Below are positions 1-64,000 of a DNA stretch of 64,000 nucleotides, piece by piece. The translations under genes were made by a program, and so were the position numbers. The first letter of the stretch is position 1. Every line of letters begins with the position of its first letter. Below the pieces are notes generated by a model. The model was not told where the DNA came from and searched no databases. It was given only the letters and a program-made list of their open reading frames with translations. This DNA comes from Cinnamomum chago. Its lineage: Eukaryota; Streptophyta; Magnoliopsida; Laurales; Lauraceae. The DNA lies in contig CP142453.1 of assembly GCA_038049695.1 (NCBI GenBank), positions 16,744,001 to 16,808,000 on the forward strand. The letters run 5' to 3'.

Positions 1-877
1 ATGAAGGCCAATTCTGTGGGGCCCACCTCGAAGCATGACAATCATGGGGTAATAAGTTTTTGCAATGTCTCCCATGGCTTCTTCGGAATGGTTTTAAGGG
101 CCTCAAAGTTATCCAAATCCTAGCCCTTAGATAAAGTCAGAGGGGTGTCAACTTTACATGATCAATCCAAAGGCCTACAGAACTTGAATGAGTGTCAAAA
201 GGTGTCAAATTTTGGCGAGTACTAATTCAGAGGAGGTAGTGAGTGTTGAGGGTTATAAATTGACCATAGAACAGGTAGATTGCATACCTTCCATCTGGGA
301 GGTTTTTATTTGCCTTGATCCTTTTGGTATGCTATCCTCAATAGAACCCCTAATATCAACAGTGGACTCCACTAGTAGAACTATAAAGATCCTTTGAAGG
401 CCACTAAATGACTTTGGGTTACAAATTTCAAAATCTAGATTGTGATCCAGTATGAGCTACATTCTTACCCATTTGAAACCTTGATTGCAAACCAGGACAC
501 TGGACCATGAAGGCCTGAATGACATCATTGCTGTGTTTATTATTTCAGTTGAATAGACTAGGAAACGGGCTTTGTGGTTACTTCAAATTTTGTAAAGGAA
601 ATGTATAATTGATCATATTTAAGAGAGCATGAGTAGACAAAGGCAAATTGAAACAAAAAAAGATATTCAAAATCTGAATGCTGAAGCAGATAAAGAAAAA
701 TGAATAATCTCTGAGTCTCTATTTACATGTATTTCTGGGTCGGGGAGATTTTGCTTCTCTCCTTTACAAAAATGCAAAGTGATTGACAATTAACCTGTCG
801 GGATCAACCTCCTTCAAGCTTTCATCAAGTATAATAACAGAATGTTAGGCCTTTCATTTCCTTGTTATGGTTATGAC
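1..877. other. SAUR-unit spacer, no gene
   Basis: No coding region is supported here. The stretch is the 3' spacer of the first SAUR unit. Its phrases recur downstream of the other SAUR copies, for example the 'gaaggcctgaatgacatc' stretch near 510, found again near 30690, 34145 and 43540. A block near 1-400 recurs near 33050-33370. The spacer was therefore duplicated together with the genes. Confidence 0.7.
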
Positions 878-1171
878 TTAGAAGCAATTCAGTTGAGAAG
901 TGAGAGTTTTGAAGGTGTCTTCATGGCATGGAATTGTGAGTCCACCCATTTGATGATCAAAGCCAAACTCTTCTTCAGCCCTGCTAAGCAAGTCTTGGAA
1001 GGATGGGTGCTTCAGATATGATACTGGAATCACAAAACGCGTTTGTCTTTCCCCAACATAAATGGCGAAATGGCCTTTTGGAACATCTGGACTTGGAATG
1101 AACTGACTTCTAGCTAGAGATTGGCGTAGAATCTCCTTTGCTTGAATCATACCGGGCAAACGGATACCCAT
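878..1171 (-). CDS. SAUR: SAUR family auxin-responsive protein, copy A (intact)
   Basis: Intronless 97-residue small auxin up RNA protein. The start is taken at the ATG beginning [15 protein letters not shown], because that start is shared by the other copies; an upstream in-frame ATG would add 12 unconserved residues. The variable N-terminus (1-28) is followed by the SAUR core: [11 protein letters not shown] (about 30-40), [18 protein letters not shown] (about 45-62), [17 protein letters not shown] (about 66-82) and the EDTF tail. Known family role: SAUR19/63-type proteins bind and inhibit PP2C.D phosphatases, which keeps plasma-membrane H+-ATPases active and promotes cell expansion. Applying that role here is inference. 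It is the first of nine copies on the same strand. Its promoter keeps a TATA box and a TGTCTC core. It appears functional. Confidence 0.93.
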
Positions 1172-1293
1172 GATAGCAGTAACTACTTTTTGCTGAAAGG
1201 CTAACAAATGGATTTCTAAGCTTTTGATATGAAGGAAAGCTTTCAGAAGAAGGAGAATGAATTTTGAATGAAATCATAACATGGGTGTGTGTG

Positions 1294-1341
1294 TTTATAT
1301 AGAGAATCAATCAATCATGAGGATTGAGTGGTTAAGAGACA
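1294..1341 (-). promoter_or_regulatory. SAUR copy A core promoter: TATA box and TGTCTC element
   Basis: On the minus strand TATATAAA lies at 1294-1301, about 120 bp before the start codon. A TGTCTC core (GAGACA on the plus strand, 1336-1341) lies about 165 bp before it. TGTCTC is the classic auxin response element bound by ARF factors. The whole block recurs upstream of the other copies, with the TGTCTC core changed in several of them. Confidence 0.6.
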
Positions 1342-3916
1342 TTTGCTATTGGGTGTGTTGTATGTGGGGGCAAAGTTCAGGTGTAGTTCAAGTGCCTCCA
1401 CATGGTGTTGCTACTTGTTTGCTTTACATCTCACATCACAGATTGCAAAATCTTTTCCTTAAATCATAGTTACATAGTACAGGGAGGATAGAGCCCCACC
1501 AGTGTACAGATAGAGTAGTGTGATTCTTAATATCTCTCCCTTCTCTTATGCCTGGTAAACCTCAGGCCTGGTGTATTTCTGATTGACCGACTCTGGACAT
1601 ATGAGACCACAAGTCTACCAACAGACAATCATAATTCTTGACAACAATTTACTTTGAAACATATATAGCATATCTAAGATTAGGGATGTCCTATTGAGCC
1701 TTTTCAACCATGGAATGACCGGTAAGATCATTGGATTGGACTACTGACAAATAGAATTGTCCCCAGTAGGAACTTAAAATTGCTTTGTTTTTTAATCCAT
1801 GATAATATTAACAAATTTTCACTGTCATAATCCATTACAAATAAACAGAGTTGCAGGTAATTAGATTTACAGGTAAACTAAGAGCATGACAACCATTCCC
1901 AGGATCCAATTGGCATTGTTTAAATCAAAATAGAAATCTGTGCTTTCTTAAGAAACATATTATCTTGGGCTTTTGTCACAATTTTACTTTTTATCGCAAT
2001 AAATTCATTTCTGTTGATAAACTGAATTGCAGTACTAGCATGATCAGATGATTTCAATAAAATAGCAAACAATTAAAAATATATACTTTCTTTTTGCACC
2101 GCTAATTGCAAGTAGTCTGTTGTACTCTGAACGATTCACCTACCAGGTCATGTGATGTTTTTTGAGAGAGACAAATGAAGACGACGATGAGGAGTTCTGG
2201 CCCACATCATGGTTACAGTAAGTGCATAGACCTGTCTCAACTGTTATAAACTCTTTGCTCTCCAAAATGAAATTTTAGAAATTAAGATAAACAAATGGCC
2301 AATATCTGAATTCTGAAAGAGAAATTGTGAATTGCATATTGCAAAGACTGAAAGGATATGAAAATCTACTAGTAAAGTATGGCACTGGTACTTGTTCTCC
2401 ACAGAATGCTGACGGTCCAACATGGATGCATAGGCACCCAAAGTATGTGGGTCACTTTAAGGAATGGCCAGACACTCCTAATATGAAGGCCAGGTCAGTG
2501 GGATCCATCTGAAAGAATTATAATCATCGGGATTTGGAGTTTTGGAAGGTCTCCCCATGACCCACCCCTGTGCATAAAATCGGACCCTCCATAATGTGTT
2601 TATGGTAAGTACTGTTTTAAGGGCCTCAAATTTGTCTAAATCCTAGCCATTAGATAAAGTCACAGGGTGCCAATTTTTCATGATGAATCCAAAGGGCTAT
2701 CGAACTCAGATGACTGAAATTTTGGAGAGTGCTAAATCACAAGAGGAAGATTGATGATAGGATAGGCCATGTGGACTCTAGAGGCCAGGCAGTTCCATGC
2801 TTAGGGACCACAAACTTTGACCAAGCTGTTATCAGACTATAAATCCCTTTTCTTGTTATAAATTCCTTGTTGCACTGGCTTGAAAATCAATAGAGTTACC
2901 CAAATATATATATATATATATATATATATTTTGTTGGGAATTGAAGATGAATTTACCACTTTAAAAAATATTGCACACACTTCACTGGCTATGAAGGATA
3001 TAGAGTTGTAGACAGTCACCAAAGATGACAACATAGAAAAATTACAACATTAATGAGTTTCCAACAACTATTTCAGGTTTGGACACCCTATTTTTATCCA
3101 ATGTGTCTGCACCATCACTCCAATTTTCTTGGAATATGTATGAGAACAACAGGGTTACCTAAATCAAAACCCATTGGATCACAATTCAGTGTTTAGTTAT
3201 TGGGTTGTGGGTGACAAAATGTAGAAAAATCCTAGTTTTGTTAGGGTAGTGTGAGATAATTTAACGTTTTGGTTCACTTACAGCCTACTAACTTTTTGTC
3301 AAATGATCTTTTTTTTAAGTCTGGCCAATCCTATCTTTGCCCCTTCTTAAGACTTAAAAATACTTTATGATATCTCAAACTAGAAGAATAATTAAATTGT
3401 ATGCCTTCCATTTGGGAGGTTTTTATTAGTCTTGATCTTTTTGGTATTTTTTCCACAATAGAGCCCATAATATCAAGAGTGGAAGGATAAATTGAAGGCC
3501 TCTAAATGTGTTTGGCCAATAACTTTCATAATCTATATCATAATCCAACATGATCCAGATTCTTACCTATTTGTTCCCTTGATTGCAATCCAGGACATTG
3601 GACCATAAAGGCCTGAACAACAAGGAAATGAGTCTCCTGGTTCACATTTTATGGAAAACTATATGAATTAATCCCATTTAAGACAGCAAGTATGAGGTGA
3701 CAAAAGTAAATTGTGGGAAAAAAAGATTCTAAGAAATTGAATTTTGAAGCTGATAAGAAAAATGACACTCTCTGATTGTCTATTTACATATATTTCATGG
3801 CCGGGGAAGAATTTTCTTCTCTCCTTTACAAAAATGCCAAGTGACCAACGGCGAGTTCATCAGGATCAACCTCCTTCGAGCTTTCCGTGAGAACAAGAAC
3901 AAAAATGTTATGCCTT
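1342..3916. other. Intergenic SAUR spacer with a (TA)n microsatellite
   Basis: No gene is seen. The stretch carries 5' flanking and spacer DNA shared with other SAUR units, and a (TA)n run near 2904-2929. Small open frames here have no conserved motif. Confidence 0.6.
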
Positions 3917-4234
3917 TCATTTCCTTGTTATGCTCACGACACACGAGCTATTCAGTTGAGAAGTGAGAGTTATGAAGGTGTCTTCATGGCATGGAATTGT
4001 CAGTCCACCCATTTGATGATCAAAGCCAAACTCTTCTTCTGACCTGCTTAGCAACTCTTGGAAGGATGGGTGTTTCAAGTAGGATATTGGAATCACAAAC
4101 CGCGTTTGGCTTTCCCCGACATAAATGGCAAAGTGGCCTTTTGGAACATCTGGAGTTGGAATAAAGGGACTTCTAGTAAGAGATCGGCATAGAATCTCCT
4201 TTGCTTGAATCATACCAGGCAAACGGATACCCAT
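3917..4234 (-). CDS. SAUR: SAUR family protein, copy B (C-terminal extension)
   Basis: Intronless SAUR protein of 105 residues. It starts [15 protein letters not shown] and has the complete core: [46 protein letters not shown]. The usual end (SQLNC plus one or two residues) is replaced by SQLNSSCVVSITRK. The normal stop is not read in frame, so the protein is eight residues longer than its paralogues. The core looks unharmed and function is plausible. In its promoter the TGTCTC core found in copy A reads TGCCTC (4400-4405). A solo LTR sits about 400 bp upstream of the start codon. Confidence 0.9.
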   Translation of the reverse strand: MGIRLPGMIQAKEILCRSLTRSPFIPTPDVPKGHFAIYVGESQTRFVIPISYLKHPSFQELLSRSEEEFGFDHQMGGLTIPCHEDTFITLTSQLNSSCVVSITRK

Positions 4235-4357
4235 GATTTTTGGTAACTACTATTTACTGAAATGCGAACAACTGGATTTCTAAGCTTTTGGTATGAGAGA
4301 AGGCTTTAAGAAGAAGAAGGGTGAATTTTGAATGAAAATATGACATGGGTGTGGTTG

Positions 4358-4365
4358 TTTATATA
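4358..4365 (-). promoter_or_regulatory. TATA box of SAUR copy B
   Basis: TATATAAA on the minus strand, about 124 bp before the start codon, in the same conserved context as copy A. Confidence 0.55.
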
Positions 4366-4632
4366 GAGGATCAATCAATCATGAGGATTGAGTGGTCTAG
4401 AGGCATTTGCAAATGGGTTTGTTGTATGTGGGGCAAAGTTTAGTTGTAGTTCAAGTGCCTTCACATGGTGTTGCTACTTGTTTGCTTTACATCTCACATC
4501 AGAGATTGCAAAATCTCTTCCATGAATCATGTTTAGACACTGCAGGGAACATATATAGAGCCCCACCAGTTTACAGATAACAAGAGAGTCAGTTGTGTGA
4601 TGCTCAATATCTCTACCTTCTCTCATGTGTAG

Positions 4633-5290
4633 TGTAAGTGTAAAAAATCTCGTGGACTTACTTAGGTAGAATTAATGTAGAACTTTTGGGAAGGATTAGC
4701 TGCCTGAAAACCTGAAAGGATAGGAGAAGCGACGGTCAGAGACCCTGGCTGCAGTCAGCACAAGGCCCTCCGACGCCTGAGTTAGTGCTGTCACTGAACA
4801 AAGGGTGAAGTGAGGTGGAGAAGAAGAGAGAGAGCTTAGAGTAAAGGGGGTCCTTGTGTATCTCAAGCCCCCTTTCTCTAATGTTACCTTTCGCATAATA
4901 TAGAGGTGGGGAAGTCCCATCAGAAGCTTCCTTAGTGGAGGTAGGTGAAAGGGAATGTCCCATCTGAACATACCTCGATCTCTGGTTGATGTGACCGTTC
5001 AGCGCCCATCCTATCTGTCAGTTCGTACTGCAGCGTAACTGTCTTGTCATCTGGCACTGCTGCCTAGATGGAGCACCTGGTCGAGATGGAGCACTTGGCC
5101 AAGGTGAAGCACGTGGCCGAGGTGGGAGTACCTGGCCGAGATGAAGCACTTGGCCGAGGTGGGAGTACCCGGCCGAGGTGAAGCAGTCTGACACTGTTGC
5201 CGAGATGCATGAAGCCGAGACCAAGATATGCCTAGCTGGTACTTTTACCGGAGTTGAGCACGGTTTTGGTATTATGAAATTATCCACACA
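4633..5290 (-). mobile_element. Solo LTR, same family as the 6736-17636 element
   Basis: A 658-bp unit with TG...CA ends and 5-bp target duplications TGTAG at 4628-4632 and 5291-5295. Read on the minus strand it matches the LTRs at 6736-7494 and 16980-17636, including the 'gcaaggccctccgacgcc' stretch near 4758. No internal region is present, so it is a solo LTR left by LTR-LTR recombination. It contains an imperfect 'ctcggccaagtgcttcacc'-type short repeat array (near 5050-5190). The SAUR upstream DNA resumes on each side. Confidence 0.88.
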
Positions 5291-5295
5291 TGTAG

Positions 5296-6159
5296 TAAAC
5301 TGTAAACCTCGGTACTTTGTGAAGGTCTAAATATGCTTCAAGACCACTGATCTGATGGGCCAGGTTGTGGATAGACCTAGCCCCAGAACTCTACCAACTG
5401 GCAATGATAATGCTTTGACAACAACCTACACTGATGCATTTATAGTAAATCTAAGATTTAAATGTTCTATTAAGCTTTTTCAATCATAGTAAGACCCATT
5501 AGATCATTGGTTTGGGCTACTAACTGCTTAGAATTGTTTACAGCAGGCACTTGAAAGTGCTTATTAATCCATGATATTTTTAACTTCTTCCTTTTCTCTC
5601 TTTATTTCAAGATGAAATTTGACATGAAATTTATTTATTATATCTTTTGATTTTATAAATTGACTTTATGGATCTTCATGAACCAAGTGGGGGCAACTCA
5701 ATTTATGATAATATGATTGTTCATGGGTTTGGCTAACATATGAGCAATTTCCTCTTCTTTCTTTCTTTCTTTTTCCTCTTGTGCCTTAACCAATGTAAAC
5801 CACTGTAGGTGATTAGGTTTACAGGTAAAATGAATGCTGGGCGGCTTAGTTCTGAGAATGAAAATAGGGCGAAAGTACATAAGTTCTCTACCACTGATCA
5901 CTAATTAGACAAGCTTATTCATCTATCTGGAGGGCATGGGTTCTTAGGTAAAAGGTAAAGCTATTAAGCTGACTGTCTATTTTTTCCTTTTGAAAACATT
6001 TTTCCTCAAACAGGGTTATGGATTTTCAGTTATCACAAGTTTTAAGGGTGTGGTCCATCCACAGGAAACTGATACATGAGCAGGTAAAAAAAAGAGTCTT
6101 AATGTACACTTGTATATCTCTTGCTTACTATAGTTTTTTTTTTTTTTCACTTTTGCTAT
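5296..6159. other. SAUR unit spacer, no gene
   Basis: Homologous to 18775-19710, downstream of the promoter of copy C. This confirms a duplicated unit several kb long. No coding content is recognised. Confidence 0.6.
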
Positions 6160-6399
6160 TGTTGGGAAAGTCCCATATCCCACATCGCCGAAGTAATGGG
6201 TTTCACGGGCCTTCATATACCTGTTTGGGCCTTCAACCTATCAGCTTAAGCTTTTGGGTTGGTACATGGTATCTTGAATGGTTTTAAAGACAAAAGTAAT
6301 GGGTTCAACAGGCCTTCGTATACCTGTTTGGGGCTTGCACCTCTCAGCTTAAGCTTTGTAGTCTCCTTGGTCATCACTGTGAAAGTGAAATCCCTAACA
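6160..6399 (+). mobile_element. Short solo LTR-like or TRIM-like remnant
   Basis: A 240-bp insert relative to the paralogous spacer at 19712. It begins TGTTGGGAAAGTCCCATAT and ends TCCCTAACA, the TG...CA pattern of a common plant short-LTR family whose members start with a 'gtcccacatcg' phrase. It holds an imperfect internal tandem duplication of about 115 bp (the 'gccttcatatacctgtttgg' phrase appears twice). I see no clear target duplication, so the exact borders are uncertain. Confidence 0.5.
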
Positions 6400-6735
6400 G
6401 GGGGTTTGGCTATGAGATTTTTTTACTGTAGTCATGATGTTATCCAAATACCAGTTAAGGGAAGATGATAAGCACTCAGCCCTGCAGTAAACATCAATTT
6501 TTTTTTACCGTAATCGCATAATGACTTGACTGGAAAAACTCAGCCATCAATTGGATGAATTAGCATTGTATCCATTTGATTCAGTCATCAAGAGAATGGT
6601 GCTGCCACTAGTTTCCCTTGTAAGATTTTCATAAGAGAACAAAATGTCTCTGATGCAGTTGTGACTTAATAGTAAACTAGCACAACACACTGCATGCCAG
6701 TATATCTCCATCTTTGAAGTTTGAACTAAATTGGT

Positions 6736-7494
6736 TGTGTGGGGATTTCTACATGATACCAAGATTATCATCCCATCTTAGTTAGGTCAGCACCACTTCG
6801 GTCAGCACCCTCTCAGCTATGTGGAGATTTCTACATGATACCAAGATTATCATCCCATCTCAGTTAGGTCAGCACCCTCTCAGCTAGGTCAGCACCACCT
6901 CGGCCAAGTGAACCACCTCGGCCACGTTCTCCACCTCGGCCAAGTGCTTCACCTCGGCCAAGTGCCTCACCTCGGCCAAGAACTCCCACCTAGGCAGCAG
7001 TGCCAGAATGCTTGCCAAGACGGGTACAAATAATTGTACCTCTATGGAAACCCAACCACGTTACAAAACGTGTCGAGTAATGATGACATGCATCTGGTAG
7101 AGATAAAAAGTTGTCATTATCTGCAATTAAAGAAGTAAGGTCCGATGGGACAATGCCTTCACATACCCCCACTAAGGGAACATAGTACTGGCTGATGGGA
7201 CTTCCATCTCCATCTACCTCCAAAAGTCAACTCTTCAGCCTATATATACATAGAGGTAAACTAAAAAAAAAGGTACGCCAAGGCTTACACTCAGAGACAC
7301 CCTTCCTCTTTTCCTTCTTCCTCCATCCTTTGTTGAGTTGTGGAACTAACTTAGGCATCGGAGGGCCTTGCGCTGACAGCAGCCAGGGTCTCTGATCCTT
7401 TGTTTCTCCTCCTCTTTCAGGTTTTCAGGCAGCTAATCCTTCCCAAAAGTTCTACATTCATCTAAGTAAGTCCGCGAGATTTTTTGCACTTACA
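6736..7494 (+). repeat. 5' LTR of the 6736-17636 element
   Basis: TG...CA ends, 759 bp. It is about 100 bp longer than its partner because a block starting 'tttctacatgatacc' is duplicated in tandem near 6747-6870. It contains a 'cacctcggccaagtgc' short-repeat array near 6895-6985 and a TATA-like 'cctatatatacat' near 7240. Confidence 0.85.
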
Positions 7495-7496
7495 AT

Positions 7497-7514
7497 TGGC
7501 GCCGTCTGTGGGAA
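7497..7514 (+). promoter_or_regulatory. Primer binding site of the Ty3/gypsy-type element
   Basis: TGGCGCCGTCTGTGGGAA lies 2 bp after the LTR. This is the familiar primer binding sequence of plant Tat-type Ty3/gypsy elements. Confidence 0.8.
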
Positions 7515-7530
7515 ACGATACGAAAACGCC

Positions 7531-8028
7531 ATGCCTCCGAGAGTTAAGAAGGGCGGAGAATCATCAAGGGCCTTACCACCGCCACCACTTGTGTTGCCAG
7601 AGCAACCGTCGGTCCCTCGCCAGAGGAGATCCCGGGCAAGATCTGGTCCAGCAGGCGTCAAGGGGCCTGTGTCTCAGTTTGGTTCGCCTTCAAGGGGGGT
7701 GACAGCACCTCCCAGGCAAAATAACCTTCAACTGAAGCAACCCCGGCAAGACGATCTTCAATTAGAGCTTCCTCGACAAAATAAAACTCCAGTGCCATCC
7801 AAATCTCGTCAGTCTCATCACCGAATTGACAGTGAAGATGATGATGCCGACTCTCTCCTCACGGGAATCAGGGCCCGAAACCTTGTTATCCAAGAGCAAG
7901 ACGAGTTGATTCGTCGCCTCCAGCAGCAGCTACGAGAAAGGGCGGTAACTTCAGTTTTGCCCCTAGGCGTAACCGAGCTGTGGGCAGAAGATAAAGAAAA
8001 AGTCACCAAGACAGAAGAACAACCATAG
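7531..8028 (+). pseudogene. Gag leader-like frame of the Ty3/gypsy-type element
   Basis: A 165-residue open frame starting MPPRVKKGGESSRALPPPP, 17 bp after the primer binding site. It is rich in Pro, Arg and Gln and ends in a charged, coiled-coil-like stretch. Its position and composition fit the N-terminus of a Tat-type gag. The capsid core is not seen. This is a relic of a broken element and not a host gene. Confidence 0.5.
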
Positions 8029-8169
8029 GGACAATCCCTTGGTTCATCTTGGAAAGTCTTCATCAACGGATCCTTGACTGTCAAAAGTCAAGTTGAGAGC
8101 AGCTCGATTTTAGTTGCCTCCAGAAGGCACAGACGAAACACCAGGTTAGAGAACTCGGTGGGTACCTCA

Positions 8170-8337
8170 ACAGCTTCGGGGTCTCGGTGATAGCACCAGC
8201 CTCGGACTGAACAACACCAGCTTGCTAACACTAGCTCGGTTACAGCGTCAGCTCGGTGACAGCACCAGCTCGGTTACAGCGTCAGCTCGGTGGCAGCACC
8301 AGCTCGGTTACAGCGCCAGCTTGGTGACAGCACCAGC
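8170..8337 (+). repeat. Short tandem repeat 'cagctcggttacagcg' (left part)
   Basis: Degenerate tandem units of about 16-17 bp of the form 'cagctcggtNacagcNc' in the internal region of the outer element. The array is split by the nested element and continues at 16651-16835. Confidence 0.75.
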
Positions 8338-9128
8338 TGTAGACACCTCATTTTGGCCCCCCATGATAGCCTTAAACACTTATCATATATAACGATGCCC
8401 CCATTTCACCCATGATTGAATGGTTAATGGCATGATTCAAATTAATTAATGACGATGAAGATGCTTGTTGATAATTTTAGACTTAGTTCGGCAATTCATA
8501 GAAATTGTGAGAGAAAAGGCCGAATCGCGTTGAGATCTCGAGTTCAACCCACTACTCATACCAGGCATGGACTACAACACTATTCCAAACCCTTTCCAGA
8601 CTACATAGAACACACTCATATTGTTCCTAGAGAAGCTACATATGGTTTGCCTAAATACAATGTGATTAACATGAGTGAAAAGGTTAGAATCATTGATCCA
8701 AGTATCCCTTATTTTCCTGACCTCTGACCATTAGGATCTATAGACCACAAGATTCTACGTTCCGAGAGCTTTCCGACGATATATAGAACGTCCAATTCCG
8801 GCCAACGGATCAAAAGATATGACCCTCGGAAGACTACATAAATGATACCGCACCAGGGACACACTTGGGCGCCCATATAAGTGCGCCCAAGTTCCAAGCT
8901 GCACTTGGGCACACACACAGGTGCGCCCAGGTTCCAAGGACACACAGGTGCGCCCAAGTCGTGTGTGCACCCAAGTTTTGAAATCCACTTGGGCTCCCCC
9001 ACAAGTGCGCCCAAGTCCGATTCCCTTTGTTTTAGTCCAAATTCAACTCGAACCAAACCCTAGGTCAACTGAACCCCAGGTCCCTGCCATTTTCCGACCT
9101 ATGATCACTATGATGTATGGACCAACAG
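8338..9128 (+). repeat. Shortened 5' LTR of the nested element
   Basis: Matches 11444-12380 from its first base, apart from length changes among the hairpin repeats. Homology ends at 'ggaccaacag' (9128). The rest of the 5.2-kb partner is missing. A 92-codon open frame (8449-8727) is identical in the two copies but has no recognisable domain. Confidence 0.7.
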
Positions 9129-11443
9129 CACCATCCAACACCACACATCACATAAACACACCAAAAAAAAAAAAGAATCAAAACTGCCCCCTTAAATCCA
9201 TAAAAAAAAAAAAAAACACATAAATATTTCACCAAAAAAAAAAAACTGAATCTAAATTAACTAAAATACTCAACAAACCCAATCACACCAACTAATTCAT
9301 TAATTTCCACGAATTGCACTAAATCCACTTTTTTCCCCAAATTTTTCCAAAATCCTGTTAGGCATTGATCTCCCCATCAGCACGTCCATTTTTAATTTAA
9401 TTAGAGGCTAGGACCTTTCTCCCCAGGCTGAAGCGGACCTGCCTCACCATTTCCATGAAGACCCATCACCTGTATGGCCATCACAGCTAATGGTAGAACC
9501 TCATTCCACATCTTAGAACTTCATTTAAGGAAAAAGAAAGGAGATAGAAAACTTGGAGGTCTATCCCATAGAATTTGAACAAACCTAATCCATGGTCTAC
9601 TCCTAAAGTTATCTTTGATCAATAATTATCCTCTTTGCAAAATTAGGACCGGACCACTTGGGTTCAAGATTTTTGGATAAAAATAATGAGAAGTGAAAGA
9701 AAGGGGACCATGTCCAATTCAAGAACTAAAACACAAAGAGCCTAAAAATCACAAACCTTCAAAACAATACTAAAATGTGTAAAAAGTCTAAGGAACTTAA
9801 ACCTGAACATAAATATGATAAAACCCACCAACACACATGGTAAAACAACATAATTAATACAATTAATCTAAAAACAAACAAACAAATCAAACTTAAACAA
9901 TCGACTTAAACAAGAAACCCCACTTACTCAAATAAAAGATGAGTTGAAAGCTCTCACATTTAGAGTTTGGAATTGAAGAAAAATATACAAAGGAGAGTAA
10001 AGGGGCTCTCTGCACACGAAATGTGGTGCCAACCATGCTTACACCCATTTCTGCCCCGAGAGCCTAAGAAATTGGCAAAAAAAATAAAATTTGATGACCA
10101 GACCAAAAAAAAAAAAAAAAAAACAAAAAAAAGAAGCAAAAAAAAAAACAAAAAAAAGGGAAGCTAAAGAGGCACACACAGAAAAGCACGACGCACATTG
10201 TTGAACCAAATATTGTCCCATCACAAGGGGTCCAGTCACGTCATGTGCACATTAGTCCCATCACACATACATCTAGCATTGTGCATTGCATCCTATGTCA
10301 TCTCCATCAATAGAAATTAAAATTGTTATTTCTGCAAATTATAATATTAAGTACTGACAGGCAAGAGAGCAGAATTTTTTTAGTGTTTGTCCACTGCAAA
10401 TTTACAACCCAAAAATGAGAACAACAAAAGTGATTCAAACACACTGATGGGGATGAATGACACAAACTTCTGCAAATGGACAACGAAAGAAAGCGACAAT
10501 GAGCCCCGTCGTAGGACTCATGAAAAACTCTTGAGGTAAGTACACCTAACTATGAATTTTCATGATTTTATTTCACGTCTGGAAATTGAGTCGCCGTAGG
10601 CCTCCCTTAAGCGCTTATAATCGGTACGGCGACCATAATACCGTGCTATCACGAATTATGATGTCTGCCGACTCAAATCTTGACGTTGGAGAATGGAATC
10701 CGTGTAACTCGAAACTCTCCATGATAAGCACAAAATGATGATCGAATCTATCCCAGGTTCTCATCTAGGCTTGGGTGAAGACCAAAATCCCTAGAGAGTG
10801 ACGGTTATTCCGGTGGACATTTTCCATTGATTTAGCTTTTTCGATGCATACTCGAGTTTCAAAATAAAATCACTTTTCAAAAAAATGCATCTCATTCTCA
10901 CATGCACCTTACACCATTGCTTGAACTATGTTTGTGATTGCCTTCAAGATCTCTATTATTACTAGTTAGTTTTAACTATGCCTTGAGCATTCAACTATGG
11001 ATGAAAGTCAAAAGACATTATATATGACAAACTAAAAAAATAAAACTCTATTGCAAGAACAAATGAAATTCTAATTGTGACTTAACCAATCCAAAGATTG
11101 ACTTCTGATTCAGACCACCGGGACACAGTACCCACCATCACTTTAAATTAAGCAACCGGGGCACAGTTCCCAACCCGCCACGTGGCAATACCACGGGCAC
11201 CGAGGCACAGATCTCGGGTTTCCAATCAAATCAGTAGGCACGTAACTTCTTCTTTTTTATTTTTTCCCCTGAATCAGGATCGATCCTAGAAAAGTGAACA
11301 TCACCTTTAGAACGAGTTTACAATTGCATACATCCGTAGGCAGCCACTCCCGCGAGCTCAAAAGCTCCCGTGAGTCATGAGTGGTGTGTCTACTTTCTTT
11401 GGAGCACAACTCTCCACGTGTTGCTCTCCAAAGAGGGGCATAC
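9129..11443 (+). other. Non-coding internal region of the nested element
   Basis: AT-rich DNA with several A runs (9163-9174, 9202-9216, 9233-9244, 10105-10160) and no conserved coding sequence. It ends in a purine tract immediately before the second repeat copy, as expected for a 3' LTR junction. Confidence 0.5.
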
Positions 11444-11967
11444 TGTAGACACCTCATTTTGGCCCACCATGATAGCCTTAAACACTTATCATATATAACG
11501 ATGCCCCCATTTCACCCATGATTGAATGGTTAATGGCATGATTCAAATTAATTAATGACGATGAAGATGCTTGTTGATAATTTTAGACTTAGTTCGGCAA
11601 TTCATAGAAATTGTGAGAGAAAAGGCCGAATCGCGTTGAGATCTCGAGTTCAACCCACTACTCATACCAGGCATGGACTACAACACTATTCCAAACCCTT
11701 TCCAGACTACATAGAACACACTCATATTGTTCCTAGAGAAGCTACATATGGTTTGCCTAAATACAATGTGATTAACATGAGTGAAAAGGTTAGAATCATT
11801 GATCCAAGTATCCCTTATTTTCCTGACCTCTGACCATTAGGATCTATAGACCACAAGATTCTACGTTCCGAGAGCTTTCTGACGATATATAGAACGTCCA
11901 ATTCCGGCCAACGGATCAAAAGATATGACCCTCGGAAGACTACATAAATGATACCGCACCGGGGACA

Positions 11968-14900
11968 CACTTGGGCGCCCATATAGGTGCGCCCAAGTTC
12001 CAAGCTGCACTTGGGCGCACACACAGGTGCGCCCAGGTTCCAAGGACACACTGTGTGTGCGCCCAAGTCTCTGGTTACCCTAGAACCCACTTTAGTGCAC
12101 ATTTAGGTCGGTTCTTCACCACTCTTCATAGTTCCGACCCAATCTCAATCCGAAAACGATCCAAAACCAAACCCCAAGCCCATTCGACCCAGAAGATAAC
12201 ATGGGCGCACTTGTGTGTGCACTCAAGTTCTGAAATCCACTTGGGCGCCCCCACAAGTGCGCCCAAGTCCGATTCCCTTTGTTTTAGTCCAAATTCAACC
12301 CGAACCAAACCCTAGGTCAACTGAACCCCAGGTCCCTGCCATTTTTCGACCTATGATCACTATGATGTATGGACCAACAGATTCTACTTTTCAAGAGCTT
12401 TCCAACGGTATATAGAACATCCAATTCCGACCAACGGTCCAAGAGTTATGGCCCGCGGAAGATAGCCCTAACGATCCCCCCAGTAGAGACCACTTGGGCG
12501 CCACCCTAGGTGCGCCCAAGTTTCATCCTGCGCGCCCAGGTGTCCAGTTGGCTTAGAACGGAGCTTGAATACATATTTGTGTGGGTTTCGCTCTATCTTT
12601 CGCAATCCCGACCTGACCTCAACCCGAAAACAGTTCGAAACCGAACCGAAAGCCCACTTAGCCCCAAAACCAACATGGGCCCATCTATGCATGCGCCCAA
12701 GTTCCGAAGCTAACATGGGCGCACCCATGTGTGCGCCCAAGTTCCCCGTAACCCTAGACTTGCCTTGGTTTGCGTGAAACCTCTGGAAACTCATGCAAAC
12801 AGCAGCCCTAACCCCTTCTCCACGAAAAAACCCTTATATAAGGATCTCTTATGTCATTTACAAGAGGGAGGCTACCAAAAAGAATAGAAAAACTAGAAGA
12901 AAAGAGAGAAAGAGAGAGTGGCCACCAAAGAGAGAGCTTTGGATCTAGATGAAAGGAGAAGAAGGAGCTTTTGTTTCCCAAGATTAGCAATGGAGAGAGC
13001 TTCCGAAAGCCATGGATCTACGCGAAAACTTCAACCTACGATTCCGACCGGTATTTATAGATTAGGTTCTCTTCCATTAAATCCAACATCATTAATGTTT
13101 AGAAATATGCTTAGGATCATGCATGCATTATAGATCTGCATTAATAGTAGTATTTTTCAGTAGATCTAATACTTAGTAATCATCCATCATTAGTAACATG
13201 CTTAGGATCATCCCTACTCCGTAGATCTGCATTATTTCTTGCATTCCGAACTCGTGATTAGGATAGACTTTGCATCCATTTCATCTTCATTAAGTAAAAT
13301 CCGAAAAAAATATATATAAAAATAAAATAAAAAAAAGTGCAACAAAACACTTGGGCGCAACTATCTGTGCGCCCAAGTGTCTGCAACAGTCTTCAACCCC
13401 GAGTTTCATAGTAAGCACAATTTATTTCTTAGATCCAAACTCGTTTTTCATACATATTGTTATTGGGACCTTCGGATCTATAATCTTGCATCCCAAATCG
13501 CGCGAAAAGTATCGAGAAAAGAAACAAAGAAGAAGAAAAGTGCAGGAAAAACTTGGGAGCAACTGTGTGTGCGCCCAAGTTTCTGGATAGGCTTTTGGCC
13601 CCGACTTCTCGTTTCGCGTGTACTCTGTTTCTTAGATCCGGGCCTACCCCTATAAAAGTTAGTATTAAAGTCTTCGGATTTGAGAAAAGTGTTAAAAGGA
13701 TTAGAAGGAAGACCAAATATATCGCAAAAGATAAAGGGAAAAAAGAGACAGTGAACTTGGGAGCAACTGTGCGTGAGCCCAAGTTGTGCAGAGAAACTTG
13801 GGAGCAACTGTGTGTGAGCCCAAGTTGTGCAGAGAAACTTGGGAGCAACTGTGTGTGCGCCCAAGTTCCTAATTCGTTTTCCGGCCCGCCTTTTCATATC
13901 TATGCATTCCATTTAGCTTGCTGCTTTATCTTTGTGGTAATTTCAATTGACTACTGAACTTCTAGACTTCGAAGTATCAAATTATCATCATTTTAGGTTC
14001 GGATAAATTGCATAAAATACCAAAAAAATCAAAATCATAAAATATTTCTCCTCTCATCTTACTCTCTAGTAATTAGAGAAGAGGACACAAAAAAGAAAGT
14101 AATTAAAAGAAGTATTAGAATTATAAAATTAGACATTAAGTAGCTAATCTTAGGATATTTCATTCGTGCCTAAGTAAATCAATAAATTTGATCAACTCCT
14201 AATCTAAAACACTTAATTAACTCAAAACACCTAATTAAAATATCCAATTAAAACCCATAGAATTAATTAACTAAATCCCTGAAATTGATTAACAACTCTT
14301 AATAAAACCTTAATTAACAAACCTTAATTAAAATCCTAATTAATAAGCCTAAATAAATTAAAACCCTAATTAACCAACCTTAATTAATAAGCCTAAATAA
14401 ATTAAAACCCTAATTAACAAACCTTAATTAAAATTTTGATTAACAAGCCTATATAAACCAAAACCCCTAATTAATCAAACCCTAACAACAAAACCCTAGC
14501 CACAAATCCCTAATTAAGACCCTAATAGAAACCTAATTAAAGACAATAAGACTCAGCCACACCCAGAGAATAGAGACATTCCCCAACCAGAATACCAAAT
14601 CCGACTTAGAAGCACCCTAGAATTGAACGAACTAGTAGCTCCACAACAGGCAGACACTTAGGAGCAACCAGAGGTGAGCCTAAGTTATTCAGCAAAGATA
14701 GGAGCAACCATAGGTGCACCCAAGTTACTCGGGAAACATAGGAGCAACCAGAGGTGAGCCTAAGTTATTCAGCAAAGATAGGAGCAACCATAGGTGCACC
14801 CAAGTTATTCAGGAAACATAGGAGCAACCATAGGTGCGCCCAAGTTTATCTCCATTACCCGGGACCTCCGAAGCCGTATTGTATTCACTTTGAACCTTGA

Positions 14901-15345
14901 CCTTAATCAACATCATAAGACCATCACAGAACCAATAACAACCCACAAATTAAAGATTTAATTAACTTAAACCCAACCGGAATCTCAAACCGAAATCGGA
15001 CGGGCGAACAATATCAAGGCATCACTTGGGCGCACACACAGGTACACCCAAGTTTACAGAACACCTAGGCGCACACACAGGTGCGCCCAGGTTTCCTGTC
15101 TAGCCCAAGTCGCGAATCTCGGTTACAATTCGAATTCCGGACTTAAACCATTAAGATAAATCAATCCAGAACCTAAAACAACATTAAAACAGAGACTTGC
15201 ATCAAGTAGAAACTCCCCGAATTCCAAAATCAATAGCGATACCATCGTCACCAACCTAAGCACACAAAACCTGACACTTGGGCGCCACCATCTGTGCGCC
15301 CAAGTTGGCTGAGTAACATAGGCGCAACCATAAGTGCGCCCAAGT
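11968..15345 (+). repeat. Dispersed hairpin repeats 'acttgggcgc...gcgcccaagt'
   Basis: About 22 copies of a roughly 31-bp unit whose arms are inverted complements (acttgggcgc and gcgcccaagt) around an 8-11-nt variable centre. Three or four more lie at 8863-9016 in the other LTR. Examples start near 11968, 12007, 12490, 12712, 13350, 13551, 13756, 13797, 13838, 14656, 14698, 15025, 15063, 15275 and 15314. Later copies use the variant 'ataggagcaaccataggtg'. Compensating changes in both arms (gggagc with gagccc) are seen near 13756-13830. Confidence 0.8.
14190..14540. repeat. Degenerate 'ccctaattaa' array
   Basis: AT-rich stretch of repeated 'aaaccctaattaa' and 'ccttaattaa' phrases at 10-20 bp spacing inside the long LTR. 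It resembles degenerate telomere-type motifs (AAACCCT) but shows no regular 7-bp period. Confidence 0.6.
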
Positions 15346-15983
15346 TCTCCGTCAGTCCTACTTCACCGATTTCGACATCTTTCTACCATTTGGGACAAAA
15401 CCTGAAATTCCAGAACCTAAAATAGAACCTCAACATATTTAAAAACACATTAATCAGAACCTTAAAGCATCCCTAAATCACTCTTAATCAACTCATAACT
15501 TAAAACAAACCCACCCAATTTAAGACCATAACCAAATTCCTTAGGCATAGAAATTGCCAAGCTTAGGCTATTTGCACCCTAGGATTATATCAGATTCCCC
15601 CATTAGATAAATTAGAGTATTAAGCTTCGTCCCACCACTTTTCTTGTTCCGTCAGGGGATCGGGAAAGCTGATGTGGGCGGTCTAGGACCTTAGGTTAGG
15701 GTTAATCCGATGATCAATAATAAAGCATTAATCACGTAAATCCAAGTATCAATATAAAAAATATCAAAAATTATGCTAGCCCAATATCAAAAATCCATAA
15801 AAAACCATAAAACCAACAAAATAAACCCAAAAAGATTTTTCCTTTATTTCTTCCTCCACCTCAGGTGCAGATATTTAATCGAACTTAATGATAAAAGGGA
15901 ACAAAGAACTGACTTCAAAAATTGAATAAATGAGAATAATTAGATGAGATGAGTGATTTCACACACTTTGCATATTTTTATTT

Positions 15984-16082
15984 CGGCCCATCGGCCACCC
16001 TAAATCAATCACGGCCCATCGGCCACTCTAAAACAAACACCGGCCCATCGGCCACCTTCAATCAATTACAGCCCATCGGCTT
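15984..16082. repeat. Tandem repeat 'cggcccatcggccac'
   Basis: Four imperfect units of about 30-35 bp near the end of the long LTR. Each begins with a 'cggcccatcggccac'-type core followed by an AC-rich spacer. Confidence 0.7.
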
Positions 16083-16650
16083 TTCACTTTATCACTCGTG
16101 TATCGCACATGAAAAACACAGAAATCACAAGTCAAAGTCTCATTTGCATCATCATTTTGGTTTGAAAAAGTCAGCCTTTAAACCCTATTTTGCCAAGGGA
16201 TTAGAAGGGGGTACCCGGGAACGGGGCCGATCCTCTTCTTAAATATTTGGCACCTCCCCCCTTTTTATTTTCTTTATTTTAATTATTTCATTTCACTTGG
16301 ATATACTATGATTTTGTTGTGTGAGGATTAACCTTATTTGGACTCTAACTCATAACCCTGAATTGACCCTATATTAAAGAGACCCAAAGAGACCCAAATT
16401 AATGTGATAGGAAAACCGTCGTGTGTTGCCGGCAGCACATTAGACGAGAGAAGAACCCACCCATTTATTTTCTCCCATTTTTCTTCGGCTTTTGTCGAAG
16501 AACGGTGTTACGGCCGTTACCGTAGCTGGCAATCGTGATCCATCGATTTTGAGGGTAGTCGGAATCCTCATTTTCGATGTAAAATTTAAATAGCACATAT
16601 AGATGAATGGCGATTTCCCTCCCCTAGGGGATCAAAATTCACATCCGACA

Positions 16651-16835
16651 CCAGCTCGCTAACACCAGCTCGGTTACAGCGCCAGCTCGGTGACAGCACC
16701 AGCTCGGTTACAAGGTCAGTTCGGTGACAGCACCAGCTCGCTAACACCAACTCGGTTACAACGTCAGCTCGGTGATGGCACCAGCTCACTAACACTAGCT
16801 TGGTTACAGCGTTAACTCGGTGACAGCACCAGTAA
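16651..16835 (+). repeat. Short tandem repeat 'cagctcggttacagcg' (right part)
   Basis: Right-hand continuation of the array at 8170-8337, resuming directly after the nested element's target duplication. Confidence 0.75.
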
Positions 16836-16979
16836 CTTCAGCCAGAAAGATCGCACGTCGCCAACCGACACCATGATATAGTGTGAGCTCCCAACTCAAT
16901 ATTCAGAAAGCCCTCTCATCTTAATAACTCCCGACTTCAAAGAGTTAGAACTCTAAGAAGTCAGGAGCTAGGGGGCAGT

Positions 16980-17636
16980 TGTGTGGGGATATCTACATGA
17001 TACCAAGATTATCATCCCATCTCAGTTAGGTCAGCACCACCTCGGTCAGTACCCTCTCAGCTAGGTCAGCACCACCTCGGCCAAGTGCCTCACCTCGGCC
17101 AAGTGCCTTACCTCAGCCAGGAACTCCCACCTAGGCAGCAGTGCCAGAATTCTTGCCAAGACGGGTGCAAATAGTTGTACCTCTATGAAAACTCAACCAC
17201 GTTACAGAACGTGTCGAGTAATGATGACATGCATCCGGTAGAGGTAAATAGTTGTCATTATCTGCAATTAAAAAAGTAAGGTCCGATGGGACAATGCCTT
17301 CACCTACCCCCCACTAAGGGAACATAGTACTGGCTTATGGGACTTCCATCTCCATCTACCTCCAAAAGTCAACTCTTCAGCCTATATATACATAGAGGTA
17401 AACCAAAAAAAAAGGTACGCCAAGGCTTACACTCAGAGACACCCTTCCTCTTTTCCTTCTTCCTCCATCCTTTGTTGAGTTGTGGAACTAACTTAGGCAT
17501 CGGAGGGCCTTACGCTGACAGCAGTCAGGGTTTCTGATCCTTTGTTTCTCCTCCTCTTTCAGGTTTTCAGGCAGCTAATCCTTCCCAAAAGTTCTACATT
17601 CATCTAAGTAAGTCCGCGAGATTTTTTGCACTTACA
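16980..17636 (+). repeat. 3' LTR of the 6736-17636 element
   Basis: 657 bp, TG...CA ends, preceded by the purine tract agggggca and followed by the TTGGT target duplication (17637-17641). About 20 differences from the 5' LTR were counted by eye. Confidence 0.85.
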
Positions 17637-17641
17637 TTGGT

Positions 17642-18079
17642 CTTCCAATTTATTTTAGTGAAAGACTTCTGTAATAAATGTGTTGATGCAAATTCAGATG
17701 CAAGATGTGCATTTCAAATGCCTTAATCAAATGGATACAAACAAAACCTACGACAGCAGTTCCATTGTGGTTACTTCATATTCTGTTGATCATATTTAAG
17801 AAAGCAAGTATAAGAAGACATAAGAATGAAATTGGAAGAAAAAAAAAAAAAAGGAAATGAAGAATTTGAATTTTGAAGCTGATAGAACAACATGAAAAAA
17901 TCTCTGATTGTCTATTTACAAATATTTCTTCGTGAGGGGTGATTTTTACTCTCCTTTACAAAAATGTCATTTGGGTTTGGCGAATGCCAGGACCCATAAC
18001 TAGTCCCTCAGAACCATCCTCCTATCCTTCCATGAGGATGAGAACAAAGTGTTAGGCCCTCCATTTCCTTGTAATACTC
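17642..18079. other. SAUR unit spacer, no gene
   Basis: Continues the spacer interrupted at 6731. The empty-site order is visible in the paralogous spacer near 20140-20170 ('gaactgaattggtctttt'). No coding content. Confidence 0.6.
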
Positions 18080-18352
18080 TCACGAGCAATTCAGCTGAGA
18101 AGTGAGAGTTATGAAGGTGTCTTCATGACATGGGATTGTGAGTCCACCCATTTGATGATCAAAGCCAAACTCTTCTTCAGCCCTACTAAGCAAGTATTGG
18201 AAGGATGGGTGCTTCAAATATGATACTGGAATCACAAACCGTGTTTGGCTTTCCCCGACATAAACGGCGAAATGGCCTTTTGGAACATTTGGACCTGGAA
18301 TGAATTGACTTCTAGCTAGAGACCGGCGTAGAATCTCCTTTGCTTGAATCAT
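18080..18352 (-). pseudogene. SAUR: SAUR family copy C, canonical start codon lost
   Basis: The SAUR frame is open through the whole core ([46 protein letters not shown], ending SQLNCS). The position where all paralogues have ATG (MGIRLPG) reads ATC here, with an in-frame stop a few codons further upstream. The first available ATG is the methionine of MIQAKEIL, giving a 90-residue protein that lacks the first seven residues; that start is used for the coordinates. The core is intact, so the protein could still work if the later ATG is used. Otherwise this is a very recent pseudogene. The promoter TGTCTC core is also changed (GAGGCA on the plus strand near 18540). Confidence 0.8.
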
Positions 18353-18496
18353 ACCAGGCAAACGGATACCGATGATTTTCAGTCACTACTATTAACTGAA
18401 ATGCGAACAACTGGATTTCTAAGCTTTTGGTACGAGAGAAGGCTTTAAGAAGAAGAAGGGTGAATTTTGAATGAAAACATGACATGGGTGTGGTTG

Positions 18497-18504
18497 TTTA
18501 TATA
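18497..18504 (-). promoter_or_regulatory. TATA box of SAUR copy C
   Basis: TATATAAA on the minus strand in the conserved upstream block shared by the array. Confidence 0.5.
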
Positions 18505-20577
18505 GAGAATCAATCAAGCATGAGGATTGAGTGGTCTAGAGGCATTTGCAAATGGGTTTTTTTGTATGTGGGGAAAAGTTTAGTTGTAGTTCAAGTGCCT
18601 TCACACATGGTGTTGCTACTTGTTTGCTCTACATCTCACATCAGAGATTGCAAAATATCTTCCATGAATCATGTTTAGACACTGCAGGGAACATAGAGCC
18701 CCACCAGTTTACAGATGACAAGAGAGCCAGTTGTGTGATGCTCAATTGCTCTACCTGCTCTCATGTGTAGTAAACTGTAAACCTCAGTACTTGTGAAGGT
18801 CTAAGTACGGCTCTTGAATTGGTGATCCAAGACCACTGATCTGATGGGCCAGATTGTGGATAGACCTGGCCCCATAACTCTACCAACTGGCAATGATAAT
18901 GCTTTGACAACAACCTACACTGATGCATTTATAGTACATCTAGATTTAAATGTTCTATTGAGCCTTTTCAATTGTAGTAAGACCCATTAGATGATTGGTT
19001 TTCGTTACTAACTACTGAGAATTGTTTACAACGGGCACTTGAAAGTGATTATTAATCCAAGATATTTTTAACGTACTTCTTCCTTTTCTCTCTTTATTTC
19101 AAGATAAAATTTGACATGAAATTTATTTATGATGTCTATCGATTTTATAAAGTGGCTTTATGGATCTTCATGAACCAAGTGGGGGCAACTGAATTTATGC
19201 ATATATATGATGGTTCATGGGTTTGGCCAACATATTAGCAATTTCCTCTTCCTTCTTTCTTTCTTTTTTGTTTTCCTCCCTTGCCTCAACCAATGTAGGT
19301 GATTAGGTTTAAAGGTAAAATGAATGCTGGGCAGCTTAATTCTGTGAAGGCAAATGTGACCAAAGTACATAAGTTCTCTACCACTTATCACTAATTAGAC
19401 AAAAAGCTTGATGTAAGTCATACTCTAAGGAGAATCACTAATTAGACAAGCTTTTTCATCTATCTAGAGGACATGGGTTGTTAGGTAGAAGGTAAAGCTA
19501 TTAAGCGGACCGTCTATTTTTTTTCCTTCTGAAAACATTTTTCCTGAGACAGGGTTATAGATTTTGTACCATAATCATGAGTTTTAAGGGTGTTGTCCAT
19601 CCATAGTAAACTGATCATGAGCAAGTTAAAAAAAATAGTCTTAACGTACACTTGTAAATATCTTGCTTATTACAGGTTATTTATTTATTTTTTTCGTTTT
19701 CCCTTTTGCTATTGTAGTCCGACCTGTGATGCTAATGGATTAACCCCTAGTCGTCCCTATGAAAGTGAGCTCCCTTGCCACTGAGCTATCAGTAGGTCCG
19801 CTAATACCAGGAGTTTGGCTATGAATATATTTTTTTTACTTTAGTCATGATGTTATCCAAATACCAGTTAAGGGAAGATGATAAGCACTCAGCCCTGCAG
19901 TTAACATCAATGCACCTGTATGACTATAATCGCATAATGACTTGACTGGGAAAACTCAGTCATCAATCGGATGAATTAGCATGGTATCCATTTGATTCAA
20001 TCATCAAGAGAATGCTGCTACTAGTTGGCCTTGTATGAATTTCATAAGAGAACAAAATTTCTCCGATGCAGTCGCACCTTTACATTAAACTAACACAGCA
20101 CCCTACAAGCCAGTCTATTTCCATCTTTGTAGTTTGAACTGAATTGGTCTTTTGTAATATATGCGTGTTGCAAATTCAGGTATAAGATGTGCATTTCAAA
20201 TGCCTTGATCAACTGAATACATAACAAAACCTACTGCAGCAGTTCCATTGTGGTTGCTTTAGCTTCTGCAATGGCTTTATATGAATTGATCATATTTAAG
20301 AGAGCAAGTATAAGAAGACATAGAAAGAAATCGGAAAAAGAAAAGGAAACTAAGAATTTGAGTTTTGAAGCTGATATAGCAACATGAAAAAATCTCTGAT
20401 TGTCTATTTACAAATATTTCTTCATGAGGGGAGATTTTTGTTCTCCTTTACAAAAATGTCATTTGGGTTTGGCGAATGCCAGGACCCACAACTAAGTCCC
20501 TCAGAACCATCCTCCTATACTTCCATGAGGATGAGAACAAAGTGTTAGGTCCTCCATGATGATGATGATGACGACTC
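18505..20577. other. SAUR unit upstream and spacer DNA
   Basis: No gene. Strongly similar to 4380-4632 plus 5296-6730, so copies B and C lie in the same duplicated unit. A tRNA-like SINE fragment sits at about 19715-19805. Confidence 0.6.
19715..19805 (-). mobile_element. tRNA-derived SINE head fragment
   Basis: Read on the minus strand it contains TAGCTCAGTGGCAAGGGAGC, a good polymerase III A box, and a degraded B box (GGTTAATCC) about 30 nt further on. The paralogous spacer near 6160 lacks it. It is too diverged to fold as a real tRNA and is best read as a SINE remnant. Confidence 0.5.
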
Positions 20578-20639
20578 TCACAAGCAATTCAGTTGAGAAG
20601 TGAGAGTCATGAAGGTGTCTTCATGACATGGGATTGTGA

Positions 20640-21068
20640 TGTCAGCTTAAGATCCCTCAATCCACAGGAAGATCTCCTTGGGTTTAATCCAAATGACACA
20701 ATAAACATCAATAAATTGAGAATGGGTTTGAGCTTACCTGACTCCATAACTTTGTTTTGAAGGTAATGGAAGCTCCTTGATATAACAGAAGCTTGAAACT
20801 TTGTGGGGTTTACAACTCCTTTGCCTTTGCTATTCTTTCTTGCTTAGTGAGGGAGGCCAAGAAACTATTAACCAAAGAAGTTACCCAAATGGGTCCTTTT
20901 ATAGAAGATTCCTACCCATTAAGGAACCATTAACCCCCCAACGGTCACCTGACCCTTTAATATCAGCCCATGATTAGTTTGTTGTAAAGTGAGCTCAAAA
21001 TAAGTGGGTATCATTAAAGTTCCTTAATGGGCTTGTGGTTATATGAGCCACACCCATTTAATCCAACA
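20640..21068 (-). repeat. 3' LTR of the Copia element
   Basis: 429 bp with TG...CA ends. In the sense orientation it is preceded by a purine-rich tract (gtgggagaa). It carries the element's TTGGATTAAATGGGTG start. Confidence 0.9.
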
Positions 21069-23100
21069 TTCTCCCACTTGGCCCATATGACCAAGAAAAC
21101 AAAATCCAATATTTTAGTTTTAGGAAATTCATTTTCATATAGTACTTTGAAAAAATGATAAAACGACCTTGACCGATGCGCATCGACTTTTAAAAAATAA
21201 TTGCCAACGTGTCTCTTATGCTGAACCTTAATACTGTGACTAAGTTGGTTTACCAATGTGAACCATAACGGTTACATGTCTTTAATGACATGATCCTTTC
21301 CATAATTACTCCACTACCACCCCAACCTAACCAAGTCCTTGATAAGGGTAAAATAGGACATTTTCAATGGCCATCCTATTTAATTGGGTACAATAATGTC
21401 ATTCTGTTTAATATTCTTATTTTATTCACTTTAATACATGTAAATATTTGACAAAATAAGAATTACGAAATTATTACTGTAATGATGTCCTCAATAATAA
21501 GGCAAATCAATAAGGTCCATATTTCTAATATGCCCTCTATAAGCCTTTGGCGCCAATGCCTTTGTTAACGGATCCGCTATCATTTGGCTCGTTGGAGCCC
21601 CAACAATAGACACCAATCGATCTCGTACCTTTTCCTTTAACACAAAGTACTTAACTTCCAAAAACTTTGATTTACTGGAAACTTTGTCATTTTGAGCAAA
21701 TCTTGTTGCTGCATCATTATCACAAAAGATTTTAAGAGGTTTAGAAATTGTATCCATAATTCATAAACCTGTGATAAAGTCTCGCATCCATAATGCATGA
21801 CCTATTGCTTCAAAACATGCCACATATTCGGCATCAAATGTGGATGGAGTCACTAGGGTTTGTTTCGCACTTCTCCATGATACTGCCCCACCAGTTAAAA
21901 GGAAAATATATCCTGAAGTCGACTTTCTTGTATCGAGGCATCCAGCGAAATTTGAGTCTGAATAACCGATCACTTCTAATTGTTCGGACTTTCTGTATGA
22001 GAGCCTGTAATTCCTAATGCCACTAAGATATCGCAAGACTTTCTTAACTTCTACCAAATACGTCATTCTTGGGTCACTTTGATATCTACTAAACATGCCA
22101 ACTGCAAAACTAATATCAGGTCTAGTGCATGTTTGTGCATACATCAAACTCCCTACTGTAACAGCATAAGGACATTGGTCCATTTGACGTCTTTCGATTT
22201 CATTTCTTGGACTTTGCTCTTTACTAAATTTGTGAATCTTGAGGCCTACATCCTTCCATACAGAATCTTTTAAGAATAGTTTTAATATAGGATTCCTGTG
22301 ATAACCCAAGTAATCATCGAGATCTATCTCGATATATCTCAATTCCTATTACAAAGGTTGCTTCTCCCATGTCTTTCATATCAAAATTATTCTTAAGATA
22401 TTCCTTGGTTTCATGAATTATACCAAGGTCATTACTAGCTAGCAAAATATCATCGACATATAGTATCAATATTATAAACTTGCTCCCGCTAACCTTGAGA
22501 TAGATGCAATGGTCTACTGGATTTTCGGAAAAACCGAATGATGTGATAATGCTGTTAAATTTAAGATACCATTGCCTGGAAGCTTGTTTCAAACTATATA
22601 TCGATTTCTTTAATTTGCAAACTAATTTATTGGTATTTCCTTTTATGAATCCTTCTGGTTGTTCCATGTATACCTCTTTTTCTAAATTTCCATTTAGGAA
22701 CGCTGTCTTAACAACCATTTGATGTAGCTCTAAATTGAAATGAGCTACAAAAGCCATAATTATCCTAAATGAATCCTTTTTAGACACCAGAGAGTAAGTC
22801 TCATTGTAATCAACTCCCTCTCTTTAAGTAAAACCTTTAGCCACAAGCCGAGCCTTAAATCATTCTACATTTCATTTCGAGTCCCTTTTGGTCTTGAAGA
22901 CCCATTTACAGCCTACGGCCTTAGAACCCTTGGGCAGTTCGATAATATCTCAAACCTCATTAGTGGCCATTGATTCTAACTCTTCTTTCACATCATCCAT
23001 CCATTTTTCAGAATTCACACTTTCTATGGCTTTCTTGAACGTTCTAGGATCATCTTTTATCCCAATATCGGCTTCCTCTAAATATACAACATAATCGTCC
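21069..23100 (-). pseudogene. Copia reverse transcriptase and RNase H region
   Basis: Contains RT motifs (LKQASRQWY, the YVDDILLAS active-site block) and the RNase H end (YSDSNFAGCLDTRKSTSGY, DAEYVA). The domain order is that of Ty1/copia. Fossil, broken. Confidence 0.85.
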
Positions 23101-24698
23101 GAAATGGCATGTCTTCTTATTCGAGTTGACCTCCTTAATTCCGGATCATTAGGAAGTGGATTATCAAGATATTCTGGGAGTGGATCATTAATGGGCTGAC
23201 CAATATTATGTTCAACTTGGTCATTTTGTGGTTGTTGTATCTCTTGATAACCATTAATAATATCAAGTGGAACAAACTCATTTTGTGTATCAGGTAACTC
23301 AATATTTTCCCTGATTTCTTTATAAACTATATCTCTTCCTTGAACACTCCCACTATTCTCATGATTCTCCAGAAATTTTGCATTTCCCGATTCTACAATC
23401 TTAGTGGTATGATTAGGACAATAAAACCTATACCCTTTAGACCTCTCAGGATAACCAATAAAATAGCCACTAATAGTTTTAGGGTCTAATTTTCTTTCAT
23501 TTGGGTTATAAGTTCTCACTTCAGATTGGCAACCCAGACTCGAAAATGGTTTAGGCTGGGTTTCCTTCCGGTCCACAACTCAAATGGTGTGTTTGACACC
23601 GCTTTACTAGGGACACGATTTAATATGTATATTGCCATCTTAAGTGCTTCACCCCACATTGATTTGTGTAAAGTAATATTACTTACCATACTCCTAACAA
23701 TATCCATAAGCGTCCTATTTCTTCTCTCAGCAACACCATTCTGCTGAGGTGTTCCAGGCATTGTGTATTGGGCCACAATACCCTCTTTTTCTAGAAATTT
23801 AGCAAATGGGTCTGGGTTACGACCCAATTCGGTGTACTTTCCATAATACTCACCACCTCTATCAGATCTCACTACTTTGATTTTTTTCTCTAATTGGTTT
23901 TCTACTTCTGCTTTAAATATCTTAAAGACATCTAAAGCATCAAATTTCTCTTTAATCAAATAAACATAACCAAATCGCAAAAAATCATCAATAAAGGTGA
24001 TAAAGTATTTGTTCACCTGTAAAACATGGTACATCCATTTTTCCACATATATCTATATGGATTATTTCCAGGAGTTCAGAACTTCTTGTGACACATTTCT
24101 TGTTTGTGTTTGACTGTTTTCCCTTTATACAGTCTATACAAACACCATAATCATTAAAATCAAGATTAGGTAATAATCCATCTTTCATTAATCTGAACAT
24201 TCTTTCTTTTGAGATATGCCCTAGCCTTTTATGCCACAACATAGAGGAGTTCTCTTTAATTGCCACTCTCTTAGTGCAAATGCTCAATTCACAACTAATG
24301 TGTGGTGTGTGCAATGATTGTTCGTCCATAGAATTTAACAGTAATCTACACAATCCACTACATAAATAACCATTCCCAACTAAACATTCATTTCTAGAAA
24401 TTCTCATATAGTTTTGTCCAAAATAAAATTCAAATCCTTCATGAACCAACTTTGAAACAGAAATTAAATTTCTAGAAATATCAGGAACAAGGAAAACATT
24501 ATGGAGGTTCAAAATAAATCCGGTGTCCAGCACCAATCTGTAAGTGCCTATTGCTTCGACTCGTGATTCCTTCCGGTTCCCCATGGCAATAGTCTTTTCT
24601 CCATCATTTGGTTTCCAGCTTGAAAGGAATCCATGCACACAACCAGTTACATGAATGGTTGCACCAGAGTCAACCCACCAAGAAACTTTGTGGAACAT
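23100..24698 (-). pseudogene. Copia protease-integrase region
   Basis: Contains the protease-like WWVDSGATIHVTG, the pre-integrase LWHKRLGHISKERM with the CIDCIKGKQ zinc motif, and the integrase core (SDRGGEYYG, GTPQQNGVAERRNRTL). Fossil, broken. Confidence 0.85.
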
Positions 24699-25534
24699 TG
24701 GTTAAATTGGTTTCATGACATACTAGAGATAAATTTATACCTCTATTTTCAAACCAATTTTTCCACTTTAAGCAATCCTTTTTGAAGTGACCGTTCTTTC
24801 CACAGAAGAAGCATTTCTTCTGTCCCAGTTTTTCCTTCTTTTCTGGTTTTGCAATTTGAACACTTGGCCTTTTCTTGTTCTTTTCCTTTCCCTTGGACTT
24901 GTTATGAGAGACGAAGTTTACCATTAGCCGCTCCTCAACCGTAAGCCTTCTCTCCTCTTGATCACATCTAGCAATTAATTCTGTTATGGTCCAAAGTGTT
25001 GGGTTTTGATTGTAGGCAACCTTAAATGGGCCAAAAGAATTAAGAAGGGAGAGAGTCCAAAATGAATTGTATCAAGTACTTTTTTGACACACTCATATCC
25101 ACTTGTTCCAATCTTGAAACAATATTTTGCATTGATAAAATATGTTCTCTCACTCCCAAAGTTCCATCATATTTCATGCTTGATAGGCGGCTTATAATTA
25201 GTGATGCCCCTACAACCTTGTCAGTTATCTTGAACTGCTCCTTTACAGTATCTAAGAGATCCTTTGCATTTTCGATTGTTCCAAGGGATCCCCTAATACT
25301 TCTTGAAATAGAGTTCAAGATAATCTTGGTTGCTACCTTGTTAGCCTTGATCCATTTCTCAAATTTTGCCTTTTCATCACTAGATGTTTCATTTGTAGGA
25401 GTTGGGGGTTTAACCTCATCAAAGACTATATCCAAATTCAAGAAGGTTATGGCTATCATTAGCATGTCCATCCATTCTAGAAAATTTGACCCATCTAAGG
25501 TAGGAATAGTCCCTAATGTAGAAAGTGCTGCCAT
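24670..25534 (-). pseudogene. Copia gag region
   Basis: Copia-type gag with the LDGSNFLEWMDML start motif, the ISRLSSMKYDG region and one CCHC zinc knuckle (CFFCGKNGHFKKDC). Fossil, broken. Confidence 0.85.
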
Positions 25535-27017
25535 TGATTTAGTTACTGAAAATAAACAATAATATCCACAAGTTACAATACATCATTGTAAATCTACCTT
25601 TGGGAATGAAAACAACATGCATAATAATCACTTTTCTTTAATTAATAAGACTACGTTAATAATATGATGCGATTAAGATGATTATTCCTTTGAGCATAAA
25701 TCATTCTTAATTACATCACATTACCAACAATATCTTATTCCGATTTCTATTCCATGAAGATTGAACCTTTGGGCATTTCCTCATATCTTTTATGAAATCT
25801 CAATTTAGTGTTATTATAATCACACAAATAATGGTGATGTGCCCTTATTTCAATTTAGAAATCGAACAATTCTTCATGACTTGGTTGCTTTGGCAACTAT
25901 CAAATCAATCCAAATCATTCATTTCTAATTGAAATTATAATAACAAAATTTTCATCATGACACATCCTTAATTGGAATCTTTATTTTTCTCTAATGATCT
26001 AAGGTGACATAAGTTTGACATAACAACACATAATCAGCTAAGTTACAAGCTATTATACACTTTGATTGCATAAAATAAATCATCCATGATGCGAAAATAA
26101 ACTTTAATGACTTATTTTAATATTTAAAAAATATACCAAAATACTATAGACACCCCATAATTGATCCAAACTATTCAGATTAAAGATCTCAATAATAGAA
26201 ATTCATAGGAGAAAACGGATTGAAATTCCGAGTTCCCATGAGTCCGATATGATCAAAACAAATTCTGGATCACCCATTTGGACTAATTTGATCAATTCTA
26301 AAATTGGGTCAGTTCTGGAATTCATTTGGGCTAATTAACCATGCCAACAGACACCATTTAATAAGTAGAACATTCTGGAAAATTTTCTTCCAAAACTATT
26401 CTGGGCTCAGGGGCTCTTTAATGGGTCAGGTCGGACCCGTAACTTGATTCTGCCCAACAGTCAGCTGGCTAGGCTGGGCTAGAGCAGGTCAGGTGTCTGG
26501 CCCGGCCCAGCTAGCATTCCAAATGGTGGAGGCGTTGCTGCTTCTGCCAGTTTGCTGACAGAGGCAGCACCGCACAGTGCGCCTTTGATCATCAATTTTT
26601 TTTATTTTTTATTTTTTAAAAGAACATTTATAACATAATAACAAATCATTAACAGTGATTAATACAACCTTCATTATCATTCTTTCATGCCCAAAATAAA
26701 TTGACAGTAACAATAAAAAAAATGATGACAGTAAATCTATAGATATTCCATTCTCTATATAATTTCTTAAACCAAGAAAATATAGATAAATAGAATATGA
26801 TCTTTTATTCTCATCTCTTCCAGATTGGGTTGGGCACCATAATACTCGATTTATGAGTCTCTTCTTTCCAATAAAATAGAATCCCTTTTATCAAATACCC
26901 AAAACTTCTTTCACTCGGGCATTTGGTTTGATTTCCGAGGAGAACCCATAAAGCCCCAAAATCTTAGAATATGTAAAAAAAAATCTTGAAGCAATCATTT
27001 GGCTATACCCAAAGATG

Positions 27018-27029
27018 GCTCTGATACCA
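27018..27029 (-). promoter_or_regulatory. Copia primer binding site
   Basis: TGGTATCAGAGC on the minus strand, 2 bp inside the 5' LTR, complementary to the initiator tRNA-Met 3' region. Confidence 0.88.
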
Positions 27030-27031
27030 CA

Positions 27032-27468
27032 TGTTAGCTTAAGATCCCTCAATCCACAGGAGGATCTCCTTGGGTTTAATCCAAATGACACAATAAACAT
27101 CAATAAACTGAGAATGAGTGTGAGCTTACCTGACTCCATAGCTTTGTCTTGAAGGTATTGAAGGTAATGGAAGCTCCTTGATATGTCAGAAACTTGAAAC
27201 TTTGTAAGGTTTACAATTCCTTTGCCTTTACTATTCTTTCTTGCTTAGTGATGGAAGCCGAGAAACTATTAACCAAAGAAGTTATTAAAAGGGGTCCTTT
27301 TATAGAAAATTCCTACCCATCAAGGAACCACTAACCCCCAATTGTCACCTAATCCTTTGATATCAGCCCATTATTACTTTGTTGGCAAATGAGCTCAAAA
27401 TAAGTGGGTATCATTAAAGTTCCTTAATGGGCTTGTGGTTATATGGGCCACACCCATTTAATCCAACA
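27032..27468 (-). repeat. 5' LTR of the Copia element
   Basis: 437 bp, TG...CA ends, directly next to the TGTGA duplication (27469-27473) and the SAUR copy D sequence. Confidence 0.9.
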
Positions 27469-27835
27469 TGTGAGTCCACCCATTTGATGATCAAAGCCAA
27501 ACTCTTCTTCAGCCCTGCTAAGTAAGTCTTGGAAGGATGGATGTTTCAAGTAGGATATTGGAATCACAAACCGCATTTGGCTTTCCCCAACATAAATTGC
27601 TAAGTGGCCTTTTGGAACATCTGGAGCTGGAATAAATGAACTTCTAGCTCGAGATCGGCGTAGAATCTCCTTTGCTTGAATCATACCAGGCAAACGGATA
27701 CCCATGATAGCAGTAACTACTCTTTGCTGAATGTGAATAAATGGATTTCTAAGCTTTTGATATGAAGGCTGTCTTTAAGAGGCAGGAGATGAATTCTGAA
27801 TGAAATCACACTATGGGTGTGTGTGTGTTTATATA

Positions 27836-28648
27836 GAGAATCAATCATTCATGAGGATTGAGTGGTCAAGAGACATTTGTTAATGGGCGTGTTGTATGTG
27901 GGGCAATGTTCAGGTGTACTTCAAGTGCCTTCACATGGTGTTGCTACTGGTTTGCTTTACATCTCAGATCACAGATTGCAAAATCTCTTCCTTGAATCAT
28001 GTTCAGACACTACAGGGAACATTGAGGCCCACCAGTGTACAGATAAAGTTGTGTGATTCTCAATATCTCTCCGTTCTCTTATGCATGGTAAACCTCAGGC
28101 TTGTGTATTTCTGATCAGAATGATTTGGTGACCTTGACCACAGACCTGATGGGTCAGACTATGGACATACGAGGCCACAAAAGTCTCCCAACAGGCAATC
28201 ATAATGCTTGATAACAACTTTGTAACATATATAGCATATCTAAAATAAAGGATGTCCTTTTGAGCATTTTTCAACAATGGTATGACCCATAATATCATTG
28301 GTTTGGACTGCTGACTATGAGAATTGTGCCCAGCAAAAACTTTAAATTGTTATTTTTTCTTTGAATCCATGGAATTTTTAACAAATTTTCCCTTTCTCTC
28401 TTTATTTATTTAAAGATATAAATTGAAAAGAAAGTTCCTTACTGATCGATTTCGAGTCTGTACAGGGACCTTTCGGTTCTTTGTTACCCAAGTGGAGGAA
28501 ACATGATATACGCATAAGTGATGGTTCATGGTTTTGGATGAAATGGATTTTGCTTAAGATGCAGGTTTTTTTTTTTTTTCCCCCGTTTTTTTCCCCTCTT
28601 TCAGTCAACCCATTACAGGCTAATAGAGTTGCAGGTGATTGGATTTAC
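27836..28648. other. SAUR copy D upstream region, no gene
   Basis: Conserved SAUR upstream block followed by spacer DNA homologous to 31470-32240. No coding content. Confidence 0.6.
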
Positions 28649-29087
28649 AGGATCTTACACCTCATTGAGCTACCCCTTATCCTAAAACCAATTGGTGATA
28701 GGAAACGACATAATAATAGTTTTATGGTGAGGGTGAGGGCTTGACCACAATTATGACCGCTCAGGAGTGAGGGTGGACGTTGACGTCAACAATCCAACCC
28801 ACAATTATGACCGCTCAGGAGTGAGGGTGAACGTTGACGTCAACAATCCCCCCCTCAACGGCACACCCGCCACGACTCCTACTGCGAACTCGCAAAACGC
28901 GTATCCCGTGACTCGAACGCCGGACTTACCAGGCTCTGATACCACTTGTAGGATCTTACACCTCATTGAGCTACCACTTATCCCAAAACCAATTGGTGAT
29001 AAGAAACGGCACAACAATAGTTTTATGGGCTTGGGCTTGACCACAATTATGACCGCTCAGGAGTGAGGGTAGACATTGACGTCAACA
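28649..29087 (-). mobile_element. TRIM (miniature LTR retrotransposon)
   Basis: A 439-bp element read on the minus strand. It has a 141-bp 5' LTR (28947-29087, starting TGTTGACGTCAA and ending GATCCTACA), primer binding site TGGTATCAGAGC (28933-28944), about 100 bp of non-coding internal DNA, a purine tract gaggggggga (about 28847-28856), then a 3' LTR (28649-28845) with an internal duplication of about 50 bp. There is no coding capacity. The left end lacks a clean TG/CA end and no target duplication was recognised. It sits in the spacer upstream of SAUR copy D. Confidence 0.75.
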
Positions 29088-29265
29088 ATATTGAGTTCAA
29101 GGAACCGATTTCCTAGACCCAAATGGGGTAAAAGTATGAGAGTTCATTATCAGTAATCATTAACTAAACAAGCATATTCAATTATCAGGAGGACTTCGGA
29201 GGAAACTAAATGGACAGAGTTAGGTACAAACTAGAGAAAGGAGATAGAATGAGGCAGTACCATGC

Positions 29266-29299
<34 letters not shown>

Positions 29300-31053
29300 C
29301 ATCATATGATTGAGTAGTCAAAGAGACACCTTGAGATTTTTGAGAGGCATAGATTAAGTAGTTTCACATGGTGTTGCTTCTTTTTTATGCTTCATGTTTA
29401 TATCAGACGAGATCGCAATGTCTTCTAAACATGTCATGTTACATGTCTTTAACTGGTTAATATCAGCTGGAGATAATATGCTGTCCTTTGAAAGATTCAA
29501 ATACCAGGCCATGTGATCATGTTGTCTAGAACATACAACTACCAGGCCATGTGATCATGTTGTCTAGAACATACAACTACCCGGTCATGTGATGTTCTTT
29601 GACAGAGACAAATGAATATGACGATAAGGAGTTTTGGCCCCACAACAATAATCCAACATCATGATAACAGTAAATGGACCTGGCCAACCTCCGTGCATAA
29701 AATGGGGACCATTTTTTGTGCATTATAGGAGGTACTGTATAAGGATCTCAAAGATGTCTGAAACCAATCCATGAAATGAAGTTGTATAGGTAACAAGTTT
29801 CCATAATCAATCCAAATGCCTGCTGAACTTTTTGAGTTATAAATTTCAAAGAGTGCCAATTTACAGGAAGTAGCGACTTTTGATGGGTGTAAATTTATCA
29901 TAGTGTTGGCCAGGTGGACTGTTAGGCTAGGAAGTTTCATGCTTAGGGACCAACAACTTTGAGCAAGCTAGTTATCAAAGCATAAATTAAGCTCTTTTCG
30001 CATTCCAGAATCCTTGTTATACTTCCTTGAAAATCAACAGGGTCACCTAGATATTCTTGTTGTTGGTGCTGCTGCTGCTGCTGAGAACGGATGATGAATT
30101 TACCATTTTTAAAAGAATTGTAACAACCTTGACCATCCCCAAAGACAAAACAATATAGAAAAATTACGACATTAAGAAATTTCCAAAAAGTCAGGTTTTG
30201 ACACTCCATTATTATCTAATGCATCTGCACTGTCATTCTATTGTCTTGGAATATGTATGAAAACAGCAGGCTTACCTGAATCATTGGATCGCAGTTCACT
30301 GATTCAGTTCTTGGTTTGTGGGTGATAAAATGTAGAGAGATATTCCTAATTCACCAGGGTAGGATGAGATCATTTGATATTTTGGTTCACTTGGCTTGTA
30401 GGTTTTGGTTTATGCAGTTTACCAGCCAATCCTATCTTTGCCCCACTCTCAATAAGACTCAAGTACCTTTTAACACTCTCAAACTAGAAGGACAATTAGA
30501 TCGTAAGCCTTCCATTTGGGAAGTTTTTATTAGCCACTAATATCAACAGTGGACTCCAGTAGTAAAACTATGAAGATACAATGAAAGCCACTTAATGATT
30601 TTGGGTTACAATTTTCAAAATCCAGGATCCACTATGATCTAGATTCTTACCCATTTGAAACCTTGATGGCAAACCAGGACTCTGGACCATGAAGGGCTGA
30701 ATGACATCATTGCTGTGTTTATTAATGCAATTGAACTGCAAGGAGATGCCTTTGTGGCCACTTCAGATTTTGTAGAGGAAATATATGAATTGATCATGAT
30801 TAAGAGAGCATAAAGAGACAAAAATAAATTGAAACAAAATTTTTTTTAATCTGAATACTGAAGCTGATAAAGAAAATTGACAAATCTCTGATTCTCTATT
30901 TACATGTATTTCTTGGTTGGGGAGATTTTCTCCTCTCCTTTACAAAAATGCAAAGTGAATGACACCTAGTCCATCATGATCAACCTCCTGCAGGCTTTCC
31001 GTGAGAATAAGAACAAAAAGTCAGGCCTTTCATTTCCTTGTATTGCTCATGAC
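29088..31053. other. SAUR unit spacer with orphan promoter fragment and repeats
   Basis: No gene. It contains a (TA)n(GA)n microsatellite (about 29265-29299) and an orphan SAUR promoter block (29305-29420). A 43-bp tandem duplication lies at about 29508-29590 ('ccaggccatgtgatcatg' twice). The rest matches spacer of the other units. Confidence 0.6.
29305..29420 (-). promoter_or_regulatory. Orphan SAUR promoter fragment
   Basis: Matches the upstream block of the SAUR copies ('atgattgagtagtcaaagag', 'tttcacatggtgttgcttct') and still has GAGACA. No SAUR coding sequence lies next to it, so it is a relic of a lost copy. Confidence 0.55.
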
Positions 31054-31347
31054 TCAGGAGCAATTCAGTTGAGAAGTGACAGTTATGAAGGTGTCTTCAT
31101 GGCATGGAATTGTGAGTCCACCCATTTGATGATCAAAGCCAAACTCTTCTTCAGCCCTGCTAAGCAAGTTTTGGAAGGATGGGTGCTTCAAATATGATAC
31201 TGGAATCACAAACCGCGTTTGGCTTTCCCCGACATAAACAGCAAAATGGCCTTTTGGAACATCTGGACCGGAAATGAACTGACTTTTAGCTAGTGATCGG
31301 CGTAGAATCTCCTTTGCTTGAATCATACCAGGCAAACGGATACCCAT
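31054..31347 (-). CDS. SAUR: SAUR family protein, copy E (intact)
   Basis: Intronless, 97 residues, from [15 protein letters not shown] (1-15) to SQLNCS. Core: [11 protein letters not shown] (30-40), [15 protein letters not shown] (44-58), [17 protein letters not shown] (61-77), [10 protein letters not shown] (78-87). It is of normal length and has no defect. The family acts in auxin-driven cell expansion. The TATA box is at 31461-31468. The nearby GAGACA reads GAGACT here (31505-31510), so the strict TGTCTC auxin element is absent from this promoter. Confidence 0.93.
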
Positions 31348-31460
31348 GATATTCAGTTGCTAAAATGTGAATGAATGGATTTTTAGGTTTTTGATTTGAA
31401 GGCAGACTTTAGGAAGCAGGAGGATGAATTTTGAATGAAATAACAACATGGATATGTGTG

Positions 31461-31468
31461 TTTATATA
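31461..31468 (-). promoter_or_regulatory. TATA box of SAUR copy E
   Basis: TATATAAA on the minus strand, about 114 bp before the start codon, in the conserved upstream block. Confidence 0.55.
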
Positions 31469-31510
31469 GAGAATCAATCAATCATAAGGATTGAGTGGTT
31501 CAGAGAGACT

Positions 31511-34465
31511 TGCTATCGAGTTTGTTGTATGTGGGGCCATGGTCAGGTGTAGTTCAGGTGCCTTCACATGGTGTTGCTACTAGTTTTCTTTACATCTCAC
31601 ATCATATATTGCAAAATCCCTTTCTTGAATCATGTTAAGACACGACAGTGAACATAGAGCCCCACCAGTGTACAGATAACCAGAGAGCCAGTTGTATGAT
31701 CCTAAATAGCTCTCTCTTCTCTCATGGATGGTAAACCTCAGGCGGTTTGTATTTGTGATTGGAGCTCATGATTTGGTTATCCAGACCGCTGACCTGATCG
31801 ATCGTATTCTGAGCAGACAAGATTCCAAGAATCTCTCAAAGGGCAATCATAATGCTTGATGAGAACTTACTTTATGCATATATATATAGCATATCTAAGA
31901 TTTAGGATGTCCTTCTGAGCATTTTTCAACCATGGTACTATTGACCATGAGAATTGTGCTCAGCAGGAAATCAGAAGTTCTTTTTTTTAATGCATGATAA
32001 GTCTAATTTTTTTCCCTTCACTCTCTTTATTCAAAGCTTTTAACTGACAAGAATGTTCCTTCTGGTTGATTTTGAATTTGTAAAGGGACTTTTCTTAGTG
32101 AACCAAGTGGAGGAAACTCGGTTTACACCTAAGTGATGATTCATGATTTTGGATAACCGGAGATATGTTTTAAATTAATGTTTTTTTTTTTTCCTCTCTG
32201 TCACATAACCCATTACTAGTGAATAGAGTTGCAGGTGATTCGATTTCCACGTAAACTGATTGCAAGGCAACTGATTCCTAATATCCAAATGGGGCTAAAG
32301 TATGTCAGTTCATTACAAGTAATCACTAACTACACATGCATATTCATTTACCTGTAGGACTGTTGAGGGTACTAAATAGACAGTTAGGTACGAACTAGAG
32401 AAAGGAGATGGACTGAGAAATTACCTTGCAAGTGAATATGTTATATGTGTGTCATGTGTAGATAGATAGATAGATGAAGAGAGCTAGAGATATATTTTTA
32501 CTTACTATTGCTATATATTCATTTCTATGGACAAATCGAATTGTCATAACAGCATGATCAGATAATTTCAAGAAAATAGTTACAAATTCAAAATATTGGT
32601 CAGATTTGTTGCACCGTGAATGATAAGCAGTCTGCTGTCCTTTGAAAGATTCAACTACCAGGCCATGTGATGATGTTGTTGAGAATATACAGATACCAGG
32701 TCATGTGATGTTCTTTGAGAAAGACAAATGAACATGATGATGAGTACTTTGGACCCCACAATAAGAATCCAACATCATATAACAGTAAATGCATTCCTTC
32801 TGACTTGTTATAAATCTCTGCTCTCCAGGAGGAAACTTCAGAAATTGAGAAAAACCAATGCCGATGCTAACTTCAAGAAATATTATCGAACTCATATTAC
32901 AAAGACTGGGTTAATATAACAGTCAAATACTAGAGAAGTATGACACTGGTACTAATTCACCACAAAATACAAACCCAGGCACAAAAAAAGACAAGCATAC
33001 ATACATAAATGTGTTCCCTTTCAGAAACGGTCAGGCTGTCCACTATAATCATGAAGGCCAGGTTCATGGGACCCACCAGGAAGCATGACAATCATGGTTG
33101 TATGAGTTCTGAAATGTCTCCCCATGGCCTATCTCACTGCATAAAATATGACCGTGTGAAATGTGTTTATGCAACAATTTTAAGGCCTCAAAGTTGTCTC
33201 AATTGAAGCAGTTAGATAAAGTCAGATGGGTGTCAAATTTGTATGATCAATCCAAAGCCGTACAGAACTCGGATGAGTGCCAAGTGTCAAATTTTGGAGA
33301 GTGGTTATTCAGAGGAGGTAGTGAGTGTCGAGGGTTTCAAATTAATCATAGGATAGGCCAGGGGGACCCTGCAGGTCAGGAATTTCCATGCTTTAGGACC
33401 AGGAACATTGAACAAGGTTGTTATCAAACCATAAATCTCCTCTCATTACAGAAGCCTTGTTACACTTACCTGAGAATTAACAGAGTTTTAAATGGACAGT
33501 GAATTTACAAAAAGAAAATTGTACAACAATAAATTGGCTATAAGGAGATATACGGTCATCAAAGACAAACAATATAGCAAAATTACTACATTAATGAGTT
33601 TTCTACAACTAAGTCAGGTTTGGACATTCCATTTTTATCCAATGTATCTGCCTTTTCGTTCCATTTTCTTGTATGAAAACAACAGGGTTACCTAATAGTT
33701 GGATCGCAATTCACTGTTTCAGTTCTTGGTTTGAGGGTGATAAAATGTACACAAGGGTAGGATGAGATAATTTAATGTTTTGGTTCACTTGGTTTGTCGG
33801 GGTCTTTTTACTCAGTTTTCTAGCTTTTGTCAAATGATATTTTCTGTCTAGCTAATTGTTTCTTTCCCCTCTCTAATTGAGACTTAAAAAAATGCTATTG
33901 CATTTTCAAGCTAGGATAATTACAAAGGAAGCCTTCCATTTGAGAGGTTTTGTTAGTCTTGATCCTTTTGGTAGGCCATCTTCGATGGAGCCCATAACAT
34001 CAACAGTGGATTAAATGTATGGAGACACATTGAAGGCCTCTAAATGATTTTAGATTACGACTTCCAAAATCTAGATCAGAATCCAATATTATCTAGATTA
34101 TCACCCATATGTATCTTCAATTGTAAACCAGGAATTGAGACCATGAAGGCCTGAATGACATTGTTGTGTTTATGAAGGCAGTTGAACAGACAAGGAAATG
34201 TAGTTTTGTGGTCAGTTCGGATTTTGTAGAGGATTATATATATGAATTGATCATAGATGCAAAAAGAAATTGAGAAACAAAAAATACAGTAAGAATATGA
34301 GTTTTGAAGATGATAGAGAAAAATAACAAATCTTTGATTGACTATTTACATACTAGTAGGGGAAGAATTTTATTCTCTCCTTTACAAAAATGCCAATGAT
34401 AACCTCCTTCAATCTTTCCATGAGAAAAAGAACAAAATGTTGGACCTTTCATCTCCTTGTTATGC
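31511..34465. other. SAUR unit spacer, no gene
   Basis: Upstream and spacer DNA homologous to other units (for example 32990-33400 with 1-300). AT-rich with small dinucleotide runs. No coding sequence is supported. Confidence 0.6.
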
Positions 34466-35864
34466 TCATGAGCAATTTAGTAGAGAAATGAGAGTTATGA
34501 AGGTGTCTTCATGGCATGGGATTGTGAGTCCACCCATTTGATTATCAAAGCCAAACTCTTCTTCAGCCCTGCTAAGCAAGTCTTGGAAGGATGAGTGTTT
34601 GTCACGACCCGGACCCGAGATCAGAGTCATTAGGGTTAACCCCCGGGTCGTGATGATAATCATACTTACTCTCGTAAACCCCGTTTAACCGAAGTTACAA
34701 CGAAGTCTACAAGGGATCTTGCATACGTACCTGTCAATGTACAGTTGTGCGGAATATACAATAATATACATGTATACATTGACAACCTATTTAACAAAAT
34801 GAATCACATACTTTACTTGGAACTGTAACGTTCACTTTACATCGTTTCAGTTTCCCTATATCAACCACTGCATATTTAACATACAATGCAGGGGACATCA
34901 TTTCTATTAATTACAATACCAAAATGAATATACAAGTATTTCCTAAAAAGTTTCCAAAATATCTCCATATATACGCTCTCGAATCACGTCCATTCGGCTA
35001 GACCTCCTGGAGGTAGCGAATGAGCCTCCTCCGCTGTCGGGACGGTCTCGGAGGGACCGGCATGGGTAACTGAGCCTGTAATATCATCAGTAATACCGTG
35101 AACACGACGGTTCAACAAGGTATACATACATTTATAGCATGTTCATAATGTCCTAGCAGTTCATTGTTTAACAGAGCTAAACAATTCATAAGAAACATAA
35201 GTAACAATGACAATAATATGGCAACTACACTAGCATTGGTTTCAACTCCATTCTATTCATTATATTCTTCCCAAAAAGGAAGCAATTCATATTCATTTAT
35301 TCATTACGTTCAACCTTTATTAATGGCTTTTCAATGTATGACTTTTCAGTCAATGACCTTTCGGTCCAATAAGGTGGGATCTCCCAGTGTTTTGATCAGA
35401 GATCACTGGTGTCACCACGGGCTCCGGAACACCCCAATTTCATCTACTGCAGTAGGAATAGTCAATTCATTCATTTCTCATTTCATTCAATTCAATTCCA
35501 TAATGAGTTCGGAAACCACTAGGTAGTGCCAGTCTCGTTAACAATTCAATTTAATCCTATTCTAAGTCTTAAGAAATCTTCTAACCAACCATTAAGTGAA
35601 ACGATCGTTATCAATGCACGTATTACTATTGATGATATCACTTAGGCATTTGTGCATTATGATAACCCTCGTTAACACTTATGAAGGTTTGAATATCACT
35701 GATACTAGTCATACTTGACTCAGCTTAACTATAAGAGAGGTATTTATGACCTCATAAGCGATCTTAGTTCTCGAAAAATCCAAAATTCATTGGCGAGGAC
35801 CGTTAGGTCCGAGCGATTGGCCAAAATTTCCACTTTACTATTAATGTGTGTTTCTGTATTAGGA

Positions 35865-36020
35865 TCGCTCGAGCGAGTAAAGTTCGCTCGAGCGGACACC
35901 TCACAGAACGATGGTCGCTCGACCGCATTTTTATGTTCGCTCGAGCGACCGATCCAGGACACGTTTTCTCTTAAATAGAACCTTGGTCGCTCGAGCGACT
36001 CCCTGTTCGCTCGAGCGAAC
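35865..36020. repeat. Palindrome cluster TCGCTCGAGCGA in the solo LTR
   Basis: Six copies of a 12-16-bp palindrome centred on CGCTCGAGCG (near 35865, 35883, 35913 (imperfect), 35935, 35985 and 36005), with AT-rich spacers. The cluster ends 78 bp from the insertion point of the gag-only element. Confidence 0.85.
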
Positions 36021-36098
36021 TGTCCAGAACTCAACTCCGAAAATCTGATTCCTTCTCTCTTCTTTTACACCCATTTCTCCATTACACCTCTGCAACCT

Positions 36099-36966
36099 TG
36101 TTAGTATTTTTGTTGGCTAATTCATGGGTTGGACAAAACTCTGGGTCCATTGAGTTGTATTTTCTAATTTATTTTAGAATGGACTGTGGTTACGTCGCCG
36201 GAAGAGCTGAAGGGAAAAAGAAGACCGGGCGAATTTTCCCAGGCCCGATCGATCGGAGCCTCAGATCGATCGATCGGTCAGAAAAAGGTCTCAGTTAAAT
36301 GTCAGGCCGATCGATCGGACCTGCATGACCGATCGATCGGACAGTGTGCAGATTCCGGGAAAGTCTCCTATTTTCACACGAAGTTGTTTCCTTTTGAGAC
36401 TCTGTTTCCTAGTTTGAGTCCTACTTGTGCACTAAGTCTTAGGCACGAATATTGGGCTATTTATAGGGTGTTTCTCTCAACCCTAGACCACCACCACAAC
36501 TCTCATTGATCTGAGTCAGAGATATTTTAGAGAGAGTTAATCTCTAGAGCCATTGAGAGATTATTCTGAAGGGCTGCTCTAGAAAGTTGTTGCTGCTTCT
36601 ACTTTCTTGTAGAAGATTGATCATCTTGGTTGACAAGGTGTGAGGAGATCAAGTAAGGAGAACGGGGCGCGGTGGATGTCGTGTCAGTGGATTCTTTGCA
36701 AGAATAACTACAGTCCTTGGGTCGAGGTACAGACTTAGGTAAAGGAGCTTGTGAGTATATCTTGTAACTGTTCGTGAACTCTTGATTTCTGGTTCGTGGT
36801 TTTTCTCCCTGGATAGGGTTTCCACGTTAAATATTGTGTCTGCCTTCTTGTGGTGTGTGATTGGTAGATAGCTAGTTCTATATTGTCTGATTGATTTATT
36901 TCCGCTGCATTGATTGGTTAAATAGAACTAGTAATCCATTCTAGTAGCCCCATATAGAAATTTTCA
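36099..36966 (+). repeat. 5' LTR of the gag-only element
   Basis: 868 bp, TGTTAGTATT...ATTTTCA. Contains four CCGATCGATCGG-type palindromes at 36245-36340 and a TATA-like 'gctatttataggg' near 36463. Confidence 0.9.
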
Positions 36967-36967
36967 A

Positions 36968-36979
36968 TTGGTATCAGAG
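36968..36979 (+). promoter_or_regulatory. Primer binding site of the gag-only element
   Basis: TGGTATCAGAGC about 2-3 bp after the 5' LTR, matching initiator tRNA-Met as in Copia elements. Confidence 0.85.
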
Positions 36980-37021
36980 CGGGTTGCACTATTTTATTGT
37001 GTTGATCCAAATATTGCTAGA

Positions 37022-38872
37022 ATGGATACCTATCGTGAAGGCACTTCAACCAATAAGCCTCCTCTGTTGGATGGTAACAATTATGCTTATTGGAAAGCCA
37101 GAATGGTTGCCTTTTTGAAAGCCATAGATCTGAAAGTTTGGAAATCTGTTGTGAATGGCTATTCTTTGCCCATTATTACTGCTGATGGGATAACTGAACC
37201 CAAACCTGAAGATAAGTGGACAAAGGATGAAGAATTGGCTGCCACTTGCAACTCTAGGGCTTTAAATGCTATTTATAATGGAGTTAGCATATCTGAGTTT
37301 CGTAGAATTTCTACATGCACTACTGCAAAAGAAGCTTGGGATATTCTGCAGACTGTGCATGAAGGGACTGAAACTGTCAAACAGTCGAAACTTCAGAAAT
37401 TGTATACAGCCTTTGAAACCATAAAAATGGAGGATGATGAAACTTTTGATGAGTTTAATGCAAAGCTGAATACAATTGTGAATGATACCTTTACTTTGGG
37501 AGAGCCAATTCCTGAAAATAGAGTTGTAAAAAAGATTCTGCGGTCTCTTCCAGAAAGGTTTGATGCAAAGGTTGTGGCCATAGAAGAGAATAAAAATCTG
37601 AATATTCTCAAAGTTGAAGAATTAGTTGGCAACCTTCAGACTTTTGAAGCAAACCTAAGAAACAATGGAAAATCAAAATCCAAAGGTGTTGCTTTGAGAG
37701 CCTCCAAAGAATCATACAAGAAAATTTCTAGTGATTCTGAGTCTGATTCTGAGGAGATTGATCCCCAAGTTGTTGTTGAGTTTATGAAGCAATTTCAAGC
37801 GTTCATGAAGGGGAAGAAAAGTAATTTGAAGATCCCTAAAAATTTTGTAAAGAAGAAAACTACTAAAGGGATTAAATGTTTTGAGTGTCATGGTTATGGA
37901 CACATTGCTAGTGACTGTGCTAACAAGAAACCAAAGAAGAAGGCTTTCAATCTGACTTGGGATGATGATACTTCTGAGGAAGATGATAAAAAATCTGAGT
38001 CTGAGAAGCCTGATGCTAGCAAAGAAAAATTCATGGCATTCATGGCAACATCAGTTTTTGCTACTCCACTTGTTTCTGATGAAGAGACTGATCCAGATGT
38101 TAGTGAGTCAGAGACAGAACATGATTGGCAAGCTGAATATCATATATTGTTTGCAAAGACCATGAAGATGCTCAAGATGAATGAAAAAGTGACTACAAGT
38201 TGGAAAGAATCTGAAGAGCAGAATACTTCTTTAAAAACTGAATTGTCTGAAGCTCTTACAAAAGTGAGTCACTTAGAGGCTGAAAATAACAAATTGGCAG
38301 ATGAATTGACTGCGGAAGCACAGAAGTGTGTTTTGATTAATCATGATATGAAGATCTTGAAAGCTGAAAATACCGATTTGCAAGGAAGACTCAAGATGGT
38401 TCTTTCTGAGTTGGATACAAGCAAGGCTTCCCTAAACAGGATGAATGCTGGGTCTAAAAAACTTGATGACATCCTGTGCAGTCAAAAGGCAAAGAATAAC
38501 ATGCATGGCATTGGCTACGCTGACGGGGCATCTACATCAAAAGCCAAAGGTAATAATTGTTTTGTTCAAAATTCAGTTGTTACTAATTCTGCTGGTCATG
38601 TTACAAATACAGATTCCAAGAAGAAGAATGTGTCACGCCCTGAACGTATACCCACTTGTCATCACTGTGGAATTAAAGGACACATTCGACCCCATTGCAA
38701 TAAGCTGCAAAAGTCTCCAAAACAAAAGCAATGGAAAAAGCAGAAGGAAGCGTCACCTATGAAAACCAAAACTGTCTGGGTCAAGAAAGAAGACCTTCCA
38801 TCTGTCTTAGTACACACTATGCTGAACTATCTGAAAATGCAAGTGTGTGTGCCAAAGCTTCATCACCCCTGA
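37022..38872 (+). CDS. Gag polyprotein of the gag-only Copia-type element
   Basis: A long open frame of 616 residues from the ATG at 37022 (MDTYREGTSTNKPPLLDG). It has the Copia gag start motif (PPLLDGNNYAYWKARM), a UBN2-type gag core (W.IL...HEGTETVKQSKLQ, then FDEFNAKLN and ILRSLPERFD), a first CCHC knuckle (CFECHGYGHIASDC, near residue 286), an acidic stretch, a predicted coiled coil (about 385-470) and a second CCHC knuckle (CHHCGIKGHIRPHC, near 548). This two-knuckle, coiled-coil layout is typical of large Copia gags of the Sire/Tork kind. It would form a particle shell but has no enzymes. An earlier in-frame TTG is not taken as the start. Confidence 0.85.
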   Translation: MDTYREGTSTNKPPLLDGNNYAYWKARMVAFLKAIDLKVWKSVVNGYSLPIITADGITEPKPEDKWTKDEELAATCNSRALNAIYNGVSISEFRRISTCTTAKEAWDILQTVHEGTETVKQSKLQKLYTAFETIKMEDDETFDEFNAKLNTIVNDTFTLGEPIPENRVVKKILRSLPERFDAKVVAIEENKNLNILKVEELVGNLQTFEANLRNNGKSKSKGVALRASKESYKKISSDSESDSEEIDPQVVVEFMKQFQAFMKGKKSNLKIPKNFVKKKTTKGIKCFECHGYGHIASDCANKKPKKKAFNLTWDDDTSEEDDKKSESEKPDASKEKFMAFMATSVFATPLVSDEETDPDVSESETEHDWQAEYHILFAKTMKMLKMNEKVTTSWKESEEQNTSLKTELSEALTKVSHLEAENNKLADELTAEAQKCVLINHDMKILKAENTDLQGRLKMVLSELDTSKASLNRMNAGSKKLDDILCSQKAKNNMHGIGYADGASTSKAKGNNCFVQNSVVTNSAGHVTNTDSKKKNVSRPERIPTCHHCGIKGHIRPHCNKLQKSPKQKQWKKQKEASPMKTKTVWVKKEDLPSVLVHTMLNYLKMQVCVPKLHHP

Positions 38873-39144
38873 TCTACATGATCAAGCCCCCACCCCAGTG
38901 CTGATACGAAGATCATCTTGAAGGGGAGTCTATTTAGGGGGAGCTACAAAATCCAGATTGACAGAAGCTACTTGAAGAAAATTGGTTGTTAATTGTGGAC
39001 AAAAAGGGGGAGAATACTGAAGCCAGGGGGAGAAACAAGCAAAGATCTACAGATGCTGATTTTTTTTGAAAATTCAATGTATTTTGGGTTTTTCTTTTGG
39101 GTAGATCATTTGTATTGTTTTAGGGAGTTTTGTCCATGAATTGC

Positions 39145-39156
39145 CAAAGGGGGAGA
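39145..39156 (+). promoter_or_regulatory. Polypurine tract of the gag-only element
   Basis: The purine run aaagggggaga lies immediately before the 3' LTR. Similar 'aaagggggag' and 'agggggagaaa' runs near 39004 and 39027 suggest several tracts, as known for Sire-type Copia elements. Confidence 0.65.
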
Positions 39157-39157
39157 T

Positions 39158-40025
39158 TGTTAGTATTTTTGTTGGCTAATTCATGGGTTGGACAAAACTC
39201 TGGGTCCATTGAGTTGTATTTTCTAATTTATTTTAGAATGGACTGTGGTTACGTCGCCGGAAGAGCTGAAGGGAAAAAGAAGACCGGGCGAATTTTCCCA
39301 GGCCCGATCGATCGGAGCCTCAGATCGATCGATCGGTCAGAAAAAGGTCTCAGTTAAATGTCAGGCCGATCGATCGGACCTGCATGACCGATCGATCGGA
39401 CAGTGTGCAGATTCCGGGAAAGTCTCCTATTTTCACACGAAGTTGTTTCCTTTTGAGACTCTGTTTCCTAGTTTGAGTCCTACTTGTGCACTAAGTCTTA
39501 GGCACGAATATTGAGCTATTTATAGGGTGTTTCTCTCAACCCTAGACCACCACCACAACTCTCATTGATCTGAGTCAGAGATATTTTAGAGAGAGTTAAT
39601 CTCTAGAGCCATTGAGAGATTATTCTGAAGGACTGCTCTAGAAAGTTGTTGCTGCTTCTACTTTCTTGTAGAAGATTGATCATCTTGGTTGACAAGGTGT
39701 GAGGAGATCAAGTAAGGAGAACGGGGCGCGGTGGATGTCGTGTCAGTGGATTCTTTGCAAGAATAACTACAGTCCTTGGGTCGAGGTACAGACTTAGGTA
39801 AAGGAGCTTGTGAGTATATCTTGTAACTGTTCGTGAACTCTTGATTTCTGGTTCGTGGTTTTTCTCCCTGGATAGGGTTTCCACGTTAAATATTGTGTCT
39901 GCCTTCTTGTGGTGTGTGATTGGTAGATAGCTAGTTCTATATTGTCTGATTGATTTATTTCCGCTGCATTGATTGGTTAAATAGAACTAGTAATCCATTC
40001 TAGTAGCCCCATATAGAAATTTTCA
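39158..40025 (+). repeat. 3' LTR of the gag-only element
   Basis: 868 bp, the same length as the 5' LTR; the palindrome cluster recurs at about 39304-39399. Confidence 0.9.
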
Positions 40026-40887
40026 AACCTGCAAGAACAATGGGACCTCCTGTCCCCTCCTCACACACCATCCATTTCCAATTAATCTAACAATAATACA
40101 TAATCTAATTAGGGTTCTAAAACCCATAATGCACCCTAATCATCATTTCTTTCTATCAAAATCCACAAACTACCTCAACAAGCATAAGTACATGTATAAC
40201 TTGCCTCAAATGAAGCTTTGCTTGCCACAAACCCTTGTTTAGCTTGGCTCGAGTAGGAATTCCTCAAAGTGAAGCTTGATTTGCAATAAAATGATGAAGA
40301 AGATGAAGTATATAGTCTCCTCTTCTCTTCACTCACCTCAATTCACCCTCAAAGGAAGAAGAACGAAAGAAAGAAGAAAGGAAAACATGAAACGGATGTT
40401 GCCTAGGGTTGGAAAACAAGAGGAAATGAGATGAATGATGTTCATCTCATCTTATATGAGATTATTTTGCATTGAAGTCCCTTTTATTTCCTTTAATCTC
40501 AATCCAAGTCAATTCAAGGTCCATTTGATCCAATATTCATCGAATCAATTCAAGTCTTATAGGAAAGTTATCGTACTCGTCGAGATACATATGCGGGTAT
40601 CAGTGTTTCAAGTAGGATATTGGAATCACAAACCGCATTTGGCTTTTCCCGACATAAATGGTGAAATGGACTTTTGGAACATCTGGAGCTGGAATAAATG
40701 GACTTCTAGCTAGGGATCGACGTAGAATCTCCTTTCCTTGAATCATACCAGGCAAACGGATACCCATGATTAGTAACTACTCTTTGCTGAGAAGTAAACA
40801 AATGGAGTTCTAAGGATTTGATATGAAGGAAGGCTTGAAGAATCAGAAGGATGAATTTCGAATGAAGTCATAACATGGATGTGTGTG

Positions 40888-40935
40888 TTTATATAGAGAA
40901 TCAATGAGTCATGAGGATTAAGTAGTCAAGAGACA
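40888..40935 (-). promoter_or_regulatory. Surviving promoter of SAUR copy F
   Basis: TATATAAA at 40888-40895 and TGTCTC (minus strand) at 40930-40935, in the same arrangement as copy A. The promoter lies outside the insertion and looks undamaged. Confidence 0.5.
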
Positions 40936-41050
40936 TTGTCAAATGGGTTCGTTGTATGTGGGGCAAAGTTTTTAGGTGTAGTTCAAGTGCCTTCACATGG
41001 TGTTGCTACTTTTTTGCTTTACATCTCACATCATAGATTGCAAAATCTCT

Positions 41051-41355
41051 CCCTTAAATCATGTTTAGACACTACAGGGAACATAGAGTCCCACCAGCAC
41101 TACGGATAACAAGAGAGCCAGTTGTGTGAAGCTCAATAGCTCTCCTTAGCTCCCTTAAATCATGTTTAGACACTATAGGGAGCATAGAGTGCCACCAGCA
41201 CTACGGATAACAAGAGAGCCAGTTGTGTGATGCTCATTAGCTCTCCTTCTCTCCCTTAAACCATGTTTAGATACTACAGGGAACATAGAGTGCCACCAGT
41301 ACTATGGATAACAAGAGAGCCAGTTATGTGATACTCAATAGCTCTCCTTCTCTTA
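41051..41355. repeat. Tandem triplication of about 105 bp in SAUR upstream DNA
   Basis: Three successive near-identical units, each with 'aatcatgtttagacactac', 'ggataacaagagagccagtt' and 'agctctcctt'. The other SAUR units have a single copy of this block. Confidence 0.85.
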
Positions 41356-41470
41356 TGAGTAGTAAAACTCAACAATTGAAGGGGCTCGTGATTTGGTGAT
41401 CCAGACCAGTGATGTGATGGTCCAAATTTTGGATAGACTAGACTCACCCCAAAACTCTCTCAATAGGAAT

Positions 41471-42159
41471 TGTAAGTGCAAAAAATCTCGCGGACTTACT
41501 TAGATAGATATATGGAGTTTATGGGATTGCTGGGATGGAGATTAGGCTCCTCGAGAATGATTAGATGCCTGAAACCTGAAAGGAGAGGAGAAGCAACGGT
41601 CAGAGACCCTGGCTACAGTCAGCGCAAGGCCCTCCGACGCCTGAGTTAGTGCTGTCACTGAACAAAGGGTGAAGTGAGGTGGAGAAGAAGAGAGAAGATT
41701 AGAGTGAGGGGGGAGGTCCCTTAGGCGTGTGAGCCTGTGTCTCCTCTCTTGTGTTTGAGCATAAAAGCATACCTTTGAGTTTTTACCTCTTGCCTGTATA
41801 TATGCAGGGAGAAGTCCAATCGGAAGCTTCCTTAGTGGAGGTAGGTGGAAAGGGGATGTACCATCTGCCCATACCTCGATCTCTAGTGGATGTGACCGTT
41901 TGGCGCTCATCCTATCTGTCAGTTCGTACTGCAGCGTGGCTATCTTGTCATCTGGCACTTTCACCGAGATCGGGTATGACCTTTACAAGGACGTATTCTG
42001 GCACTGCTGCCTAGATGGAGCATTTGGCCGAGGTGAGCTGTCTGACCGAGGTGAGCTATCTGGCAGAGATGGAGCTGCTTGACCGATATCAGGATGATCC
42101 GAACTGGTGTTGTTACCGCGATTAGCATAATTACTGTCATTAGAGAAACCCCCCACACA
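41471..42159 (-). mobile_element. Second solo LTR of the 6736-17636 family
   Basis: 689 bp, TG...CA ends, GGAAT duplications at 41466-41470 and 42160-42164. It matches the LTRs at 6736 and 16980 on the minus strand (for example 'caaggccctccgacgcctga' near 41625) but is more diverged, with extra sequence near 41520-41565. No internal region. Confidence 0.85.
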
Positions 42160-42164
42160 GGAAT

Positions 42165-43898
42165 CATAACGCTTCAAGTACTACCTACTGTGATACATAT
42201 AAAGCATATCTAAGATTGAGGATGTTCTTTTGAGCATCTTTCAATCATGGCATGACCCATTATATTGTGGATCTGGACCATTGACCACTGAGAATTGTGG
42301 CCCACAGCCACTTCAAAGTTCTCTCTAATCGATGATTTTTTTAATAACTTTTGCCTTTTCTCTCCTCATTTCAGGCTATAATCTCACATGAAAGTTCTTT
42401 ATGATATGTTTTTCTTTTGTGAAGGCACTTTCTGGATCTTCATGAACTGTGTGGAGGAAACAGAGTTTACACTATATGATTGTTCTTGCATTTGGCTTAC
42501 CAACTTATATGCAATCTACACTCTCTTTTTTTTTCCTTCTTTTTCTTTGCCTTAACCAATTATACACAATTATATTTACGGGTAAAATGAATGATAGGCA
42601 ACTGAATTCTGAGGATCCAGATGGGACCGAAGAATGCAAGTTCTCTACAACCAATCACTAATTAGGCAAGCATATCAGGAGGCTTTTTTTGAAATTAAAT
42701 GGACAGTAAGGCAAAGGGCCAAGCTATTAAGTTGAGCAACCATTTTCTTTCTGAAAATATTCCCCCTGATACAGGGTTACTGCTTTTCAATCATCATGAG
42801 TTTAAGGGTGTGGTTGATCCACGGTAATTCCAGATACAATGTTGTAATCACTATTACGTACACAGATACGTCTAAGTAGAACTAGTTGTTAATGTTGTTA
42901 TTGAGAATCAATGATGAAGTTATTATTTAAAAAAAAAATTGTACAAACATAAACAGGCTATTGAGGAGATAGACTGTCACCAAAGACAAAACCAATACAG
43001 CAAAATTACAACCTTAATGAGATTCCAAGTACTACGTAAGGTTTGGACACTCCATTATTATCCAATGCATCTTCCCTGTCCCTTCATTCTCTTGGAATAT
43101 GCATGAAAACAACAGTTTCCTAAATTGTTGGATTGAATTCACCGTCTCTTGGCCACTGGTGACAAAATGTAGAAAGATCCCAGTTTTCTAGAGTAGGATC
43201 AGATAATTAGGTTTACTTGTCGAGTAGTCATTTCCAAGTCTAGCCAATCCTTTCTGTGGCCCCTTTATCTGAGATCTTCACTTTCTCAAACTAGGACAAC
43301 TAAATTGTAAGCCTTCCATCTGGTGGGGTTTTCTTAGTCTTGATCTTTTTGGTAGGCTATCCTCACTAGAGCCCATAATATCAACACTAAACTCCACAAG
43401 TACAACTATGAAGATCCATTAAAGGTCTCTAATAAATGATTTTGTGTAGCAACTTTCAAAAACTAAATCATGATCCAACATGATCTAGATTCTTACTTAA
43501 TAAACCCTTGATTGCAAACAAGGACTTTGGACCATGAAAGCCTGAATGACATCATTACTGTATCTATGAATGCAGTTGAACAGACAGAGAAATGGGGCTT
43601 TGTGTTTACTTAAGATTTTGTAAGGGACTGCATGAATTGATCATATTTAAGAGAGCAAGTATGAGGAGACAAAAAGAAATTGAGAAACAAAAAAAAGATA
43701 CTAAGAATTTGAATTCCAAAGCTGATAGAGAAAAATGACAAATCTCTGATTGTCTATTTACATATATTTCCTGGAAGAGAAGATTTTTCTCCTCTCCTCT
43801 ACAAAAATGCGTAGGAATTGACACCTAATCTGCAGGATCCTCCTTCAATCTTTCCATGAGAAAGCACAAATGTTAGGCCTTTCATTTCCTTGTTACAC
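42165..43898. other. SAUR unit spacer, no gene
   Basis: Homologous to the spacers at 5400-6000, 18850-19560 and 3000-3900. No coding region is recognised. Confidence 0.6.
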
Positions 43899-44192
43899 TC
43901 ACAAAAAATTCAGTTGAGAAGTGAGAGTTATGAAGGTGTCTTCATGGCATGGAATTGTGAGTCCACCCATTTGATGGTCAAAGCCAAACTCTTCTTCAAC
44001 CCTGCTTAGCAAGTCCTGGAAGGATGGGTGCTTCAAATATGATATTGGAATCACAAACCGTGTTTGGTTTTCCCCAACATAAACAGAAAAATGGCCTTTG
44101 GGAACTCCTGGACATGGATTGAATCGACTTCTAGCTAGAGATCGACATAGAATCTCCTTTGCTTGAATCATACCAGGCAAATGGATACCCAT
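43899..44192 (-). CDS. SAUR: SAUR family protein, copy G (intact)
   Basis: Intronless, 97 residues, starting [15 protein letters not shown] and ending SQLNFL. Core: [51 protein letters not shown]. More N-terminal changes than copies A and E (RFNPCPG before the core, ENQT for ESQT). Complete, and expected to be a normal SAUR. Its promoter has the TATA box (44295-44302) and keeps the TGTCTC core (44378-44383). Confidence 0.92.
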
Positions 44193-44294
44193 GATTTTTC
44201 AGTAACTTTGGATTTCTAAGCTTCTGATATGAAGGCAGGCTTTAAGAAACAGAGGATGAATTTTGAATGAAATCAGAACTTGGGTGTGTGTGTG

Positions 44295-44383
44295 TTTATA
44301 TAGAGAATCCAATAAATCATGAGGATTGAGTGGTTGAGTGGCAATAAATCATGAGGATTGAGTGGTTGAGTGGTCAAGAGACA
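44295..44383 (-). promoter_or_regulatory. SAUR copy G core promoter
   Basis: TATATAAA on the minus strand at 44295-44302 and TGTCTC at 44378-44383. Between them a short segment ('caataaatcatgaggattga') is duplicated in tandem, near 44308 and 44342, which widens the spacing compared with copy A. Confidence 0.55.
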
Positions 44384-44639
44384 TTTGCAAATGGGCTTGT
44401 TGGCAGAGTTTAGGTGTAGTTCAAGTGCGTTCACATGGTGTTGCTACTTGTATGTTTTACATCTCACATTGCAGATTGCAAAATCTATTCCTTAAATCAT
44501 GTTTAGACACTACTGGGAACATAGAACCCTACCAGTTTACAGGTAACAAGAGAGCCAGTTGTGTGATTCTCAAAAGTTTCCTTTCTCTTGTGTGTGGGTC
44601 TGAAAGGGAATTGTGACTTGGTTGTAAATAATAGTATAT

Positions 44640-44765
44640 ATAACAGGGTTAGGCAATAATATGGATTAAGTGGTCAAATAACATTTCTTTAAGGGTTTGT
44701 TGGAAATGGAACAGGGTTCAAGTTCCTTCACATCCTTCAATTTCAATAACGCTCCTTTCTCTTAT
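44640..44765 (-). promoter_or_regulatory. Orphan SAUR promoter fragment
   Basis: 'tggattaagtggtcaaataa' and 'ttcaagttccttcacat' match the conserved upstream block of the array, but no SAUR coding sequence is adjacent. Likely a relic of a lost copy. Confidence 0.45.
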
Positions 44766-44987
44766 TCATGCAGACCCCTGTCTTGAGTGTTCATAACTCT
44801 GTCCCATGAACCAGACTACTGTTCTGACTGTCAACTGATAGGTGAGGACCCAGAATTTCCAAACTAGCAATCCAAGGACTTCACTCTTGGACTTACTGAG
44901 GGGTTCAGCACAAAAAAAATTTGGACCCCAAGTCCAAATAAAAGAAGAACAACCCAAACATTGATGTACAATCCTGTATCATGGTGC

Positions 44988-45415
44988 TTATTCAAGTGAG
45001 AATTTATGACTTATAAATGTGCCTTCTTTGCATGGAACTGTAATGCCACCCAGTCCTACTTATTCCGTCATGGAATAACTTCTTCAAGTAGAGTATGGGA
45101 ATTGCAAATAGATCTCGTCTATCTCCAACATATATAGACAGTCAAGCGGCCTCTTGGAATATCTGGGACTGGAAGCTGTACCTTATCAATCTTGTTATTG
45201 GAGATTGTAGGAAGTGAAAGTCTAAGGACCCCGGGGATTCGGACCCCGGAAGGAGCCCGACTCCCCTGGGGTCCGTTGGATCCCAGGGGCGGCTGGGATC
45301 CAACGGACCCCAGGGGAGTCGGGCTCCTTCCGGGGTCCGAATCCCGGGGTCTGTAGACCCCCTCTTGTAGGAATATCTCTTTTGCATGAACCATGTCCAG
45401 AAAACAGATATTCAT
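44988..45415 (-). pseudogene. SAUR: SAUR family copy H, decayed
   Basis: The start (MNICFLDMVHAKEIFL) aligns with [15 protein letters not shown] of the intact copies, and the end (GITVPCKEGTF) aligns with [11 protein letters not shown]. Between them a 151-bp foldback element is inserted after about codon 16. Its 160-bp length with target duplication is not a multiple of three, yet a frame stays open through it. Later there is a +1 frameshift after LTVYI (VGDRRDLFAIPILYLK is in another frame), and about 16 codons covering the [14 protein letters not shown] region are missing. It cannot make a SAUR. A GAGACA motif remains upstream (45545-45550). Confidence 0.8.
45214..45364. mobile_element. GC-rich foldback MITE with 9-bp target duplication
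   Basis: A 151-bp near-perfect inverted repeat: each arm of about 60-65 bp (ggattcggaccccggaagga and its complement) around a gggcgg centre. It is flanked by TTGTAGGAA at 45205-45213 and 45365-45373. A 9-bp duplication and G...C ends fit a Mutator-like (MULE) non-autonomous element. The arms are much more GC-rich than the surroundings. Confidence 0.75.
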
Positions 45416-45419
45416 GATT

Positions 45420-47924
45420 CTATCAAGTACACTTTTTTAAAACACCTTTCGCAGCAGTTGGATCTAAAAGAAGGAAATGGACTAAAACAGTGTCTGTTGT
45501 ATGCATGCATTTGTATGTAGAGTTAACCATATGATGGCGGACTAGAGACATTTGCATGATATTTATTTGTTCATATGTTAGAGACATGTCCAACTATTAG
45601 AGTAATATAGTGCCCCACATATCCACTAATGTCAGTTGTTTTGAACTGTACCTAATTATTAAGTTGTGAAAATAGAAATCTCTTGCAATATAGATCAGTG
45701 GACACTAAGATAAGTAGATGTGAGCTCCATTGCCTTTGAAATCCATGCCCTAATAAAGAACAGAGTACAGTAGAAAAAACATCATAACATGGCCTGGTAG
45801 TTCAAAGGCTCTTGAGCCCATGTGATGATCGAATAATAACTTAGAATTATGGGAAGATTAAATGTATAGGCAGACAGTTATGCAAACACAGTCAAGTTTC
45901 ATAAACAGGAGAACAACACATGATTTTCTCGGTTTGCCTCAATACATTGAAAGATGAATCCTTATTCTGGGTGGTTTCACATTACAATGTATGGGCCCCA
46001 TTTGATTCATACAATTAACATTATAATATTTTGAATTTCCTTATATAAGAAAACTCAGACTCCAAGTCTAGTTGATACCCAACTTAAAGCAAGTTTTCCG
46101 ATATGGCTAAAACACAAAGCAAATAAAGAATCCTCTACCTATTTGGTAACCTTGATGGAATAGTCACCTTGAGGCATTAATGTAAATATGGTCAATGGTT
46201 CTATTCTAGACCACTCATAGGAAGCCATCATCCTTGTTATAAAGGGAGGTGCCTAGAAGAAATCAGGCCTTCTTAAAGATTTTATTTGGTCATGTTCAAC
46301 CATGGACACATGTATGGCTAAACTCTTCTGAGTTTAACAGCACTTGATGAATGAACAGCACTAATATTTAGGCCCATCCGATTATTAGTGTTGATATTAT
46401 GTTTCAAGGTGACTAGTTTTCATAAATCAAGTGGGTTGAATTTGAGTGGTCAAGAGGCATTTGCGAAATTAGTGTGGGGGTCAAATAGTTCAGGTGCTTT
46501 CATGTGGTGTTGCTACTTCTTTTTCTTTCCATCTCACATCAGATATTGCCAAATCCCTTGAATCAGGTGATATGTTCTTTTATTGTTTACCAATCATGAC
46601 AAAAAGAATGCAGAGAGCGGGGTCCTCCATTATTCTGAAATTTATAGAAAGTTGACACGGTAAAACAAAATCTAACTACATGGAAATTGTAATGTAACTT
46701 AAAAAAGCATTGTTTAAGGATGTCTCACAGAAAAAGGGGAAAACACTCCTATTGTACTGCCCTTAGTACTTAACTTTATTTCTCAGCTAATAATTAAAAT
46801 GTAAGTATCCAACTTAAAGCATCACCATATTGATATTAATTGCTTCAAAATAACACTTTCACACCAGTTTTCTTGTTCAATCCCTTGTTATTCTGTTGAG
46901 ATTGTGACTTCAAAAATGTCGTAAGGATGCAGCCAAGATGAATGAAACTTCCATTTTTTTATTTTTTTTATTTTTTTTAAGTAAAGAGCTTTGTAAGTTC
47001 AAAAATGTTTCGAGGATGTATCTAAGTTAAAAAGAAACTTCCGTTATTTTTAAGTAAAAAGCACCCCTGATGATGGAATGAAAGACTGCAACAAAGGAGC
47101 TGTCTTGTTGAAAATATTTTTTTAAGTAATTGCTTGACTTACATAGCCTTAATTGGCTCCTTGAAATTTATGAACTCTTTACAATCCAATTATCCATGCT
47201 ACAGCTCCAACAGGATACACCAAATAAGGTGGTTGGTGTTGTGATAAATTCCTTTTATACAATGGTGACAAATCTTCTGCATCACACAATGCACCAGCCA
47301 TCAGTAGAGTGTATTTTGGTAAATTTGTACCGAATATAAATATTCTCCAAGTGGGTTGTTTAGGGTTATGGAAATCTGTCTATTCTGAGAGGAGTGAGGA
47401 GAGTGAAAACCCCATAAAGTTATAGCTTTAATTTCTCAGTGATAGTGATTATTGCTCTAATTGAACTGTGGAAGTGGGCGTACTGTCGAACCACTTAAAC
47501 CTTGCTATGTTCTTCTTGTGTTGCTTGTTCATTCACAAAATCAGTGCGCTTGCTCAACTAAGAATTCCTCTTACATTAGTTGATGTTATTATGATTTAGA
47601 TAAGAACAAGGCAATCTGAAAAGAACTAGACTTGGAAGAAAATGGAATTTCTCTGCTGATTGAACAAAACAAGGAAAAAAAAAAAAACAAATGACTCTAA
47701 ATATACACATTCGCCTTTGAAGGAGCAACTTTTATCACTCCATCCCCTACAAAAAGTTCAATTGAGTGGGAACGTGAGAACCTAGAACAAGTGTAAGAGA
47801 ACTGGTTCCCTTTTCTTCTAGTTCTCAACAAGGAATGAGAACAAAAAAGTAATTGGAAGGGACAAGTGCAAGGGGTCTGTTCTTCGTGTTAGCGCTTCAG
47901 TTGTGATCTTATCCTTACAAGCTC
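45420..47924. other. Intergenic DNA, no gene
   Basis: No coding sequence. Contains the copy H upstream region and an orphan SAUR promoter fragment (46430-46620). The rest is AT-rich spacer. Confidence 0.6.
46430..46620 (-). promoter_or_regulatory. Orphan promoter fragment of a copy I-like SAUR
   Basis: Closely matches 48350-48540, the region upstream of copy I ('cttgaatcaggtgatatgtt' against 'cttgaatcaagtgacatgtt'), but no SAUR coding sequence follows. A lost paralogue is the likely explanation. Confidence 0.6.
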
Positions 47925-48218
47925 TCACAAGCAATTCAGTTGAGAAGTGACAGTTATGAAGGTGTCTTCATGGCATGGAATTGTGAGACCACCCATCGGG
48001 TGATCAAAACCAAACTCTTCTTCAGCCCTGCTAAGCAAGTCTTGGAATGATGGGTGCTTCAAGAAGGATATTGGAATCACAAACCGTCTCTGGTTATCTC
48101 CAATGTAGACAGCAAAGTGACCTTTTGGAACATTTGAAGCTGAATTCAACTTGCTTCTACTTAGAGATCTACGAAAAACCTCCTTCGCATAATTCATCGC
48201 AGGCAAACGGATACCCAT
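47925..48218 (-). CDS. SAUR: SAUR family protein, copy I (intact, most divergent)
   Basis: Intronless, 97 residues, starting [15 protein letters not shown] and ending SQLNCL. Longer in-frame upstream sequence lacks SAUR character and includes promoter DNA, so the shared MGIRLP start was chosen. Core: [53 protein letters not shown]. The GDNQRRF loop and [17 protein letters not shown]-terminus differ from the other copies, so it probably split off before the array expanded. TATA-like TATATATA lies at 48322-48329; no TGTCTC is seen nearby. Confidence 0.92.
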
Positions 48219-48321
48219 GATTCTGGTGGCTACACTTCTCTGAATTTTTGACAGGAAGTAGATTTCCAAGTTTGAGAGCAATGAAGGCAGTGGAGTGGAT
48301 GAAATGATTCCTTTAAAAGTG

Positions 48322-48329
48322 TATATATA
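48322..48329 (-). promoter_or_regulatory. TATA box of SAUR copy I
   Basis: TATATATA on the minus strand about 105 bp before the start codon. Confidence 0.5.
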
Positions 48330-48659
48330 GACAACCAATGCTATGGATTGAGTGGCCAAGAGAATGGAAAGGGTAACTTGTGTGTGGGGCACATAACTCA
48401 GGTGCCTTCATGTGGTGGTGTCATATGTTTGCCTCACATCACATCTCACATCAGCTATTGCAGTATCCCTTGAATCAAGTGACATGTTCTTCTATTAGTT
48501 AAACCAATCATGGCAGAGGAATGCAGGGCCTCTCCAATATGGTAAAAGTAATACATGCAAGAGACGATTACCATATTGGAAGGTGTTAAAGCTGAGGATA
48601 GACTTAGAACAGCCGGAAAATACATATTTACAGCAGAACTGTTTGATCGGTCAAATATC

Positions 48660-50054
48660 ACAGCTATATAGGATATTCTAAAATCAGAAGCGGGAAGACT
48701 TAAACAATCCGTTATTTTATTTTATTTTTCCTTGACCGTGGGACCACCAAACTACCATCCAAACCGTTGGATAGTTGTATGAGTATAAGAACTAATATCA
48801 CACCAAATTTAAACCGTTGATCTATATCCGATCCATTTTTAAAACGGGCCTAGGCACTTCAACCTACACCTGATGTAGGGTAACCTGGCCTGACCCTCAT
48901 AACCAGCATTTAATGCATGTCAACCTGACCCAACCTGTAGAATCCTGACCCCGCGAGCTGGACCCATGTCAAATATTAAGGCTATTTCAAATACTAAAGC
49001 TATACTTGAGTTAAATTGTAGGCCAAAAATAACTCAACACAAACTCAACTAGTTCCAAATAAAAGAGACTATCCTAAGTACCAAGATATTAAACCACCAA
49101 ATTGATTAAATAGGTTTAGATATGTGGGTCGATCCTAGGTCCTACTCCTAACCCAGCCTTTTTAAATAGGTTAGGCAGGTCATGCGGGTTGACCCTAACC
49201 GGATCCGTTTGAATGCCGGTCAGGTTTCCCTGGCCCACAATAACCTGTATATATTGCGGGACAAAAATATGGGTCAGTTTTGGACCGGGTCATATTTTTG
49301 TGCCTCACCCTTAATCCGATCCTCATGATCCAATGCACTTAACCAGACCCATATCCTGCCAGCACCATATATGGGTCAGTCTCATGGATCAAGATTTCGT
49401 AACCAGCAGTTCAACTAGGTGGATACCATTTGACCTGCCTAACTCAGCTAAACCCCCCTTTAATCTAATTAATTTGGGTAATGAAGCGATTTTTGCACCA
49501 CTGTTATGTGCCAATAATGTTAATGTCTGGGCCGTCATCTTTGCCTGGGCCCATAATTGTTAATCTGTAAAGGCCGGCCCAAACTAAAAACAGGTTACAT
49601 GGCTCGTCTCAGGTTTACCCGTATCAGTTGTGTGCTGTATATTCCTGACCAGTTTAATAAATGGGTCATATTTGGGGTGCGCCTCAACCTGAGAGTCCTC
49701 AACCAACTTTTTTTAGACCGGACCCAACCTTCCCCCCCCCCCCCCCCCCCCCCTATCTTAAATCAGTTGCAGGTATAAATGGCTTAGTTTGGGTTCAGCT
49801 CAAGTTTTGCCAAGACCGAACTTTGAATCAAAGGGACGCTACCCAAATTTGGGCCCAGTCCAAATGGTTCCTGTTTAAAGGACCCGGATCATACTCAATT
49901 GGTGATTGTGTTGTCCTGGAACTAACAATAGGGCCAATTATATGAAAGGTCCTCTAGATCCAGGTACAGTGACTTGTAAACTGTATGAGTATTTTAAATA
50001 TTTAAATTATATATATTGAGTATGTAGAATACATAAACAATTAAAACTAAATTC
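48660..50054. other. Intergenic DNA, no gene; C22 run
   Basis: Diverged repetitive DNA rich in 'ctgacccaacc'-type phrases. An uninterrupted run of 22 C lies at 49732-49753. No coding sequence is supported. Confidence 0.55.
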
Positions 50055-50282
50055 TTTTTTTTTTTTTTGTTTGCTATCGGAGGGTTCCCAATCCTTTGGA
50101 TTGGACTATACCCTCCGGGCCCAGAGAGAAGCCGAGTAAACACCCCTATGGCCTCAAGGTGGTAGCACTAGTGGATTTAACCTATGATTCCTGAAGAAGG
50201 GTGAATCAGGGGTTGATACCAAGACCTCTAGCTCCGGCAGGAGGATGAACCGTGGTCTTAACCACTTGACCAACCCCTTGGA
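50055..50282 (-). mobile_element. tRNA-derived SINE, copy 1
   Basis: Read on the minus strand the head contains TGGTCAAGTGGTTAAGACC (A-box-like) and GGTATCAACCCC (B-box-like), followed by a body and the 3' end CCCTCCGATAGCAAAC with an A tail (T run 50055-50068 on the plus strand). Length about 225 bp. The same family occurs at 53511-53726, and its tail at 54984-55154. Confidence 0.7.
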
Positions 50283-52656
50283 GTTATAGGTATGGACTTG
50301 CGGATGCAGACCCAACCAATTTATTAATTAGGTCTCAAAACAATGGTCCTTCATCCAGACTTAGATTAGTAAGTGGGTGTAAAAAGAGGGGCCAGACCCC
50401 AAATTGTCCTAGTCGGGGGGCCATTCAGGCATGGGGTAAATGGGGCCCATTGGCAACCCTAAAATCAATTCAAATTTCAAATTAGGGCACATCAATGGAC
50501 CATTCTGCCTCACTTTCCATTTAATAAAATAGTTGTGCTTCTCTAATTTTAGTCTCCCAACGAATGGTAAGGAAATAGAAGCAGAAGAGGCATGATACTT
50601 GAGTTTTTAGATGGGCTTTGAGTCCAGACTATGTACAACAAGTCCACAAGAGTCAGGGGCCAGGTCTCCATACAGAAGAAATATGTTGGGACAGAATCTG
50701 GTTCAGTTTTGAATTAAAAATGGCTCTAGGGTTATAAATGGGTTGCACCAATCTCGAAGAGTGTCCAGTTTTGGGGTCCAAGTTTTGATCCAATGGGCTT
50801 CTTCCTGGGTACAAGAGTCAATGGATCCAATTAATATACCTAATTTTATGCTCTTGGGGCAGTTGCCGCTGCCGGAGCTGGGTCCACTTCCAAAGCCCAT
50901 ATGAAGATTCTGGGTCCACCTCCAAATTCAAAAGAAAATCCTGAGTTCGCCCAAAACCTACGTCAAAAGAAAATCCTGAGTTCGCCCTAAACCTACATGG
51001 ATATAAAAATGGCATTTGTGTCATATTCCTGAGTCCTGCCTAAAGTTTCCACTGCTAGCTTCTCCCTTTCCACTGAATTACTGGAGTTGGAGGTCTTTAT
51101 TATATCCTAGAGGAAAAAGGTCATCTAAAGATACAGCATATAAGCTATTTATTATATCCTGATACATCATACCAGGAATATGACACAAATGCCATTTTTA
51201 TACATAAAAGTGAAGCATTGAATGCAAAGGAGCATAGTGTTGGTCCAAAAGCACCCACAAAGACAACTCTTTAAGGCAGCAATTTCTCAACCTAAATCAG
51301 AAATCCAACCCAAACCCAGCCAAGTATTTCAAGATTGAAGTTGGCCATTTTCATATTTTGGCATTTGACATTGTTACCCAATCAATGAATGTGTTTGGTT
51401 TAGACTGGGTTTATTCTTTTATTCCTCTTTGGACTCAACCTGATCAGTAGTCAACCCCAACCCAACCTTGCTAATTAACTGCACACTAGCTTGTCGACCT
51501 AATCCATAACATAGGGTTTCTATTCAGTCTTCTAACTTTTGTGTTGTTTCCATAATGACATTTTCAACAAAGCAAAAACAGGCAAGGTTCAATTAACCTT
51601 ACTTGTCATCCACAATGATTGATCAACCAAATCCAAATTCCAAACCTGTGGCAACCCGTTAAACCCCTCTTTCTAAAGCAGTAGTTTATTAGAGCATTTG
51701 TCAAAGTCAACTTTGCTTTGGGGAAACAAACAAGTTCAAGTTCTCACGTGACCAGATTAGCAGCTGTTTAGAATGAATGAAAAGCTTCTAGTCTCTTCAA
51801 AAGTTGTTCACCATTCATGGACTTTTAAGAACATGTGATACGGCCTTGTCCTCTGGAATTTTGAGAAGCCATTACTTTCAATCCGGTTCTTTGACAAAGG
51901 AAGACGATCTATAGTATCATTAATTGTCAAAATAAGATGATTAGCATGGGAGAATTTTCTTCTACCAGCATACTGCACGTCCCCCGTCCATGACTCCATT
52001 CACACTTGGCATCATGCCTAATTTTATGCTTATTGAACACTACTCGACATTCGATTGGAACTTGAAACAAGCATATATGATTAAACGATCATAAGATTTT
52101 AAGACCGCTAAATCAAGGGCTAGGGTTAATTGATGGGGCTGGTTTTTTCGCACGAATCTCATATAAAGAGACTTTTCCACTTATCCTACCATGAATAATA
52201 AGAATGCTTTTAAGTAAGCCCTATGAGCTCAATGCAGCATATGGACTGCTAGCAGTTGAAAATCTTCTTACCAACATGAAGGACAATGTTTTGGAATTTT
52301 GGAAAATCTTTTCTTTAATTTCTGTCTAGAGCATTTGGAATCTCTCAAAATAAGCTCTTATTTCATAATTTAGAGCTTATTTATATATTAAAGTATTTGG
52401 TAAACCTCTAATTATATTTTCTTTATTTTTATACTTTAATCACAAATTATAGCTTTTGCCTTTATAAATTAAATGAGGGCGTTGCTTTTTTTATAGGTAA
52501 AGCGGATAGAGGTAGACATTACTGCGAGATTTACAAATTTCAAGTGAGAATGACCTTATGAACTTTTCAAAATGATACATTGTAGTTTTCTTTTTCAAAT
52601 GGTAAGCCAAATTACAACAATTTCTAAAGATGAGCCCCAACTAGTCATGATATAAG

Positions 52657-52697
<41 letters not shown>

Positions 52698-53510
52698 ACC
52701 AAATAGACTAATTGTAAATTAGAACTTAAAAGTTAGGCTGTTATTTTATACCTTAATCCAATTATCGCTTATTAATTAGACTAAAATTTGTAAACGACGC
52801 CTTGAGGGTTATGTTGAGACTTATTATTCATCATTTTATTAAGGAACAAAATAAGAATATGGCCTAACCCAAACCAAAAGTCTAACCCTAGTCCATATAT
52901 AGTTTTAAAAGCTTGGTGGGATCCAGTAAAACTTTCATTTGGATCTATGTTTATAAAGTTGGGCTGACCCTGCATCAACGAACATTCCTTGTTCTTGCTG
53001 AGAGAGAGGGGAGGAAGGGGGTGTGTGGAGGTGGTGATTGATGTTTGTTTGGTATGGGAAGTCAAAAGATGGGATGTGAAGAAAACAAAAGCACGACAAA
53101 GTCCAAATGAATATGGGACTAAAAATGAAGGAGATGAGGAATAGTGTGGGTGTTGGAAGCTGTGCCTTGGAGTTCCGGGCACCGAGTCACATCTTGCAAT
53201 GTTGGGGTGGTGGGATATATTGAGGACCTGGCAACATAAACTGCACATTGTATTTTCTTTTCCACTAGTCCTCTACCATGGTTTGCAAATTAAACACTAG
53301 GTTTCTTCTTCTTCTACATGAAAACCCTTTAAATTAAGATTGATATCCAAGATTCATGGCATTGTATTTTTGGCTTTTGTTGTGATTATTTTTATATATT
53401 AGAAATTGTTTTATAATGATTTTTATCATCAACATTGTTCTAGCTAGAATTTAGATCAACACTTGCTGGGCTATAGTACATGATAAAAATAAAAAATAAA
53501 AAATACAAAT
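50283..53510. other. Intergenic DNA, no gene
   Basis: AT-rich. Contains a short tandem duplication near 50930-50990 ('aaaatcctgagttcgccc' twice) and a (TA)n run (about 52663-52693). A 155-codon open frame at 52781-53248 (minus) has no recognisable motif. Confidence 0.55.
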
Positions 53511-53726
53511 TTCGCCAACGGAGGGTTCCCAACCCTTTCTTTAGGCTGGATTAATCATTCAGGGCCCAAAGGGAAGCGGGGTAAACACCCATGTGGCTTC
53601 AAAGTAGTAACATTAGTGGACTGAATCTTTGATTCCTGAAAAAGAGGGAACCGGGTTGATACTAAGACCTCTAGCTTCGGAAGAAGGAGAAACCGTGGTC
53701 CTAACCACTCGACCAATCCATTGGGA
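53511..53726 (-). mobile_element. tRNA-derived SINE, copy 2
   Basis: Same family and orientation as copy 1: head TTGGTCGAGTGGTTAGGACC on the minus strand, matching body, and 3' end AACCCTCCGTTGGCG. Clearly diverged from copy 1. Confidence 0.7.
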
Positions 53727-54983
53727 TTTATAATATAAAAAAAATAAGTAAAATAAAACATGATAATTAAGTAGGACACTTCAAAAATAGGTTATACGAT
53801 ACCTCAATGTAGTACACATCTAATGTTACTAGAATAGAGAGACATTGAGACCTTAAAGGTGCCCAACTAAACCCATTGAAACAGGCTATCAAAAAGCAAG
53901 AGCAGAACTAGAGAGGGGCTCGCAGTGGCCATGACTCACCTTAACTTGCAAAAAGACCCTAAATCTTATAGAAAATCTTAGAATTTTATTACAATATTTA
54001 ACCCTGCAAGAAATCTTTGATTTATCTACACATGAGTTCAATTATACAAAATCCAATTCCTTTAAAAATACTTAGCCCCCCTTAAAATTGACACTAAAAC
54101 TTGTTCTGCACTAATCTAGATATTAGACATATTGGAATCAATCGTGATAAATCTAAACTGATGCATGGTCTTTAATTAAACTTTTAAGAGTTGAGATTAA
54201 GAGACAGGATGAAATAATTAGACTGATATTTTGTGCCGAAATTCAACTTCAGCTTTTGTAGTGTGCTTTCATCTTTTTGCCTCACACATTTGGAGGAAGT
54301 TGAGAAGAGAGTGTTTGTTGAATGAATCCACGTTACACGTGCAATGGAGAGAGGCATGTTACATGGACGTGGACCTTGCAAGTCTGTGATGCTTCTCAGC
54401 TTCCATACCTACCGTTGTATTATTCCTTATCCACGTGGGAGTCCGGACAATCATAGCCGTCCAACCACTGCTTGGTTTTTTGGAGTTTAATGGGAACAGT
54501 TGGCAGTGTCTTCTGACACGTGTGTGGCCTTTTTTGATGGGACAGATCCACATAGAACTAACCAATCGAATATGGAAATATGATACAGGCACAAGTGTCT
54601 ACATCATCCACTTTTCTTTGCTTTTTATACACTGGAGCCCACATTTTGATTGATCTACTAGTCCTTCCACACATTCGAATTTTAGCATAGGGGAAGATGA
54701 TGCTCGCCATCAACTTTTATTGTAATAAAATTTGTATGATGTAAACTCAATCATCTTTGAGGACCTAAAATTAATGGGTAATATAATTTAACTAATCTAA
54801 TATGTCATATTTTGGATTTACCTTCAAATGTTTTATTGTTTTTCCAATTAACAAGTATCTATGTTTCAAATACTGTTTTTTGAAAGCCTAAAAACTAAAT
54901 AAGAAATTGTTGTTAGAAGTTTTGAACGCATGGGATTTTCATAAAAAAAACCCTTCAAGAAAATGCCCCTTAAAAATAACCTT
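53727..54983. other. Intergenic DNA, no gene
   Basis: No coding sequence or repeat recognised. Confidence 0.5.
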
Positions 54984-55154
54984 AAGGGGTATGTTAGTTG
55001 GCATATGATTACGGTTTGCATTCGGAGGTTGTAGGCTCGGCACTGTATTACCACACTAGGCTACAGCGGAGTTTATCTGGCTTCCCTCTGAACCCGGAAG
55101 GATTACTCCAGTACAGAGGATTAGAAACGCTTCGATAGCAAAAAAAAAAAAAAA
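54984..55154 (+). mobile_element. SINE with a shared 3' end, different head
   Basis: Ends CTTCGATAGC followed by A14. Its last about 75 bp ('gtttatctggcttccctctg' onward) match the 3' part of the 50055-50282 SINE. The first half (AGGGGTATGTTAGTTGGCAT) is a different tRNA-like head. Opposite orientation to the other two. Confidence 0.6.
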
Positions 55155-56379
55155 GGAGAAAAACAATGCCCCCCTAAAAATGAGCACATTTTAGAAGATA
55201 GCAACTAGCTAGGCATTGCCTACAATTCATTGCTATTGTTAGCACAATTGAGGAATTACCATGTGAAGGCCTTACCTTCCTTTGATCCACTTGCCTCATG
55301 TCCCAATAGGGCTGTCCTTAGTCCTAACTCAGGGTGGACCTACTTGGCCCAAGCCAATGTCCCATAAGGATTGAAGAACCCAGGTCCAGGTTAGGGTTCA
55401 GGTTTTGGAATGAACCATTGATCAAAGCCTTGGCCTATTGGATAAGAAACATAGGAGGCTTGATCAAAGCCCAAGCCTGCTGAAAGCTTCTTCTTATTCA
55501 AGATATCTCTCTCTACTATCCAAATAAACACTTCATAAGTATATTATAGGCATTTCTAAAAAAATACAACTATTCACATACATCTTTATAAAAATATGTG
55601 ATTATAACTAATTAATGTTTGAGGGGCTTGGAGCCTTAGGCTTGAGTTCGGCCTGATTACTAATTAGAGATCTTAATCCTCAATTTGGGTCTGAACTATG
55701 CCCGTTGGGCCTGTTGGATAGTCTAAATACTCAATTCTTAAGCTCAGGATTGGGCAGATTTGAGCCAGAATTGGTTCTATGAACCGTTATATGTCCCAAT
55801 ATGCATTGAAAAACATGTATGAAACCTTGTGCTGGCCATGCGTCATTCAAGATTTTGCCCTTTCTCTGGTACTAGCACCATGCTAACAACATCACCAGAG
55901 AAATGATCCTTGGCAGTGACTAAACTTACTTAAACCAAATTAACTCAATTCAATACAAATAATTACACTATGACCCGCCAACCCAATCCTAATCCAACCT
56001 ATTAGTTAAGGACCGGTTGGCATTTTCGACCCAATTAATAAACAGGTTGGGTTTGGATTGACCCTACTACTGCTGTCACTAATGACAGCCAACTATGATT
56101 TTCATGCAATAATAAAACGGATGAAGGAATCAGAGTTGCAACTTGGCATCTTTGGAAACCCAAGATGGATAAAGATCAAGAACAAAAGGTTTCCGAATTC
56201 CGAGGCAGTTGAGTAATTTGCTTCTCGCCTAACTATACAAGGTTTCATGAGTTTCTCTTCCTATGGGACTAGGCTTTCATGGGACTAGGCTTTCTATTCT
56301 CATAGCTACATATTCTCTTTCTGGAAGCACACTTATTTCCCCATAGCTGGGTCTCATAGGTCTCGATCAAGGTTAGGTA
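55155..56379. other. Intergenic DNA, no gene
   Basis: No coding sequence recognised. Confidence 0.5.
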
Positions 56380-56602
56380 AAAATACAAGAAAAAGAAAAA
56401 CAGATAAAGATAACTTTATGTTCGTCTCGAAGGATGTTGCCTCCTTTTAACCGGTTTTTTGGATTATTGTTGTTCATGGGTTCCTGTGGTTTGTTTTGTC
56501 GGTTTTTCCTTCTCTATGTTTCTGATTGGGTGTTGTAAGCACGTCGCATTCCTATAATGAATTTAACCATTCAAAAAAAAAGAAAAAAGAAAAAAGAAAA
56601 AA
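56380..56602 (+). mobile_element. LINE-like 3' end (5'-truncated)
   Basis: A GT/T-rich stretch ending 'aatgaatttaaccattcaaa' followed by an A-rich tail with AAAAAAG repeats. The wording ('gcacgtcgcattccta') resembles 3' UTRs of plant L1-type LINEs. No reverse transcriptase coding sequence is left, so the assignment is tentative. Confidence 0.4.
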
Positions 56603-59047
56603 GATTGCTTTATCACATCCATTACATTAAATTTCATATTATAAATTAAGACTCTAACGCAAAGTAAAATAATTTTTTTGTTTAAAATATTTCAACAGTC
56701 ATAAAATTATATTTACACTCCTTTCTATCATTAATGCTGAAAAGTAAGAAAAATAATAAAATCAAATGAAATAATGGCATAGAAAAAGTACAACAAACAA
56801 GACTCTTCCGTTACAAATATTATGTATATATTATCAAATATGAATTGAACAGCAATATAATATCATTTAGTATGGGTATCAAGTATTTTGGTATGGGTAC
56901 GCCAGGATATACACGTACCTAAATATCATAGACAGCATTCTCTCTCTCTCTCTCTCCACATGTGGGCCTGAAATTTCCTCCGCCTCTTGTTGCTTCTATG
57001 GCGATACACGTGAGAAGAGAAGCGCACACTATGGGAAGGAGAACCCACAAAAATAGAAAGAGGAAGCTCATATACCCATGTATCGGTCCATGGGCAGCCA
57101 GCAGGGTGTTGGCTCTAGCTGGTTATGTGCGAAAAGTATGACTATATATTTAATTTATATCAATCCAACCATGTATATCACTTTAATTTGCATAAAATTC
57201 GGATTAGTGGTGATACATAGGGAGGCATGTATGGGTCTGATCATGATGAGCCAGAGTAAATTAGAGCTTATACTTTTAGTTGCCATGCTTAATTTGTAGA
57301 CTGGATCGGGTATGTGGGCCTCAAGCCTCGCCCATTCCTAGCCTTTTAATATCAGACCCAATTTTGTTAAACCATTTGGATCGGTGAGAGCATGGGCCTC
57401 TATGACAAGAGGCCCATACTCTCTATTGGGCTGAAAATAAACCTAATGCTAGCCCACAGACCTCTAAAGAGCCCATAAGTGTCTATAGCTTAGAGGGCTT
57501 ATACGGCCCATACATATCCTAAATCTCACCCAGGTCCAACTACAACTTTTGGAAACTGGGCCGGGCCTGGTCCTCTTTCAATCCCAATCAATTTACTAGG
57601 AACCCCATTTGGATGGCTCTGATCATTTTCTACTGTGGTTGAACATGAGGCCCACTTAGCAGTTTCTAGAGGGAGGAAAGGAAGAAAATCTCAGTTGGAA
57701 GGATGTTAATACAAGTTTAGTCAAATGTTTTCTTGTTTTAAACACACTATTAGTTTGAGCAATTGCTTCTTACATCAGGCACAAATAGAATATAAGTTGG
57801 ATGAGACATGAGAGCTGGAACTTAACAAATGAAAGGATACCAAGGTAATGAAATAGTATCTTAAAAACACATGTTCCACAAAGTAAGGTGCATGGGTTGA
57901 ATTTTGAGAAAGGAAACGGTGCAAAGTGGGCCACACTCATCATTTTCATGGAAGATGGACCTCACTTGTTTCTTCATGGAAGATGGACCTCACTTGTTTA
58001 AGGCATTGTTTATGTACTTAATTAGTAGATTTTCAAAGTCACAAGCAAACTGATCAAGATGGCCCATATATCACGGGATAAGTACTTGAAAAGGCCAGCT
58101 GTGCAATTTCTCCTCAATTTCTCGAGACAAAGTAGAATGGAAAAGTAACAAGAGCCTCTCATTTTTCGATGGACAAAGCAACTTTTCTACAATCTATATT
58201 CTTGTGTAGTGTTTTTCTGGATAAAAAAAAAAGGAGAAGATTTTGAATTATTTTTCTTGAATTTATTGAGAATTACTTCTATGTAGGGATGCAAATGAGT
58301 CGAATATGATGCGGAACCATTGTAAATCCAAGCCAAGATCGGTTTTTATAGATGCAAACTTAGATTTAGATCCGACATTGAACTTATATGTTGTGGGTAG
58401 ATCGGGCAGCGGCTAAAATAGCATTAGTATAATTGGATAAAAGAGTTCAAAATTAAAAATTTTAAATATACAATTGGGGCTATTAAATAGTATATGGTAA
58501 ACTTTGTGAGTCATAATCTACTAATATAGGGATTAATATGGACCACACATTGATTCAAGCAATCCGATTAATGCCCTATTGTGGAACTATATCCATCTGT
58601 CCCTCGAAGTATAGATTCGGTCTGCTAAATCTAATCTACCTATAATTAGGGTCACTCAAATCTGTTAGCTTCACTCAGGGGCGGACCCTAATGATCCCAC
58701 GTGGCTGCACCACAATCCATCAGTCCCATAAATTATAGGTCCGGTCCGGTCCGTTAGATCTAATCTATCTATAGGTAGGATCACTCAAGTTCGATAGCTT
58801 CACTCAGGAGCAGACCCGGCTACACCCGCGTAATTTTGAAAACACTCCTTCAATATTATATTTAAAATCTTTTTTATATTAATCAACTTCTTCACGTGAC
58901 CATTGCCTGTACCACCCAAATTAAGACCTTGAGACCACCATTGGCTTCACCCACAATGAGCCCCCACCATGCTATCTTCGACCCAAATTATCTGGTCAGA
59001 AGAGAGATTTTCCTTTTCATCGTGAGATGAGATGATGAGATGGTGTT
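56603..59047. other. Intergenic DNA upstream of LOG, no gene
   Basis: Contains a (CT)n run (56939-56957), a 29-bp direct duplication (57943-57998, 'catggaagatggacctcact' twice) and a diverged tandem duplication of about 150 bp (58560-58830, 'ttagcttcactcagg' twice). No coding sequence. Confidence 0.55.
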
Positions 59048-59222
59048 GTGTGGGTACAATTTCTCGCCACTGTTCGATTTAAAAGCCCAACCTCTGCAGC
59101 TCTTTTTGCCTCAGACATTCGCACAGTCAAAGAAACCAACATAACAATAATAGCCATAGAAGAGGAGAGAGGGAGGGAGAGAGAGAGATTGTTGTTTGTG
59201 GCATCTGCTTTGCTTTCTTCTT
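59048..59222 (+). promoter_or_regulatory. LOG gene 5' flank / probable 5' UTR
   Basis: A GA-rich stretch ('gaggagagagggagggagag', 59161-59190) lies just before the start codon, a frequent feature of plant 5' UTRs. A weak TATA-like 'tttaaaag' is near 59078. The transcription start cannot be placed from sequence. Confidence 0.35.
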
Positions 59223-62200
59223 ATGGAAATCCAACGCCAGCAGTTCAAGAAATCAAGGTTCAAAAGGGTATGCGTCTTCTGTGGAAGCAGCCCCGGCAAG
59301 AAGAGCAGCTACCAGCTTGCTGCAATTCAGCTCGGCAAGGAATTGGTACTTCAGATTACAATCACTTCTAATCAAAACAACACCAACCCATCTTCTAATT
59401 TCAACTGAAGATCACAAGCAATCACTTGTTTCCTTGCTTTCTTTCGAATTTCTCTGTTTGAATTGGTTTGGTGCTCTGTCTAGAGATAAGAAAGATTATT
59501 TCAGAAATCCTTTAAACTGATGTTGTTAATGAACAAAAACCATTCATTCTAGTGTTTAATGACTGCATTTGAAAACCCAACAGAGAAAATGAGAGGAAAG
59601 GACCAAGGAGGTCTATTCAACTGAGAAACACTTCTGGGGTACTCTGTTTTATAGTCCTGTTTTGATGTTTTGAATGAATTTTCAGGTGGAAAGGAGCATT
59701 GACCTTGTTTATGGAGGAGGGAGTGTTGGTTTGATGGGTCTTGTTTCACAAGCTGTTTATGATGGTGGTCGCCATGTGTTGGGGTATGGGGTAGTTATTA
59801 GTCTCTCTCTCTCTCTCTCTCTCTGATCCAACTCTTCATATGGGTTTAAAAGTATCAAACATTGCAACCTCTTCTGATTTGAGGATTAATTGCTCTTTCT
59901 GTTTCTTACAGGGTTATTCCTAAGACACTCATGCCTAGAGAGGTAGCATAGTTCTACCTACTTCAATTGATTGAGGGATGTCTACAAAAAAGTTTGAAAT
60001 CTTGGTTCTTTTCAGATAAATGGTTTAATTTGAAACATGGTTTGATTTCAGATTACTGGAGAAACAGTTGGAGAAGTGCGGCCCGTATCAGGCATGCACC
60101 AGAGGAAAGCAGAAATGGCGCGACAAGCAGATGCCTTCATAGCATTGCCTGGTATACACTATTGGTCTAGATGTGATTGGTATACCATTACGTTCACAAA
60201 ACTTGAATACCATGCATTTAAAATATCTGCTAATACATTATGTATGGGACTCTTAAGTGAGTATTAAAGATAAAAAAAAAAAACATTGTTTAGCACTTTA
60301 CTATAGTTTCCTAATTTATGTGCTACTTGCATCATAAATTAGTTAGTTTCCTTTTGAATTGAAAAGGTTTAATTTCTTTTACTAATGAGTTTCATATCAC
60401 ATTGTTTGAAGCATATTATACATTATCATCATAATCATCAAAGCCTTATTTCATTAGTAGGTATATTACCGTCTCTAGATATCATATTTGACCCGGTCTC
60501 AACCAGGAAGCCCGCGTTTCTTTTTTTAAATGGAAGTAACATTTGACTTACCCGCATAATTAATCTTATACCATTAAATGATGTTGTATCCAAACTTTTG
60601 AGTCCGGAAAGATTGACTTATTCTTTAGTATTATCTTAATCCCTTTACCCTTTAATATGCAATTGCATGTTGCATGCTTTCATTGTCATTTATTTGTGTG
60701 ATGCTAACAAGTCCTGTGGGATGACTAAAACAGGTGGGTATGGTACACTAGAAGAGCTTCTTGAGGTGATCACATGGGCGCAGCTGGGGATACATGACAA
60801 ACCGGTAAAACCAGTGTTTAGAATCTTAATAGCCTATTTGTTGAATCAATAATGAGGTAGATGAAATTCTACTAAAGAGGTAGGTGTGATAGATCTAAGG
60901 TTAAAAAAAAGATAAAGAACTACATAGACCAGTGTACATGACCTTTATTTCTTCACTTCCAGCACCTAGTTGTTTAGAAGTCTCAAGAATTCAATACCCA
61001 AGAAAACAAATGGTTGTATGAGGAGCATTATAATTTTTTCCTCACCTCATATTACATTCCTTATGTTTTTGGGTGCAGGTGGGTTTGTTGAATGTTGAGG
61101 GGTACTATAACTCCCTATTGTCTTTCATAGACAAAGCTGTAGATGAAGGATTCATTACACCAGCTGACCGTCACATTATAGTCTCTGCCCAAACTGCCCA
61201 TGAATTAATGAGGAAGCTGGAGGTATGTGTTATCAGATGCACATGGGACATTGTCTAATTATATATGTGTACCATATCTACTTTCGCTGGGGAAAAAAAT
61301 ACTACTATATTTGGAAGCTGAGACTCTACTCGCGAGAGTTAACTTTTATGGAAGAAAGCTTTCTCTTTGGTAATGATAACATGTGGTACATGATAATATA
61401 TCATTTGAGGGCTACAAGAGACCAACCAAGTGGGTTTAACGACCCCGGTCTTCAGAAAATTGCATGGGTTTATTTGTCTGTGTAAAGTGAATGACAAGGC
61501 TTCAATCACTTTCATGTCTGTACCACAACTACTACGTTAGGTGTGAAAGGAAAGGGATGGATTGTAGAGAGAGAGAGATATTAATTAACAGTAATTGAGT
61601 AGATGTTCTTGGTCCTGCTCTAGAGAGAGAGAGATATATTAATTAACAGTAATTGAGTAGATGTTCTTGGTCCTGCTCTAATTGGGTTCATCAACCCTGG
61701 GTTTGTGTCACCTGACCCGGGCCCAGATCAATCGCAGAAACCTGACTAGTAGGCAGTGTAAATGCTAGAGTTTCTTTCTTTATTTCTTTATTCATGGGCT
61801 GTCTTAGCCCCACATTTTCCAACTTTCTCCATCTGAGGCTGGGATTCACCTGTCTTCCCTTGTCAAACTTTCTCATCCACCATTCATGGAGAGAGATGAT
61901 GATGTGCTGTTAATTAAGATGGACCACTGCATTGAAATCTTCGGATTTTCTCTCTCTCTCTCTTACTCACCATCATTATCATTCTTCATTTCTCTCTCTC
62001 TCTCTCTCTCTTATTCATCATCCTTATCATTCTTCATTTCTCTCTCTCTCTCTCTCTTATTCATCATCCTTATCATTCTTCATTTCTTACCCTTATAGCA
62101 TGGAGGCGAGTACGCTTACTCTGTCCAATTTGAAAAAAAGGCACATCACGTTTCCTTTTTCATTATTCACCCATGACAGAGTTTCTAGGAATATAATACT

Positions 62201-62738
62201 GCAACAAGCTTCAGATTATTTTGGTCCATGGACTACTGGTCCATGGAGTCCCATCAATTTTTAAGTGGTGGTCCACTTGCAAGTGTTGGCTGTGGCACCA
62301 CCCCAAAATATTCAGTGGTAAGTGATGGGCCATGTCCAAGTGTTGGTACATAAATAAGAAGAAGAAGAAGGAAAAAAAAAAGGTTTGGCCCTCGACGAGA
62401 CTGTGATGTCTTTAATCCATAATTATCATCAATGTAGTCTTTTAACTCATTTATTTAGGATGATTTATTTCAGTGAAAAAAATATTAATTCAAGTGACTA
62501 TATAAATCCAATCAAGTACTCAATTTTACTGCTTGACTATTGAGTCAACTCAACTTGTCCTCACTCAGGACTCAAAGCAAGTTTTTTAAACCAAGTGATC
62601 AATTCTCTTAGGACTTTTCCTGAAACCCTAATTTGTTTTGTGCAGGATTATGTGCCTAAGCAAGATGGGGTGGCACCCAAGTTGAGATGGGAAGTAGAGC
62701 AGTTGGGTCACACAGAAAAGTCAGAAATCGCGCGTTGA
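59223..62738 (+). CDS. LOG: LOG-type cytokinin riboside 5'-monophosphate phosphoribohydrolase
   Basis: Seven exons: 59223-59345, 59686-59783, 59912-59942, 60052-60151, 60734-60804, 61079-61222 and 62646-62738. All introns are GT-AG and the frame is preserved; the protein has 219 residues. Established role: LOG enzymes release the free, active cytokinin base from its nucleotide by cutting off ribose 5-phosphate, in the cytosol and nucleus. Motifs: [12 protein letters not shown] (about 16-27, nucleotide-binding fold start), [10 protein letters not shown] (about 50-59), [20 protein letters not shown] (about 93-112) and the family signature PGGYGTLEE (about 117-125), whose Arg and Glu residues act in catalysis. 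The C-terminus ([20 protein letters not shown]) is an ordinary LOG tail. The length fits the family. No defect is seen. Confidence 0.95.
59806..59824. repeat. (CT)n microsatellite in LOG intron 2
   Basis: About nine CT units inside the intron between exons 2 and 3. Confidence 0.8.
61223..62645 (+). other. LOG intron 6 with duplicated and CT-rich blocks
   Basis: A 1.42-kb intron. It holds a roughly 57-bp tandem duplication (about 61565-61680, 'ttaattaacagtaattgagt' twice) and a CT-rich minisatellite (about 61947-62090). In the latter a unit of about 46-50 bp made of a (CT)n run plus 'catccttatcattcttcat' occurs three times. No exon is seen inside it. Confidence 0.75.
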
Positions 62739-64000
62739 CTGTACCGTATAAATACGATCGGACCGTAGCCCATAACCTACATCTCCAAAAATCTTCATTT
62801 ATTGTGATTTTTCATCTTTTCAATTTCACAATACTAGATTATAGTCCTAAGTAAGATGTCATTACGCGTTTTCTCATGTCGGTGATACCTGTAAGTCTGT
62901 ACCTGTGTCTTCAATTTTTAGGGGCCCTTTTTGTTCTATTGATGGGTTGCTGTTGTTGGAGCAAAAACAGCAATGAAAAAAGGCTGAAGTGAAGGACAGG
63001 GAGATGGAGACATATCATGTGTATTGATGTAATTTCCCTTTTTTCAAGTCTAATTATTCTTGAGTGATCCACAATAGATGTGCCACTTGGTGACAAGACA
63101 GTGGTTGGATGAATGGATGGGGTCAGTCCAAGTGGATTTATGGTACAAGAAGTCATTGGGTTCATTTTGCTTGATGGGTATTGCACATGTCATTTGGGTG
63201 CAACCTGTGTGTTATAAAGATTCTCTTTGGTTCTCCTGAAGTAATTTATCTTATTTGGAGATAAATTGGGGTTGTGTAGATTTTACCAAAGCATTATTAT
63301 GTGCTTGGCTGGTAAAATAAGATTCTAAAATCCTAAAAGATTTTGAAGGTAAAAAAGATCAATACTTGCCTTTTGTGTCGTTTCTAGAATTAGCTTCATC
63401 ACAATATGAAATAGATTCTAAGAAAACTTCTCAATTTATTCCAGTCATTTCGTTTCATTCATTCTAATTAATTTCTAAATTGAATGGATAATGAACGCAA
63501 TGGTTGTTTAGCAAGTGGTAAAGTAAAATTTTTATTAAAGTAATCTCAATTGCCATTTAAGTTTGCCATGGCCGATTCGTCAAAACAAGTGGAAAAGTAG
63601 AACTTCAACCACTAAAAAAGCGCACTTTCACTTTATTACAATCTAAGAATTATACCTCATATAAGATAAGTAAAGTGATTACGATGTAGGCATAGAAAAA
63701 AATGATATGATACTTCAAAACTAAGGGAGGTTTTGCGTAATACATTTTCACCAAAAAAGGAATAGAAAAATATTTCAATTTTGCATAGCTACATTTTTTA
63801 TCGTTTGGTGTCATTAGTTTTTTCAAGAAAAGTAATTTTTTCTGTTTTGCTTTAAACTTCTGCAAAAACATGAAAAAGCGCATTTTGGAGGCTTTAGTTT
63901 CTAACGCAGATGCTACATCGATGTGTCCTAAGCTGCTTCATTAGAGTTTCAATTCCCAAATTGTAACTCAGGAGTACCATGCCTTTGAAGTTTCAATTTA
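62739..64000. other. LOG 3' flank, no further gene
   Basis: Contains the LOG 3' UTR; no exact AATAAA was recognised near the stop. The remainder is AT-rich with no supported coding sequence. Confidence 0.55.

Follow-up and report, generated by a model that had tools for sequence, protein, structure and literature searches.

Fixed-gap palindromic units arrayed in the giant LTRs of an Ogre-like Ty3/gypsy retrotransposon of Cinnamomum chago

Introduction

The LTR of Tnt1 is small and contains few copies of its boxes. These symmetric or repeated boxes, named in PMC2829016, are taken as transcriptional activators. The same source describes the RM boxes of Sireviruses, which are palindromic motifs with dyad symmetry in the LTRs of Ty1/copia elements, present in 8-32 copies per element beside a conserved TATA box. 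In some elements, RM boxes are also found before the env-like gene, and the sequence surrounding them diverges fast. A cis-regulatory function has been proposed for them, and no common binding factor was found, according to the sections on these motifs (PMC2829016).

The window analyzed here is a 64-kb stretch of the genome of Cinnamomum chago, in which a retrotransposon carries an array of 30-bp units, ACTTGGGCGC-N10-GCGCCCAAGT, with a gap of exactly 10 bp. Within the parts of the literature considered, the Sirevirus palindromic repeated motifs are the closest known thing, since both systems place a high-copy dyad motif in the LTR near a conserved TATA box. However, Sireviruses are Ty1/copia elements, whereas the domain order here is that of the Tat clade of Ty3/gypsy, and the present array is therefore a new variant in Ty3/gypsy. 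According to the consensuses listed for them, RM boxes are nearly contiguous short palindromes with 0-4 intervening bases, in contrast to the 10-bp half-sites and fixed 10-bp gap of the units. The RM boxes also share a CGG-CCG core and form CpG islands; here neither is seen, the core being GGGCGC and the CpG observed/expected ratio 0.48. Furthermore, the units flank the TATA box on both sides, in an LTR of 5.2 kb.

Two other systems resemble the array in part. The VANC target arrays of VANDAL elements resemble it as a short, dense motif in the non-coding parts of one transposable element family, spread by tandem duplication and present in subfamily-specific variants; in contrast, VANC21 motifs are 9 bp long, lie in one orientation, have a known binding protein and belong to a different class of transposable elements, and the string "palindrom" is absent from the main text of that report (PMC5735166). 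Giant Ogre/Tat elements share a length of up to ~24 kb, LTRs of up to ~5 kb, an aRH domain between RH and INT, and tandem repeats in non-coding parts. These repeats are described, in the sections concerned, for 3' untranslated or expanded non-coding regions and not as fixed-gap LTR palindromes, and Ogre is reported with two ORFs, whereas GAG to INT lies in one frame in a relative of the present element (PMC6317226, PMC7004042). Among the open-access papers listed, no title on a palindrome array in Tat/Ogre LTRs was found; PMC6911290 deals, in the relevant part, with palindromes at sites of insertion and not with LTR palindromes.

The element and its family

The element occupies positions 8338-16650 with a CCAGC target duplication on either side (Table 1). 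The "giant LTR" of the preliminary description was confirmed: the 3' LTR (11444-16650) is complete at 5,207 bp, has TG...CA ends and is preceded by the PPT-like sequence AAAGAGGGGC. The LTR pair with TG...CA ends, the PPT and the 5-bp duplication are those of an LTR retrotransposon, of which the 5' LTR is truncated and no coding part is left. Larger duplications are present inside the LTR. The 8-mer TTATATAA, a TATA-like box, is identical in 24 of 31 aligned LTRs, variant in four and not alignable at that place in three.

Table 1. Coordinates of the element and its units in the window
Feature	Position	Strand	Remarks
5' target-site duplication CCAGC	8333..8337	.	directly precedes TGTAGACA; second copy 16651-16655
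Truncated 5' LTR	8338..9128	+	8338-8960 vs 11444-12069, 98.6% identity; 8961-9128 vs 12213-12380, 97%
Three full units in 5' LTR	8863-8892, 8903-8932, 8987-9016	+	plus right half-sites 8950-8959, 8967-8976
Internal remnant	9129..11443	+	3' non-coding part, ends in PPT-like sequence; 91.5% identity to 3' non-coding region of relative L053; no full units found by unit pattern search
Complete 3' LTR	11444..16650	+	5,207 bp, starts TGTAGACA, ends TCCGACA; 21 full units
Unit doublet	11969-11998, 12009-12038	+	upstream of TATA-like box
Orphan right half-site	12059..12068	+	half-site and unit searches
Unit doublet	12199-12228, 12239-12268	+	unit search
Single perfect unit	12492..12521	+	orphan right half-site 12532-12541 next to it
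Unit doublet	12673-12702, 12713-12742	+	unit search
TATA-like box TTATATAA	12834..12841	+	units on either side
Single perfect unit	13349..13378	+	unit search
Single unit	13551..13580	+	unit search
Three units (13755, 13796, 13837), period 41 bp	13755..13866	+	first two with GGGAGC/GAGCCC changes, pairing broken
Five units (14656, 14696, 14736, 14776, 14816), period 40 bp	14656..14845	+	nine in same array of relative L060
Unit doublet, 39 bp apart	15024-15053, 15063-15092	+	unit search
Unit doublet	15276-15305, 15316-15345	+	unit search
3' target-site duplication CCAGC	16651..16655	.	directly after LTR end

Through the sequences of its relatives, the family is assigned to the Tat clade of Ty3/gypsy as an Ogre-like family. 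The polyprotein of relative L059, searched in four pieces, contains in order gag, protease, G-patch, RT, RT_RNaseH, RVT_3, Integrase_H2C2 and rve; with RVT_3 taken as aRH, this domain lies between RH and INT as in the Tat clade. The 5' LTR of L059 (L060) holds 26 units. Regarding size, a distance of 16.2-18.6 kb separates the LTR starts of four same-strand pairs (it is wider for some other neighbours), and element length, taken as this distance plus one LTR, agrees with the LTRs of up to ~5 kb and elements of up to ~24 kb of Ogre. The two ORFs ~270 bp apart that mark Ogre are absent from L059, whose GAG to INT region is one 2,802-aa frame. The LTR of 5,207 bp is also outside the range of 315-1,194 bp given for the Retand subclade in the relevant part of PMC11963269.

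The unit in the window and in the genome

A search allowing up to six mismatches gave 24 units between 8863 and 15345, three at 8863-9016 and 21 at 11969-15345, and the count was again 24 at up to five mismatches; of the 40 rows at six mismatches, the remaining 16 represent chance matches or half-units, and their gaps mostly differ from 10. The repeats noticed earlier (3-4 in one LTR and about 22 in the other) are thus real, at a length of 30 bp instead of the ~31 bp first given. Six of the 24 units are perfect, and orphan right half-sites start at 8950, 8967, 12059 and 12532. At one mismatch or fewer, the window contains 42 half-sites, compared with an expectation of 1.16 for shuffled sequence; 40 of the 42 lie within the two LTRs. 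Inverted repeats of any sequence (10-bp arms, gap 10, at least nine pairs) number 12 in the 3' LTR, against a mean of 0.17 and a maximum of two in 100 Markov-1 simulations; counts at gaps of 6, 8 and 12 are raised as well, presumably through shifted counting of longer palindromes. The CpG ratio is 0.48 inside the 21 units of the 3' LTR and 0.81 outside, indicating no CpG excess in the units.

In the 1.06-Gb genome, the unit pattern occurs in 6,804 places at up to two mismatches, compared with none for the reversed control. With exact arms, 1,978 places have gap 10, 17 have gaps of 0-9 and 69 have gaps of 11-40 (86 places with any other gap from 0 to 40), and the reversed controls again gave none. 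At 40 loci, some of which overlap, 335 of 338 units have gap 10. Among the matches listed, the 15 loci fetched for a gap-10 unit represent 13 distinct places on contig C1, and every one of them belongs to an LTR of this family. L046 and L048, which look like the unit but have a gap of 16, contain no units and do not match the LTRs compared. The exact unit pattern was not found in viral contigs. In an L037-type subfamily, the outer right arm is for the most part lost (AAGT has become ATCC or AGCC), with the core and the gap kept.

Constraint on arms and geometry

The arms are constrained, whereas the loops vary like the flanks and yet keep their length. In 30 LTR copies other than that of the window, non-CpG diversity is 0.039 in arms, 0.092 in flanks and 0.097 in loops, as computed with local masking (the unmasked estimate is inflated by misaligned copies). 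Arms are 2.4-fold less variable than flanks, in eight of eight units, and none of 5,000 random placements was as low. The loops have 113 different sequences among 411 units. In 131 de-duplicated units, information content changes sharply at both boundaries, from 0.33 just outside to 1.61 at the first base and from 1.34 at the last base to 0.45 outside, and averages 0.84 in loops and 0.20 in flanks; the units were selected by their arms, without use of loops and flanks. Length changes affect 15 of 203 unit windows and 481 of 2,481 flank windows, for eight units only. This replaced a BLAST-based count (55 of 314 against 935 of 4,380), which seemingly mixed registers in the 40-bp arrays.

The irregular spacing first described holds at long range only, as close neighbours are 39-41 bp apart, an interval seen in 182 of 395 cases. 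These intervals span at least 21 spacers differing by more than three edits, or 12 at more than four edits (34 if length variants are counted separately). Some spacers resemble each other, and part of the 40-bp spacing is therefore plain duplication. In 194 pairwise alignments, lengths differ by 20-90 bp over units in 67 cases, of which 25 are 20 bp and 24 are 39-41 bp; these cases are not mutually independent, and the 20-bp counts come largely from one place in the window LTR compared with many copies. At 12532-12541, several relatives are 20 bp longer and have a full unit instead of the half-site.

A probable array of dyad protein-binding sites

Judged from conservation and layout, the array probably consists of dyad protein-binding sites, with half-sites about two helical turns apart, that control the element. 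Each 30-bp unit would act as a dyad-symmetric site in double-stranded DNA, in which two copies of the half-site ACTTGGGCGC(AC) face one another with exactly 10 bp between them, so that their centers are 20 bp apart. A sequence-specific protein, dimeric or paired and encoded by the host or the element, may bind the unit. Doublets repeat the half-site at intervals of ~20 bp across ~70 bp. As the 21-26 sites per LTR (in the window and one relative) stand both upstream and downstream of the TATA box, the array is most likely a cis-control region of the LTR promoter, which may affect transcription or chromatin as an enhancer or an anti-silencing target. The copy number goes up and down through gain and loss of 40-bp modules, each a unit plus spacer. 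The main substitutions common to both half-sites of the 131 de-duplicated units are T3 to C or A, not G; G5 to A; and G9 to A. The sequence TTGGGCGC presumably resembles an E2F site, with one mismatch to TTTSSCGC, which is only a lead.

Several observations count against this reading. Position 8 differs between the halves, being mostly C to A or T in the left and mostly C to T in the right. Relative to the LTR, the units keep one orientation (243 scorable units against 16), for which a symmetric site that is read freely would have no need, although common descent may explain it. The outer right-arm loss of the L037 type, the position pair 5/26 described below, the occasional length changes with the 20-bp differences, and the share of plain duplication in the 40-bp spacing are counted on the same side.

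A more specific and rather unlikely version is a dedicated operator system, in which an element-encoded paired DNA-binding protein would coat the 20-odd sites of each LTR in trans and keep the promoter unsilenced, with sites and reader drifting jointly between subfamilies, as the VANC principle evolved independently in an LTR retrotransposon. The L037-type motif shift suggests such joint drift. Candidate readers are the N-terminal part of the polyprotein and a protein of ~1,330 aa, with tandem basic repeats in its C-terminal part, whose reading frame remains open in coding-deleted relatives. One such relative has two long ORFs, which gave no Pfam match at E 0.1 and, in three comparisons, no meaningful similarity to the polyprotein pieces compared.

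Alternative explanations

The units may instead act as RNA, with 10-bp stems and 10-nt loops in the LTR transcript that are bound by Gag or affect packaging, translation or termination, which is considered doubtful. Constant orientation favors it, as does the folding of three perfect units at -17.6 to -19.5 kcal/mol; the remaining three of the six that were folded are weaker, at -6.9 to -11.6 kcal/mol (-11.6 for unit 13796, against -19.5 for the perfect unit 13349, with a different loop). The preliminary description read gggagc in one arm with gagccc in the other as keeping the palindrome, but the complementary partner of gggagc would be gctccc, and units 13755 and 13796 keep eight of 10 pairs. 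Its expectation that arms covary was likewise not borne out. Shuffling the right arms of the 139 distinct arm pairs changes the pairs per unit from 7.32 to 7.29 (p 0.28), and the corresponding values for the 131 de-duplicated units are 8.28 and 8.23 (p 0.135), so that the arms change independently and the case for a kept structure fails. Two subsets lean to pairing without reaching significance, namely the 22 units of the window 3' LTR at up to seven mismatches (8.14 against 7.99, p 0.08) and the 75 arm pairs in which both arms carry changes (7.04 against 6.88, p 0.05). Compensatory changes at pair 5/26 number 10 against 3.1 expected, and three against ~1.7 after de-duplication. A sense hairpin predicts more G-U-keeping than mismatching changes; the reverse was found in the 131 units (45 against 81, uncorrected p 0.002) and in distinct arm pairs (79 against 108). 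This test addresses the sense strand, an antisense hairpin being outside its reach, and the former imbalance, uncorrected for relatedness, may be due in part to the L037-type outer-arm change and to the left arm being the more variable of the two. A loop of exactly 10 nt is not required for RNA. Neither Rfam families at gathering score nor tRNAs were found in the window.

It is about equally doubtful that the array is a by-product without function, in which the 40-bp module and larger blocks are multiplied by slippage or strand transfer and homogenized by conversion. The 40-41-bp tandem arrays, the 40-bp gains and losses (five against nine units in one array), the larger duplications, the related spacers and the tandem repeats common in Tat elements (relevant part of PMC7004042) are consistent with it. 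However, conversion or duplication would homogenize loops and spacers too, whereas these diverge like flanks and arms do not; in addition, the 30-bp boundaries are sharp in 131 de-duplicated contexts, and the gap seldom drifts. Simple tandem duplication thus does not fit the copies, in which arms and geometry persist although flanks, spacers and loops have diverged. Of protein-binding sites, RNA hairpins and recombination sites, the functions first proposed, protein binding survives because the half-sites and their spacing are conserved. The host may also read the palindromes, with hairpin transcripts feeding small RNAs that mark the element for silencing, and maize Sirevirus LTR regions with palindrome clusters do have a small-RNA excess (PMC10760457, citing Bousios 2016, in the part concerned). 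Such reading is an improbable cause of the conservation, as it leaves the element without a reason for retaining the sites, and could be a side effect. That each unit is a tiny mobile palindrome inserting into LTRs is very improbable: the boundaries are sharp in many contexts, but a mini-insert with target duplication was rejected with no occupied/empty 30-bp pair in the 194 alignments, length differences are mostly 20 bp or 39-41 bp, and the fetched gap-10 loci among the matches listed all lie in one LTR family.

Significance

That a giant Ty3/gypsy LTR holds a dyad array with a fixed gap, thousands of copies of which occur in this genome, suggests that separate LTR-retrotransposon lineages converged on a similar control layout. 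For the array as protein-binding sites, the rigid 10-bp gap and the 20-bp rhythm of half-sites would allow a clear and cheap test for a binding protein, for activation or for protection, and the thousands of natural variants in one genome would provide a ready-made mutational scan.

Host element and its relatives

The palindromic units of the window are hosted by a long terminal repeat (LTR) retrotransposon, of which a complete 3′ LTR, a 5′ LTR remainder and an internal remnant are left (see table). Since the counterpart of the internal remnant in a relative is 3′ non-coding sequence, the element has lost its coding region together with the other part of the 5′ LTR. The coding part of a relative (L059) contains an open frame of 2,802 aa which, searched in four pieces, shows the domain order gag, protease, G-patch, RT, RNase H, RVT_3, integrase zinc-binding and integrase core. 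RVT_3 is a second RNase-H-type domain, here taken as aRH, and the order is the Ogre/Retand arrangement as outlined in the relevant part of PMC6317226. The 5′ LTR of the same relative (L060) aligns collinearly with the LTR of the window, and the 5 kb of it that were fetched show 26 units. The LTR length of the window family argues against membership in Retand, as far as the cited portion of PMC11963269 describes it. Because Ogre is reported to have two ORFs, whereas L059 has a single frame, the assignment stops at “Ogre-like Tat” as the probable family.

Coding-deleted relatives contain another long frame (L054:837-4871, minus strand; 590 + 754 aa), for which no Pfam match was found in L054. 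Of 59 copies scored, 15 keep this frame free of stops over 1,317-1,364 aa; towards the C terminus, the frame encodes RPRPKWRRSKTFQRSRFR-like basic repeats in tandem. Its dN/dS among six copies is 0.29-0.57, save for two near-identical pairs at about 0.8.

Features of the window
Feature	Position	Strand	Remarks
Tandem array, 17/34 bp	8183-8337, 16651-16832		CACCAGCTCGGTTACAG; interrupted by insertion of the element
LTR retrotransposon hosting the units	8338-16650		flanked on both sides by CCAGC
5′ LTR remainder	8338-9128		98.6% and 97% identity to corresponding 3′ LTR stretches; ~143 bp missing internally
3 units	8863-9016		truncated 5′ LTR; window scan
Right half-sites without left partner at gap-10 distance (n = 4)	8950, 8967, 12059, 12532		window scan
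Internal remnant	9129-11443		91.5% identity to relative's 3′ non-coding part
3′ LTR	11444-16650		5,207 bp
21 units	11969-15345		3′ LTR; window scan
TATA-like box	12834-12841		identical in 24/31 aligned LTRs; units on both sides
Broken copia gag-pol pieces	21761-25582	minus	gag, pre-integrase, SH3-like matches
870-bp direct repeats, 99.8% identical	36098-36967, 39157-40026		flank 645-aa frame with copia-type gag match; apparently a young copia element with gag only
SAUR-family (auxin-responsive) ORF	47925-48407	minus	family match

Arrangement of the units

Scanning of the window with ACTTGGGCGC plus GCGCCCAAGT at up to six mismatches revealed, in the two LTRs, 24 units whose gap is exactly 10 bp; the 16 other matches are half-units or chance matches. 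The preliminary description of about 25 repeats is thus borne out in number and distribution (3 in one LTR and 21 in the other), but not in its paired change of the arms. Half-sites at one mismatch or fewer number 42 in the window (expected 1.16), 40 of which lie inside the two LTRs.

The window and 49 loci (50 sequences in all) give 395 neighbour intervals. Of these, 182 measure 39-41 bp, and below 150 bp there are just 10 more; within such doublets the half-sites recur about every 20 bp. The spacers of close pairs comprise at least 21 kinds if kinds must differ by more than 3 edits, or 12 if by more than 4. Since some of the spacers are clearly akin to each other, the 39-41 bp rhythm is in part a product of duplication. 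A set of 194 alignments shows 67 differences in length across units in the range of 20-90 bp, not independent of one another: 25 are of 20 bp, 24 of 39-41 bp and none of exactly 30 bp. The 40-bp array comprises 5 units in the window versus 9 in L060. The units have a polarity, the fuller ACTTGGGCGCAC occurring in the right half alone in 243 units and in the left half alone in 16. In one LTR subfamily (L037-type), most units carry the shifted motif ACCTGGGCGC-CACCCCCTGG-GCGCCCATCC or one near it, with the gap retained.

The genome (1.06 Gb, 14 contigs) has a plant-like character, as indicated by a SAUR-type ORF and by Tat-type relatives. Genome-wide, the unit pattern occurs at 6,804 places at two mismatches or fewer, and its reversed control at none. 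Exact arms are found with gap 10 at 1,978 places, with gaps 0-9 at 17 in sum and with gaps 11-40 at 69 in sum; among the matches listed, several of the 69 are adjacent units with one arm damaged. With gaps of 4-20 permitted, the gap is 10 in 335 of 338 units from 40 fetched loci, some of which overlap. Among the matches listed, 15 loci were fetched for the gap-10 unit (L001-L004, L035-L045); they represent 13 distinct places, each of them on contig C1, and every one matches the LTR of the window or a further LTR of the family. Five other-gap loci (L047, L049-L052) also lie within family LTRs. In two loci from the LTR search (L026, L030), a further unit pair precedes the LTR start by about 1.4-1.5 kb. 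A gap-16 form with the same arms and a different common centre recurs at five or more places in the source genome (C1:109259561, C3:25398379, C4:7390950, C5:7620773, C7:12366101); the two such loci fetched (L046, L048) are not in LTRs of the family.

Constraint on half-sites and spacing

Each half-site and the spacing are conserved. Across 30 LTR copies, excluding the window's own and after masking of poorly aligned regions, the arms have a non-CpG diversity of 0.039, compared with 0.092 for flanks, 0.097 for loops and 0.116 for the adjacent 10 bp. Arms fall below local flanks in 8/8 units, and none of 5,000 random placements was as low; unmasked, the values are 0.109 for arms versus 0.188 for flanks. 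Length is kept in 188/203 unit windows versus 2,000/2,481 flank windows, and both tests, of diversity and of length, cover the first eight units, the LTR part available from many copies. Information content in 131 de-duplicated units (more than 20% different from one another across 90 bp) is 0.33 bits just before the first base and 1.61 bits on it, and falls from 1.34 to 0.45 bits past the last, the arm values being inflated since the arms served to select the units; loops, not used in selection, average 0.84 bits versus 0.20 outside. In this set, the main substitutions tolerated at positions 3, 5 and 9 are shared by the two half-sites; position 8 differs between them.

RNA pairing, which would keep the palindrome itself, predicts arms that change together, as had been proposed for GGGAGC with GAGCCC. 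This was a misreading: GGGAGC pairs with GCTCCC, so the changes break two pairs and leave 8/10, and a unit bearing them (13796) folds at −11.6 kcal/mol versus −19.5 for a perfect unit (13349), their loops differing as well. The covariation check detected no significant excess of pairing. Watson-Crick pairs per unit are 7.324 versus 7.287 with right arms shuffled in 139 distinct arm pairs (p 0.28), 8.282 versus 8.229 in the de-duplicated units (p 0.135), 8.14 versus 7.99 in 22 units of the window's 3′ LTR (p 0.08) and 7.04 versus 6.88 in 75 pairs with both arms changed (p 0.05). The strongest single pairing sign, at positions 5/26, amounts to 10 compensatory cases versus 3.1 expected in distinct arm pairs, and to 3 versus about 1.7 after de-duplication. 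In the de-duplicated units, single transitions keep a G-U pair in the sense RNA in 45 cases and fail to do so in 81 (79 versus 108 in distinct arm pairs). This imbalance speaks against a sense hairpin and is compatible with an antisense one; it perhaps stems from the more variable left arm.

Comparison with known systems and proposed function

According to the pertinent part of PMC2829016, Sireviruses (Ty1/copia) carry palindromic repeated motifs in high copy near a conserved TATA box, numbering 8-32 per element; they lie in the LTR and, in certain elements, also before the env-like gene, and their function is unproven. The portion of PMC10760457 concerned describes small RNAs in excess over clusters of this kind in maize, with no clear peak for Ty3 elements. 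In VANDAL transposons, an anti-silencing protein encoded by the element binds arrays of motifs, as excerpts of PMC5735166 and PMC10398659 describe. As depicted in these excerpts, both arrays differ from that of the window in superfamily, core, gap and size. No title reporting such an array in Tat or Ogre LTRs was found among the open papers searched.

Half-sites that are constrained separately and tolerate changes alike, a fixed gap over a free loop and a two-turn periodicity together point to paired DNA-binding subunits. A pair of identical subunits would fix the half-sites, their spacing and this periodicity; RNA pairing and recent duplication or conversion are harder to reconcile with the same data. 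We take the unit array to be binding sites that would control the LTR promoter or its chromatin, and infer the binding, the protein and the direction of its effect.
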